Shown one piece after another: positions 1-64,000 of a stretch of DNA of 64,000 nucleotides. Source of the stretch: Rhyzopertha dominica (Eukaryota; Arthropoda; Insecta; Coleoptera; Bostrichidae); assembly GCA_025024175.1 (NCBI GenBank), contig QCXZ01000041.1:7435786-7499785 (forward strand). Direction: 5' to 3'. A model generated the notes under the pieces. The model did no database searches. It was given only the letters and a program-made list of their open reading frames with translations, and was not told the origin of the DNA. A program made the position numbers and the translations under genes. Positions within the stretch are counted from its first letter, which is position 1; each line of letters begins with the position of its first letter.

Positions 1-1056
1 CTGCATGCCAAGTGGCATCCGATGCGACCGACCTGATTAGCTAGCTGGGCAATAATCAAATTGAGTGGTTTAAATGAGAAGCACGAGATTGCGAAAGACA
101 AAGTTTAGACAACAAAGATGCAATCAGGGTGGGGGATCAAAAACGCAATATTAGCCAATTAAGGGTACACCGCATTTTTGGTAGGTGTACATACGATCTC
201 AGAGAAAAAGAGATATACAAGGTGTTTCCAATAAAGATGGTAGCAAACTTAAGGACAGGATAGTGGACAGCAACACCCAGTCGAAAATAATTATGAAATC
301 GCGCACCCGTTATAACATGTGCGAAACTTGCTGCACAAAACACAGGTTGCCATCACTTTCCCTGACAGTTCCTCTTATGTGGATATAGGTATTTAATAGA
401 TCAAGGACTATGTGTGTAATCTCAGAGGAAAAAATCAACGGTGTTAAATCGGGACTTCTAACTGTGCAGTTAACAGGTCCTCTTCCGATCCATCGCTCGG
501 ATAATTGTTCGTGTAGGTAATTCCATGAGTAAGTGAATCATCATTTTAAAACCACATTCTGTCCTACATAGAAGCGTTTACATATGAAGTACACCTTGAA
601 AAAAAAAATTGAGGTATTTGTTAACTCTCTCGGATTTTTTTGTGCAAATACAGATTCCTAAGAAACATTTTGAGGCTTAATAAAACTGTAATGAAAAAAC
701 CCTAAACACAATGATTTATAGACCCTAAATACGTATTTCGGCAGCCAAGTTGACATCTTCAGTAAAGTGAAAGACTTCTTGAATGTCTGGGCGGATATTC
801 TCCACACCGGGTCTTCGCTTCCATTGTATGACTGGTGTATTGGTCCATCAGGTGGGGAGACTTGACGAAGACGCCAGAGGGTTGTAAACACTATTTGTTA
901 TACACCACATAAATATACATGTATCACAGAGATAACTTACTGACTAATTTATGCTTAATTGCATCTGGTTATTTGTACCGCTAGTTCATGCCGACATACT
1001 ACTGGTCTACTATATCGTTTTGCCTGCAAGGTGGAACTTATTTTATGTTTACATAA
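1..1056. other. AT-rich spacer, no gene recognised
   Basis: No convincing coding sequence is seen. The first 50 bases are GC-rich. Around 217-270 there is a short segment resembling the ends of insect IS630-type elements (a GGTGTTTCC-like start followed by a lysine-like AAACTTAAGGACAGG stretch), but no partner end or transposase is found. Short ORFs here look random. Confidence 0.5.
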
Positions 1057-2393
1057 CATGGGCACTAGTTGAATTTTTTTAATGGGAATAGGGGTCAAAA
1101 GGCGCATCATTGAAAATTATATTTTTTCCTGATTTCAAAAATATATCACACTTGTATAATTTATTGCTTCTGAGTTGCGAAAAGTGTGATAACAAACTTG
1201 GATCTTGCAAAAAACTTCACTTTATTATTTGTAATCGCAATGCCTCAGTTAAATGAACATGATTGAATCGTAATTTTGATGATGATTGGTTATGGAGACA
1301 GAAGGCGAAGTTATTCGGAAGTAGTTGCACTCTACAATGCAATTCATGAAAATCGTGAACCAATTGCAGATCAACAGTTATTAAAACATTGCACCGTTTT
1401 AACGAAACCGGCTATATTAAAAATTGTCAAAAATCAGGATGTCCAAAGGTCGCTACGAGTGAGGAATGTAGCTTGAATGTCCTTTTAGATGTGCAAGAGA
1501 ATCCCAAATGTTCCATACAATAACGTACTCTCACTCACCATATTAGCAGAAGATCTGTTCAGAAAATTTTGAAAAAGAGAAGTTTCATCCATACAAAATT
1601 CACTTTGAACTTCTCACTGCTTTGAACATGATAAATGAAGATAGAAACGTTTTAAATTGAATTGTTTTCTGATGATGTGACTTTTTTCGTCAATGGTAAT
1701 GTGAATAGATATAAGAACAAGTCTACACACAACACCCTCAGAAAGTGAATGTATGGTGTAGTATTATCGGTGAGCACATTATTGGGCCTTTTTTCATCGA
1801 TAGAAATTTGAATGCGGTCAAGTCTCTTGCGCGAACACATTATACCAGAACTTATTCGCCTGTTCCCTAATCGTGAAAATGCTGCGCGTCCTTCTGGACA
1901 GATATAGTTTCAGCAAGTGAGCAGACACCACATAATGCAGAAGATTTGAAAGGACGAATCAGGGAAGAAATAGGGAACTTACCTCCAAATATGCTACAAA
2001 AAACATTAGAAAACTTTTATTCAAGGCTGCATTACTGTCAGGAAGTAAATGGGGAACATTTTGAGCATCTTCTGTAATGCAAATTTGTAAAAGTACTGTA
2101 TTTTTCACGGAATCTAGTTTTTCTCTTTTACTTTTAGGGTACTCGATTCGCAATAAATTGATCAAACTAGACGAAAGTTATCACTAGTCAAGGAAAAACG
2201 GTAATACCTGGCTTTTTTGTCCACTTTAGCGATTCGTTCTTTGTCAGGCTCTATTATTGTATTTACATTTTTCTCAACTCAGAAGCAATAAATTGTACAA
2301 CTGTCATACATTTTTGAAGTTAGGAAACAGATATCATTTTCAATTATATGCCTTTTGACCCCCCTACCCATTAAAAATGTAACTTGCGCCCAT
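1057..2393 (+). mobile_element. IS630/Tc1-mariner-type transposon relic with ~120-bp TIRs
   Basis: The segment around 1057-1177 reappears as its reverse complement around 2275-2393. Shared blocks include AGGGGTCAAAAGG, AATTGAAAAT-like, and AATTTATTGCTTCTGAGTTG. Between them lies a decayed transposase of the DUF4817-type IS630 group common in insects. The outermost ends are uncertain: GC-richer sequence similar to this family's ends continues to about 2560 on the right, and the left arm may have lost its outer part. No clear TA duplication could be assigned. Confidence 0.75.
1276..2077 (+). pseudogene. IS630-type (DUF4817 group) transposase, decayed
   Basis: DNA cut-and-paste transposase remnant. 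The N-terminal helix-turn-helix part is readable from 1276 (RRSYSEVVALYNAIHENREP). A central signature, VNVWCSIIGEHIIGPFF, is read at 1745-1794. The C-terminus runs about 1939-2077 and ends in EVNGEHFEHLL followed by a stop at 2075-2077, which is the usual end of this family. The three blocks lie in different frames with stops between them. The segment with the second and third catalytic acids (the QQDGAPAH and SPDLTPLDFF region in related copies) is missing, so an internal deletion is likely. It is non-functional. A better preserved relative lies at 34336-35289. Confidence 0.8.
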
Positions 2394-5059
2394 ATCTCGG
2401 AAACGAGAGCTGACACGGAGTTGAAAAAATTCCAGAAAATGCATTTTAACTGCCAATAATAGCTACCATTTAGCAAAATGGGTCGAACAGAACCTAAAGT
2501 ATCCTGCTGGTTCCATGCTTTGTAGCTACCTTGTATATACACAGTATACACGGCCTTGCAAGGTAAGCTTTATGCCATATAATTGTCCTTTGTAGTTACT
2601 TTATAGCAAACCCTTGCATTGCTTGTATTGAAATTAGTGCAGATCTTTTAACGAAATTAGGAACTATTACATTTTGTATATAATAAAAGTGGGCTAATTA
2701 ATAAAACGGATATTATTTTCCCATTCCTAATGCTCGTGTCATCCTAGTATACGTCTGGAAAGATAAAGTAAAAAACGATAAAATCTAACACTATCAGAAG
2801 CACCGGTTGTAAATAACAGTTTACGTTATGACACATATCCCAGTTTATAATAACCACATATTTAGTACTACTTTTTTTTAGGAATTAATTTCCTTTTATA
2901 ATTTATGCAATTCCTCGAATAACGTCATAATGTGTTTATCATGATAATAGCCTAACGGTGAGATTGTATTTTGTAAAACTGTATAAACATTTTGCAACAA
3001 ATTGGCCTTCTTTCCGATTCTTCTTACAACTTATCAATGTCGTAAGAGCAGTAATATTCGTCTACTGAAAGAGGGCAAGAAAATAATATAATATCAGACA
3101 TATCCTATTAAAGGTAACATATTTCAACATGTACTAAATTTCCTAGCCGATTCGGACGCACTATCGCGAAATTGAGATCTCTGCAACATTCGTCTAGTCG
3201 TGCACATTCGAAACGAGTGATTCTGTCGTTGGCAACAATGGGGTGTAATTGGTTCCAACTTCGACCTCGCTTCACCTATAATGATGGCCGGCGACCTGCG
3301 AATTCCTAACAGCGTCACGACGGCTTTTCTTCTGCCCAAACTGGGCATACACGGAGAGCGCAAAAACTAACCAATATGAAACCTCAAAATATTTTTTTTC
3401 TCTAACCGACCTGCTACACATGAAGGTGAGCCCATTGTAATATTTCTGTTCTTGTTACATTCTCAGCTTTTTACTCACAGGTTAAATTTGATAATATATA
3501 TATTTTATTCAAAGCGCTATATATTGTTAAAGTAATATATCTATCTTATTCAAAGCGTTACTTTTCAGCAATTTACAGTAAAATATAACTAGTGAACCTT
3601 CACACCCAAGATGTACTGGAATTTTATGGGTTACATTAGTTGAACCCCCCCTTCTGAAATGTGTTAGGTGCCAGAAAATAGCGCTAGTTTATAACTGGGC
3701 TTCGTCAGTCTTTGATTCATCTTAATGTTTAGTTCTTAACAAAGATCATATAAGTCAATTAATAGACGATAGGGGTGAGTACTCGACTTCTAAACAAGGT
3801 TTGATATATTAAAGAGCTATTTTACATAGAAATATATAAATGGATACCAAGCACGAGTATTAGCTAGACGTCAAGTAAGAAGAACCAATTTATCAATAAG
3901 TAATAATAAAATAGCTATCATATAGTTGTCTTACTATCTTTATCTTTGCACTGTACTGAAACTGGCCATTGAACTAAAACAACAGACAACTACATCTACT
4001 GCATAAGGTGAGATCTGTCACTATCCAGACGGTAGTGTTCAAAACAGGACGGTTTCACTGTAGATCAGGCATATTGTCACTTTAAAGGATTGCCATATCC
4101 CTACTCTAGCAAAGCTGACACTTTTTCTCGAGTTGAAGCCCTGGCGTGACGTCTTCACGGACCAAAACCGTCACAATTGTACTCCGGTGCCGTTCTATGG
4201 CCCTTCTCCATTGGAATAGCAAGTGATTGAGTAAAACTCAATTTAAAAGTGAATATAGATATTTTGATTTTGTTATTTGTGCGGTTTGCATTTATGTGTT
4301 AATTCCACTTTGACGAAACTAATTTTGTTGTATCTAGGACAGGCGACAGAAATGTGCAGTGTGCAGCCGCCTTTGCACAAAGATTTTTAAACTTAACATT
4401 GTGTATCGCAATTTCCAAAAAAAAAAAAACTTAATGTCGATATAAGTGTGGATTGGGCTATTAAATGGTGGTATCCAAAAACCAGTCTGAGAATTGTGAT
4501 GACAAAAAATGCAGCTTTGGGTAAGTTTTCACAGCTTTATTTTTCCTAGATGACTATTCCAGAAATGGAACATTTCAAGATACTGTCGAATAGTGTGCAA
4601 TATAAATCGCAGTACGGCTTTAGAGTTTTGGGTGATGGTGGGGGAAGGTTATATTTTTGTAAATTACACACCACCAGTGACACCATCTTAGTTCTCTGTA
4701 AAAGTGAGTATTCGTAGCTAGGGTAGCCAGTATGTAACGAAAGTAGTTACTGACACTGGTATTGACTGATACTTTTTGTTTTAGGTATCGATACTACTGA
4801 ATGTTTCATTGAAAAGTATGGATACGCCTAAGTACTGTTTGAATTTCCCGCTCCGCTCCTGTTGGTTCTATCTGTCCTTGTTCTGTCATTAACACAGTAT
4901 TTTATGTGTTTTTCAGTATAAATCATTTTTAGTATTCGTACAATGTATTATGTATATTATATATGTATTATATTATAATTCTTCTAGTTTTTTAAACACA
5001 TGTCGAAAGTTAAAACGAAAAAAATACAGCCGAACCCTAGAAAAAGTATAAGTTTTTTT
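2394..5059. other. AT-rich spacer with a GC-richer island near 3130-3370
   Basis: No recognisable gene. An island at about 3130-3370 is noticeably richer in G+C and has a 79-codon minus-strand frame that resembles nothing I know. A 41-bp imperfect direct repeat (TATTTTATTCAAAGCG-like) occurs at about 3501 and 3542. Around 4690-4810 a stretch has AGTATCGATACT-like palindromic wording that could be a transposon end, but there is no supporting partner. Confidence 0.4.
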
Positions 5060-6260
5060 TATTAAAAAGGGGTACCAAAACCCACGAAAATGGGTGCGTC
5101 AAGTTAGTTTTTTCACTCTTATCGTTTGTACTACTGTTGTGCTGTATTATGCCGATGATTTCGCAAAAAAATGTTTTACGACTAAGGCAAAAAACACCTG
5201 TTATAATGGGGGTCAGGTCAGGTCAGGTCAGGTCAGGTCAGGTCAGGTCAGGTCAGGTCAAGAAAATGTTTTACGGCGAATAGCAAAAAATACCCGGTCT
5301 AATCGGAAGCCAGGATGAAGGTCAGCCACCAAAAATTAGAGATTTTCTCATGGTTTTTTTTTCATTGTAATGGACTGTGCTACGGTTGTGCTGGATTGTG
5401 CCAATGATTTCGCAAAAAATACTTTACGTTTAAGGCCAAATAAATAATCAACAAATCCGGAGGCTAAGTTGACGTCCAGCCCCCGAAATATTTTGATTTT
5501 TCATGTTTTTTTCACTCTTATCGTTTGTACTACTGTTGTGCTGTATTATGCCGATGATTCCGCAAAAAAAATGTTTTGCAAAAAAACACCTGTTATAATA
5601 GGGGTCAGCTCCAGAATTTTTTTAATTTTTTGATCTCTCTTTCCCACTCTAATGAACTATGCTATTGTTATGCAGAATGATTTACTAAAAAAATACTTTA
5701 CGACATGAAAGTCATCGGCACAATCCATCATAATTGCAGCACAAACGATTAGAGTGAAAAAACATCAGAAAATCAAAAAATTTCGGAGGCTGGACGTCAA
5801 CTTAGCCCCCGTATTTGTTTATTATTTATTTGTCCTTAAACATAAAGTATTTTTACGAAATCATTGGCACAATCCAGCACAACCGTAGCACCATCCATTA
5901 CAGTGAAAAAACCTGAAAAAATGTTAAATTTTTGGGGGCTCACCGTCATCCTGGCTACCGATTAAACCGGGTATTTTTTTGTCATTAGTCGTAAAACATT
6001 TTCTTCATGAAATCATTGGCAATATCCAGCACAATCGTAGCACAAACGATTAGAGTGAAAACACATGTGAAAGTTAAAAAAAATCGGGGATTGGACGTCA
6101 ACTTAGCCCCCGAATATGTTTATCTTTTTCCTTGTTTTAGGGGCCAGCAGAATTGTAAAAAGTGTCAGCACAGTTAAGCAGAACTTTAGCACAATTCAAC
6201 CTTCTAGGTTAAACAAAAAAATTTGAAGGTCGGGGGCTAACTAACACCCCACGAAAATAA
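5060..6260. repeat. Fold-back palindrome built from ~190-bp repeated units
   Basis: Units in one orientation (a T-run, CACTCTTATCGTTTGT, TGTGCTGTATTATGCC, then TTTACG) start near 5104, 5345, 5500 and 5625. The same wording in reverse complement appears from about 5714 to 6060 (GATTAGAGTGAAAAAAC, CAATCCAGCACAA, GTCGTAAAACATTTTC). Linker blocks such as CTAAGTTGACGTCCAGCCCCCG at 5463 match GGACGTCAACTTAGCCCCCG around 5793 and 6095. The symmetry centre is near 5700. The flanks GTTAGTTTTTTCAC (about 5102) and CTAACTAACACCCC (about 6237) suggest the ends. No protein is encoded. It resembles Drosophila-FB-type fold-back elements or a rearranged tandem repeat. Confidence 0.7.
5211..5260. repeat. (GGTCA)10 pentanucleotide microsatellite
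   Basis: Ten perfect consecutive copies of GGTCA inside the left arm of the fold-back palindrome. The right arm has no equivalent array, so it expanded after the palindrome formed. Confidence 0.97.
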
Positions 6261-6284
6261 GAATGTTACGAATACCTTAACAAT

Positions 6285-6960
6285 ACACTTGTAAAACGGG
6301 GCTACTGCTAAACTTATCATCAAAGTGGAAGGTAGATGGGGCTGCAATAAACCAACAGTGCCAGTGGTTTGCGGCATCCTCACTGAACTCGACCGCGTAT
6401 GAAACGCTAACTGCAAGAAGATTTTTAATCGATTGCAAATGCGGCCACACCGTTGACGGCATATGCAACGATCTCATCCGCAACGACAACGTAATGAAGA
6501 GAACTAGACAGGAGTCGGAGGCGACGCGCTCATTGTTTTGAAGTTAAACACCGTTTGTCCAGTCCCCGAGGCAACCGTCCTCCCCATATCTGGCAATATA
6601 TGTCCCAAACATCATTACTCGTTCGGCGAATGCAAGAGTTCCCGGCCCGTTATTTATTTCGCACCCTCTTCCGATGCGTCCGACGCGGTGGCCCTTTGAT
6701 GTCGCTGTGACGGGAATCCTAAGTAACAACTTTTATTGGACTCCAATATTTATAACCGGGGGCCGTAGCGAGAACCCGGCCAAATTCGAATATAACCGAG
6801 GAGATCAAACGAAAAGCGAATATCCAATTTTTTATGTGCCCGGCTCTAATCGTATCGCCGCGGGCCGCAGAAAATAAATCGACTCGCCTCCTGTTTTATT
6901 CACGGAAGTTTTTGATGGCCCCCTGCCTTTTTTGCACTTGTTCGCCGGTCGGATTTTGAG
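6285..6960. other. GC-richer unique island, possible conserved non-coding DNA
   Basis: About 670 bases clearly richer in G+C than the surroundings, without repeat structure and without a long open frame on either strand (largest about 70 codons). It has TAATCG- and CAATAAA/TTATTGG-type homeodomain-like words, but no decisive site cluster. Regulatory or anciently conserved sequence is one explanation; a relic exon is another. Inference only. Confidence 0.3.
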
Positions 6961-7218
6961 AGTTTGTTGAACTGGTCGGGGTTTTGGACAAACGCTCGTC
7001 ACGAAGGATCCGATATGACATCCTTTAGAAAGGAGTTGGTCAAATCGCCAGAATCAGGAGAACCCTGACCCTAAGAAATACACTACGCACAAAAATGATC
7101 GCAACACATGGGTTTCACAGGCGCGTGTGTTAGATATCACTCATAGGCAGTAGCTTTCAGGAAATGACAAAAATGAAAAGTAAACTTCAGTTTGAAGTGT
7201 TGATATAAAAATAGATTT

Positions 7219-7460
7219 GCGATTATGAGTTTTTACTGAATATCCTGGCATGCAGTATATTGGCTGGTTACTAAAGTGGTGGACGACACATCTGAGCATG
7301 GCTGAAAGGAGTAGACAGGCTTTCCAGAATTGCGGAGCGATGTGAGTTTTCACTGAATATCCTCGCATATAGGTTTGCTATTGAACTGGTGAATGATATT
7401 ATCTTTGTTTGTCTGATAGNGTTAGAGAGGTTTCCAAGAATTGTAGAGCGATGTGAGTAA
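7219..7460. repeat. Diverged tandem repeat, ~112-117-bp period, 2.1 copies
   Basis: Copies start with GCGATTATGAGTTTTTACTG (7219), GCGATGTGAGTTTTCACTG (7336) and GCGATGTGAGTAATCACC (7448). Each unit contains GAATATCCT(C/G)GCAT near its start and TTTCCA(A)GAATTG near its end. The third copy is cut short. No coding potential. Confidence 0.8.
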
Positions 7461-8106
7461 TCACCAAAGACAATTTAAGTAGGAGACGAGTTAAAGGATA
7501 GGGCGCGATTGGCAACTAATACTAGCGCCCTCCAACATAAAAACTTGTGCGCGTTAAGTACTAAAAATGACAGCTATCCGTCAAAATCATAAAATAAACT
7601 TTGAAATAAGCGAATGTGAGCAGCAATCATCTTCTGTGCTAAGAAAGATATAACTTTTGCTTTTACTGGTAAGATAATTTTAATATTTACTGCAGTGCTA
7701 CTTATATGCCTACATACTAAAGTAGGTATAATTCAATTTTTCCATTTTTACTAAATCAGTTTATTTTTAATAGAAATGTAGTCCACCTCCATCATTATGT
7801 ACCAATGAAGACATCACACATCAAGGATCATTTCAAGATCATCACATATTATTAGTATCTGATGCTGTAACTTTTGCCAGTAAGTAAATATAAATTTTAC
7901 TAAATTTTGCAACTGATATTTCTATTTCCAGAAATAAGTAAAACCACCTTAACCACCCGTCTACTCAGATACTTGTATCTCGTAGACATGTGCCTGGTGC
8001 TTCTACAATTATTACGTGCAATGCTAAATATTATTTGTATATTTACAAAATAATAATTGAGAAGTTTATACATTAGGTTGTAAGTTAGTGCATAAGGTAC
8101 CTCTAG
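7461..8106. other. AT-rich flank of the THAP/P-like relic
   Basis: No independent gene seen. The stretch may hold the 5' untranslated or intron parts of the P-like element that follows, but I found no terminal inverted repeats to mark its end. Confidence 0.35.
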
Positions 8107-9000
8107 TTGCTAGTTAGATATAAGCTAGCTAATTTAAAAGCTGTGGCTCTAAATTATCGGCATGGAGTCGTCGAAGCCACACAAATCATATGTGTTGTGT
8201 CTTCATATCCAAATAAGTTTAAAACAATAGGCTGCAGTCAGCAATCAGAAATTAATTTTTTTGCTATACCTTCTGAGCCACTAGAAATAAGAAAAGCTTG
8301 GCTTAATGCCATAAATTTCCACGAGAGACACAAAATAGACTTAAATTGTAAAAAGAAAAAATATATTTGTCAAGATCATTTTGAAGAGAAACATTTTAGT
8401 AATTCCAAAAAGAACCGCGTAAGTAAATTTGCTGTTCCTTCTATTTTTAAAGTAATAAAGTAATAAAGATCAAGACAACTAAGCGAAAGTTAAGATTTTA
8501 CAAAATATCTTATTAAACCCTCAATTAGAGACTTCTTGTGAAAATACAACTGTTACATCTGCAATACCTGTTACACCTGCAGTGCAGTACCCTTTTTAAG
8601 CAAATACTTTGAAAAACATTAAGAAAAATTCTGGTAGGAAAAAATTATCTGTGCTAAAAGAAATAAGTGTTCACTGCTGCAAAAACGTCACACGATGGCC
8701 AGTGCGGTTGAAACTACGATTTCAACTTTTACTGCAGGTGTAAGAAGTGAAGCCATTTACACAGCAACATTTATTAGCGATATTAACAATTTATTTGATA
8801 CCATGAACAGTACCCAGCCTTATCAAATTAACGGCAATAAATTGCAATGTGCTGGAATAATATGTTAAAAATTTGCATCCTAGCAATTTGAGTGTCCTAA
8901 TACTGGCACAATTGCACGAAGTACAATGAAAAAGGATGGTTGGATCAATAATATACGAGCATTAAACGAATTGTGGTCTCTGCAAGAGTCATGGTTTTAA
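8107..9000 (+). pseudogene. THAP-domain P-element-like transposase relic
   Basis: A 118-codon open frame at 8107-8463 carries a THAP-type zinc finger: C29, W65, the C-x2-H pair C88/H91 (YICQDHF), and the AVPSIF motif at 109-114 that closes THAP domains. The second N-terminal cysteine expected after C29 appears lost (CVVSSY). Downstream, near 8697-8865, another frame reads STFTAGVRSEAIYTATFI then SDINNLFDTMNSTQPYQING. This resembles the middle of P-element/THAP9 transposases (the LFDxxNS motif). The catalytic centre is largely missing and stops abound. It is a dead, internally deleted P-superfamily copy. A THAP-only host gene is less likely because of the second block. Confidence 0.6.
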
Positions 9001-9784
9001 ATTTAAAAAAATTTTATCTGAAAAGAATGAAAGTTTTGGCAAAGAAAAAACAATACATTTAAACATATTACATGTGTAAGTGCAATTATGATGTTTCTTT
9101 GTTAGAATTGCTGTTTTGTTACCAAATGTTCAATAAATTACCTTTTTACTTTGTCTTTTAGTTTATATTCTTATTTTACATTTTCTTATTGTTAACAGTT
9201 AACCGTTTTTAATGTTAGAGAGGGAGGTTAGCTAGCAACTTCGGTGCAGACTGTTTAGTCAGATGCTACACTGGTGTAGTTGGCCATATTGCATGCAGAG
9301 GTAGGCGGCTGTATGCGTTCTGCGCAACCGTCAGTTCGATAATTAACCCATAATAGAAATAAGGAAGTAGCGATGGTAAGCTATTGAGATGTTGTTGTCT
9401 GCTATATTAATTTGAATACTAGCTTTCAGTAGCTACAAGAGGAATGAATGTGCAGAAAAACAAAGATATAGTTGTATGATTATTATTATTATTAATATTA
9501 TTATTATCATAAAAAAAATACCTAACACATATCAGAGGTGGCATGATAAATGCAACATATATAGTAACTAGATGAAGAATTAAACGGTGTATTTTAGTAG
9601 GGTCCTAACACGTGTATGTTATATAAATCTAAAACCCATACCAGAGATCATCCGGTGAAAAGAAAAAATACGACAATGAAAGCAAAACAATTTGACAACA
9701 AAACTATACGATAACCATAATTTAAAAAAAATATTTAATCATAAACAATTAACAAAATCAAATTAGTACCGTGTATTTCCACCT
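9001..9784. other. AT-rich spacer with an (ATT)n run
   Basis: No gene recognised. A short ATT-rich microsatellite lies at about 9480-9510. A GC-richer stretch at 9220-9350 shows no open frame. Confidence 0.5.
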
Positions 9785-10330
9785 CCAGGATATAATTTTG
9801 GGGTACAAGAAGCCCAGAATACAATTATTCAGGAGTCTGAAAGGCCCACCATTGTCTTCGTAGGTATCTTCGTATATAGTCCCATAAATGTCTGATTGGA
9901 TTTAAGTGTGGACTTACCACTGTAAAACGAGCAGTTCCACTTCTGCTAAATATTCTTGAACTACTCTCTCTATGTGAGGACGAGTGTTGTCGTGCATGAA
10001 AATAAAGTTATTTTGAACGAGGGCCAGGTAGCGAAACGAATTCTGTACGACCCTCAGAAGAAGTTCCAGCCCGTACCATTCTACAGCCTCCACCGAAACT
10101 ATCCTTGGCCTAAAGTTCCATGGCATCTATCGTTCACCAGGGCGTCTATAGACAGGTGTATACGTCTATTGGAGGCATACAAACAAAATCTAGACTCGTC
10201 CGAAAACAGAGCATGTCCCCAATCGTGGTTATTCCACATGGAATGTTATTGAGCAAACTCTGGTCGTGCTACTCGATGATCTCTAGTGAGAAGTGAATCT
10301 TGAGCGGGGACATAGTATAACCCTTATAGG
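9785..10330 (-). pseudogene. Tc1-like transposase C-terminal half, decayed
   Basis: Read on the minus strand, the segment gives a GGG-like catalytic-core stretch around 10080-10150. It then gives FIFMHDNTRPHIERVVQEYL (about 9955-10015), which holds the second catalytic Asp of the DD34E triad in the usual HDN-x-RPH setting. In another frame it reads SPHLNPIRHLWD (about 9880-9915). Tc1 enzymes normally have Asp in SPDLNP and Glu in NPIEHLW, so the third catalytic residue is Arg here and the copy is inactive. The N-terminal DNA-binding part and the first Asp are not visible. TIRs were not found. Confidence 0.75.
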
Positions 10331-11984
10331 GTTACGTTATCGGACTTCGCTCGGTGGACTGTAGTGGGTCCATTTTATTTAGTATGAATTTTTTGTAGAT
10401 ATGTATACAGATATTGTTATTTTAAAGAGCGCCACTGAATCTATATCACAAGTTAATAACATCCAACGGTTTCTTATATAAGGGTGTCACCGGTGTATAG
10501 AATAACCTTCCTAAAGCTTTACTCAGATTTCACAAATTATTATAATATGATAAGTCATAAGTTTGAATCTTTAGATTAATAAAAAACAAATAATATGAAC
10601 TTCAACATAATATGTGAAAAGAGTTTTCGAGTCACGGTCCTGAGTATTCATAAAAATGTACCCGTTTCAAATTTTAGCACTTATTTTAAATGTTTATTTT
10701 TCGCCTTCTCCGCCGCCTGAGCTCAGATGGTAGTACTCGGAGTTGATTTGCCTCAATAGGAAAGCCTTAATTCCGATTTTCTACAAGTTCTTCGCACGGT
10801 AATTATGACAATTCTGGCTGCCTTTCCAAAAAAAGATATATTTTCGTATTCTGGAATACTCCGTTGGAACCAACCAACGTTTCGAGACTTGAATTGATGG
10901 TATACACGTACGCACGTAAGTCTTAAGTCTCCTAAAAGATAAGAAAGGTGAAATTCCCGAAAATTGCAGAAGAAATAACACCTCTCTTTGGCGTGAGCGG
11001 AGTGATGAAATTTAAAGCAGCACAGAATTGAATCTCTTCAGCGATAGCTCGATGGAGAAAAGGTGGCTGCCGCAGAATGGTTAAGGTAGGAAATTTACGG
11101 AAACGAATCGCACGAATTATTGGCGGAGCAGTGAAAAGCGAAAAGATATGATAATATATTTTTTTCGCGGCCAATATGAAATTATAACGAAAATACCGAA
11201 TGAATGAATGACAATAACCCTAGTCACAATTAAAAATATAGACAATGGGAAAACCATACACAACGTTATAATAGGCTTGGATAGCGCCCTCCTTAAGACG
11301 ATTTCGTGCACTTTGCACACAGATTTCTGCGTTGCAAGAATAAATAAATAAATAAATAAATAAATAAGACACCTAAGAAAGAAGTTAATTATTTAGTTAA
11401 TTATTTGATCTTCCAACTTTAAAGGTGAAACTTCAACTACATGATTTCCATTGGCACGTCTCTCAGAGTACTCTTCACTATCTACATCCATTTTTAATCT
11501 TGACTAACTAAAAATTCTCTTCTTCATACAAGAAATAGCGACTCCATCGGAGACAAGTTATTTCGCTTAAAAAAAAACGTTCGTTCGCGGGGCCATAAAA
11601 CCTCTCCAACCCTCCCCATCCATATTTTATAGTCCGGTGATTGGAAACGTTCTTATTCGAGTTTGCACACGGTTATTTTAAATCCACCCCATCGTAAAAA
11701 AAGTGCAGGGGCCCGCGAACAATGCTGTGCAAACGTCCCGAAGTTATTCGATTTTATACTGAAAATGTTTTCGTACGCGTCCCCCAGGCGTAATGTTTAG
11801 AAACCATCAGGAAAATGAACCGGCTTAACTCACTTACGTTCGCGTATAAACGGGGTTGTAGTGCAGACGGGTACAGTGATGTGACATAATGGATTCGAAC
11901 CACTAGAGAAGTGAGTAAATCTATGTGCAAAAAAGCTTCGCTGCTTATTTTTGATGATGAAACTGACATTCACATACCTACTAC
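10331..11984. other. Spacer with GC-richer patches and an (AAAT)n run
   Basis: No gene recognised. GC-richer patches at about 10980-11110 and 11580-11720 could be conserved non-coding DNA. AATA-type microsatellite repeats occupy about 11338-11368. Confidence 0.4.
11338..11368. repeat. (AAAT)n microsatellite
   Basis: About seven perfect AATA/TAAA tetranucleotide units in a row. Confidence 0.95.
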
Positions 11985-12135
11985 AATATCTATAAGATTC
12001 ATGAAACGCGGGCGGGTTGATTTCTGAATTCTTTGTGCCGCCTTTTTGCTTCTGCTGCCAAGCTACCAAAAGCACGGCGATAGCATTGAAGGTTGCCGAT
12101 CAAGTTACAGTCATGAAATTGATGGCTTTATAAAG
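11985..12135 (-). repeat. Copy A of an unknown protein-like dispersed sequence
   Basis: On the minus strand this segment aligns with the plus strand at about 52395-52560. Shared blocks include TTCTTTGTGCCGCCTTTTTG, a GCTTG(C/G)CAGCAG block and GCAACCTTCA. Both copies can be read as a membrane-segment-like peptide followed by QQ(L/K)QKGGTKNS. The copy here has one in-frame stop before SATF and is about 15 bases shorter in the middle. I do not recognise the protein. It could be part of an old transposon or a duplicated exon. Confidence 0.6.
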
Positions 12136-12700
12136 GTTTTCCAACAATTTACGGTTCCATTTTTTGTCAAAGGTAAGAAATTACAATAATACCTAAAACC
12201 TTAAAGTTGATTATCTCNCAAAACACTACAGCATATGTTGAAAAACATTCCCACACATTTCCTCATATTGAAATATATCAAATAATTCGACAATCGACGA
12301 CGATAAGTATCTGTCAAAGCAATAGTTGTTTTCGCTTTCCTGATTGGCGGTAAATTGATTTGAGCGATAATTTCCATAAGCGCCCTGGATGTATGAATCA
12401 TTTATGGAAACCCTATNTAAGTATACGTCAGATCAACCCATAAAAAAGCACAACATTTTTATTTTATAGGTGGTGATAAGCACTTGTCTTTAAAAGTTGT
12501 TTTATAACTCGGGTGTTACGTGATTTTATTAAAATTTAATGGATAAAAAAATTAACAACGACATGTCAGTTGGTATCAACACATACAAGTAATGTCGATT
12601 ATAGAAAAGTTCTCTTGGCAAAGCGTCATTAAACTCCAAAGCGTCATTAAAGGAAAAATATCAGATTTGTAAGATGCCATCACATTACATTTTTACACAA
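12136..12700. other. AT-rich spacer
   Basis: Nothing recognisable. Two isolated N bases and no long open frames. Confidence 0.5.
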
Positions 12701-12959
12701 TTTCACTAGGTGAACAGCCAAGTCGTATAGCAAAACTCTTCGAAGAGTACATGCTAGGAATATGTAGAAGACTTCCTCAATAGATTTACTTATTTTGAAA
12801 CATTGCAGGGATCGAAAGTTTATACCAGATTTTCTTAGGCAAAATTAAGCTTCATACTAAATTTGATTTAATGAGACAATTTTGTTTCTTAGATTAAGAT
12901 ATAACAACACATCATAACCTTCTTTTATCAAGATTTTGGAGACATAATATAATTCAAAA

Positions 12960-13505
12960 TAGAAATGCACGTATGTATGTCCAAACCTAACATGACATCT
13001 GGAAAAGTGAAGGCCCTTAAGGATTTAATAGAGATAAATCCATCGTAGAACAGATAAAAGTTTAGCTACAGTAATTTTATATAGAACAGACTATAAGACT
13101 AAAGTTAATGAATTATCAGATGAACAAAAGTTATCCCGAGATCCTACCTACTAATGATCCTGTACGGTTTGTCCAAAATCCATAAAGCTAATGTCCCATT
13201 GTCATATGGCACATAGTCAACGCGATTAGTTGTCGTGGTTACAAATTAGCAAAATTTTGTGCTAACTATTTCAAGTTTTGTGTAGGACGTGAATTCTTTG
13301 TTTATAAGAGTACTCATACCTGAAACGATTGATATTAAATCCACCCAGGTAATACGGTAGCTAAACTATATGAGCACCCATTTCTTATCAGGTTGCGCAA
13401 TAGGTTCACCCTTAAGCTTTGTAGTCACCAATTTTTTTTTAAACTTTGAAGTGGTAGGGTTTAATAGTTTTCAATTTAAACATAAGTTTCGGTTTAGGTA
13501 TATAT
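12960..13505 (+). pseudogene. Penelope-like element reverse transcriptase, 5' part
   Basis: PLE retroelement RT fragments in several frames. They are a weak DYKTKVNELSDEQKLSRDPT stretch (13087-13150), LYGLSKIHKANVPLSYG (about 13158-13208; PLEs have LPKIHK here), and GSPLSFVVTNFFLNFE (about 13394-13450; the family's GSPLSPVxANxFMExFE motif). These lead into NSFQFKHKFRFRY (13460-13501). That last phrase precedes the catalytic DDT in PLE RTs. The frame is then interrupted by a LINE, and the continuation is found at 14909. Stops and shifts make it inactive. Confidence 0.8.
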
Positions 13506-14539
13506 TTTATATATTTGATAATTATTTTCATCAACGTAAACAGAAAGTTAGAGTGGGGGACAATTACTCGAATGCCGGAGTTGTTGTTAGTGGAGTGCCA
13601 TAGGGGTCAATTCTGGGGACTATTACGTTCCTTATTTACAGCTCTGTGCTTGTTTCCAGCATTAAGTATGGACAATGCCATATGTATGCCGATGACACCC
13701 AGTTGTATTACACGTTTAAAGTTGACGAGATTGACTCAATGTTATCAAAAATTAGTGACGATCTTAATGCATTCTCCAAAGCGGCCACCGAACATGGCTT
13801 GGTGATAAACCCCAGTAAATCTAAACTTTTATTATTCGGCAGGGAGCACGATAGTAATTTGCGATCTTATATAATTAGTAAGACAGACCTTGCTATTGAT
13901 AATTGTCGGCTGCAATTTTGTGATAGTGCTCGAAACCTGGGGGTTATTTTTGACACAAAATTAAATTTTACTGAACATGTCTCCATACTTATGCAGAAAG
14001 CCTTTTCGAATCTGAGAATTTTATATAATTCTAGAAAGCTTTTGAATTATAATACTAAAGTACAGCTCTGTGAGTTATTTGTCCTTTCCCACTTTAACTA
14101 TGCATCAGGCGTGTATGGTACTGGTACATCCAGACTGCTGAGCAGGAGGATACAGCTGATGCAGAATTGCTGTCTCGGACTGATCTTCGGAGTCCGCAGG
14201 CGACAGCCAATCTCACATAAGCTGGGGGTGCTGCCATGGCTGAACATGGAATCGCGTCGCTATTTGCACTCTGCTGTATTGTATTATGTTATTATAAACA
14301 CTAAAACCCCTCCATATCTTTACAATAAAATTACATTTAGGACGGATGTACACAACATAAATATTCGTCGCAAGGATTTGCTTTCTGTTCCTAGACATAA
14401 ACATACATATTACCGAAAGTCTTTTTCATATGATGTTTGTCGTGTGTACAATTCCGTTCCACTACATAAGAAATCCCTCTCCACTGCCTCTAGTTTTAAA
14501 ACGTCTTTGCGCAAGTTTTTGATGACTAATAATGTTTAA
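13505..14539 (+). pseudogene. LINE reverse transcriptase C-terminal half, one nonsense codon
   Basis: A single frame runs from 13505 to the TAA at 14537-14539, broken only by TAG at 13601-13603. That codon replaces the Q of the VPQGSILG motif. After it come the catalytic box YADDTQLYY (about 13688-13712, both Asp present), a NPSKSKLLLFG stretch, LGVIFDTKLNFTEHV, SHFNYASGVYG and the typical C-terminal tail up to the stop. The endonuclease and the RT fingers are missing. It is among the best preserved coding sequences in the window, hence a fairly young insertion, yet 5'-truncated and unable to move itself. Confidence 0.9.
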
Positions 14540-14851
14540 CATGCCGGTCTGGATTTGGTGGGGCTGTGTCTTGCCATTTTTTTTTCATAACTGTATAACG
14601 CACCTGGTTGTGGTTAGCAATGCAAGTCTTATCTATTGTGCTACTTTAAAATTTAATATGGTTAGAACAAGTATTTCGGTTGGGTGGAAGAGCAGTTCGC
14701 TACTTCTTTTTAGTAGCAACTTATCCACGCCATTTCATCGCCACTTGACTCGTGATTAGTTTCTTTCTTTTTGTTAATTTTATAAATAAGTTGTAATTAT
14801 TTTGTTTTCAAATTTGCTTTTTTTTCATTGTACTAGTGGGATGAATAAAGC

Positions 14852-14910
<59 letters not shown>
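14540..14910 (+). repeat. LINE 3' UTR and (ATT)n tail
   Basis: About 300 bases of untranslated sequence, AATAAA at 14844, then about 18 ATT/TTA triplets ending at 14910. The LINE at 41560-43150 also ends in AATAAA followed by TTATTATTAT, which suggests related families. Confidence 0.85.
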
Positions 14911-14915
<5 letters not shown>

Positions 14916-15240
14916 GACACTTTTGTCATTCGACCCCATTAAACGCTAGAGTTACCTTTCTTGGTTATCCAAATTTAAAAGAAAACAATGGTCAATTAGT
15001 TCATGAAGTTTGCAGAAAACCAACACGCAAAGACAGATATTTACATGTCACCCTTCTACACAAAAATATAGTCTTATAAGCACGTTATTTGTTATAACTA
15101 GATGCATTTCAAACGAAAGATTATTGCAGAGATTTTCTGGAGAGTTTCTTGTATTAGTTATTAGTCTGGTAAAGTATTGATGTCTAACGTCTGTACTGAA
15201 TTTTTATTGATGTATAATGTAGCTAGAATTACGCTCACCT
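14909..15240 (+). pseudogene. Penelope-like element RT, 3' continuation
   Basis: Immediately after the LINE tail the frame reads YDTFVIRPH (14913-14939), the catalytic DDTFVIW box of PLE RTs with the first Asp degraded. It continues with ITFLGYPNLKENNGQLVHEV and VCRKPTRKDRYLH (15008-15049). PLEs have FLDV and YRKPTHTDRYLH at these places. The match then fades towards 15240. The C-terminal GIY-YIG endonuclease is not visible here. Confidence 0.8.
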
Positions 15241-15525
15241 ACGTCCTAATCGTTGGGTGTCTTCGTCGTCGATGCAATTGCTTTATTGATGAAATGGTGA
15301 CTTCCTCATAAACCCTGGTATGGTAGCATTGTAGGGATATAAAAACTTTTTGAAGTAATGCCTCTGGTGTCCCGAAAGATAAGACATTTCCTTGGCTTGG
15401 AGCGGGATTTCATCAGAGGGACCCCTGCAGATTCAAAATGATGCATTAAACAAAAGAAAAAGGACCAATATTTTGAAACGAAGCATTGCTATGATGTGAT
15501 ATCGATTGCTTACTTAATAATAAAT

Positions 15526-15612
15526 ACAGGCCGTTTCCTTAAGGAAGTGGTTCTTGATATATCAGTTAGCTGAAAGATGGCACTGACATCTACTTTTCCA
15601 CTAACGATTTAC
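15526..15612. repeat. Dispersed repeat family R1, short copy
   Basis: TACAGGCCGTTTCCTTAAGG ... AGATGGCACTGACATCTAC matches the copy at 15662 but lacks the middle block containing TGTCATCATGTCAGTG. Confidence 0.65.
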
Positions 15613-15661
15613 TCAATAATTCAATTGGAATTAGCAATGTGCAACTTTTTGGCTTTAAGAA

Positions 15662-15772
15662 TACAGGTCCCTTCCTTTAGGACGTAGTACCCATTAAGGT
15701 AGCTAGGTGGCTTTGTCATCATGTCAGTGTAATGGTGACAGATGGCATTGCCATCTAATGTTCTACTAACAT
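15662..15772. repeat. Dispersed repeat family R1, longer copy
   Basis: Aligns over about 110 bases at roughly 90% with 36718-36828: shared blocks CTTCCTTTAGGA(A/C)GTAGTACC, GCTAGGTGGCTTTGTCATC and GACAGATGGCATTGCCATCT. A word near TAGCTAGGTGGC resembles a tRNA-type A box, but no B box was found, so a SINE origin is only a possibility. A 92-codon minus-strand frame over it is probably fortuitous. Confidence 0.8.
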
Positions 15773-17025
15773 CATACCAAGCCTTTGGTTTATAGGCAAA
15801 ACCAGTTCTGTGCCGTGCTGTCTGCACTAGACCTAAGCTACACTGACGAGCTGTAACAACAGCGAAACAGATCTGTCCGAAGTTGATTGCGGTGTACACA
15901 GCATTTTAATTTTATTATTATTTTTATTTTTAATTTTTATTAAAAAGAGTGATAATTTTATTCAAGGTTATATTGGTAACGCGGTCTGGACGAGTTAGGT
16001 GCGTCACTTTTTTTAAACTGACTGTATTTCAACGCTTACGCTATCCCGTTAAACGTCCAAGAACTCTCTTCGTTTGCCTTTTAGAAACTTAAAACAAATT
16101 TAAGTTTTGTCCTCCGCAATACATTTCATTTATAGATATAGAAAGGTACGAAGGTACCTGGGATAGCCAAAAAAATCTTCCAGCAACAACATTGTTTCAA
16201 AAAACCGTGTACGTTGTCGTTTGTCCCACATGCGATCAGTTCCTAAACCCGTGCGCCACTGAGTCCAGAGTATCCGATGCATAGGGCGCCATAAAAATAT
16301 TTTATGCGTATCAGGAAACTGTAAATCGCTATGTCCAATATCGCAAATTTTTCAACTGCAGTATAGCAAGTACTTGACCATTTTATGGTCGAAGTTCCCC
16401 AGCGGAGAACGCGGAACGGCATCGTCGATTGCATGAATTTTAAGCGGCGGCGTTTTTATGCAAAAGGATTTTCTCTAGAAAGCGGCCGATTGCTTATTCA
16501 TAACGCGCATTCGATTTGCGATTGTGATCAAACGTGCTGTTAATCGAATGCTGGAAAGTCCGCATTCTTTACGTTATTTAGCACCGACTGCTTATAATAT
16601 TTCCATCAAATGGTCAATACTTCCATCAGGTGGCTTTGCGCGTTTGTTAATGAGAGGGAAATATTCACTTGCTCGAGGGGGTCGTTCCAGAATTGCTGGA
16701 GACACGTTACACTGAAAGTTCTTGCTTTCGAAAACATTATGTATCTAATGTGATCCGGTTAGGTGTTGAAGTAGGTACGTTGCCGTAAAAAGCCAATGTT
16801 TTTAAATAAAGCACGGCATTAACTATGCTTTTTCTGTTTAAGTTCACAAGACATTTCAAGGATGCTCCTATTTAGCGACTCTCCATCAAATGGATTTTTA
16901 GCTCCCTGTGCTCTGATGGTTTGTTTTCTGGGATAAAGGTTTGATTGTGAAAATAGGGTCTTGTGTCTAATCCATTTTTAATCTACCTAAAGGTTTAGGT
17001 TACAAAAAACAACACTTACCTTCTA

Positions 17026-17678
17026 CGAGGGTAAGGTGAAAAGTTCTCAGCCTGACAATGAATGACTGCAAAAAAAATTTTTTTCTACATAATCTCCCTT
17101 GACTTCAACACACTTGATCCAGCGTTTCTCTAACATCAGTATTGCTTCCCGGATGTGAGAGTCTGGAAGGCTGTGAAGATATTCATATGCTCAACTTCTT
17201 TATCGGACGCGAACCGCTTCCGAGTAACAGATTTCTTCAAGTTTGGGAACAGATAGAAGTGTGAGGGTGTCAAATCGGGAGAATATAGGGGATGACCGAG
17301 CAAATCGTACCCCAAATCCCGCAGTTTTTCCATCGCCAACACACCCTTGTGTGCAGGTGCGTTGTCCTGGCGAAAGATGTTTTTTTCTTCTTCAAGCCAG
17401 GCCTCTTCTTACAAATTTTGTCAGCCAGCTGGTCAAGAAGATTAGAGTAACATTCACCTATAATTGTTTTACCTTTTTTTAAGGTAATCAATTAAAAGGA
17501 TCCCTTTCGCATCCCAAAACACGCTGGCCATGACCTTTCCGGAGGATACGATCGACTTCACTTTCTTTGGTGCTGAACCACCGACTTCCACCCACACATG
17601 CACCTAGGCAACAAAAATAAATTTTTGCTGATTAGAATGTCATCTCTGTGTCAGGCTGAGAACTTTTTACCTTATTTG
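17026..17678 (-). mobile_element. Internally deleted mariner element with intact TIRs
   Basis: The ends are inverted copies: GTAAGGTGAAAAGTTCTCAG with CCTGAC at 17031-17056, and GTCAGGCTGAGAACTTTTTA with CCTTATTTG at 17650-17678. Both are flanked by TA (17024-17025 and 17679-17680), the mariner target site. Length is 653 bp against about 1.3 kb for a full mariner. The deletion removed the N-terminal half of the transposase just inside the right end. The rest of the gene lies on the minus strand. Confidence 0.9.
17080..17605 (-). pseudogene. Mariner transposase C-terminal half
   Basis: On the minus strand the protein resumes at VWVEVGGSAPKKVKS and KVMASVFWDAKGILLIDYL (about 17480-17600), then a frame change and a degraded HDNAPAHK-like box (about 17350). 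It then reads GVLAMEKLRDLGYDLLGHPL and YSPDLTPSHFYLF (about 17232-17345). In active mariners (DD34D) the last motif is SDYHLF; here the Asp is His, so the catalytic triad is broken. The frame ends near 17080 in the usual EKRWIKCVEVKGDYVE-type tail. Confidence 0.88.
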
Positions 17679-17680
17679 TA

Positions 17681-18890
17681 GAACTTGTTTATAAAGTTTA
17701 GATACTGAAAATGTTGTATCCGTGTAAACCTCACAAATCCTGCAAAAAAGGGAACTTTGCTACTTTTTTGTCATCGGGGATCTTTCCGTTCTTGAAACAG
17801 ATACAATGGGGGAACATTGTCCAGCAATAACACATAAACCAGGCAAGAAAAAAAACACACCAGACAAAACATGTGGAAGTTAGGCAGCAGCTTGGAAGAA
17901 ACTGTACAAGGTCTACGATCAAAGTACAACTCAGAAGAATCCCAGCGCTCATACACGACTTGAAACAAAAAGACTTCAGTTGGAGAGAACATATCTTAGA
18001 GGCAACACCAGAAAGAAGGAGTCAAATGAACCACTGCGACAGTGAGATAGTTTTGTCTAGAGGCCAGGAAGCCATGGAAATAAGCCCACGACCGTAAATA
18101 ATCTCTAATCTATAATATATACAAAAAACCCCATCTAGAGCTCCAGCAAGCGATCGGACAAGCAAATGAAATCACACAAGGAAACGTCAACATCATCATG
18201 AAAGAGATACAAGATACAGAAATCGAACAACTACATAAAATTGTAAGAGTTTAATTCACATTGTGTCCTAGTGTTATGTACTTATTTTTGCGTTACTATT
18301 ATCATTGTTACGGTCGCTATAGTGATGTTCCATGTATATAGTTAAGTGTATACAAGAAATTACACAATAGTGGTACATAAAATCCTGGAAGACGGAAACT
18401 ACCCTCGAAGTTCAGAAGTAGCTTGGAAAAAACTGTTCAAAAGCTACGAACAACGTAAACCTCAATGGAAAATGCCGACAGAATCTCAGCACTCTTAAAC
18501 GACCTCCAACAAGAAGAACAATGCAGCCGAGCCAAACCGACATCAAACATCAAATACTAGGGACACATCTAAAGGAAAGAGGCAAACCACACGGAACACT
18601 TGGGTGCTAAGCGGACACCAACGAAAAAGAAGAAGACCATGCTTTACACGAAAAACAACTAGAGACAAGAAATTAATCATGCGACTCAGAAATGGACCAA
18701 TGATGTCATCAGCACGAAGAAAACATTCAAAGAAAATGAATGTCACCTATATAACCTTCCCATTCAGTCCTTACATTCCCTTAATATGCGCTAGGCAGTC
18801 GCACTATTAGCAATCAGCATGTACCCCTCTAACCCAGTGTAGTCGGCCGGCCCGGCGGTATATCCGCGAGTGGCAGAAATGTTGACCGTA
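17681..18890. other. AT-rich region with an unknown repeat pair
   Basis: Two diverged copies of one sequence occur in the same orientation at about 17884-17985 and 18412-18520. Both contain (C)AGCTTGGAA(G/A)AAACTGT(A/T)CAA, then an AATC(C/T)CAGC(G/A)CTC block. Readable peptides are of the type W-K-K-L-(Y/F)-K but are broken. No family recognised. They may belong to one decayed mobile element spanning 17.8-18.6 kb. Confidence 0.45.
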
Positions 18891-19210
18891 CGCTGGTTTA
18901 ATCAATTTTCCAAATTCTTCAACATTTCTAGTGTTATTATATCATAACCAACAGCTTTTCCTTTCTGTAGGCTCCTGAATTTGTTGGCCTCTTCAAGTGG
19001 TACATCTTTATTATTTTAATATTTGTAAAGTATGTATTCTGTCACTCTATTATTTTTTGTTCGCCTGTCTAGCCATTTACAGATCTTACTTATCTGGGGT
19101 CACAGTTATTTTCTCTACGCAAAATTCTGTAAAACAGATTTGGTTGCTTTTGATATCTCTGTCTCTGATTTTTTCAAGATATTCTCAGAACTGCCTTTTT
19201 GGGTTTCAGC
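18890..19210 (-). pseudogene. LINE fragment upstream of and into RT domain
   Basis: Minus-strand reading of about 19012-18903 gives VPLEEANKFRSLQKGKAVGY followed by DIITLEMLKNLE. This corresponds to the first RT block of RTE/CR1-type LINEs (GKAxGxDxIxxEMLK). Further upstream (19200-19060) pieces such as NNCDPR and VRSVNG are shifted. Only the start of RT survives and the catalytic boxes are absent. Confidence 0.6.
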
Positions 19211-19690
19211 TATTTCTTCAGCATATCTTTTTTATTTCCTTCTTTCAGCCATATTCTAATACAACCACAAACATTCCTAGCATAAGAAAATACGGCCATG
19301 ATATATATGATTTTAGAAGTTTGAGGAAATATTTAGCGTATGGAGAAAGCACTAGACATTTTTATGAACAGGTCTTTCCCATCGGTCATCATGACATGAG
19401 AGTGAGAAGTCTTCGGAATGGTAATAAGAAAACCATTCGATGGTCAACGTCGAGGGCAATTTATCTCCAATTTAAGAAAGATTTATTAAACGGTTGGATC
19501 GCCTTTTTACTATGCAAGAAACATGGATCCAGTATTAGGATCTTCAGAATAAAGATCATAAAATAATTCTGCTCCACCATCTGAAAAATTTCAGGTTCAA
19601 AAATCGGCGACTTTGTTCGCTTCTCTGAAAAAATATTTTCTACGTTATTTGGGACAGACTGGAATCACCTACTAGGATATATTATATGCA

Positions 19691-19918
19691 ATAAATCATC
19701 TGCCCTGGTCAGTTCGCTCTCACCCTGCGACTTGTTTCGCCCTGTTCGGGCTCATCAGACAAGGGTAGAGAGCAAACTGATCATGGCAGACCCTTGCATC
19801 GCCTATAACCGCAGCGAGCAGACTGGTTCAAGTGAGAATAGGATGACAGTTATAGACTGCCTAGCTCGCAGAGTTTCGTTTAGATGGTACTGGTGGCATC
19901 TGCCCTCCTATTCTCACT
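19691..19918 (-). mobile_element. 228-bp hammerhead-bearing insertion with 13-bp TSD
   Basis: The perfect 13-mer TATATTATATGCA stands at 19678-19690 and again at 19919-19931, exactly enclosing a GC-richer 228-bp segment. Read on the minus strand, the segment contains a complete hammerhead ribozyme near its 3' end, and the word GGGCAGATG near both ends (complement at 19697-19705 and 19898-19906). Its start (AGTGAGAATAGGA then GGGCAGATG) resembles the sequence just after the ribozyme cleavage site (GGTGAGAGCGAACTGACCA then GGGCAGATG). It therefore looks like slightly more than one monomer of a tandem unit. A 14-bp inverted repeat (AAGTGAGAATAGGA, 19830-19843, and its complement near 19906-19919) closes the 5' part. 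No protein is encoded. The long TSD suggests insertion by a retroelement machinery. Retrozyme or PLE-derived non-autonomous element is the best guess. Confidence 0.8.
19711..19778 (-). ncRNA. Type I hammerhead ribozyme
   Basis: Minus-strand RNA order: stem I 5' strand (19778-19759), core CUGAUGA (19758-19752), stem II GCCC-GAACA-GGGC (19751-19739), core GAA with A15.1 (19738-19735), then C, AA, GU and C17 (19734-19729). The predicted cleavage is after C17, between 19729 and 19728, followed by the stem I 3' strand (19728-19710). Stem I closes with about 12 outer pairs (CAGUU-GCUCUC against GAGAGC-GAACUG, one G-U pair) plus inner ACCC/GGGU pairing, with single-base bulges. Stem III is a minimal 2-bp helix with an AA loop, as in PLE and retrozyme hammerheads. 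All invariant core bases are present, so it is likely catalytic or very recently so. Confidence 0.88.
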
Positions 19919-19931
19919 TATATTATATGCA

Positions 19932-21365
19932 GTTTATAACTGAATTACTTGAGAAAAGAGGGAAAACATCTCGAGTTATTGCGAGATGATGTTTGTCTTT
20001 AAAAGTACGGAAAAATCTTTCCTAACCTTTTGTAGTTTCTATAACTCTTATCTGAATTAAACCTGAAGACGTCTAGACATTCAGCTTTCGAATTATTTGT
20101 TCAAATTACTAGGAATTCTACATGTTCCTTAGTTGAATATTTATTTTATGTATATTTATCTGGGACCTGAAAAAAGTAAGCACTTCGCTTCAAGTGTTCC
20201 TCATCACTCGACAATCCGAATCCGAGGAAAACCTGCCGTTTTATTTATTATGACGAACTCCGGTGCGCTGCTATGAATGATGCCCTGGGCATTAGGTTTT
20301 TTCCCCAAGAGAGAGTCCACTGAAAGGAGTAATACATACATGTGGAAAACTCCTAAAGGGTTGTCGCCGAGGCCCACCAAGCGCAATCCATCACCTATTC
20401 AACGGCTTGACAGCCTGAGGTGTCACTTACCCCACCCACGCATTAGTGTATTGCCGGCGCGCCACCAACCGTAAAGCTTTTAGCAACCATAAGATAATGT
20501 GGAAATTGCGATCAGAGTGTGTACCTTGGAAAGGGAAAGCGTGTACGAGACCAAATTGCGTTTACGGATACCAATGTAATAAATATCACACGCGGTGGGC
20601 TAAATAAAGCATGAATGCTAGGTACCTCATAAGTCTAAAAAGCAGATGCACGTTATTTTATACTATTGCTCATTTAAAACTTTGTTAGGTTTAGATGATA
20701 CTAATGTATACAATACCTATAAATAATATTACAAGAGAAATTTAGAACATTTATAGGTTCATCGATAACAAAAAGTTACTGCCAAGTAAAGAAGCTCCAC
20801 CAATAATAGAAGCTTTAGCGTCACGGACGCCACTGGCGCGACCCTTGTCCATATCCGCCATAAAGCGCGAACAATTTTTGACGTGAGGGAGAAATCCCCA
20901 GTTTTCAGAATAAAATTCACATTTTTACACGCCCCAACGCATGAATAAAAAATACACCAGCAGGAAGCCGAGCGATTTATTATGATGAACCCTCGGCTGT
21001 TTCCATGAAAGATACCGAGGTGCTTGGTTTTCTCCGCAATGTTAGTTGGTGGAAAATACTGAACAATCGCCTTGTGGCAACTTGTTCCAGTAATCTTTGA
21101 TGAAAAGAAAATGTCTAGATGAATTGATAATAGAATAGCGGACTTTCAAACGAAGAACTGGTCGGGAATTTGGTAGGACCGTGAATGTTAAATTAGCACT
21201 TGTAATTACAAGAGAATGCATAGCAAGACTAAATTAACCATCAGACCCTTAAACTCTTAAAGTAGTCATGGTGTAATATTGCAAATAATATGGGGTTTCT
21301 ATTTAAGAAAATCAAGTTATCCAACGATCAAATTTTATTAGAATTTATAAACTTTCTATTAATAT
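19932..21365. other. Spacer with one diverged repeat pair
   Basis: Two related GC-richer segments lie at about 20231-20310 and 20963-21050. Both read GCCG...ATTTATTATGA(C/T)GAAC, then ATGAA(T/A)GAT, and end in TTTTTTCCCC- or TTTTCTCCGC-like words. Around 20380-20475 is another GC-rich stretch. No coding family recognised. Confidence 0.4.
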
Positions 21366-22660
21366 ATTCTTGGGTGATTTTTAACGTCAGCCATTTTATA
21401 TCTACTAGTATAAATGACTTCAAATGTTGTCAAATTTTCTTTACTTTAATAACTTAACTCAGTTCAACAGCATTCGTAATACATTTAGTCGAATTTTGGA
21501 TTTGTGTATATCTGATGTGAAATGTGTAGTTTCGCGGGAAAGGCAGCCTATACTGGCGGAGAACAGCCATCATCATTCTCTAAAAGTATCCATTCAGATG
21601 TGTAGAGATGCATACTTTAGTTTTCCTATGAGTCCTGACGATAAAGCTTACAATTTTAAAAAAGCTAATATTCCACAACTTTACAGTGCTTTACTGCATG
21701 TCAGAAACCTAGTTTTCTAATTAAAAATTGTTCGAGGGTTCTTATCTCACCTTTAAAGTATTTGTTTAAACTTATATTATCTACAGCTTCATTTCCCGAT
21801 ATTTGGAAAGTTACAAGAGTGTGTCCTGTTTTAAAGAGCGGCAATCCCTCTGATCTAAAAAATTATCGTCATATTGCAATTTTATCAAATTTTNCGAAGG
21901 TTTTCNAACTTACAGCAGTTTATGCAGTCTACTGCAAATATTATAGATAATGAAGGTGAAGTTGATGCAGTGTATACTGACTTCTCGANGGCCTTCGACA
22001 GGGTGGACCATTGTGTTCTACTTAATAAACTAGAGCAGCTTAGATTGAGTGATTATCTCGTTCAACTAGTAAAATCATATCGCATTTTACGTAAATTATA
22101 TGTTATATATAACGATTTTAAATCATACAACTTTTTAGCAAACTCCGGAGTTCCTCAAGGATCTAACTTGGGGCCACTGCTGTTTATTTTGTTTATAAAT
22201 GATCTATCACTTTCGTTAGAATCTAATTATCTGTTTTTTGCGGATTACCTGTAATTATTTTCTGAGGTATCCGGCGAGGATGACTGTTTAGTATTGCAAG
22301 GGCAGGTTAACCGTGTGGCTAGATGGTGTGCTCTTATATTGACAAGTGTAAGGTTTGCACTTTTACCCTTAGAAGGCAAGCTTTAATATTTAATTATACA
22401 ATCAGCATAGAGTATATAATCATACACTCTTGTTGCAAAGTTTTGATGTTAGTTCTCTGCAGGCTAGAAGGATACGCACTAGTTTAACATTTTTATTAAA
22501 GTATTTCATGGCGATGTTGACTGTCCTTTTTTGCTGGCATTATTTAATATAAGAGTACCTAGGCTTGGTTCCCGGGATGGTGGCACTCTTTATTGTTCAA
22601 ATTCTAGAACCAATGTGCTTGTTAACTCGCCTGTTTTTGTTGTCGAATAACTTTATTAGG
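21366..22660 (+). pseudogene. LINE (Jockey/CR1 type): endonuclease end, RT and C-terminus
   Basis: Order of readable blocks: GDFxVSHFISTSINDF (about 21390-21425, apurinic-endonuclease end) and NSIRNTFSRILDLCISDVK (21470-21520). Next comes SFPDIWKVTRVCPVLKSGNP with a KNYRHIAILSNF block (21789-21895, RT start). AVYTDFSxAFDRVDHCVLL (about 21967-22022), GVPQGSNLGPLLFILFINDL (22149-22205) and FADYL (about 22238-22252, catalytic FADD with the second Asp changed to Tyr) follow. The end is a C-terminal VFHGDVDCPFLLALFNIRVP (about 22505-22565) with SRTNVLVNSPVF. About 40 residues between the IAILSNF and YTDF blocks are deleted. Several frame changes and Ns; dead copy. Confidence 0.88.
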
Positions 22661-22744
22661 ATATCTGAACATTTATTATGTAAGAGCATAATATACTATA
22701 GCGTTGAAATTTTTCAATAAAAAGAAGCGTTTTCCCGCAAAATC
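22661..22744. other. LINE/pogo junction
   Basis: AT-rich sequence where the LINE 3' end meets the following minus-strand transposase. AATAAA occurs at about 22717. No clear tail repeat. Confidence 0.4.
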
Positions 22745-23640
22745 CGATGTCTATTTTGTGATCATATGCCTGATGCCCTACAACCACTGCTTACATTTTC
22801 AACTATGGCTGCTCTTCTGTACGCTTCATCCGACAGCCCCTCATTGATGTTGTTACCACACGGTCCACATAGCTTCTTAACCATTCTTCCATTGCTTGCG
22901 TGTAGTATATTTCTAAAGGTTTAAAAAACTAACGATCTAATGGTTGCAAACGATGAATAAATAGTATGGCCTGGCAACTGCACCACAATGACTCCATTTT
23001 CACGAGCCGTGATGATAAGAGCATTTAAATTCGTACAGTGTGTAGCATGTCCATCTAGGAGAAATAGGACCTTTTTTATTTTTGGGCTATTTATTTAATT
23101 ATTATTTATTATTTGAACACAATTTTGATGGTTATTTATTCAGAATCAGATATTTCCATTTTGCTCCTAAGTAGAGCTCCAGTTGCAAGTTCGTCTGTTT
23201 AGCTTTTTCTTTTAAATATTATCATCGGAGGCACATACTGACCTGCTACGCTGATACAACAGACAATTGTAGTTTTAACATAAACAGTACATTCCCCATT
23301 TGCCACTGAAACATGAACAGCTTTAGTACCCACAATTTTTTGGCCCCTGTTGATCAAGGAATCCATATATGTAATTGTATTGAATCCCTTTATTCCATTT
23401 AATGACGTAAACTGAGGTTAGCATATCAAGAGATTTTGATGCCCAATGTTTCCTAATGAACAGGTGCGTTCTCTTCAGCAAGTTGCAAGTCCAAAGAGGT
23501 ACAGTTAAAATTGCACAACTTGCTGAGCTAGTAAATTTTATTTGGTGGGAGTGTATCAGTGTGTCAACGAATATTGAATTACCAAAGCAGGCTTTCCTTA
23601 ACTTCAATATTGCAAACATAATACATAATTAAGCCATCAG
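22745..23640 (-). pseudogene. Pogo/Tigger-type (DDE_1) transposase relic
   Basis: Minus-strand reading gives, from 23620 down, an N-terminal piece with LLKRTHLFIRKHWASKSLDM, then YMDSLINRGQKIVGTK-like text (about 23375-23325). TIVCCISVAGQYVPPMIIFK (about 23270-23210), DELATGALLRSKMEISDSE (about 23195-23140) and LLDGHATHCTNLNALIITAR (about 23060-23000, holding a catalytic Asp in DGHATH) follow. The final part is VVQLPGHTIY with a degraded LQPLD block and a C-terminal RRAAIVEN-like tail. These are the hallmarks of pogo/Jerky-like DDE_1 enzymes. Frames change at least three times and the region around 23090-23140 is filled with AT-rich sequence, so it is inactive. TIRs were not found. Confidence 0.82.
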
Positions 23641-23772
23641 TTCACAATATTAATACTCGAATATAACATCTTGAACGTTTTCTTTGCCAGATTTGGATCA
23701 AATGCAGACGACATGCTGTCATTTAGCTCGCACTACCTGACGTCACACATGTTCACAGTTACATGATATAAT

Positions 23773-24255
23773 CAGTGGTGATTGCAGGGGAGTGGGGCAG
23801 GGGGGCGCGCGCCCTTTCTCCTCGGCATGATGTTTTATTTGTTATCTATTAGAATAATTTTCAGCATGAGGTTTGTTTTTGAAACAGTTATATGTATAAA
23901 CATAACATTAAAATAAATATGTAAAAATAAATAATACAATAAGTAACTAAAGTCTGTCCATCAAGTAGGGGAAGATTTCTACAGACAACATCCAAAAAAG
24001 GGACAGAAGATACAATTTATTTGTGAATTAAAATGACAGGCAACATTTGTCAGTGATATGTGTTCTCTCGCTGAACAGACTTCAAACCTAGGTATAAATT
24101 ATTGTTTCAATTCCTCGAAAAAATATTTTTAACGATTCTCGGTACTGCAGAAAGTAGTTTTTCTACATTAAGTCGTTCAAAAACTTATCTGCGTTCTAGA
24201 TAGCAGAAGACCTGCTGTGCTTTTAAAGGTTTTGCGCTTTTATACATACACCAAA
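23773..24255 (+). pseudogene. hAT element relic with C-terminal dimerisation block
   Basis: Starts with CAGTGGTGATTGCAGGGG at 23773, a hAT-like terminus followed by a G/C-rich stretch. At 24111-24253 the plus strand reads IFLTILGTAESSFSTLSRSK then TYLRSR, a stop, and GFALLYIH. This is the dimerisation motif at the C-terminus of ZMYM1-type hAT transposases (AExSFSxLKxIKTYLRSTM...LALL.IH). The whole catalytic domain between is missing, so this is a deletion derivative. A matching right end was not found. Confidence 0.7.
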
Positions 24256-25180
24256 ATATTGATCTGCAGCATTTCCAGTTATAATTCAGACAATATTACT
24301 TGTGATTCAGATTACTCAATTATGTTTCAGAATGTATCAATTGTAATTCGGAAAACAGCAATTGTGATTGAACAGATGCGATAATGAGTATTTTGATTTC
24401 AGTTAAATAATTACAACTAAATAAAACAGTTTTAACGCGTACATAAAAATATTTTATTTAAAAAAATCTTGACAAGAGTAACTTACATAAGTATTAAACA
24501 TACATACACATTATTATTATCATTTAACGCTTAAAAGGTATGTGGCAATATGTGGTTTTCCGCCAACAATTGTATTTTTAGCTTAGTCAGTTAATTTCCT
24601 GCAGATATACGAGTCTTTGCTCTACAACAATCACTTTTGTGTAAGTCTTTTTGGCCAAATACAGTCAATAAGGTTCCAACCGTCATAGAGTTACCGATGT
24701 TCTAGTTATAATTATTTCAAACCTAGAATGAAAAGGTGCATTATTTGAAATAGCAACCAGATTCCCAGATTCGCCATGTTCTCCCATTGTTGGAACAAAT
24801 TTAGAATCCAATCATTGGCTAAGTTTGTAGTAAATGAGCCTCTTCAGCGATTCATCAACAACATTTCTATCGTATAAATAGCGCCAAGGGGATCGACATT
24901 AGGTCCTCTGCTGCAGGAAGATTTTGAATAGCTCTCACACCAACATAAGCACGTCCTCTCGTACGCCGACAAAATTAATTACANTTTGTTACCTCTATCC
25001 AGACAAGTTATTTACCTTACTGTATGAACTGGTTTAATAGGCTTACATATTCCCTCTTTTTCTTTTGTTTTCTTTAGAATTCATACTTTTGGTTGATGGT
25101 GTACGTGTTTTACCGTAAGAAATCTTCATTTCAAGTAATTTGTTATCGTGGATATAAACACCCTTCCGTTGGGCACTGGC
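24256..25180. other. AT-rich spacer
   Basis: No gene recognised. A stretch at 24560-24980 reads fragmentarily on the minus strand (YVGVRAIQNLPAAEDLMSIP) but I cannot assign a family. Confidence 0.35.
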
Positions 25181-25184
25181 GGAC

Positions 25185-26680
25185 TAACGGGACGGCGGCA
25201 GGGACGGTTCGCCCCGCACCCCACTTGCAGGGGGGGGGGGCTCTATTTTCAACTTAAGGAATTTAATAACTGAATTAAAATGTGGTAAAAATCTACCATT
25301 AAATAGTACCTAATATTTATAGGAAAACCTACAAATGGCCCTATTATTAGGGCAGACACCTTGAACGACACTATTTCTGTCAACCCATTAGTTTTTCAGG
25401 CCCGTTTTCAAGTTCTCGTGTGTGAAATTAAAAAAATACATGTGGTAACACTGCTGCGCTAACGTTGCTATCAAAGGCGCGGGAATGTTTGAATTCGATA
25501 ATAAAATACCAGTGACAAAGGTCAAACCATCTTTATTTAGAATGAAATCACTCAATTTTAATTTTAAGGAGAGCTGTGAGGAATTTTATGAACATGCTAA
25601 AAATGAAAAAGACCTTTTGACTGCAGCAAAATCTAACGAATAATATTCATTTAATTTTAAAACTTTAATAGAATATCAATAAAAATAAAAATATTACGTC
25701 TCAGATTTTTTTCATATTACTTTACACACCTAACGAAACCCACATTTTAACCACTTTCTTCAACACAGGTAATTTGCTACTTTTCATATAAGGCGTTTGA
25801 CCTTGACATTGGCAAAAATTTTCGCCTGTGGCGCTTTTTTTATACCGCATATTTCATCGTCATTCATGCCCTTACTTAGAAATTTAAAAAGATAGTAACC
25901 TTAGACCTAAAAAGGAAAAGTATGTACCCAATACATACATTATATTAACTGATATTAGATTAGTAAACTAGTCATAATGTAGTTCCAAAAGTGGAGAAAA
26001 TGTGACCATTTGGGAAACCAATAAAAGCAACTAAGCACGTTAATAATATTTCTGAATCCTCTACATGGTGCCATTTAGTCTGTGAATTTTAAAGCTTACA
26101 GGAGGTAAATAATAGCCTAGCCACATTATTGATAAATTGATTGACACCTCTTTCCATAATGTTCAACAATACTGTGCGACAAATAGCAGCAGCTTCCCGG
26201 GTAATCGCTCCCTTATGGGATGCCTACCTAAAAGCTCAGGTGGGAATGTATATACATGAGGATCGTTCTCACACGGAGATACCATGAGGACCGTGATAAT
26301 GGATACCATTTGATTCTTACNGATTTTCAAAATGGGAAAATTATTTGTATCGAACACAGGCCACGGGTAAGGGCCCAGCAGTAGATGTAGCCCCGAGACT
26401 CGGAGGATGTTAGTCCGCCACTTCCTTTGGGTAACATGCTACAGGTTATCTGAAATACACTCCATATTTTCTAAAATATACTTGTTTCTTTCGGAATTGC
26501 AGCTCGAAAAGGTAGATGTGGAGAACACTACTGACAAATTTGCTAAGCAAAAACTAAGACTTAATTCATTCAGGTTTAGTATTATACACTATCCTCAGCT
26601 GTCAGTAAGGTGTGGCTAATATTTTCCATTTATTTTGCGCCCCTCCCCCTCAAAAAATCCTTAGACCGCGCTTGGATATC
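25185..26680 (+). mobile_element. Probable hAT non-autonomous relic
   Basis: CACTGGCGGACTAACGGGAC at 25187, followed by a very GC-rich run with ten G in a row at about 25230, resembles the ends of ZMYM1-type hAT elements. A similar word in reverse complement (CCAAGCGCGGTCTAAGG) ends near 26675 after a C-rich run. Inside, short peptides (about 25550-25625 and 26510-26570) could be hAT scraps, and the rest is unrecognisable. No 8-bp target duplication is visible at the assumed ends, so the boundaries are guesses. Confidence 0.4.
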
Positions 26681-26689
26681 ATAATCATA

Positions 26690-27475
26690 TTTTCGAATAC
26701 AGTAAAAAAATTTGATTCCAGTTGCCCACTCTGCTGACTAAATTAATTGAATTTGACCTAAACAGTTAGCGATATCGAACTATTTCAATAACCGCATTTT
26801 GCCCTAACCAGTACCCATCCATTTTTTACGAAAAACAATAGTCGTCAGACATGCAAACGGGACATAATACACCCACAAGTCATCTTCACCTAATTAAGCG
26901 TCTAATTCGTCCGATTGTGGCCCGTGCCCTCCGAAACGGTGCCTACCACGATTTCATTTCAGCACGGCGATGGCTGAAACCGTAACAGGAACCGCTGTAA
27001 TTTTAAAATGGTCCTTTCGAATGACATGCGGCTTAATTTACCAAGTTCGGTCGCAGCTGGTGGCTATAAAACGTTTCGCTAACAGTTCCTCGTGGTGCTA
27101 ACGTGCCACCATTAAAATTTATTCGTCCAATTTATTTATGTATCAGTCGCGTGGCATATGGTTGCTTTATCTGGAAATTTATGAGATGGATGGAGAGCGG
27201 TCGCGTCGAAGAGGCAAAGGAGAGGATGGTAACCCAAAAACGTATCACAAAATTACAATTACGAGGAATTGGCTTGAAAATTTCAAAGAAGTCTCTAACA
27301 TTAATTTGGACTCGTCGTTACAAAATTTACCAAAATAAGAACAAATTTAGAAACAATTTCGTTCGAACATCATTAACACCCAAATCAGTAATATGTTTAG
27401 TGTATTAGTACATGACTATATATATTGTAGTGATAATGTAGTATCTTGGATTTCCGTGTAAAAGCGATAGTTAAT
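26690..27475. other. Spacer with a GC-richer island
   Basis: About 26860-27260 is richer in G+C, with two overlapping plus-strand frames of 66 and 101 codons from about 27103. Neither resembles a known family. Candidate conserved non-coding DNA or exon relic. Confidence 0.3.
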
Positions 27476-27479
27476 GTTA

Positions 27480-30400
27480 ATATTAATCATATTAGAAGAA
27501 CATCAGAGTAGAAATCTTTTAAGACCTTCTTGTAATTCCAAACAAAAAACTTTGAGTATCTTCAAATCATCAGCATAATTGAAAATTTACAATCCAAGTT
27601 CTTAACAACAACACCTCAAATTATAATAAAAATTAATGGTCCTAATGTGGATGCCTCACCTATACACGAGAATTTTCAGTATACGATTGTGATCTATATC
27701 CTCCATAATCGATCAATCAATCAAGACAGATTTTATTAGGAAAACAGAACTATCCCAAAAACCAAGACTACTTATTATACAGGGTGTAGCAAATTAGCAG
27801 GTCATCCCGCTAATCCTAGATTCTTGAGACCAAAATATGACGATTTTATTATTGGTAAATTTCTGAAAAACGCTTCATTTAAAAAATACAGGGTGTCAAA
27901 GTTGTTTACGACATAATCCACAGTTTTGGAGGAATCGAGTTGAAATTTGGTACGAGTTTGTAGTATTTACATCTAAGTGTACCCCTAAATTATTGTTAAC
28001 CTTACTATAAAAACAAATGAATATCGGGGGCTTTCGAACCGTTTATCCCCCCTCAACTTTTGTGACGTGCGCCCATGAGGCCAGTACAAAACTTCGTTAT
28101 CAGTTTTTTTTGGTCTCTTGTAATTTTTAGACAAAATGCTTAGATTCAGAGATAAACGTCGTTTTGTGAAACTTTCCACCTTGCCTACTAGTAATAAATG
28201 CCTTTTTCCAAGCCTACTTTGAAATCTTGTTAACTATTGGTTTGAGCACGAAAGACACATAGACGACAAAAATGTTTAAAAAATACATAATTTGAGCTCC
28301 AATATTGCAATAATCTGGCTTTACATGCTACAGTAGAAAATGTATCAATAATATTAACCATTTGTGAGAAGAAAATCATTATTACTAATAGACAAGGTGG
28401 AAGGTTTCACAAAACGGCGTTTCTCTCTGATTCTAAGCATTTTGTCTAAAAATTACAAGAGACCAAAAAAACTGACAATGAAGTTTCGCACTGGTCTCAT
28501 GGGCGTACTCCAAAAAAGTTGGAGGGGTTAGAAAGTTACAAACCCCCCCGATATTCATTTGTTTTTATAGTAATGTTAACAATAACAGGTGGAGATACTA
28601 CAAACTCGTACCAAATTTCAACTCGATACCTCCAAAACTGTGGATTATATCGTAAAAGAACGATTTTTTAAATTTCAACTTTGACACCTTGTATTTTTTA
28701 AATGAAACGCTTTTCAGAAATTTACCAATAACAAAATCGTCATATTTTGTCCTCAAGAATCTAGGGTTAACGGGATGACCTACTAATATGCAACATCCTG
28801 TATATTATTTAGTTAGCAAAATACAGTGGTTAACTCTATCAGAAACCTGGTTGAAATCAGTATATATCGTATCAACTTGCATTCTGTTATCTAATGCGAT
28901 AATCGATACAAACTGCGTGAAATCACATTGTAGCTGTAGATCACCCTTTAATAAATCCGTGTTGTTCCTGCACAATTACCTCTATTGACATGCGAATAGG
29001 TAATATTATAAAAACACATGAAAAGATTTTGGAAAAATTCCACATATGTACAAACGGTCTGTAATTGTTTACAGTACATTTGTCACTACTTTTGAATATC
29101 GGTAAAATTAGATTTAAAATATACGTAAGAGGCTCTAGCAGAACACGTATACGGTCGGTTAACAAAAACGCGGACAGTTCTTCTGGTCCACTTGTGTAGT
29201 TTGCTGTTTAAAGGACATCATTCTTGTTAAACTGACTGAAGTGAGGTACGGTGAAAAACAGTTGAGGTTGCACTTGTTGAGAAGGTTTGAAGAACGGCTG
29301 TCTACAAAACTGTATCACAAACCAAAACACTAGCGAAAGCATCAACAATGTCTTGCTGTAAAACCAGGATCATACCATTGTGAACTATTTTCCCTGAAGC
29401 ATCTGTCGTCTTCCTTTTCTGATTTACAAACTACCAGAATTGTTTCCGGTTTGGATTGCAGTTCGTTTTCACTTCTCCAGATAAACTGATGATATTCGAG
29501 CCTGGTTTTGCGCCCTCATTTCTTTTTTTAGTTGTTTTTAGTTATCCAAATTGTAAGCTGATTTGTTTTACCGATAAGAGTTTCAGTGTTTGTTTACTGT
29601 TGATTTGGAAAACCGAACTGGATAAGCAGATGACTTCTGATAAAATTTAGTTTGTGGTACAGATTTGTCAGCCTCATAATAACTTCTGTTGTATAGACTG
29701 TCACAAGCAGAATCGCTGTCCTTAATATAATATAAAAAGGACCAGTTAATGTAGATACATCCAAGAGGCACATATACATCCGCAGGATTAGCTTTGCGAA
29801 AATTATATCTCATCCTGTAACTATTACTCTGAAACGGAATATCATAGTGAGTATACCAAATTCAACCGAGAGACTTAAGGAAGGATGGTGCTTATTGTCT
29901 TCACATACCAAAGGATAGTTATCAGAAGTCTTCGATTGGAATTAATAATGTCATTATGTTCTGTAAGGTTATTGAGTGATAAAAATTGAGAACATAATAT
30001 GCTAAATAGATTTGTAGCAAAATCTAAACCAGTGGACAAGTTGAAAAATTCAGTTATATGGAAGTCACCACAAAGCAAAACTGGGTTGGAGAAATCTATC
30101 GTTCTTGCCTAGTACTATAATTTTATTATTAGACTCTAATGACAACTTATTAAACTGTCTTTTACATCCCTAAAACGCCACCATCACGATCCACCAATCT
30201 ATCTCACCGCATGACATTATAACAGGTAGGAAAAGGTTCTCAAAAACTGATATTTAATGTCAACCATGTCTTAGTCAATATAAGCATATCGCATCCACCT
30301 CACATACATTTACATAAAATTCATCAACTTTAGTGTTCAAAACCTCTAACATACATAGTACAGAGCGCATCCGTTATCTCCCCCAGTCATTGTAAGTTTT
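27480..30400 (-). pseudogene. LINE with endonuclease and RT, split by a TIR element
   Basis: Minus-strand order: endonuclease start FYVNVCEVD (about 30330), LILCGDFHITEFFNLSTGLD (about 30080-30020), linker RKANPADVYVPLG and KSVPQTKFYQKSSAYPV (29810-29610), and RT start PIFKSSDKCTVNNYRP (29105-29050). Then come QVDTIYTDFNQVSDRVNHCI and LLTK (about 28880-28805), the insertion 28800-27780, and the continuation SSLGFWDSSVFLIKSVLI (27770-27710). GEASTLGPLIFIII (about 27650) and YADDLKI (about 27570) complete the RT. The fact that the RT text resumes across 27780-28800 shows the LINE was there first. It has multiple stops and frame changes. Confidence 0.82.
27780..28800. mobile_element. 1,021-bp element with ~420-bp terminal inverted repeats
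   Basis: Left arm 27780-28200 and right arm 28378-28800 are diverged inverted copies. Shared blocks include AATCTAG plus CAAGAATCTAGG-like ends, CAAACTCGTACCAAATTTCA, GATTCTAAGCATTTTGTCTA and AAATTACAAGAGACC. The ends CAGGGTGT.../...ACATCCTG are flanked by TATA on both sides (27776-27779 and 28801-28804). A core of about 177 bp is unrelated to the arms. No transposase is encoded. TA/TATA targeting and the CAGGGTGT end fit a non-autonomous Tc1/mariner-superfamily or fold-back element. The arms are roughly 85% similar, so it is old. Confidence 0.9.
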
Positions 30401-30534
30401 GCAGGTGTTATGTACAAGTTTCGGATGAAATTTGAAACCGTTTAAAAGTTGCTTCCATTAAAAATTAACAAAATCCAAGATTGCATCGCAGTCGCACCAC
30501 CTATATCCTCTCCATGCTTGAACTGAAATTGAAA

Positions 30535-30655
30535 TCAGACGCCAGTTGCTATTTTAATATTTAATAACTTTATCAAACGCTTTGGCTAAATCTGTGTATA
30601 TGGCATTCACTTGCTGATAGTTATCGAAAGCATTGTTTATATAATTAGTAAAAAC
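30535..30655 (-). pseudogene. LINE RT fragment
   Basis: Minus-strand reading gives NYINNAFDNYQQVNAIYTDL followed by AKAFDKVIKY, the YTDFSKAFD block of LINE RTs. It lies upstream of the endonuclease of the neighbouring minus-strand LINE, so it must come from a different copy. Nothing else of it is preserved. Confidence 0.7.
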
Positions 30656-31590
30656 AAACTTAGTGAATCCGCAAGGAAAATGCGCAGAGGAGTTTATAAG
30701 TATCATGCAAGCTTTGTTTGCTTGCTTTTCTGTTTTTCTACCAACACTTAAAACTGGTTTGATAGAAGTAAATTTTTGATTAAAATGTATAAACTGCGCT
30801 CATTGTTTTGGGCTTTGTATTTTTATCTGAAGAAAATCGGATAGAACGCATCAGATGAGCCCCTTTCTGTATATTTTTGGTTGCATGTTTATTATCGCGC
30901 CCTATCACTGTTCTAGTGTCCATTTCTGCATTTGTACTTCGTCTAAAACACATCTCCCTTCTTTCGTATTCTGTATTTTTAACAAGACCAAACGGATTAC
31001 ACAGATTTTTTCTTGAGCAAACTTATTTTTTATCGCAATTGATTGCTACACTTTTGGCTCTACTACACTACTATGTGCGTTCTTCAATATATGTTACCGT
31101 AAACTGTTTTAACATTTACGCTTCTGTGCTATCGCACATAGTACTCATTCCCTTACATTATTTCTGTTAGTATTTAGAATAATGAAAATGGAAGTGATTT
31201 AGTAAAATACGAAATTATTTATATTACCTAACCGTAAAACTCTTTGCAAATCACACTGTATAAGCCTTCCCGCGCTTTTTACGTTTACAAAGGGGAATAT
31301 ATAAACTCCTTCCCGAGGGATCACTAATAAGGAAACCTTTTAGAAACTTTTCTCCGCCTTCGTTAGTAAATCTACGTGATTAGAAATTTGGGTTCTGAAA
31401 TAGCCAGTACGATTTTCTTTAAGCCTTTCGGTAATATTCAGCTTCTGTTAATCCAACCTATAATGAAGGAAAGTTACGAAAATTGTTTTTAAAATTGCTA
31501 AAATATTATAAAAACTTCTAGAACATTTATTTTTTCTATTATGATTACTTATTTACAAAACATGGTAAATTATAGTGGTTGTAGTTTAAG
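30656..31590. other. AT-rich spacer
   Basis: A plus-strand frame of 97 codons (30877-31170) resembles nothing and has the composition of random AT-rich sequence. No gene recognised. Confidence 0.45.
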
Positions 31591-31689
31591 ATTGTGTGTT
31601 TGAATATCACGCAATCATCTATTTAAACAAGATAACTGGTTGGGACACTTTGTTACCGATAGAGGTCTACGACCATATACCATACCACA

Positions 31690-32690
31690 TACAAGAGTGC
31701 TTCTTCAAAAAACGAACTTATAAACTTAAATGCCCTATGTCTTATAACTACGCAAGCAATATGTCTGAGAAATTTAAAGGGATTCAGAAAATAATATCAG
31801 AAATCATTGGTCACAACGTTCCATTTGTTCCTTGCCACGATCATAGAGCCAACACACCACTCGAACACAGCTGCAACAATTTTCAATTATTTGGAACAAC
31901 TGTACGTGTTTTTTACATCAAGCACAAACAGATTCAGGCAGTGAAATTGAGAAATTGACCGAGCTGTTCAACTAACGAACTTGTCAAAAAAACTGGGTGG
32001 ACTGCTCGGGCGTCAGCGGTAAGAGCTTTCAACCAATCTTTGGATATAATCTTGGTGCTCTTGGAATAAATAAAGAATTACATTACTTTTGATTAAAAAC
32101 AAGAACAAAGGCATTTGTCCCTTTCAAAAAGATCACAGGTTTTGATTACATGTGACATTTAGTTCATGAAAAATGTCTTGGATAAAATGAAAATTTCTGA
32201 CAGAAATCGAAGACATAACTGTTATTCAAGGCACTCCAAAAAATCTACACGGTTTCAGTAGTGATGAAAAGGGGTTAAATGGCTTAATTGATAGTGCTGC
32301 TGCATTTGCTTTGAAGCTTGGTATTGATGAGGAGGACGATTTCAGGAGGCACCATAACGCATAAGAAATAATCATAAAAGCCTTCTACAGAAAAGAATTT
32401 AAAGAAGTCTTGGTTTGGAGTTAACTGACAATTCTTTAGTGATAAAAAAATATTTGCTTCTTTATATGAAATATTTTCTTTTTCACTAAGAAAAGACAAT
32501 TCAACTGAAACAAATCTGGAAAAGGCGATTGCCATGTTTCTGGATCAAGCAAAGAAATTCCTGATGTTTTCTCCTTAAGAAGTCAGATGGAAACTTTATT
32601 TGATATCTACAACTCAGAAAGATCAAAAGATGGTCAAGATGGAGACAACGACCACCCACAACCCTCCAAGAATTTCTTTGTCAAGCCACA
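31690..32690 (+). pseudogene. hAT transposase relic (DUF4371/ZMYM1-type)
   Basis: Reads SYNYASNMSEKFKGIQKIIS at about 31740-31800 and NVPFVPCHDHRANTPLEHSC at about 31815-31878. These are the YDGAxNMSGKxxGVQ and (C/A)HxxNLxLxxxC motifs of DUF4371-type hAT transposases. The Asp of YDGA is replaced by Asn, so the catalytic centre is broken. Downstream, other frames give LIDSAAAFALKLGIDEEDDF with RRHH (about 32285-32355) and FYRKEFKEVL (32383-32412). After 32560 the text is FDIYNSERSKDGQDGD. Parts are missing between blocks. A minus-strand frame at 32284-32535 is only an antisense shadow. Confidence 0.75.
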
Positions 32691-33720
32691 AACGTGAAGT
32701 CATGCCTCAAACCAACTCATAAGCCTTTCATTTTCATCATCACGGCTGCTTATAGAGTGGCTTCAAATGAGAAATCGTTTAACTCGAAGTACCTGGAAAA
32801 ATCTCTGGGGTTGGTAGATCGAAGACCAACACAAAGAAGTGGGAAACACCTTGTAAGGCGGTCCTGTATTATGACTGCGGAAGGAAGCGAACCACTGTCC
32901 ATCCCCTTAGCTATAGCTTCTATCCTCCCCAGTGCCGCAATCTGGCGAAATTCACCTTAACTCCGCATTTGTTATTTTCTATCATTGTATGCTGTTCTTG
33001 ATTCTAATAAATAAATATTACTGATTGACGTGTTAAGCATCTACACACACTTTCCATTTTAACACCGAAAAACTCTGATATTTTTGCTGCCTACTTTCTA
33101 AAACAACCCCTCCTTTGCAGTCAGCTCCAGTATTAATGCCTCCTTCTTCGAGCGATCGGATTTTTCCCTCTTTTTCTCGTATATCAAAGAGGAATGGGAA
33201 TGAAGGAACGATTTCGGGATCCCATCCCGATCTGTCGCTTAAACAAAGAGTAACGAACAAACGGACGGTGCGAGCGGACGAACTGTCATTGTAGGAATGC
33301 AATAGCAAATCAAGATTGGATTTCAACCCCTGCCGGGGGGTCGCAGCCGCTAGTCTAATCTCGACCCGGCACTCGACCGTAGACAATCCCGGGGTCGGTC
33401 GCCACAATGACGTGTCCGAATCAAAGCGAACTCGCAATTCGACAAATTGAAAAATACTCATTAGACGGATGTTTCGCACTCACCTTGCCGCCCTGTCGTG
33501 GGGGTCTCAAAGGAAATGCGGGGGCGTAGAGGAATCCAAAGACGACGTAATTGTAGTTAGCGAACTATTTTTATTACGGGTCAGGGATGGGAGAATTCAT
33601 TAGAAGAAAGAGCCATTGGATACAGCTCGCAGGAAATAATCGAAGATTCCTGTAAAATTTACTCAAACAAAGAAAAAATAGCGATTAACTATATATTGGC
33701 ACGGATACTTCATATCATAA
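32691..33720. other. GC-richer region without recognised gene
   Basis: 32700-32960 has an 88-codon plus frame and ends with AATAAATAAATA near 33007, which might be an old retroelement tail. 33030-33560 is clearly GC-rich and holds a 148-codon minus-strand frame (33033-33479) with no recognisable motif. It may be a conserved non-coding island, a decayed exon or chance. Confidence 0.35.
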
Positions 33721-34234
33721 AGATAAAAATGTTAAACTGGACTCAAAAGAGAGTACACTGCATATGCTGACGACACAGTTATATTCTACAGCGGGAAAAC
33801 AAAGAATGACTTGGAACATAATATCAAAACAAAAAAAAACAAACAAGAAATACAACTGAACATTAATATGAATCACAATCAACCTCATACTTAGAAATGA
33901 AAATAGATGATGAACTAATTTGGGACGAACATGCTAACAAAATAAGAACTAAATTGAGATCAACCATTGGTGCGCTCAGACATTGTAATTAATTACCTCC
34001 AGCGGCAGCGAGTGCAGTATACAGGTCCCATATATTAACACACATCATCTATGGCATCACAGCATGGTCGCAGTGCGGTGTGGGAGATTGTAGAAATTGT
34101 AGAAAGACTGACAAACAAAGCTATCAAGGTACTACATAAGTTTCATAACAGAATTTCAACAGCTCTAATATGTAAACCACAAGCAATTTGTGACTTGAAC
34201 AATTAGTGTTTTTAAACAACGTGACATTTTTATA

Positions 34235-35487
34235 CAGACTGTTTGACGAATGATAGTGAGCCTGACGAAATTAAAAATGTAATCCAAAATACATTCTCAT
34301 AGCCAAAAAACAGATATGATTTTGATTTATGGTGAATGCAAGAAAAATGCTTCCGCTGCTGCCCGTTTATATACAGACAACGTTTTCCAAATAGAAGAGC
34401 TCCTGCGGATACAATTTTCAAGAGACTTGAATTAACTTTAAGGACAAACTGGCCACCACTGAAAAAGTCAAGAGAAAGAACAGCAACAGGCCCTGACAAT
34501 GAAATGAGAGTATTGGAAATGATTCACGAAAATCCTCATATTAGTCAAAGGGTAGTCCCAAGAGCAACCGGTATTAGTCTGTCTTCAGTACACCGAATAA
34601 CTAAAGGCAATCAATTTCATCCGTATCACTTGCAATTCGTTCAGGCCTTAAAGAATACAGATTATCCTAAAAGACTGGCTTTTTGTAACTTTTTTCGGGA
34701 ACACCAAAATTTGAATGTGAGATTTTATGACATTTGCTTCTCAGATGAGGCAAGATGTTCTAATAATGGTGGAGTTAACAAACATAACATGTATTATTAT
34801 GCGCAAGAAAATCCACGTTGGATTCGAGAAGGACATTTTCAAACTATCTACTCGACNAATGTCTGGTGCGGAATATTGGGGAATCAAATTGTTGGGCGTT
34901 ATTTTTTTCGCGATACTTATCTAAATTTTTTAAGACACATTCTACCGGTACTTCTCCAGAATGTAAATTTACAAGTAAGACAAGATCTATGGTTCCAACA
35001 AGATGGGGCACCTGCGCATTATCATACAATAGTGCGAAATCATTTTGATTAATCCTTGGCCACCGAGAAGCCCGGATCTTACTCCTTTGGATTTTTTCTG
35101 TGGCGAATGGTAAAAGAGCAAGTATATCAAACACCAAATGAAAGTGTAGAATATTTAGAGAATAAAATACGTGATGCATGTAGATCCATCACTCCAGAAA
35201 TGTTAATGCATGTTAAAAGATCGTTTTGGGCACGAATTCAAGCTTGTGAAAACAGCGGAGGGAGACATTTTGAGCATTTGTTACATTAATGTTATTGAAT
35301 AAACATTTTTCAGAAATTAAATTTGTTTTACAGTACCGAATTTACTTAAAGCAAATGATTGAAATTTATGTCAAAATTGACGAATTGATACAGCTCTCTA
35401 CGTTTTATATTTTTTAAGACGATGATAATGTATTTTGGGTTGCTTTTTTAATTTCGTCGGGATCATTATGATTGGTGAAACATCCTT
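34235..35487 (+). mobile_element. IS630-type (DUF4817 group) transposon, nearly complete
   Basis: The ends are inverted copies of about 75 bases: left 34235-34310 with TGACGAAATTAAAAATGTAA and CCAAAATACATTCTCAT, right 35412-35487 as the reverse complement with ATAATGTATTTTGGGTTG and TTTTTAATTTCGTCGGGATC. TATA flanks both sides (34231-34234 and 35488-35491), consistent with TA-targeting. Length is 1,253 bp. It carries one transposase gene with frameshifts, and sits inside a LINE whose protein continues on the other side. Confidence 0.9.
34336..35289 (+). pseudogene. IS630-type transposase with two frameshifts
   Basis: The first frame (34336-35052) has a helix-turn-helix with RRAPADTIFKRLELTLRTN and ENPHISQRVVPRATGISLSS. 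The first catalytic Asp is in CFSDEA (about 34735), followed by NVWCGILGNQIVGRYFF (34858-34908). The second catalytic Asp is in LWFQQDGAPAHYHTIVRNHF (34988-35047). The third, SPDLTPLDFF (about 35068-35097), sits in the next frame, and LWRMVKEQVYQTPNESVEYL to the FEHLLH end (35098-35289) in yet another. All three acids are thus encoded, but two indels (near 35050 and 35097) and a stop break the gene. One N lies at 34857. Product: nuclear cut-and-paste transposase, now dead. Confidence 0.9.
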
Positions 35488-35929
35488 TATAAAAGTGTGC
35501 AAAATACAATAAAATCCAATTGTGATATAAGAAGAAAAAGTGAAATTCACAAGCATCAAACTAGACAAACAGAAAATGTGTACGGTGAGACAACAAGGAT
35601 TAATAATGGATTAAATAATTACAGAGCCATAAAAGACTATAATTCACTACCAACAGCCATTAAGCAGTTTGAAACAAAGGTACCTAAGAAATTAAGGATG
35701 GTTGAAGTTATTCATAATTAAGCAAACAAACAAATAAGTAAGATGGGTTGAGCTTTGATACCAGATTCACAATTTTGTTGTATTACTGTTTGAGCCAACT
35801 CGTTCGATTTTTATTTATCATAAATACATTGAACAATAGTTTGGAAAGATGATAAATAAGGACCTCATTTTGTGTTATCTGTCATATGTAGTTGTATGGA
35901 ATAAATCAAATCAAACCACTTTTAATTCA

Positions 35930-36400
35930 GAAAAGTGTTTTTAATAGCAAAATTGACAATAGAAAGTTTATTTCCGTGAAAGATAAGACGGACAAAGGTA
36001 ACAAAAGTGGTGTGTACGAAATTAATTGTGTCGTAATTTTAAAGAAATAGTTACATAACATAAAAGTTCCATATTAAATAATAGGAACTTAACTGACTTT
36101 TCAAAACGTGTAATTTTCAATCATACATTTGACAAAAAAAGATTTAAAATATTACATAACGTTCAAAACGGCATAAGGTTGGGATTTTTGGAACAGCTAC
36201 ACATAAACAAAGCACTTAACAACCCCCATAAAAATATCTGTAACGATCAAATGGAATTTCCTAGTTTGTTTATCAACGATGGCAGAAGTGTCACCCATTC
36301 ATAGGTATAGAGGGACGGTGGGATCTGTATCTAATTTTAAGCAACAGTTTCCTTTGTAAACTCTTTGAGAAAGNCCTAATAAGCCNAAACGTGTAATAGG
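35930..36400 (+). pseudogene. Penelope-like element 3' end with GIY-YIG remnant
   Basis: Plus-strand text KFISVKDKTDKGNKSGVYEI with NCV (about 35965-36035) matches the start of the PLE GIY-YIG endonuclease (KSGVYxIxC). The YIGQTxR part is deleted. HTFDKKRFKILHNVQNGIRL and GFLEQLHINKALNNP (36125-36235) match the end of that domain. Shortly after, at 36363-36392, comes the terminal signature TTTGAGAAAG-CC...GCC-AAACGTG, a decayed hammerhead-like motif typical of PLE terminal repeats. The RT domain is absent. Confidence 0.7.
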
Positions 36401-36519
36401 TTAAACTCAATGAAAACTGAAACATTACCAAGTGTTATAATTATTATATAATTACCCATACTTTACTATAGCCCGAGATGGGATATGTGTAAAAATATTC
36501 ATGGTAATAGACGACAAAA

Positions 36520-36595
36520 TTCATGTCTATGCTGTGATGTCTGCACCTCAACCAACTGCAGATAGATCTATTTCGCTGTCATTACAGCTCATCAG
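36520..36595. repeat. Dispersed repeat family R2, copy 1
   Basis: ATGTCTATGCTGTGATGTCT and ACTGCAGATAGATCTATTTC with GCTGTCATTACA match 60237-60313 in the same orientation, with an 8-base insertion (CCTCAACC duplicated) in the second copy. Function unknown. Confidence 0.75.
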
Positions 36596-36717
36596 TGCAG
36601 TTTAGATTTAGTGCAGACAGCAGGGCATAGAACTGGTTTTCCCTATATACCAAAGCAAGTGCAGTGGGGGGCCTGCTGTCAAATTGAAGTACGCAGTTGC
36701 ATGCCAATTTGCCAGGC

Positions 36718-36830
36718 TACAGGTCACTTCCTTTAGGAAGTAGTACCCGTTAAGGCAGCTAGGTGGCTTTGTCATCGTGTCAGTGTAATGCTGACAGATG
36801 GCATTGCCATCTAAATTCTTACGTATTCAC
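36718..36830. repeat. Dispersed repeat family R1, third copy
   Basis: About 110 bases matching 15662-15772 at roughly 90%. A 147-codon plus frame begins inside it (36798-37241) but shows no known domain. Confidence 0.8.
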
Positions 36831-37765
36831 CAATGTTTTAAACATCTTTTCAGTGTTTTTCTCAGTCCCTATACATCGGTGTTGTTTCCACGGCTTATTG
36901 TAAAACAGCAATCTACCAACCCCCATGCGGCTGGACGCCTCCCTCACCCGTCGAGACATATGTGTCTGCTAGAATTCTCATATATAACCCGGTGGTTGGC
37001 CACCTGCGCTCGTAGTATAATAATCATGTCACATAAAACAGAGAGATATCGGAAGACCGCCACCCCTGTAGCTATGCACCCTCGGAATTGCCACGTCTCA
37101 CTGCGAATTGTCAGAAATAGCGGAAAATGTAAGTTTTCTTTAGAGCATGACAGTTTAATGTTGGAGGAAATATTTATAAGTCGCTATGCTACCAACAGAA
37201 ACTGTAAAATATATAGACATAATATTGTGCGTTCGATATAATTATTCCTTCAAGAATGTTGTTAAAATACTTACACGTAAGTCCTTTGATGAAATATTTA
37301 GTCTTTATGTGCATATCTACACTATAACTTCATTTATCGAGGTTCATTACCTTTTCATGTTTTTGGTCAAGTGACAAACAGTAGTATAAGGGTACTATAT
37401 TCGGAAGATGGAACGGCGAGTTGATCCGTTCAAAAACAACATTATTTATGGTTTATATTTTATATATGCTTGCAAGAACGAAATACATGTTGTAAGATTA
37501 TTGAGGCGATTTTCCACATTTTTTGCGTGTATTAGTTTTAGCACTTCGTTATAATTATAATTCAAAATCTGCTGATAATTCTCAACAGTTAATTGCTCTT
37601 TACAAGTGGTATACCTGTCATAACTGTTTAGTTACGTGTTAACCATATAATTAGGACATAAAATTTAATGAATTCATTTGGGTAAAAGTTTTCTTATGCA
37701 CAAATCTTGATGAACGATTCAAACTTACTTAGCACATATGTAAGCTACAACAATACGCACACATA
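36831..37765. other. Spacer
   Basis: 36880-37100 is GC-richer; the overlapping 147-codon frame is not convincing as a gene. The remainder is AT-rich with nothing recognised. Confidence 0.4.
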
Positions 37766-38480
37766 CGAGGGAAAATCAATATTTACGGTCCCTGATATTG
37801 TAGGCGTTGACTGACAGTGAAATTCTTTGACGTATTAAAAGTTTATTTATTTGTTGTGACACTTGTTCAATAGTTTTGTTATTCGTTGTTTGTTAAAATA
37901 ATTTAGAATTTACGCGAAAGTGAAAAATCTGAGATACGCGCAGTTATAAAATATTTGCAAAAGAAGAGGTTGTTGCCAAAAGAAATGTGTATTAGGTGAG
38001 AGTGCTCTTTCTTACCAACGTGAGAACATGCAAAGGGTGCCGGACGACCAGTAACAGTCACTATTCAGAAAAATGTTAATGGTGCTGTACATGACATGGT
38101 GTAATGGCAGATAGGCGAATGACCATTCGTCGTGAAATTACAGACTTGTCATATGGCACAATGGAAAAAATATTAACAGATATTTTAGGTCTTAAAAGTT
38201 TTCTGCACGCTGGGTCCCTAGAATGTTGACGCCTGATCAGAAACGAGAGTCCTGCATTCTGAAGCCAGTCTGGCAAAGATTTCAGTAGACCCGGATGAGT
38301 TTCTCTGTCGATTTGTAACTGTTGATGAAACATGGGTGCACCATTTTGACCCAGAGTCAAAACAACAGAGTAGGGAGTGGCATCACAAGGGTTCTCCTCC
38401 ACCACGCAAATATTCAGATAATATAACTGGACACACAGTAACAGGTTTTTACTATGCCAACTTAATTTCAAGACATTGAC
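37766..38480 (+). pseudogene. Mariner transposase relic
   Basis: Starts near a mariner-like end, TACGAGGGAAAATCAATATT (37765). The protein is readable from ESEKSEIRAVIKYLQKK (about 37915) through shifted frames. Its best block, VDPDEFLCRFVTVDETWVHH then FDPESKQQSREWHHKGSPPP (about 38288-38400), has the first catalytic Asp in VDETW. An internal deletion joins PPPRKY to TGFYYANLI (about 38440-38465), removing the FWDAKGIL block. The second and third acids and the right end are missing. The 232-codon minus frame across 38076-38774 is antisense to it. Confidence 0.8.
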
Positions 38481-41400
38481 CCCCCCCCCCTCCCGGAAGA
38501 GTGAATCAGATAATATCAAAACAGTAATAATTATAGCATGGAGAGCAATTTTTATGAAAGAAACGTAGTATGTATTTATACATAACAAAATATTTGTTAT
38601 AAAAGGCAACAAATGAAAACGCTGAGAAAAGTTCATGATGCATAAATCCTTACTATGATAAAAGAAAGACATGAACGAAGTTGCTCCTATGCTGTTTTTT
38701 GGACATATAATATAAATTGTATTATAGATGATAATGTTTCTGATATGTATAAACATAAGACAACCACACAGCATGTCCTGAAGATTGGTTTGGCACTAGA
38801 ATAATTTTTGCAGCGCCTCAAATTTCTCTGGTTTTCTATTTAGAAGTTAAAGGAAATTCTAACTCTAAAATAACGCAGCATATCGTGCTTTCATTCAATA
38901 TTAATCATTTTACCATAAACAAGGCAAAATATTAGAAACAGCCATACAATTTTTGACGTATTAAACATCCTTTTTTAGATTCATTTGGATACGTTTTAAC
39001 TATAACTAACTTATATATACTTGTATATTTATATTGGCAGCAATATAATTGCAGAAAACCAAGGGTACACCGCACACCCCACTTCGCAGGTAGAGAATGA
39101 AAATATCAAATCAAATGCAAGTTGATCTTCTAGATTATAGGCCTGAAGTAATGCGGCCAAATGATGGCATAGTATTTCTGTAGGTGATACTATAATTTAG
39201 TAGCAAACTATGCATATCCACTCATTTTAAGGCTCTTTTTTGTTAAATTTTTAAAGGTCGCCAAAACTATATATACGAACGAGATGAGCAAATTCTACTA
39301 CGCGTCTCACAGCCCAAGATGCTCAGCAGCTCAGATATTTTTGTCGAATTTTACCTATTTAATTATACAGTTCCTATTGCTCATCTCGCGATTTTCATGG
39401 CGAATGACACTAATCTTTATAGCGTGGACACTACCGCTGAGGTTTGTTGCGTTTTTTAAACAATAATTCTCATTCAAAATAATAAGTTTGTAACAAGATT
39501 AGCAAAATGCATACTGGTTTCCGTTATTACTCAGCATTAACTATGGTCATATTTCCCACAATACTGGTCAAGCGGAGATACCTCATTTTCTTTACGGTTT
39601 AACTACTGCTGCATTCACCTCCAGTACGATCTTTCACGATCAGTGTCACAAATATGTGTAAAAGGTATATTACAACGCCACTTTGTGGAAGCATAAGAAA
39701 ACTGGGGGCCATCTGCATTTTGCATAATCTCAATCTCAATCTCATTTTCAATTTTTATATTTTAATAATTTATGTTTAATATTACTTAAAATTAAATATG
39801 TATTGGCATGTTATATTGCAAGTTGGCGAAAGCAAAATCTTAAAATTTTGCAACTCGAACAGTATTCACTTACTTTCGCAGTGGTGAATATTGATCAAAT
39901 TTAGATAACAAATCGCATAGCAAAGGTAGTAGATTATCACATAAGTAGAACAAAAAGATTTCAAAGTTACGGACATATTAAAAAATCCCTAGAAAGGAGG
40001 TCAGGTTGAAAAAAAATGAGAAAAGTTTAAGTTTTGCCAAAATGTTTGATTTGAGTGTTTAGCGGATTTGCAGAATGGTAATTTGCAACTGTTTTTGTTT
40101 TGTGACATTTGTTTGCATCGTGTGGTATAGGCTTGTATATACAAAAAAAGACGCGTTGTGTTTTGTTATTTTTTTGTCAGTAGACGCGTAATCTCACTTT
40201 TTCGTTTTCGTGCACTGCACTGCACCTTTGTACCTACTTGGACACAGTCGAAGCGCATCGCAAATTCCGAATCGATAAATATTTTAGTAGATTCAGACGG
40301 GCTATTATACAAGCCAAAGAGCATACGATGAAATTCCTAGAGTTTATTCTTGTTCTAGCATTTTGTGAATATGCCCTGTATTCGAATGTGCCCAATATGT
40401 TAACGATACGAGAACTTTTGAAATTAAAGGGTNGATAATTTATGTAGCGTTTCTATAATGTCTAAAATGTTTAATTCTTAAATTAACAGCAACTACTAAC
40501 ACGAAAGCATGGGTTTTAGAAAATCTGGAGTGTTTTTTTAATAGAGGAGGAATTTGTGTAACGTCAAATGTGCAGTACTTATAAACTCCAATGTTTTTGC
40601 TGTGAGTAGATGGCACAACAATAGAATACCTACCTGCCGTGTTTATCTGACTTTCTAACAATTAAAAACGTTCTTGCAGGGTGGATTTTCGTCTTAGATA
40701 TTTTCATTTATTTACAGGAAACATGCTAATATGGACTCAAACTCTTGAAAAANTTGTTTTCAGCATTAACACTANACGTGCCCTGAGCAAGAAGCCGGGC
40801 GTTCGTTCNCCTCGCGTATTTAAGGNGGGCTANAGTGTTGCCGCTTGGCATAGCTGTTAAAGTGAAGCAACCCGAAGCAATCGATAGCGCAATATCGCAT
40901 CGATTAGCGAACCACGCCCCGCGCATTGCCTGAGTTACGGACCTCTATCTGGCAGCACTCCACCAGCACGTTAGTCCATCCTATAACTTGACGCTTTGTT
41001 AACAGCCGGAAATAAATTATTTCTTCAGCTAGTTCAAACTTAAACTCACTTTATCGGTTCAAAGGAAACGAATCGCCTCTCGTCCTGAGTTTTATCCGAG
41101 GCTCTTGAATGCCATCCCGTAAATTGCGTAAATATTGTGATACAGGTCCTAATGCGCTAAGCCTCCTTCCCTGTGTTTGCTTTGCATGGGGCTGTTTTTT
41201 ATCTGGAAATCCCCATATCCCCATTTGACGACAAGAATGCATCTCCTGGGTATTACGCAGTGGACGACGCCCCTTGCTTTTTAAGTAGATAAGATACGTC
41301 CGTTGCAGCGAATCGGTTCTGTATCCAGCATAAAGTGTTGCATTTCCTTGAAAACCAAATCTTTTACTTCTGTTCAATTTCTATCATAATATGCAAATCA

Positions 41401-41560
41401 CAGAAATTGAAAGCACGGACTTGTTTTTGCAATATATCTGCTGACACAATCAAGGCAATCATTTCCTTAAAGCGCAAAACTTATAACATATACGTCAAAT
41501 CCATTTGTGTTTTGCTGTACGGCAAGAAAAGGTTTCGTATATGAAACATCAGCTACAAAC
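38481..41560. other. Long spacer with GC-richer islands
   Basis: No gene recognised over 3 kb. 40730-40990 is GC-richer with several N bases. 41040-41310 is another GC-richer patch, with a 108-codon minus frame (41051-41377) whose product (for example LSALGPVSQYLRNLRDGI) I cannot place. Both could be conserved non-coding DNA or exon relics. A short plus frame at 40238-40436 has no motif. Confidence 0.35.
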
Positions 41561-43150
41561 TACTGGTAGGAAACTTGACTTCATTTAAGAAAGCTAAGTA
41601 TAAGAATGCTAGAAACATTATTAGTTAGGATATAAAAATATGGACAGCGTTTTTAATCACTTTACAAATAATCACTGCACAGAGGTCACTGAAAGCATGA
41701 AGATCAGTTGTCTCATCTTCGATTAATAAATCTACACCTGGCATAGATGGCAGAGATCTAAACATGCTACAATTACTATTTCTCAAATCTGGAGAAGCCC
41801 TGCTTCAGCTAATAAACTACTCCTTGCAATCCAAAGAGATTCCCAAGATATGGAAACGCTCAATTGTAGCTCCAATAGCTAAAATTCCGATAGTTAAGGA
41901 TGTCGGAGACCTCCGCCCTATAAATAAATTACTGGTTATTGCAAAACTAATTGAAGATATTGTAGCTACTGCTTTGATGAATCTCTTGAATAAATTTAAT
42001 AATATATTACCTGTCAATCTTGGTTTCGCCCTAAACACAGTACTTAGTCTGCACTTACTAAAGTCACTAATGATATTGTAAAAGAGCTCGGTAACTCCAG
42101 AGTTACGTATATCGTTCTATTGGATTTCATTTAAGCTTCCAACGTTATTGACCACGATTTACTGCTAGCAAAATTAAGCTTCTATGGTGTAGATGGCTTC
42201 CTTTTACGCTGCTTTGAAAATTATCTTGTGTCTAGGTATCAATGTCTACAGTTAGGAAGTGACTGTTCTCATGAGCTTATGCTGTGTAGGGGTGTGCCAC
42301 AGGGGAGCATCTTGAGCCCTCTATTATTTGCAATTTGTGCAGCAGAGCCCTCGATGCTCACTTGCAGGTATTACATTTACGCAGATGATACTCAGGTGTA
42401 TGATCCCTGCCATCCTTCAAACTCTAATAATTGTCTGCGTGAACTAAAGCAGAATTTGTCTGTATTATCGCAATGGGTTAATTATTTATCCTTATAAATG
42501 TGTGGCAAAGTGTATTGGATTTAAAGTTATATGTGCTAAATCTTCGACTTCGTTAACTTTTGCTTGATAATCAACGACGTGATTGTTGAATTCGTAAATT
42601 TTGCTAAAATTTAGGTATATATCTCGACTCTCAATTTGACTTTTGTTCATACGTAGACAATAGCGTATAGTAGGCTTACTACATTCTTCCCAAGGATGTA
42701 AAATGGAAGTTGCTACAATCTATTGTTATTAGTTTATTTTATTATTGTAGTAATATTTACTACTGGCACTTTAATGGAGAAATGCAGAGGAGAATTCTAA
42801 CGGTTAAATGTTTGTGTAAGATTTGCTTGCAATTATAGTCGATATGATTCTATTACTCCTGTATATATCAGAGAAAATAGATTTAGAGTGTTTGCATCTA
42901 TTTGAATGTGCACATTACAAAATTATAAATAATAAGAGTTTGAATGCTCTTTTTCCTATCGTGTCGCTGTCGTCTTCAATGACTATTATAATTAAATTTG
43001 TTTATTAAATCTTGCTGGACAAGCAGAAAAATAATAACTTTTTAAGTATTATTATTATTGTACAGTTATGCGGATAGCTTTCTTCTTTCTTCTGTTGTAT
43101 CCAATGCTACTAATGTATGATTGACGTCAATAAATAGATTGTTATTATTA
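41561..43150 (+). pseudogene. LINE (Jockey/CR1 type) RT to 3' end
   Basis: Blocks in order: STPGIDGRDLNMLQLLFLKS (41738-41800), IPKIWKRSIVAPIAKIP and DVGDLRPINKLLVIAKLIE (41842-41955), IVLLDFIxASNVIDHDLLLA (about 42113-42172), CRGVPQGSILSPLLFAICAA (about 42286-42346), and the catalytic box YIYADDTQVY (about 42376-42403). The C-terminal part follows in pieces to about 43010. The 3' end has AATAAA at 43130 and TTATTATTAT at about 43141-43150. An undamaged QGS and YADD but several frameshifts; 5'-truncated. Confidence 0.87.
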
Positions 43151-43965
43151 TCTGCACACACTACTCTAGTCTAAGAATTTCGTAAAATGTACGCTCAGCT
43201 TCAATAAATTATTACTTATACAGTGCGCAAATAAAGAACTTTCAAACATGTTGAATTATAAGGTTTCGATAAAATGCTGGTAAAATGTTTCAAAAGTGTC
43301 TTCCTTGTATATGTGATATATTTGCTTTAATTCCAAGAAAGTTTCAAATAACAAGGGGGATCATGTTACACTTAATTTGGAAGTAAAGTATCAAGCAACG
43401 ATCTATGAAACTGACATATGCAGAGGGTTTTACAGCTTGATGGTCGGCCGTCGTAAAGTATTGTATTGTAAATGAGGGTTTTTACAACCTAATGGTCGGC
43501 CGTCCTAAACTATCGGGATTAGTGGCACGCTTCAAAGTTCCTAAGTGGGCCGTATTCGAAAACATCTTGTTGGCTAAAATTTTAACTTTTCCACTATATA
43601 TTTTTGAAATTTGTTAGTTATAATAATTTAGCAATCAATAAAACATAGAAGCTTTTATAGTAAATTTTATTTAATGCAGACCTGATGCTAACTGGCGCTA
43701 TCCGCGATCTATTTTTATGTGATACTTTATTGGGTTTAAATTTTCCGATGTATAAAATAAAAGCCTTTGCATCTCATAACGAATTTATACAAATTTAATA
43801 TAAAAACATACAAATTAGTAAGTAGAAAATTATTTACATTTGTTGGAAAAAATTTACAATAAAAAATTTATACAGCACCGTATCGATTATGTTAGTAAGC
43901 ACATTACAAGAGTCACAAACTAAAAAAAAATACTCACTATCACTGCTAAAATCACGATTCACTTC
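43151..43965. other. AT-rich spacer with a 51-bp direct repeat
   Basis: GAGGGTTTTACAGC...ATGGTCGGCCGTCGTAAAGTAT (43423) recurs as GAGGGTTTTTACAACC...ATGGTCGGCCGTCCTAAACTAT (43474), period 51. A word TACAGTGCGCAAATAAAGAA at 43220 resembles a Tc1-type end but no partner was found. Confidence 0.55.
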
Positions 43966-43969
43966 TATT

Positions 43970-44700
43970 ATTAATTCTTATATACGATTCGCTCTGTACC
44001 GATTTTCAAAGTCCAGTACATGCCGCACTGAATTTCTCCATGCATCGACACTTGTTATTTCAGCTTCGTGTCTAATTTTTAGCAGCATTTCATTGCTAAA
44101 TTTTCCACCGGTGTTCCCTCGTCGAATTCTTTGTTTCAGCTGCCTCCATATCATTTCAATAGGGTTGAAAATGCAATGATATGGGGGTAATCGTAGAATG
44201 GTGTGTCCACATTCAGAAGCGAGAATGTCAATTTTAAATTTCTTCGAAAAAATTTTTTGTGCCAAGCACTTCCAACAATTGTTTTCTTGTGTAGTCCTCT
44301 TCGAAATATAAATCTTCTTTTCTTAGAAACTCTTGAATGGTTTTTTATATAACAGGACGATTGCTGGAATAACATTATTCTTGTACATATTGAGGTTATG
44401 TTCACGTCCAAAGAATTATAACACAATAACTAACAATAACGGGGAATGGACATCCCAATGTCCATTCCCCGTTATTGTTAGTTATTGTATTATTCTTGTA
44501 CATTTCATAAATGTTTCTTCTAATAAGATCCGCGTGAGTTGCAGTAAATTTTTTAAAGCTGCCCTTGTCGGATCTTATCTTTCTCTTTGAAGGCCCGGAT
44601 TTAACAATTCTCCAGATGGTTGATCGTGGAGTTCCAGTCACTTCTGCCGTTTTATCTAAAGGTTGCTTCTCGCTATCACATTCCAATAATAATACCAAAT
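43970..44700 (-). pseudogene. DD34E Tc1/IS630-type transposase, internally deleted
   Basis: The N-terminal part on the minus strand (44698-44490) reads LECDSEKQPLDKTAEVTGTP then RSTIWRIVKSGPSKRKIRSD, a helix-turn-helix, and ends at ADLIRRNIYEMYKNN. The middle is replaced by a hairpin (44423-44488). Another piece, VSKKRRFIFRRGLHKKTIVG (about 44330-44270), and the C-terminus (44265-43978) FKIDILASECGHTILRLPPY then HCIFNPIEMIWRQLKQRI follow. The third catalytic residue, Glu in NPIEMIW, is kept. The first two acids are lost in the deletion. TIRs not identified. Confidence 0.78.
44423..44488. repeat. Perfect 31-bp hairpin with 4-nt loop
   Basis: Arms 44423-44453 and 44458-44488 are exact reverse complements (core ACAATAACTAACAATAACGG ... 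), with loop CCCA. The 15-mer ATTATTCTTGTACAT occurs just after the right arm (44489-44503) and also before the left arm (44374-44388). It is not a terminator in this genome type. It looks like a local rearrangement scar inside the transposase relic. Confidence 0.97.
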
Positions 44701-45655
44701 AATGCTCATTGATTTATGTGTACGGAAAAAAAGTCATTGGTATAAAGTGCTCTTTCTGTGTCAGGTATAGTCGATTTTAGTATAACTAGGATGTACACAT
44801 CATCAATTTTTGTTACTAGATGATGACTTACCTGTACACTAGCGCTGAGTATATACTTGTATTAATATGTGTTAAGGGGGGGTAAGGAAAATTTTTGTAT
44901 TCCAATTATATATGTTTACTTTACAGTAGTTTTCCAAATTATATTTTGGTTCTATTTCTTACCTGGTTTGTTATTTCCTACTCAACTGTTATTAAAGAAA
45001 ATATGATTTTTTCACCCTTCAGTAAAATGCTAAAATGGACGCTTTTTGCTATCGCTTGGCTTTCTGGGCCTACCAGAGGGCAGTTAAAAGCTAGAAGTGA
45101 TAGTCTTTAGTAAGCTGGCGTGCCCTGTAATCGTGCCAGCGCCTTCGTCTCTCTGCTTTCAGCCTAATCTGAAAGTTTCCATTTAAAGCCGATGGAATAC
45201 GATACTCCACCAGTAATGGGTAAATACCGAAGATGGGGAAATTCTATACCGTAGGAGGTGCGGAAACGGAAATTAGCTGATCGTTACACTCTACAGCAGT
45301 GACGCCTTGGAGGAGGGGAGAAGGCAGAAAGAGCACAATGGATTGCCCCGTGAGTTTTGCATCATTTTCTCGTAGCGTGTGTTCCATTCGACATTTTTTA
45401 TACCATTGGGGGGGGGGTAGACCTTACTCTCGAAGCATGAAGTACATTTAAAAACATTCAACAAAAGTATAGTCATTCATGCTACTCTTAGGTATCAGGA
45501 ATTTTTGCATTTGAAATAGGATAAACTCAAGAAAGCATGAAAATATGGTCAGTAGAGACGCTACATGGATATAACATCAAAAGTTCTTTAATAATAAAAT
45601 ATTTGTTGAGTCGCTTTATTAATAATTTTATCGCGAATTTTAAAACTGGAATTAG
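44701..45655. other. Spacer
   Basis: Nothing recognised. 45030-45350 is slightly GC-richer, and a run of eight or more G lies near 45410. Confidence 0.45.
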
Positions 45656-45678
45656 ACCTGCCTTTTATTATTATATAC

Positions 45679-45843
45679 ATGGTCCCCGCGGCTTTGCTCG
45701 CGTAGAAGGAGATCGTATATACCAAACATCAACAAAACGAAAAAAGGTAAATATCAAATATGAGTGTAATTGCCTATACTCAAAACTAAATAAGGTAAAT
45801 ATTAAATATTGGTGTAATTGCCTATACTCATTCCCTTTTCACC
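45679..45843. repeat. CGCGGCTTTGCTCGCG element start and 48-bp tandem duplication
   Basis: CCCCGCGGCTTTGCTCGCG at about 45682 is a small hairpin-like word that I know from interspersed repeats of many insects. A 48-bp unit follows twice (AAGGTAAATAT(C/T)AAATAT... GTGTAATTGCCTATACTCA at 45744 and 45792). This stretch and the array at 50190-51100 may be the two halves of one older repeat interrupted by the inverted-repeat block between them. Confidence 0.55.
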
Positions 45844-46857
45844 CCCCTTACATACAGTACATACAGTACATACAGTACATACAGTACAGTACAGTGGCCT
45901 TCATAAGTAATGTCGTACGGNACGGTGGCGAAAATAACGATGCGCCCATTTCACTGCAACCCGATATGCAGTTGCGGACGACGTAGATGTCGCAAAAGAA
46001 GAGATACATACTGCTCCTTTCTTTAATCCTCAAGTGGTATACTCAAACAAGTTTTAGTATTTCATACAATATTAAAAGTGTATTGGAGGGAAAGCGCGAC
46101 TGTCTACTTGAATGTAAAGAGTAGACTAAGCGGGCTTGGCAGTTATTAAAGCTCAAGTTAACTCTTTAAATCCTGATGAAGGAATAGAAATAAATTCCGA
46201 AAGCTTGAGACTAGTGTGTTTAACAACTTATGCTTTATTGATTGCTAAGCCCGCTTAGTTTATCCTTACATGCGTACAATTTTTAATGTAATCAGAAAGA
46301 AAAGAGAAAAACCAATTTTTAATAAAAGGCGTAAAATTTTACATTTGTAAGAACATCTTTTATGATATCTGTCCCCTTTGTAAAAAAGCAATGCTTGTTG
46401 CAACCACATATATGATTTCTTTTATTAAAATTATTTAATTTTTCATGTTTATTGCTTTGCTAATTTCTATTTTTTAACAAAAACCTATTTAATTTAAATA
46501 TATTCTAGCTTTTAACTACTAACGAAATAACTGCAATATTTTTAATAAAAGCAATATAGTTTAGGTATTCGTTAATTTTACAGTCAATAGCAGTTATACA
46601 TAATAATTGCTAGGAAATTTATCAAGTTAATTTTTAACGTAAATTAGTCTTTATTTATAACTATAACAAAAACCATTGTTTATCAACCTTACTACACTAA
46701 TACTACTAAAAAAAAGATGTGAAAAATAACTAATGTTTATGCAGCTTTCCATTTCCATTCTTTAGACTGATTATTCAGCTTTTGCATCTCACTCAATCCT
46801 TATCTTATTACATCTCTAAATTATAATGACGAGCAACTTATTTCTTGTTTTCTTATT
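45844..46857 (+). repeat. Left arm of ~1-kb inverted repeat
   Basis: Begins with a (TACATACAG)n array (45849-45893). The following ~430 bases match 49750-50117 in reverse complement at about 90% (GTGGCCTTCATAAGTAATGT, GACGACGTAGATGTCGCAAA, GGAAAGCGCGACTGTCTACTTG-like, AGACTAAGCGGGCTT). Beyond 46270 the match goes on at lower identity (GATATCTGT, GTTGCAACCA, TTAACGTAAATTAGT, CTCTAAAT-ATAATGA) until about 46857. A 155-bp sub-palindrome lies inside (GACTAAGCGGGCTT at 46126, AAGCCCGCTTAG at 46246). The hammerhead-like motif at 46173-46205 is present only in this arm. No coding sequence. Confidence 0.85.
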
Positions 46858-49074
46858 AAGAGCGTTCATTATCAACAGTGTTGAAATGTACAGAATTTTG
46901 TTCGCCTGTCAGTTTCTCCCGAACCTGAAGTGAGTAAAAATTCAAACAAAGTAACCGCATGCAAATGAGGGTCGATTTATGGGTTTATGACGACGGGTGC
47001 ACTNCACCACCAGTGCAAAAATAATCCCACCATGAAATCCCAAACAGCAGCCTTATGCGGCCAAGCATTTCAGGTAAATGTTATCGGTATCTCCGGCGAC
47101 GATTGCAAATAATTTAGGAAAGAAATGCAACCAGGACTATGGCACGATCTACACACAACAAAATCAGTGTTTGCCAACATTTTTGCATTTGAAAAATTGT
47201 AGAGGTACTTTTGCAGAATCACATTAAATTATATACACGGGCAATGTAGAACGGAAAATCGCTGTTACTAATCTAACACGATTAATATTAGCTAATTTTT
47301 TTTCATATCAAAATCACCAACAGGAACTTGACGTTACACAGATTTCAAATCATTCGGATCCGTCTGTGCCCGATATGTGAAAACATTAAGTCAAAGCCTT
47401 TGCCGTTACATTTTGATCTCTCGTGTTTTCTTTATCTGTTTTCACCAATTTGTCCATAAAATCATTAACTTCTTTATATATTCCCTCATTCATGCCCGGA
47501 CGATGACAATTGTCACCATAATAATTTCCATCACTCTTTTGTAAATTACTTCGCAAATACATTTGTCACTGATTTCTTCTTGTCCGATTTTGTCTTTTCT
47601 AATAGATATAGTCGTCTTACCTCTACTTTTCCAGAACTACCATATTATTTTGAATTACTATGAAGTATTTTGGTACTGTGAGATATTACAGCTGCAGCAC
47701 ATCTTGCTTCATACGAATTTTTCAAAGCATAATTAATTTGTTTTCCGCCAATAAAATTAAATTCTTCAACAATATTGATGGCGGCGTCAATCAAAAAACT
47801 TCTTGCGGTGTTTGCGATAAACAAATAGCTAGGTTTTTGCCATAGGCACAAATTTCTTATAATTGAGCAAAGATATATTGAAAGTCAACAATCCTGTTTT
47901 CACCCATCACATCTACCTCAATAATCGCAAAAACATTGTCTATTACTAAACATTTCTAAAATATGTGTAGTTATTTACCATCAAATTATGGCTAGATGAG
48001 CTGTCCTGCATAAAATCTGCTCTACCGGGATTCAATTTTGATGCGTCACTGATGTTACCCCAATTATTATTTATATTTGTTTCGTCCTATAAAATTCATT
48101 TTAAATGTTTATATTTTTAAGGTTTAAATTTTTAGTGTTTCCTTTTTTTAGTCCAGTAATTTCTTAAGTTTCCATTACAGTTCTTATTTCTTTTTCTGCT
48201 ACTTAATTTTCTTCTCTCCGCATTACTATTACTATTAGACGGCCAATATTTCAACACTTAACAAATAACAATCATTGTCCGTAACAAGCACTATATTTTA
48301 TATTTAACTTCTTAGAATAACTAAAAAAACTGAATTTATAAACAATAAACCACCAAACGAGACATAAAAATTCCAAACATCACTTGACGCAAAGGGCAAG
48401 GAGTAACTAACCACCTGGAATATAAACATAGGTATCTGCATTCAGTCCAAATCAAACAACAATCAAGTAATTTCTGTACCGTNAAAGAAAAATACCGAGA
48501 CTGAACCAAAGTAAAAGGCCAACACCTTACATTTGCACTTTCGGTTGTTTACTTGAAATTGCTAATTTGCAAGCCATAAATAATACTGAACAGGGTTGTA
48601 AATCTTAGATTATTTTGCTTTGTATCCAAAAAGCAGAAATCATTGTGTCATTATAAGTTTATTTGTCAATATTTTTCTTCTTGTTTTAAAATATTGGAAA
48701 AGTAAGATATACACTATAAAATGGCGGGGACAAGAATTCTTTTTTCCGTCTTACCTCCAAAAATCGGAATTTTTTCCTAGCCATTTTGTAGAATTATATT
48801 AACGTAGATTTACAATCAAACAATTGTTTTGAATGAGACGTTGAACGTTTATGTTGCATCTCCCATAATAAAATTGTTTAACTGTAAATTTAATTGCATG
48901 TTTGATAAATATTAATATTTATCTGCATTCGTCGACCTAACAGTAAACCACGTTACTCCAAAATTGCAAATTTTCCTCTCTATCTTCAGTTATAAACGTT
49001 TTTTGTTTAAAGTAAGAAAAAATTATCTACACTTGCATAATATTATTTCTTAAGTAAAAGTTATATTATATAAT
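46858..49074. other. Core between the inverted arms
   Basis: Mostly AT-rich. 46950-47130 is GC-richer, with ATGCAAAT and a TTTATGG word. At 47645-47851 on the minus strand a 68-codon frame reads FIANTARSFLIDAAINIVEE then FNFIGGKQINYALKNSYEAR; an adjacent frame continues QTPQEV upstream. This looks more protein-like than chance but I cannot assign it. It may be a remnant of the element's own gene or of a captured sequence. Confidence 0.4.
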
Positions 49075-50117
49075 TATAAAAAGAATAAGTTACTCATTAT
49101 TATTATTTAGAGAGGCAATGAAATAATGATGAGCGTTTTTGTGAATGATACGCGTATGCTGAAAAATACGTCCAAAATCTATAGAAACATTCTGCTTAAA
49201 AGTTGCGCGTAAACTAGATTAATTTCACCTAGAGTGGTAGTGTCTAAGTTGATTGACAATGTTTTCTTGTTAGGTATACTTATATTTATAAACAAAAACT
49301 AATTTACGTTGAAAATAAATTTGGTGAGATTTTATAGCAGTTTGTCTATATATCTAATATTTGCCGTAAAATTAACAAATACATAAGTTCAATACATAGT
49401 TCTTATAAAAAATATTACAGATAATTTGTTAGTAGTTAAACCCTAGAATAAGTTAAATAAAATGGGTTTTTGTTGAAAAAATAGAAATTATCAAAGCAAT
49501 GAACACTGTAAGCTAAATAATTTTTAATGCGAGAAATCATATACATATATGGTTGCAACATGTACTGTTCTGTACTAAATGAATTTACTACAATTTTGTT
49601 AATGTATTATTTTATAAAGAAGACAGATATCACATGAACATAACCTGATTTTAAATTTTTAGGAGGTGGAATGGTAGAACAGAAAATATGAATTTTATTA
49701 AAAACTATTGTTTTCTGGCCACATTAAAATTTTTTTCCTTTAGTACTTAATATTGCATGTAAAGGGTAAACTAAACGGGCTTCCTTCACCAGACTTTAAA
49801 GAGTTAATTTGTGCTTTAATAACTGCTAAGCCCGCTTAGTCTACTCTTTACATACAAGTAGACAGTCGCGCTTTCTCTCCAATACAGTTTTAATATTGCA
49901 TTAAATACTAAAACTTGTTTGAGTATACCACTTGAGGATTAAAGAAAGGAGCAGCATGTATCTCTTCTTTTGCGACATCTACGTCGTCCGCAACTGAATA
50001 TCGGGTTGCAGCGAAATGGGCGCATCGTTATTTTCGCCACCGTCCCGTACGACATTACTTATGAAGGCCACTGTACATACAGTGCATACAGTGCATACAG
50101 TACAGTACATACATGTG
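49075..50117 (-). repeat. Right arm of ~1-kb inverted repeat
   Basis: Reverse complement of the left arm, from the CTCTAAATAATAATAATGAG-like inner end (about 49108) out to a short TACATACAGTG array at about 50079-50117. It lacks about 63 bases that the left arm has (the part with the hammerhead-like motif). The outer 370 bases are best conserved. Confidence 0.85.
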
Positions 50118-50189
50118 TTACTTTCTCACCAAAGGCAAAGGCCTGAATATAAAACTTGATGTTTACGTATTAATAACATTAACTTTGAA

Positions 50190-51110
50190 AATAATGGAAA
50201 GCACATACGAACTGTCATCCCCCTTTCAGATTTTTAGAGATAGAATTTTCAAGACAGTTAAATAGGTGTGTAATAATTTCTAAACTACAGTCTAAACACG
50301 AAATTCATATTACTTACTTCGTAATTAATTGCACTTAAGAATAACCCTTATTTCACCCCCCAGAAACATAATTTTAAAAAAATTGAAACGCTTACTAATT
50401 GTTTTCTAATCAAAAGCACAAATTATAACTTTTCGTTTCAATTGACTTCAAAAAATGACCTCACTCCTATACAAACTTTCATCCCCTATTTCACCCCTTT
50501 AAGGATTCAATTTTCAAAATACGATGCACCATTATAATCAAAGCCTTAAAGTTTCATGTTCTAGCTTCAGAAATGGCGTACTTCTATACAATCTTTGATC
50601 CGCTACTTCAACCTCTTGAGGATACAATTTACAAAAGCACCAGAACACGTGTTCCCTAATCTCTAATCAATAGCTTAAAAAATGACGGCCTTCCATACAA
50701 ACTTTCATCCCTTATCTGAACCCTTTTAAGAAGGAGTTTATAAAAATGCTGGGACAAGTGTTTATTTATTTCTAATTTATAGCCTAAAATTTATAGTGTT
50801 GAGATCCGCTACCTTCAAAAATTACTGTCTTCTATACAAACTTTAATCCTCTTTTTCATTCCTTTAAGGGTGATTTTACAAAAATGCTGGAACACGTGTT
50901 TATTTGGTTCTAATCAAAAGCCTAAAAATAATATTTCATTCTTCTACCTTCAAAACTGACGGACTTCCTATAAACTTTCAACCCGTTGAGGTGGAATTTC
51001 CAAAAATCTTTTCTTGGTGAATGTTTACCTTACGAAAGGACCCTATTGGCCAAATCAGTCAGTCAGGACATTCTATCTTATAAATACGAATATAAAGATT
51101 TTCTAGAATA
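50190..51110. repeat. Decayed tandem array of ~110-140-bp units
   Basis: The phrase CTATACAAACTTTCATCCCC, TATTTCACCCCTTTAAGG, (A)ATTTTCAAAA recurs with changes from about 50467, 50582, 50693, 50832 and 50968, with weaker copies from 50200. Spacing varies between 111 and 139. It ends with CAGTCAGTCAGGACATTCTA and TCTTATAAATACGAATATAA (51057-51098), an ending I associate with the same widespread insect repeat type as the CGCGGCTTTGCTCGCG word at 45682. Non-coding. Confidence 0.7.
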
Positions 51111-51290
51111 TGAATTTACTAACTGAGATATAACTGCATCTAAACAAGGCTAATAGATAGATAATAATGCAATAAAATCAAATTCAAAGATTTTTGAACG
51201 ATGGCTGTGGGACGTCTTGTACTATAAAGATGAACATACACAAGCAGTAAGGCACACTAATATTAATATGAAGAATAAAAATTGGCTAGC

Positions 51291-51324
51291 CTGAAGAAGA
51301 CCCGATAAGAGAACCGAAGCGTCG
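51291..51324 (+). other. Hammerhead/PLE-terminal-like signature
   Basis: CTGAAGA-A-GACCC...GAACC-GAAGCGTC: the order and spacing of the PLE terminal signature, with an imperfect stem. Probably a decayed solo PLE terminal repeat. Too degenerate to be a ribozyme. Confidence 0.4.
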
Positions 51325-52390
51325 TAAAATACATACAACACTTAATAAAGGAACCAACTCACGCAAATGTCAAGACACATATAGTAAAACACAAGAATAT
51401 TCCAGTAATACAAAAGGAACTAAGAATTTTTTCAAAAAATGATTTATATACACAATGGTATTTCAATAAATGTTTACTAATACCTTTCGTAACTTTAGGG
51501 ATTTATCTCCAATGTAGGTACATCAGTTATTTTCGTATAAAATAAGGTGTTTTATTTATTGTCCAAACTGTTAATTCAAGTTAACAATGTTTGTTATTCC
51601 ATTTTTTTGGTAAAAATAATTTTTATAGACATATAAATAGACAAATGTGCCTTACTTGTCGATTTGGACTTCGAATCCTGTTTACTTTTAGACAGAGTTT
51701 CAAATAAGACTGGTATTCCTTGATGTTTGGAAGTTGCTATGGACTTAACTGATGTGCTAAAGCAACTAAAGATCTCACGAACTTAATTTACACTTTTCAG
51801 AAAAAATACATTGATATATTCACTCTCGTATATAAAATAATTTTCAATGCCGATTTTTCCACTGCGAAATGCGTTTCAAACTTTTCCAGCCCGCAAAGAA
51901 AAAACTCAATTTATACTCCGCCGAACACGCAATACTATTCCGGAGATATCAATCTATCCGAGGGAATGAATACATTGTGAGGACAGGCAATACGAGATAG
52001 CCGCGGGCAGCGAGGGACTTTTAGGGACAATTTTTATGTAGCAATTTTCCGGCCCTCGAGCGCCTGCATCGTACGCAAGATGACGAGAGGTCGGAGGTTA
52101 AGCAAGATTTCATTAGTAGTTGACGCTCCCCCGAAAAACGGGGCGTTTATCTAAAAAAGAGTGATCGATTGCGATATGCAAATGTAAAAACTCCTGTTGT
52201 ATTTCAAGCAATGCTAATTGTAGGAAGTTAAAAAATGCCTTTTCGTTACTATCAAATAATAAAATATGTTTTCTAATATCATTGCTCTAGTAAAAGTCCT
52301 TAAAAGTACCTACCACCGAATTTAATTAATTGTGTGGTTATTTAACTGCATAAACGGTGTACACAATACTTCAACTATTTCTTACACCAA
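51325..52390. other. Spacer with a GC-richer island
   Basis: 51890-52150 is markedly GC-richer and unique, with no open frame worth reporting. The rest is AT-rich. Confidence 0.4.
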
Positions 52391-52394
52391 CGGT

Positions 52395-52560
52395 AAGTCT
52401 CAATCATACTTTAAAATGACCATGAATTTCGTGGCTATAACTTTATCCGCAACCTTCAGTACAGTATTTGATATTTGGCAGTATATGGTGCTTATTGTAG
52501 CTTGCCAGCAGTTACAAAAAGGCGGCACAAAGAATTCGTTGCATAAATTATTTATAGAAA
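52395..52560 (+). repeat. Copy B of an unknown protein-like dispersed sequence
   Basis: A 77-codon open frame (52332-52565) includes MTMNFVAITLSATFSTVFDI and VACQQLQKGGTKNS, with a hydrophobic stretch between. It aligns with the minus strand at 11985-12135. This copy is open; the other has a stop. Identity unknown. Confidence 0.6.
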
Positions 52561-52860
52561 CCTAATCTCTTCTCCCGTACCTGGGCAAACATCTTGTAAA
52601 AGAAAAACCAAGGTTTCTCTCAACCATATATAGCCGAGTTTCCTTCTGCATAGGACCTCAGTACATGCTGATCATGGTCTGCTATGTTAACAAACATTTC
52701 TTCAGTTTTGATCCATGAGAGTGAAAGTGATATAGAACCCATATCTAGAATTTGTGCATTCCTGTAATTGACTTTATACCATTTTATCAGCAGCATTGCT
52801 ACAATTATATGTTAAACTTACAAATCTGATTTTGTTTATTAATATCTATTATTATTAATA
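52561..52860. other. Spacer
   Basis: AT-rich, nothing recognised. Confidence 0.45.
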
Positions 52861-52864
52861 ATAA

Positions 52865-52946
52865 CTATTTTGAACTATGCTTCGGTTATTTGGAATCCCC
52901 AATATAATGTATACATTAACAGCCTTGAAAGGATTCAGAACAAATT

Positions 52947-53019
<73 letters not shown>

Positions 53020-53400
53020 TTATAAACCTCGTCTGGATCTGCAGAGTACTGATCTTATTCGTGAACACTTTCGCATGCTGCTTCAGGAGCAGCGTTGATG
53101 TTTTGCAGTTTTTGGTTATATCCACAGCATTTGTAATGGGGCAGTGGACTCGTCAGTTATTTTGAGTATACTGAATATTTCGGTGCCTTCTGTGTATAAC
53201 ACTAGGTCTCATAATTTGTTTTATGTATTGAAACTCCTCACTTCTTAGAAGTATTAAGTCCTACAATTCATTAAGCAGGCTAACTAATCCATCACTTGAA
53301 GCTGATATATTTAGTGATTCTGTATACTCATTTTGGAGAAAATTTTTTAGTAAATTCGTTCTTTTCGTATCTTGATAGTTTACTTTTTAGATAATGTTAT
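52865..53400 (+). pseudogene. LINE C-terminal fragment with (TA)n inside
   Basis: LNYASVIWNPQYNVYINSLE then RIQNKFL (52868-52948) is the C-terminal region after the RT domain of Jockey/CR1-type LINEs. After the (TA)n run, AYKPRLDLQSTDLIRE and, in another frame, ICNGAVDSSVILSILNISVP then SVYNTRSHNLFYV (about 53128-53228) continue the same region. The RT core is missing. The 3' limit is unclear. Confidence 0.75.
52950..53016. repeat. (TA)n microsatellite, ~33 units
   Basis: Uninterrupted AT dinucleotides across 67 bases, placed exactly inside the LINE reading region. It is an expansion that replaced or disrupted a short part of that gene. Confidence 0.97.
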
Positions 53401-53535
53401 GATAATAAATTAGTTGCTAATTTGGAATAAGACATAGGTATTAATTTTACATTTTAATAGCTTCTGTAGTAGTAGCAATTTATAATGGTAGTTTATCCTA
53501 TTTTTAATATTTTTCAATCTTATACTTTATAGCAG

Positions 53536-53627
53536 TTTTTTTCATATTGGAAAGAAAATGTTTGTTGAGTTTTCCTGGTAATATATATTAGTACTCAACA
53601 AACATTTTCTTTCCAATATGAAAAAAA
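53536..53627. repeat. Perfect 35-bp inverted repeat with 22-bp loop
   Basis: Left arm 53536-53570 (TTTTTTTCATATTGGAAAGA ... GTTGAGT) and right arm 53593-53627 are exact reverse complements. No mismatch over 35 bases is unexpected in such decayed DNA, so it arose recently or is under conversion. No coding sequence or TSD seen. Confidence 0.97.
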
Positions 53628-56055
53628 TTTATATGCCCCATTTATGTAAAAAGATGTCTATAAACAACTAAATCATAGATAGACAATCATCACCCTTATT
53701 TATTAAAACAATATGAATCAAAAACTCTCTAGTTTCAGTTTAATAAAACAAAGACACTATCAAATAAGTACAGGAATGTTATTGAGCCACTGCACTTATA
53801 TAAATAAATGTTCTACTTGCAAGTTTTTTTCCTGAATTATGAAAAACGTTTCAACATCCACACAAAAATGAAGTTTTCCAAGATTTATTTTATAATTACT
53901 CACCGATAGTTTCAGAATTTCAAAAATCTGGCCTTCGTTAATCCACTTTGTAAAACTGCACTGACACAACATGCTTCTTTCGCAGCAACCCACTGACTGA
54001 GAGATTTAAATTGCATCGGTTACATAAAAGGGTAGCCGCAGAGATGTCGAAAGGGGTGGAGCATGCCGAAAACTCCTCGCACAGCCTCGGTGGGGACGCA
54101 AGACGAACAATCCTTCCATCGTTCTCCCACTCGCAGACATTTACCCTTGTTTTTTTTGCACTGTTTAACTGGAACCCTTTAAAAAGCGAAGGGAGTAACC
54201 CTTTTGCATGAGTGAGATGGAATTATGACTATCGCAGCCTCTCAAGAAATTAATTCAGTGTTACAGAACCCCTTTTTTGTATCTGCAACACCATTTTTAT
54301 TAAAATAATTCAGTTTTCCTAAATTATAATGAATTTAACACACTTGTAGAAAAGAAAGAAACTCCGTTTTCCTTGCTAATATTATTTTTATTAGGTCAAT
54401 TTTACAATTCATTTATAATTAGTTGCAGTCTTTTATTTACAGATACATTTCAATGTTACATTTACTTTTTTATGATGCTGTAAACATATTCTGGTACGAC
54501 TCTCACCCCTTTAAAAAATCTCTGCCTTTTTAGCATTAAAGGGTTGTTACCCCTTCAGGCAGATGTTAAAAAGGGGTTGAACGGCGCGCGATAGGGGTAA
54601 CATTGCAATTGTCGCGTGCTCTCTATACTAGCACTTGTTAAAGGCTGTTGCCTAACTTTTTCTGTCGGCACAGATTTTAGAAAAAAGTGCGTCTTTTCCA
54701 TTCTAAAATAAGTTATCCGCAACCTGTCATACACGTCTGTATCAACAACGATATAAGCGCTTGTGATTTTATTTCACAAATATATTGCGTGGGTAGATTA
54801 TATTTTTCAAAATGAACAATATCCCAGGCGGCTGTACATATTTGAATTTGAGTTTCTAAAGCCGTGCTCGGTTTTTTCATCATTTAATGTGTGGTACTAA
54901 TTTGCGAAAATGTAAAGAGATAACGATTTTTGGTAAAACTCCTTGGGTTTTTTGGTCATATAAAGAAATTTTACGCTCAAGTATATGTTTACAAAAAGTT
55001 AAGTATCAGTACGTTTAGTGTTTAACATTAGCTTAAATATTAATTATTTTAACACTTTGTGGAGACGATTGAAATACTTATGTAAGAACATTTATAACAT
55101 TCTTTACAAGTACTTACATATGTACCTACTCGTATTTCTGATGATGTGCAACACTGCAGTTTTGCTCACACTTGCATGTGGGCATTCCACTATAGAAGTC
55201 GGTACCAACAGTTCATTTTTGTTTATTACAACAGTGCTCCTGATTTTTCAATAAATTTAAAAAATCACCTTAGCAGTTGCTCGAAAACTACTTCATTGTG
55301 CGTTAAATGGTACTACTTCGCGCAAATTATTGGAGCTAACGAATTCTTCTTACACTTCTAAAATTGTATTTTTTAGTAATAATAACTTAAAAACGGTTAA
55401 TTTGAACTTTTATAGCCTCCATCAAATGAAAGGAAATGTGATTTCTCGTTTCGTACAGGAACAATGTTTGTATCATTCTATTTAAGAATCAGGTTGTTTT
55501 CGTCGGAATATTTCAAAATTGAAGGCCAATAAAAATATATTCTCATTTTTATTTTATAAAAACAAAGTAAGTCGGTAAGTTGGTCAAATAATACGTATAG
55601 AAATACAGAAAAAATGCTACCATTTAAAGCAGTAAGAAATATGCCGGCAACATTATGTCCACACTACGTTAATCATCAAAAAACAAAAATAATTTAAGAA
55701 TCCAGTACAGACAAACCACCACATTCGGAGAACTGTCCAAAAAGGATCGGATAACCCAGGCGTATGTTACAATCACAAACGCGTTTAGTAACTTCGAAAA
55801 CAAGTTAAGTGACATGTAAAAAATTGGCTACTAAGTTATTTGGAATATAATATTCATATATTTAGATTAGATATCACGTTTTGGATTTGTAGCTTTCAAA
55901 TTAAACTTGTGATTAAATCCATGCCGAGAAATGTTACACTTTTAGAGCTAATTGATATTGGGAGTTTTTTCATCATTTACTTTTAAGCTGGCGATTGAGG
56001 AGCANTTATTGGTCACCTGCTTCACCACCATGTCTTTTGCTCGCAATCTCTCTCG
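53628..56055. other. AT-rich spacer
   Basis: No gene recognised. 54030-54190 and 54540-54620 are somewhat GC-richer. Plus frames at 55018-55361 overlap each other and have no motif. Confidence 0.4.
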
Positions 56056-56059
56056 AAAT

Positions 56060-56400
56060 TTTTCATTACCTATCCATTCGAAACCATATGTGTAATTTTC
56101 TCAATTAGCGACTGCCTACTTTTCGTAAAAAGCAGCTTGCCTTCTATTGGATAGATACTACTCTACAAGTGTGTTGCGAATACCCTAATGAAATATGGCT
56201 ACAAATCATTTTGGTTTGTCGTTATTGTCAATAACCTGTGTAAAATGTTGTCAACCACTTTACTGCCGTATAAATTGATTTCGCCTTACAAAAGCCATAC
56301 CTTTGATGGATACTATTTGCTATTTACAAAAGCTTCTAAAAATTGGTCTGTAATTACCACATTTGTGATTACAAGTCCTATTGAATCAATAAAATTTTAA
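56060..56400 (-). pseudogene. Possible LINE RT fragment
   Basis: Minus-strand pieces in different frames, YGFCKAKSIYTAVKWLTTFY (about 56305-56245) and GIRNTLVE followed by YLSNRRQAAF (about 56195-56140), resemble the QYGFRKGRSTTxAV and GIRGxxLxWxxSYLSNRxQ parts of LINE RTs. The catalytic boxes are not seen. Weak but ordered as expected. Confidence 0.45.
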
Positions 56401-56569
56401 TTTGAAGCATGGTAGGTAGCGTTTTATGTCTTAGGTTAAATACTTATCGATGCGTTTTCAATCATGTTAGCTAGTTGTCTATATAAGTATTGTATGTTGA
56501 CCTAAAGTGTCATTAGCAACTGGAACAACGCTTAAAACGTCAGACACCCAGCAAAAGCTTCTGTATGAA

Positions 56570-56850
56570 GGCTTTTAGTTCCCCACCTGCCGTCTGAAAA
56601 TATGATCCGCGTTTATTGACGAGGTTAATTGTTTGAAAGCGCCGCCGTCCGCCTCCGGGCGGCCAATCAATAACAGAATAATGAAATAAAAGACAGTCTA
56701 CAGTTAGGAAATTAGCCGCTAATCATTTGTGACGTCAGCTGCTACCCGATATTCTTGGAGAACTTTTCCGTTGATTCCATTACGGCGAAACTTAGAGACG
56801 TCCGTTCCACTGATTGGTCAGAGCCAAATTCGCGGTTGTTTAACAAAAAG
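56570..56850. other. GC-richer unique island, possible regulatory DNA
   Basis: Holds TTAATTG, CCAATCAATAAC, TAATCATTTGTGACGTCAGC (a CRE-like TGACGTCA next to a homeodomain-like word) and CAATCAGTGG-type words. No open frame. Regulatory function is inference only. Confidence 0.3.
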
Positions 56851-57720
56851 AGGCGGAAAGGAGCTTTGTTTTAGCATTTAGTCTTCGATTCACCGTAATT
56901 TAGATTTTATTTTAATCTCTATTATCCCTTTCATTGCACAATTAACAAGTTTTCTGCTTAAAACAATGACAAATTTGCTTATTAACCACATTTTTTTAAA
57001 CTGAAAATTTTTGGTTCATCTGTAATTATTTTGTAAATTCTAATAATAATATCTAAAAGTTTGTGTACTTTATAATCGGTTAGGTAAGTCCATCTCAATA
57101 TAAGAATATTTTTGAGTAGCGATCCAGCGGCAATTCCCGTTATCTGTAAGTGGGTATTCTAAATAGAAATATATGTTTTTATTGCATTTTCCAATTATAT
57201 ACAGAAGTTTTTTTAAGAAAATTTTTATTGGTCTTCCCTATACCTAAGTGCAGCCGTTTTTAAAATATTTAAAACTTTCCTTAACAACCGATGACTTTTA
57301 ACGAGATACAATTAATAAAGGCTCATTTCAAATTTCTGTAAGGGCTCTTTAGATTGCAGCGCATTTTATAAACCTATATCCAATTTTTTATTCAAGGAAA
57401 TTTAATTCTGCATTAATCTCATTTAACATTTTAACATTTTCTATACTTATGAATTAATATAGAATTATGTTGACTTTTATTTGACACTGCAGAAAATTAA
57501 ATAACCCTCTTTGCATAGATTGTCATAGAACTAAATAACCTACTGGATTGTTTTGTGTACTTTGAGAAATACAACCAAAATATTGGGAATCAAAATTATT
57601 CACCCATTTTCACGGATCATTCCGTAAAGTTAAAGTCCGTGTATATTATTTTGGACAAACATAAAATTTGGTTTGAAGGCTTTCGTGCTTGTTGTCGATG
57701 ACATGTTTTTTTCCGGACTG
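56851..57720. other. AT-rich spacer
   Basis: Nothing recognised. Confidence 0.45.
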
Positions 57721-57745
57721 GTTCCCACGGTGGTTATTTGACCTT

Positions 57746-57779
57746 GACGTTTCGACACTCATGTCGGTGTCTTCCTCAG
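57746..57779 (-). other. Hammerhead/PLE-terminal signature, minus strand
   Basis: Minus strand: CTGAGGA, A, stem GACAC-CGACATGA-GTGTC, GAAAC, GTC. The stem pairs perfectly (5 bp) and the CTGANGA and GAAAC cores are present. One extra A sits between core and stem, and no stem I partner is obvious. Likely a solo PLE terminal repeat remnant. Confidence 0.55.
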
Positions 57780-57789
57780 AAGAGCTACT

Positions 57790-58795
57790 TCTGTTAGTGT
57801 ATTGTTACTTTATGATTTGGTATGATATTTAATTTCCATTTTTTAAATTTCTTTAAATTCAATATTAGCAAATGGAGATATTTTTGGTTGAATAAATGGC
57901 TAGTTCTGTTGACAATCTTGTTACATTATCTCAATTTGAATAATTTTTATTTTCTACATTTTTGTATATTCCATTACTCGAACTGAACAATAAAAACATA
58001 TGTAGTTGACGTTTATTTGAGAAAATTTGACATTTTTTAGTTACCTACATACATATCAAATTATCTTAAAACAGCTATAGCTGCTGATAAGGTTTTAGAC
58101 AGTATGAACAAAATTTTAAAATAACAGCATAGACATGCATTTTAAAGCAGGTATATTATTTAAAAAGTCAAATGCTTTAAAAAGAGAATGTGATGTTCTA
58201 TTTTGGTACTGAAACACGAAAAATTACCTCCAATGCAAAACTATACAAAACAACATATACATAAATTAGTTAGTACCACTGCCACAAATTAAAAAGATTG
58301 AGGTTTTATTTAATTTGGGTCACTGCCATAAATTATACTTGCGTATTTTAAATCAATATTATTGAACTGTGCTGAACTGAAAACAACATTGCCGAAATTA
58401 ACTCATATGATACATAAATGACGTCACATGACTAAGCGACCGAAAGAGGCCGTTTTATAAGCGAATTTTTCAGTTTTGAAAATAATGTTAATTTTTGGGA
58501 TAATTACATCAAATAGAATGTTCTAAATACGTGATATGCATTTAAGGCCACATTTACTTGCCGTTGAGCTAATTTCAAAAATCGTGATAATACCCAAACG
58601 AAACTGAATAAGAACTTAAATTTAGTTATCACGCAAGAAAATTAACTATTCCTAAAAATAATGTATGTGCAATAAGGAGCAAAATTATTGACTATTCATT
58701 GTTGGAAAAAAAATTCAAGAAAATTTGTTCCCAATTTACGTAAATTTCCGTTATGTAACAACTTATAATCCACTCTTTAGCCGTTCTTTGAACCT
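57790..58795. other. AT-rich spacer
   Basis: Nothing recognised. Confidence 0.45.
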
Positions 58796-58799
58796 TTTC

Positions 58800-59100
58800 A
58801 TACAATTCGAATGGCTTTATACATTACAAATCCTAGACAAAGTGTGTTCATCTTCGTTCCTCCAGAAAGCTGCGTGCAAGGGACGAAATTGATTAATATG
58901 CAGCGCAAACAGCCCTCTCGCAGGATCTGCGAATTATTAGCCAAATTTTTTGTTTCACCCTCGCCCTCCGCTTCATTAGGAAAACTACCCCCATGCGCCC
59001 TTTGTAGCCATAGATCTTGTACAGTCTGCGCAAAAACCGTCTGTCCCTCGCGAATCACTGGCGATTCGGAATTAATTCTGGATGTTGCATAACGTAAATG
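58800..59100. other. GC-richer island with overlapping frames on both strands
   Basis: A 93-codon plus frame (58811-59092) and an 86-codon minus frame (58798-59058) overlap almost completely. Neither shows a known domain. Unique, GC-richer than its surroundings; conserved non-coding DNA or a relic exon are both possible. Confidence 0.3.
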
Positions 59101-60236
59101 TCACATGAACGAAATCATTTAACCGCAAACTAACGCTATCTACAAAATTCTAAAAAAAAATACAAGAAATGTACTAAAAAGATCGGCCATTAACGCAATA
59201 CGTCTGTATCTAAAATGAGCAATTAAGAATATGTGTTTAAACAATACCAAAACAAGAGTGAGGTATGAAGATCTAACAATAATAATAAATGCGAAAACAA
59301 ATAAACTGCTGTAACCGCCAATAATTATTTAATGAAAGCAATAGAACGGTTACATAAGGAAGAATAATACTAGAATTGAAAATGGCTACTAGTTGAAAAT
59401 GCGTTTGTAATTGATAAAATCTAGTGCATTTTTACATTTGAATTTCTTGTACAGTGGTACAGTCACTGAAGACATTACAGTACCCCAATAGTCCGCCATT
59501 TTAGGGCAAAACAGCGGCGGGAAGTTTATGTTTATAAAGGAGATGAGAGAGGGAACCAAACTATCAAACCTAATCTTAAAGATTAGAGAACTGTCAGATA
59601 TCAGGGTCTGATGTAGTGTGATTTGAGCAACCAAACATTGCCGGCTCTAAGTAGGTATAGTTCTGATTGTAGCTGCATCACGTTTGGTTGTTTGTATCTA
59701 CTTTTTTTACCGTAAAATTTCAATATTAGCGGAGTATTCGGTCAATAATCGGCGTTCTTCGTAAAGTGTTTAAACCTGTTGCATAATGTTGAATTTTTTG
59801 AGCATATTTCCTACAAAAAGACGTTTTTTATGTCGTCTGGGCGTCTAAGCTCAAAATTGTAGGAGAGGAATGAGCAAGAGCAACGTTTTCTACGTTTATT
59901 ATAAAGCTTACACTGCAAATAGCTTACTCTTACGTGCGTTAAATATTAAATATGTTATATATTTAGTTACCTACTACATGGGAAATGTTGTGAATATATA
60001 TAGGTAAAGTTTCCTCTAAATATCATTATTCTAAACGTGGGTACTGTTACATACAGAAACCTATAATGGCCGCTCATTAAAAAGAACGGGTCAAACACAC
60101 CAGACACCACGGTTTTCTCTTTCTAACGCGAATAAATTAGTTCGTATAATTTGCTGCACATTCACGTTTGGTCCACTTCTCCACTTGATGTATTGGTCGA
60201 TTATTGCACTGACGAAAACAACATTCTATATTAAAA

Positions 60237-60313
60237 TGTATGTCTATCCTGTGCTGTCTACACCTCAACCCCTCAACCAAACTGCAGATAGTATTATTTC
60301 GCTGTCATTACAC
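60237..60313. repeat. Dispersed repeat family R2, copy 2
   Basis: Matches 36520-36595 in direct orientation over about 70 aligned bases (CTGCAGATAG, ATTTCGCTGTCATTACA), with a small CCTCAACC duplication. Confidence 0.75.
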
Positions 60314-61048
60314 CTATTACGGGTAGCGCTGACCGCTGATTGTGCAAAACCGTTTATAAATCGCGGAATACCCTGTGGATAAACTCAACGTCAGTGCAAA
60401 TTGCAAACAAAGCTCGTTTGACAACACAATACACAAGTGACAGTCGTGACAGTACTTGACCCATTTTTATGAACGTCCGTTATATTATGAACGGAAAAAG
60501 AATCTTTTGTAAAAATGCAGCTATTGAAAAACATAGAAAAACTAATGCGGGAATAATCAAGAAAAACTTACATTATCGCCGCCTTCATCCGTGGGTCATA
60601 ACAATGCGGTCACTCCGGTGGACAGACAAGGCGGTTTCACATACGCGCGGGAGATGCAAAAACAAAACATAAGTTACTCATCCGTTAAACTCAAAAAGAT
60701 ACAGTTAAGACTCACAGAGGGGTTTTCACCCCAGGGCATCATCCTTATACTGTCCATGGCTTCATCCCTGAGATTACATCATTAGTCAATGGTGGTTATG
60801 AATACCTTGTTAGTTTTCTCTCTTCAACAACTAGCTAGTGTCAACCTGAAATAGTAGAGGCTTCCCCGAACGCTCACCCTAAGGCCTATAGGGTCGCATT
60901 CCAATAGCCCGGATCGGGGGCACCTAATAAGGCTACCCTCTCCACCAGAACTATGTCATTCGAGATATCCTGCATTACCCCCCGGAATGCAAGTCCTCCA
61001 CTCGAAGGAACCACAGCTGTTAACCGAGCACTCTGCTCTAGGGGTTTC

Positions 61049-61126
61049 AAACTGCCTGAGGCACATCATGGCCAAAGACCTTACTCTCTCTGCCTGAGGC
61101 ACAACATGGCCAAAGACCTCGCTCTC
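61049..61126. repeat. 38-bp unit in tandem duplicate
   Basis: CTGCCTGAGGCACATCATGG...AAAGACCTTACTCTC is followed at once by CTGCCTGAGGCACAACATGG...AAAGACCTCGCTCTC, differing at a few positions. Confidence 0.9.
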
Positions 61127-61899
61127 ACTGAGCCAAAATCAAGAATATTTCTCTCTGTCAAAAATGACACATCCATACTCATTGCCTACTTTTGCATCTC
61201 CTCGCGACGCTGATATTTCTCTCCAAAACAATTAATCGCACGCATACGCATTCGCTTCGATTTTAGTATTTATCTTATTAACAGCGATTCTAAACATAGC
61301 AAGAAATTAATAAACGCACAAAAACACCTTTTATTTTAATAATAACGTAGATACAAAAATTGACATTTAACATTCGGCCAACCTAACAGGGTCGTGTCCT
61401 CACGACATAATTATTCGGTATGCCTACTTGATTTGGATAAATTAGGCAATTGTACTTCATCTGAGCCACTGTCCTCATCGATGGTATCTGATGTAATAAA
61501 TGGATTTGATAATAATAAATAGATTTTATTAAAACAGGAGCAGATACTGAGAGTAATACATAATCAATAAAGGCAAAGTCTAGCAGAACCTATTCTACTT
61601 AACCTTCGAAAAGAAACTTAAACTATGTTTATTATGGTATAATTTATGAATACCCCTATTGTTAATTGATTATACGTCTTACGCTTCAGTTATTATTATC
61701 AACAGGTGTCTTATCTCCTTAGGTTAGCCTTCATGTGTGGTCTTTGGGGATAGTAAGCTATTGCTTGAAACCTCATCGAGTCCGAACGAACGAAGTCATG
61801 GTCATCATGAAATCTGACGATCGAAAAATAACTGTCTTAGTTTAAATTTAAATTTGTTAATATTTAGTTTTTTTTTTAAACTCGCTCCGAAGGGTGAGC

Positions 61900-64000
61900 C
61901 TTACAGCTTTACAGCCTTACCGCCTTACAGCGTTGTATGTGAATACTTAGCTTTATTTCGTGTATCACGTGAGTGCGTAGTTGAATGAGGAGCAAGCTTA
62001 GACCTCAAGTTATCACATGCATGAGGAGAATTTAGTAAAGCTTGGACGAAACAACNCAAATGAAAACTCCAGCGGGAATCCATGCGTAGCCGGTTCAAAG
62101 AGTTAATCCTGTAAGATACGTGGTCCCGGCGTTGCAAGCCAAAAAATAAGCGACACCATGCATTCTAAACAATCTGAATCCTGTTTCTATCAACCGAATT
62201 CAAACAGGGGTAATATAAAAATTGAAACAATTAAAGAGGAGGAGAACGAGTGAATCACATAATTGCCTTTTCAAATTAACGGTAAAAATGTCTACAAGCA
62301 TAAAATAACTTAAGGTTAAAAATGATTTTTGTATTAACTTAGTTACATGCAGCTTAAACCGGATCTGAGTGTCCATAATGAGATCAAAGTATGATCAACA
62401 ACATTTAATCTTATGCCATGTATAAAAATATTGAAATATTATTTAAGAAATTTCGGACTACTTTTATTACCAAAGACCATCAGCTACGACTTAGACAAAT
62501 TCAATTGAAGGCCATGTGCAGCAGACAATTTTATAATTTTTCAAGTTCTTTGTTCAGAATTTTGTCAGCCCTTGCGAAATCATGCTTATCGAATTTAAAA
62601 TACAACTGTGTATAGTCAGCGAAAGTTATTATTCTACAATGACGAACTGTGTTCACTATATCCGATGTATATATTATGAAAAGCAGAGATCCTAATATGG
62701 AGCTTTGCGGAACACCAGATCTAACTGATAATTCAGAGGAGACACTATATTTATTTTACCACTTGGGTTCTATCGCTCAAGTAAGATCTAATAAACTGTA
62801 CCGACAAACTGCTGAAACCGCAAGACTTTAGTTTGGCGCATAACATACCATGATTAATAGTATCGAACGCTTTTGAAAATCGAGCAAAACCAAAGCACTG
62901 ACTAAACCCTTATCATAAGCTGCAATAAAATCATCCATGACTGAAACTAGTGCAGTAGGAGTGCACCGACCGCGTCTGAATCCGCACTGAGCATCGAGAA
63001 TGATTTTCCTAGAAAAGACAAAGTCAGATATTTGTTCGTAGACTAGAGATTCAAACAGTTTTGAAGCTGCAGGTAAGATGCTAATCAAAGGTAAATCCGA
63101 CTAGTTTTCAGGGTTAAACTTTTTAAGTAGAGGTATTGCGATGACTTTCTTCCACATTGTAGGGAAATAAGCTTTTTCCATACAACAATAATTGAAGACG
63201 TGTAATAGGTATAAATCAATAATGGAACTACATAAGTGCAACATTTTCAACGATATGTTGTTTGTGCCACACTTATTTTTTTTTGTTAAAGACTGCGGAA
63301 TGTACCTCTTCTAAAATAACCATTCTTAAGGAAAATTCTTGTAGGGATGGGAATCTAGCATTCTCATAATATTGCATTCTATGATTAGAGACGATATCAT
63401 TTTTTTTTTTAACTGAAAAATATGTGCGTTAATAGAATTGCTATTAGACAGATTAGAAGGCAGTTTGAACTGACTTTGTTAGTACCAATGTTTAAATTGG
63501 GCAGAGCGACAATTAGTTTTTATATCTCAACTACAAGCAACTGAACCTATATAACGACGTTTTTCCATCCTAACAGAGTTCATAGTCAATTTCCTCAACC
63601 TCTTGTATACAGCAAAATTTTCAGGAAGTTTACTTCGTTTGTATTTACGTAAGGATGCATCACGTTTACTAATGAGACATTTGAGTTCAGGGCAACACCA
63701 CATTGCATTGGGCTTTGTTACTCTATTCGGTTCATCCAAGACTTACACCAAGTTGTATGCCTCCAAANATGCACACACAGGGTTAGAAATATTTAGTATA
63801 TTAATGTTGAAATCACCCAGACAGACAAATTAATCATACATACCGCAAACAAAACCAAATATATTATCAAGGGTTTCAACAAAATTGCCCAAGCTGGAGT
63901 TAGAGGGACGATAGCATACGCCGAATGCATAATTTACAGTCCCTACGCGGATTCTAAAAAAACAAACAGTCAAAAAAAAGGAATTAATCTCGAAATCGAA
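61900..64000 (-). pseudogene. LINE: endonuclease to C-terminus, 5' part beyond window
   Basis: Read from the window edge leftwards on the minus strand: RIRVGTVNYAFGVCYRPSNS (about 63950), CLGDFNINILNISNPVC (about 63825-63770, endonuclease GDFN motif) and VLDEPNRVTK (about 63745-63715). These lead into the linker KRDASLRKYKRSKLPENFAV (63680-63620). The RT block PxISILPAASKLFESLVYEQ, then QCGFRRGRCTPTALVSVMDD and ALVLLDF (63088-62880), and SGVPQSSILGSLLFIIYTSD (about 62735-62675) follow. The catalytic box FADYTQLYF (about 62625-62600) has its second Asp changed to Tyr. The C-terminal MDSRWSFHL...LNSPHACDNLRSKLAPHSTT and HSRDTRNKAKYS (about 62090-61935) ends the readable part. Several stops and two Ns. 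The 5' end lies past 64000. Confidence 0.88.

Follow-up and report, generated by a model that had tools for sequence, protein, structure and literature searches.

How was a short piece of DNA that carries a self-cleaving ribozyme, and is too small to code for a reverse transcriptase, inserted into a beetle chromosome, and which enzyme inserted it? The question was raised by a 228-bp segment in the window, by which we mean the whole stretch of 64,000 nucleotides of Rhyzopertha dominica DNA analyzed here. The segment (19691-19918) is flanked by exact 13-mers, TATATTATATGCA. A local 13-mer repeat appeared in only 7 of 2000 dinucleotide shuffles of the sequence. The features are as follows.

19678..19690, unstranded: target site duplication (TSD), left copy, 13 bp, exact 13-mer
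19919..19931, unstranded: target site duplication, right copy, 13 bp, exact 13-mer
19706..19777, minus strand: type I hammerhead ribozyme, predicted cut 19729/19728 (from Rfam, descriptor and family copies)

The hammerhead consists of CUGAUGA (19758-19752), stem II GCCC/GGGC and GAAAC-AA-GUC, and the cut is predicted between 19729 and 19728 of the minus strand. The initial annotation had placed a minus-strand type I hammerhead within an insert of 228 bp bounded by a perfect TSD of 13 bp; coordinates, descriptor and TSD all agree with this. The covariance scan that it proposed did place the Rfam family HH9 on the ribozyme, at 29.8 bits (E 1.3e-5 over 401 bases, 0.0021 over the window), but this is below that family's gathering score of 52, and in the Rfam scan of the window no family attained its own gathering score. 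The hammerhead call therefore rests on the core, the stems and the other copies. A type I hammerhead descriptor found two matches in the window, compared with none in 100 shuffled windows. The GC content was 51% in the insert against 38% in the flanks, and the fold z-score was -5.6 in the insert against 0.4 and -0.5 in two flank stretches.

Copies in the genome and the 276-nt unit

The genome of the window (479 Mb, 138 contigs) was searched for relatives of the insert. The search gave 866 candidates, and the best 40 places, when scored, yielded 159 matches. Thirty-nine further loci were fetched; with L039 left out and the window copy (L001) added, 39 loci were counted. L039 was left out because its insertion and TSD are those of L038 in the opposite orientation; the two loci (C47), separated by about 26 kb, represent an inverted segmental duplication.

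Other copies and dimeric copies both exist, and the multimeric copies anticipated by the initial annotation were found elsewhere in the genome. Head-to-tail arrays, among them one of seven units at L019, gave a unit, U, of 276 nt, which we numbered from the ribozyme cut. A unit of about 200 nt with a terminal overlap, as first proposed, was given up in view of the 276-nt arrays and of the insert ends, which match ungapped at only 15 of 22 positions. The hammerhead core was kept by pattern in 56 of 76 copies in the fetched loci. Stem III in the family form is ACTAGT, with one A-U pair and a palindromic CUAG loop, and the window copy has ACAAGT; a 2-bp stem III, as annotated, would need a 2-nt loop and is sterically doubtful. 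The GC content of U was 55%, compared with 51% in the insert, and its circular fold was 66% paired (z -8.1).

We compared these properties with those of known classes. Metazoan non-LTR retrozymes have type I hammerheads in repeats of 150-450 bp, and the unit here is 276 nt. They are multicopy with tandem copies, as here (at least 159 matches; the L019 array); their TSDs exceed 4 bp, as in 27 of 39 loci here, mostly with 12-13 bp; and their RNA is strongly self-paired, as is U. The GC content of 55% (unit) and 51% (insert) lies above the value of less than 50% given for the class, which is a description and not a strict criterion. In the accessible parts of PMC7229834 and PMC4918200, the animal elements are likewise small non-coding type I hammerhead units with tandem copies, a weak stem III with a palindromic loop, TSDs of more than 4 bp and strong self-pairing, and 15-bp TSDs are reported in Nematostella. 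The part of PMC7229834 available to us describes tandem arrays and, unlike our loci, does not mention opposite-orientation inserts with two fixed start sites.

Neither insert nor unit encodes a reverse transcriptase with a GIY-YIG endonuclease. At 228 bp and 276 nt they are too small for these. The element looks like one mobilized by a Penelope-like element (PLE) and is not itself a PLE. No tRNA was found in the window by ARAGORN that would indicate a tRNA-derived SINE, and 7SL and 5S heads were covered by Rfam only. Exact hammerhead patterns gave 0 matches each against viral_contigs.

Two halves in opposite orientation with two fixed outer ends

Aligned to U, the window copy runs antisense from U315 to U161 and then sense from U109 to U176. 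The insert is thus less than one unit with its distal part inverted, not slightly more than one unit as first read.

19691..19849, minus strand (sense strand): A-primed half, U161 to U38 through the ribozyme cut (L001 1511-1670 minus, aligned to U161-315; end set by the TSD)
19848..19918, plus strand: B-primed half, U109-176, in opposite orientation (L001 1669-1736 plus; alignment to U, end set by the TSD)
19691..19705, minus strand: putative reverse transcription start site A, sense GGGCAGATGATTTAT (outer-end clustering, fold of U)
19900..19918, plus strand: putative reverse transcription start site B, sense CTGCCCTCCTATTCTCACT (outer-end clustering, fold of U)

The same layout was found throughout the family. 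Among the 39 loci, 29 were antisense-then-sense, none had the reverse order, and 10 had a single orientation (6 sense only, 4 antisense only). In the two-sided loci the RNA 5ʹ sides meet at the internal junction, with the 3ʹ sides pointing out toward the target DNA. Each of the two families analyzed here was searched with a two-sided query, and scoring was limited to the best 40 places; the two-sided share is therefore overestimated, while the absence of the reverse order is less exposed to this bias.

Outer ends cluster at site A, ...CAGGGCAGATNATTTATT(TAA), U36-47, and site B, ...CTGCCCTCCTATTCTC(CTTTAA), U168-186. One A end and one B end were present in 25 of the 29 two-sided loci, with A on the left in 12 and B in 13; the B end of L042 was assigned by eye. 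Of the four exceptions, L011 has ends at A and U53, and L028, L035 and L036 each combine A with a stop at some other position. L034 is one-sided by BLAST, and a tiny A end is visible by eye. In the circular fold A (near U42) and B (near U182) are both unpaired, and a GC-rich helix immediately precedes each of them. A search by alignment for a sequence common to A and B did not exceed chance expectation (85 of 1000 shuffles); TTTAA, which the two share, was noted by eye only.

The two start sites also account for the repeated motif of the insert. CATCTGCCCT is present twice, 200 bp apart (201 in the initial annotation), and recurred in 84 of 5000 shuffles at any distance and in 1 of 5000 at 180 bp or more. 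It had been read as terminal redundancy. The recurrence of GGGCAGATG represents the regions of A and B read in opposite directions, with one copy per site and B inverted.

Target site duplications and nick sequence

TSDs were scored at each locus, with a score of 9 or more taken as a pass and flank pairs mixed between loci taken as controls; one boundary was placed by eye in L034 and in L042. The test was passed by 27 of 39 loci and by 5 of 455 mixed pairs. The passing loci were 24 of the 25 with an A and a B end (L022 fails), none of the four other two-sided loci (L011, L028, L035, L036) and three of the ten one-sided loci (L026, L030, L034). L041 passes but says little because it lies within a microsatellite. 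Together with the genome relatives, this supports the initial proposal of a retrozyme-like, hammerhead-bearing family with TSDs and no poly(A) tail; neither poly(A) nor a simple-repeat tail was present at the outer ends.

In 21 loci hand-picked for good TSDs, the nick consensus was TT|GTT, the same at A- and B-primed ends. T was found at +2 in 28 of 42 ends, and both +2 and +3 preferred T on both strands.

Inner ends and the kinship of the two halves

The stop positions of paired halves were unrelated, lying within 10 nt of each other in none of the 29 two-sided loci. The junctions had overlaps in 12 loci, abutted in one and contained filler in 16. Halves longer than one unit were common (25 of 58, maximum 2038 nt), and such read-through of the ribozyme cut suggests a circle or an uncut multimer as the template. 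Three of 26 A-primed cDNAs ended at U1-4 (p 0.006; for both kinds, 3 of 52, p 0.04), a hint, though not proof, that the RNA has its 5ʹ end where the ribozyme cuts. Another three of the 26 (L012, L019, L024) ended at U178-179, which is site B, as though the second cDNA had stopped them.

The median divergence was 2.2% between the opposite halves of a locus and 7.5% between different loci. The halves were closer to each other than to other loci in 15 of 19 loci and not in the other 4; in L033 they were identical throughout. A private variant was present in all three listed hammerhead copies of L045, and another in all four of L011, in both halves. As a test for one RNA per insert, minority variants common to both halves were counted; they numbered only 29 of 380, compared with 208 of 16592 in control pairs, an enrichment, but a small one.

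A second, unrelated family with the same layout

A second hammerhead family, unrelated to the first, has three pieces in the window.

36535..36655, minus strand: hammerhead half of a two-sided copy
36718..36814, plus strand: M half of the same copy, in opposite orientation; TSD not found
15662..15903, plus strand: copy in one orientation, comprising M and a decayed hammerhead
60233..60315, minus strand: fragment with the 3ʹ part of a hammerhead

This family was analyzed after the rule had been seen in the first. The genome search gave 1530 candidates, of which the best 40 places were scored; 39 fetched loci and the window copies at 15.8 and 36.6 kb made 41. Antisense-then-sense order was found in 35, the reverse in none and a single orientation in 6, and all 35 two-sided loci had one hammerhead-side site and one M site as outer ends. 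The TSD test was passed by 26 of 41 loci and 0 of 481 mixed pairs. Among the two-sided loci 24 of 35 passed, the window copy being among the 11 failures, and TSDs sought at the window's copies gave nothing convincing. Two of the six one-sided loci passed (L078, L081). With the three of the first family, they indicate that one-ended insertion occurs too.

At the nick, in 19 loci, T was found at +2 in 32 and at +3 in 27 of 38 ends, with both end kinds; the TT before the nick seen in the first family was not found. The halves turned at nearly the same unit position in 1 of 34 loci. Junctions overlapped in 31 of 34, but inverted repeats within the unit itself have probably raised this count. The hammerheads at 15783-15903 (plus) and 36535-36655 (minus) have ACAGATCTGT and ATAGATCTAT, respectively, as stem III, a two-sided change that preserves the palindrome.

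Penelope-like elements in the same genome

The initial annotation had named a PLE as a possible mobilizer, and many GIY-YIG elements are indeed present in the genome: of 2080 candidates 150 were scored, giving 144 matches over the cut-off and open frames of up to 864 codons. Neighbors less than 6 kb apart formed 21 close pairs, 20 of them minus-then-plus, one minus-minus and none plus-then-minus; farther apart, the orientation was mixed. One minus-then-plus pair, L095, has a 556-codon frame with a GIY-YIG match and RVT_1 over the cut-off, and two 622-bp arms that are 99.8% identical. An exact 15-bp direct repeat, sought at this locus only, encloses the whole pair. About 35 extra nt are present at one end only; by eye they are the start of the L096 reading frame, and they look like the Penelope 'tail'. 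The full 864-codon frame of L096 had no Pfam match at 0.01.

No hammerhead was shown inside the PLE copies L095 and L096, and the hammerhead units shared no sequence match of more than 15 nt with these two loci. A minimal hammerhead-like motif, CTGAGGA...CGAAAC, lies at L095 131 (plus), outside the TSD of the pair.

Proposed two-ended target-primed reverse transcription

We consider it probable that the insert is a non-LTR retrozyme and that it entered the target by two-ended target-primed reverse transcription. The RNA of the unit would be cut by its own hammerhead and probably circularized. An endonuclease favoring T at +2 and +3 would nick the two strands of the target at positions 12-13 bp from each other, so that 3ʹ overhangs remain. 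One target 3ʹ end would prime cDNA at site A, just 3ʹ of ribozyme stem I, and the other, presumably jointly, at site B, which lies roughly halfway round the circle. Each cDNA would proceed toward the RNA 5ʹ side, sometimes for more than one round, and joining of the two cDNA ends would give an antisense-then-sense insert in which the RNA 3ʹ side faces outward at either end. Most likely, the enzyme would be that of a PLE. From a two-strand cutter with both 3ʹ overhangs priming, enclosing TSDs and the same nick motif at A and B ends are expected.

Twin priming by a LINE of the genome, with internal priming on the RNA by the second target strand, is unlikely. L1 twin priming leaves, like these inserts, an inverted distal (5ʹ) segment within one TSD, and a LINE-type reverse transcriptase frame is present in the window at 13604-14539. 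In L1, however, the second priming site is not fixed and the end is poly(A), whereas here both start sites are equally fixed and the inserts end without poly(A) or a simple-repeat tail. The GIY-YIG elements, moreover, pair in the same orientation.

Still less probable is a one-ended insertion from circular or tandem RNA, with the two-sided layout produced by later DNA inversion or recombination. It matches the retrozyme model in the available part of PMC7229834, and one-sided loci with TSDs exist (L026, L030 and L034, with a very small second end or none; L078 and L081 in the second family). Against it, all 64 two-sided loci of the two families are antisense-then-sense and none the reverse, the outer ends lie at fixed sites and the TSDs surround both halves.

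Snap-back self-priming of one cDNA at the junction, on an antisense template, as for head-to-head Penelope pLTRs, was inferred from palindromes at the rotifer PLE inverted junction (PMC3846280, in the portion available). It is very improbable here: the halves should turn at near-equal places in the unit, which they do in 0 of 29 loci of the first family (within 10 nt) and 1 of 34 of the second, and no explanation is given for another fixed outer end whose nick motif matches that of the first.

As far as sequence data go, they favor two-ended priming on sense RNA over self-priming on an antisense template. In the accessible text of PMC3846280, the latter is offered, not as settled, for the inverted pLTRs of rotifer Pen families. 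These families resemble our inserts in having head-to-head inverted repeats within one TSD and an optional tail at one inverted end, and differ in being autonomous and protein-coding. The Anolis Poseidon PLE protein nicked and extended both strands in vitro at an AT-rich nick with TT, from two internal RNA start sites between which its tail lies (PMC11167929). The two Poseidon sites are adjacent with no strand difference reported, whereas each retrozyme insert shows one site on one strand and the other site on the opposite strand.

We lean toward the view that Penelope-type retrotransposition is symmetric, with one complex, both strands cut, and two cDNAs from two start sites on one RNA. If so, inverted inserts and the one-ended Penelope 'tail' would be normal products, and ribozyme circles would be templates with two start sites nearly opposite. 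Within a single genome, the same signature is found in two ribozyme families unrelated to each other and in the GIY-YIG elements. This bears on how PLEs insert and what moves animal retrozymes, questions raised in PMC3846280, PMC7229834 and PMC11167929, as far as their available text shows. Among the papers listed by literature searches of open-licence PMC, none described two-ended, two-site insertion for retrozymes in its title or the beginning of its abstract.

Other traces in the window

A weak trace of PLE reverse transcriptase was found at 13160-13314 (plus) by tblastn with the L096 frame (E 0.004). The peptide at 14927-15076 (plus), which we take to resemble PLE reverse transcriptase, gave nothing in Pfam, NCBIfam or a protein search. 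The LINE-type frame lies between these two weak traces, with (ATT)n at 14853-14911, and had no relative in viral_contigs. In a listing of at least 120 relatives of this frame, the only two with an organism in their names come from beetles, in keeping with an arthropod genome. Long near-perfect palindromes are present at 44409-44497 and 53541-53622, with miRNA-family matches below the gathering scores. A transposase-like frame with an HTH_24 match was observed at 34336-35052 (plus).
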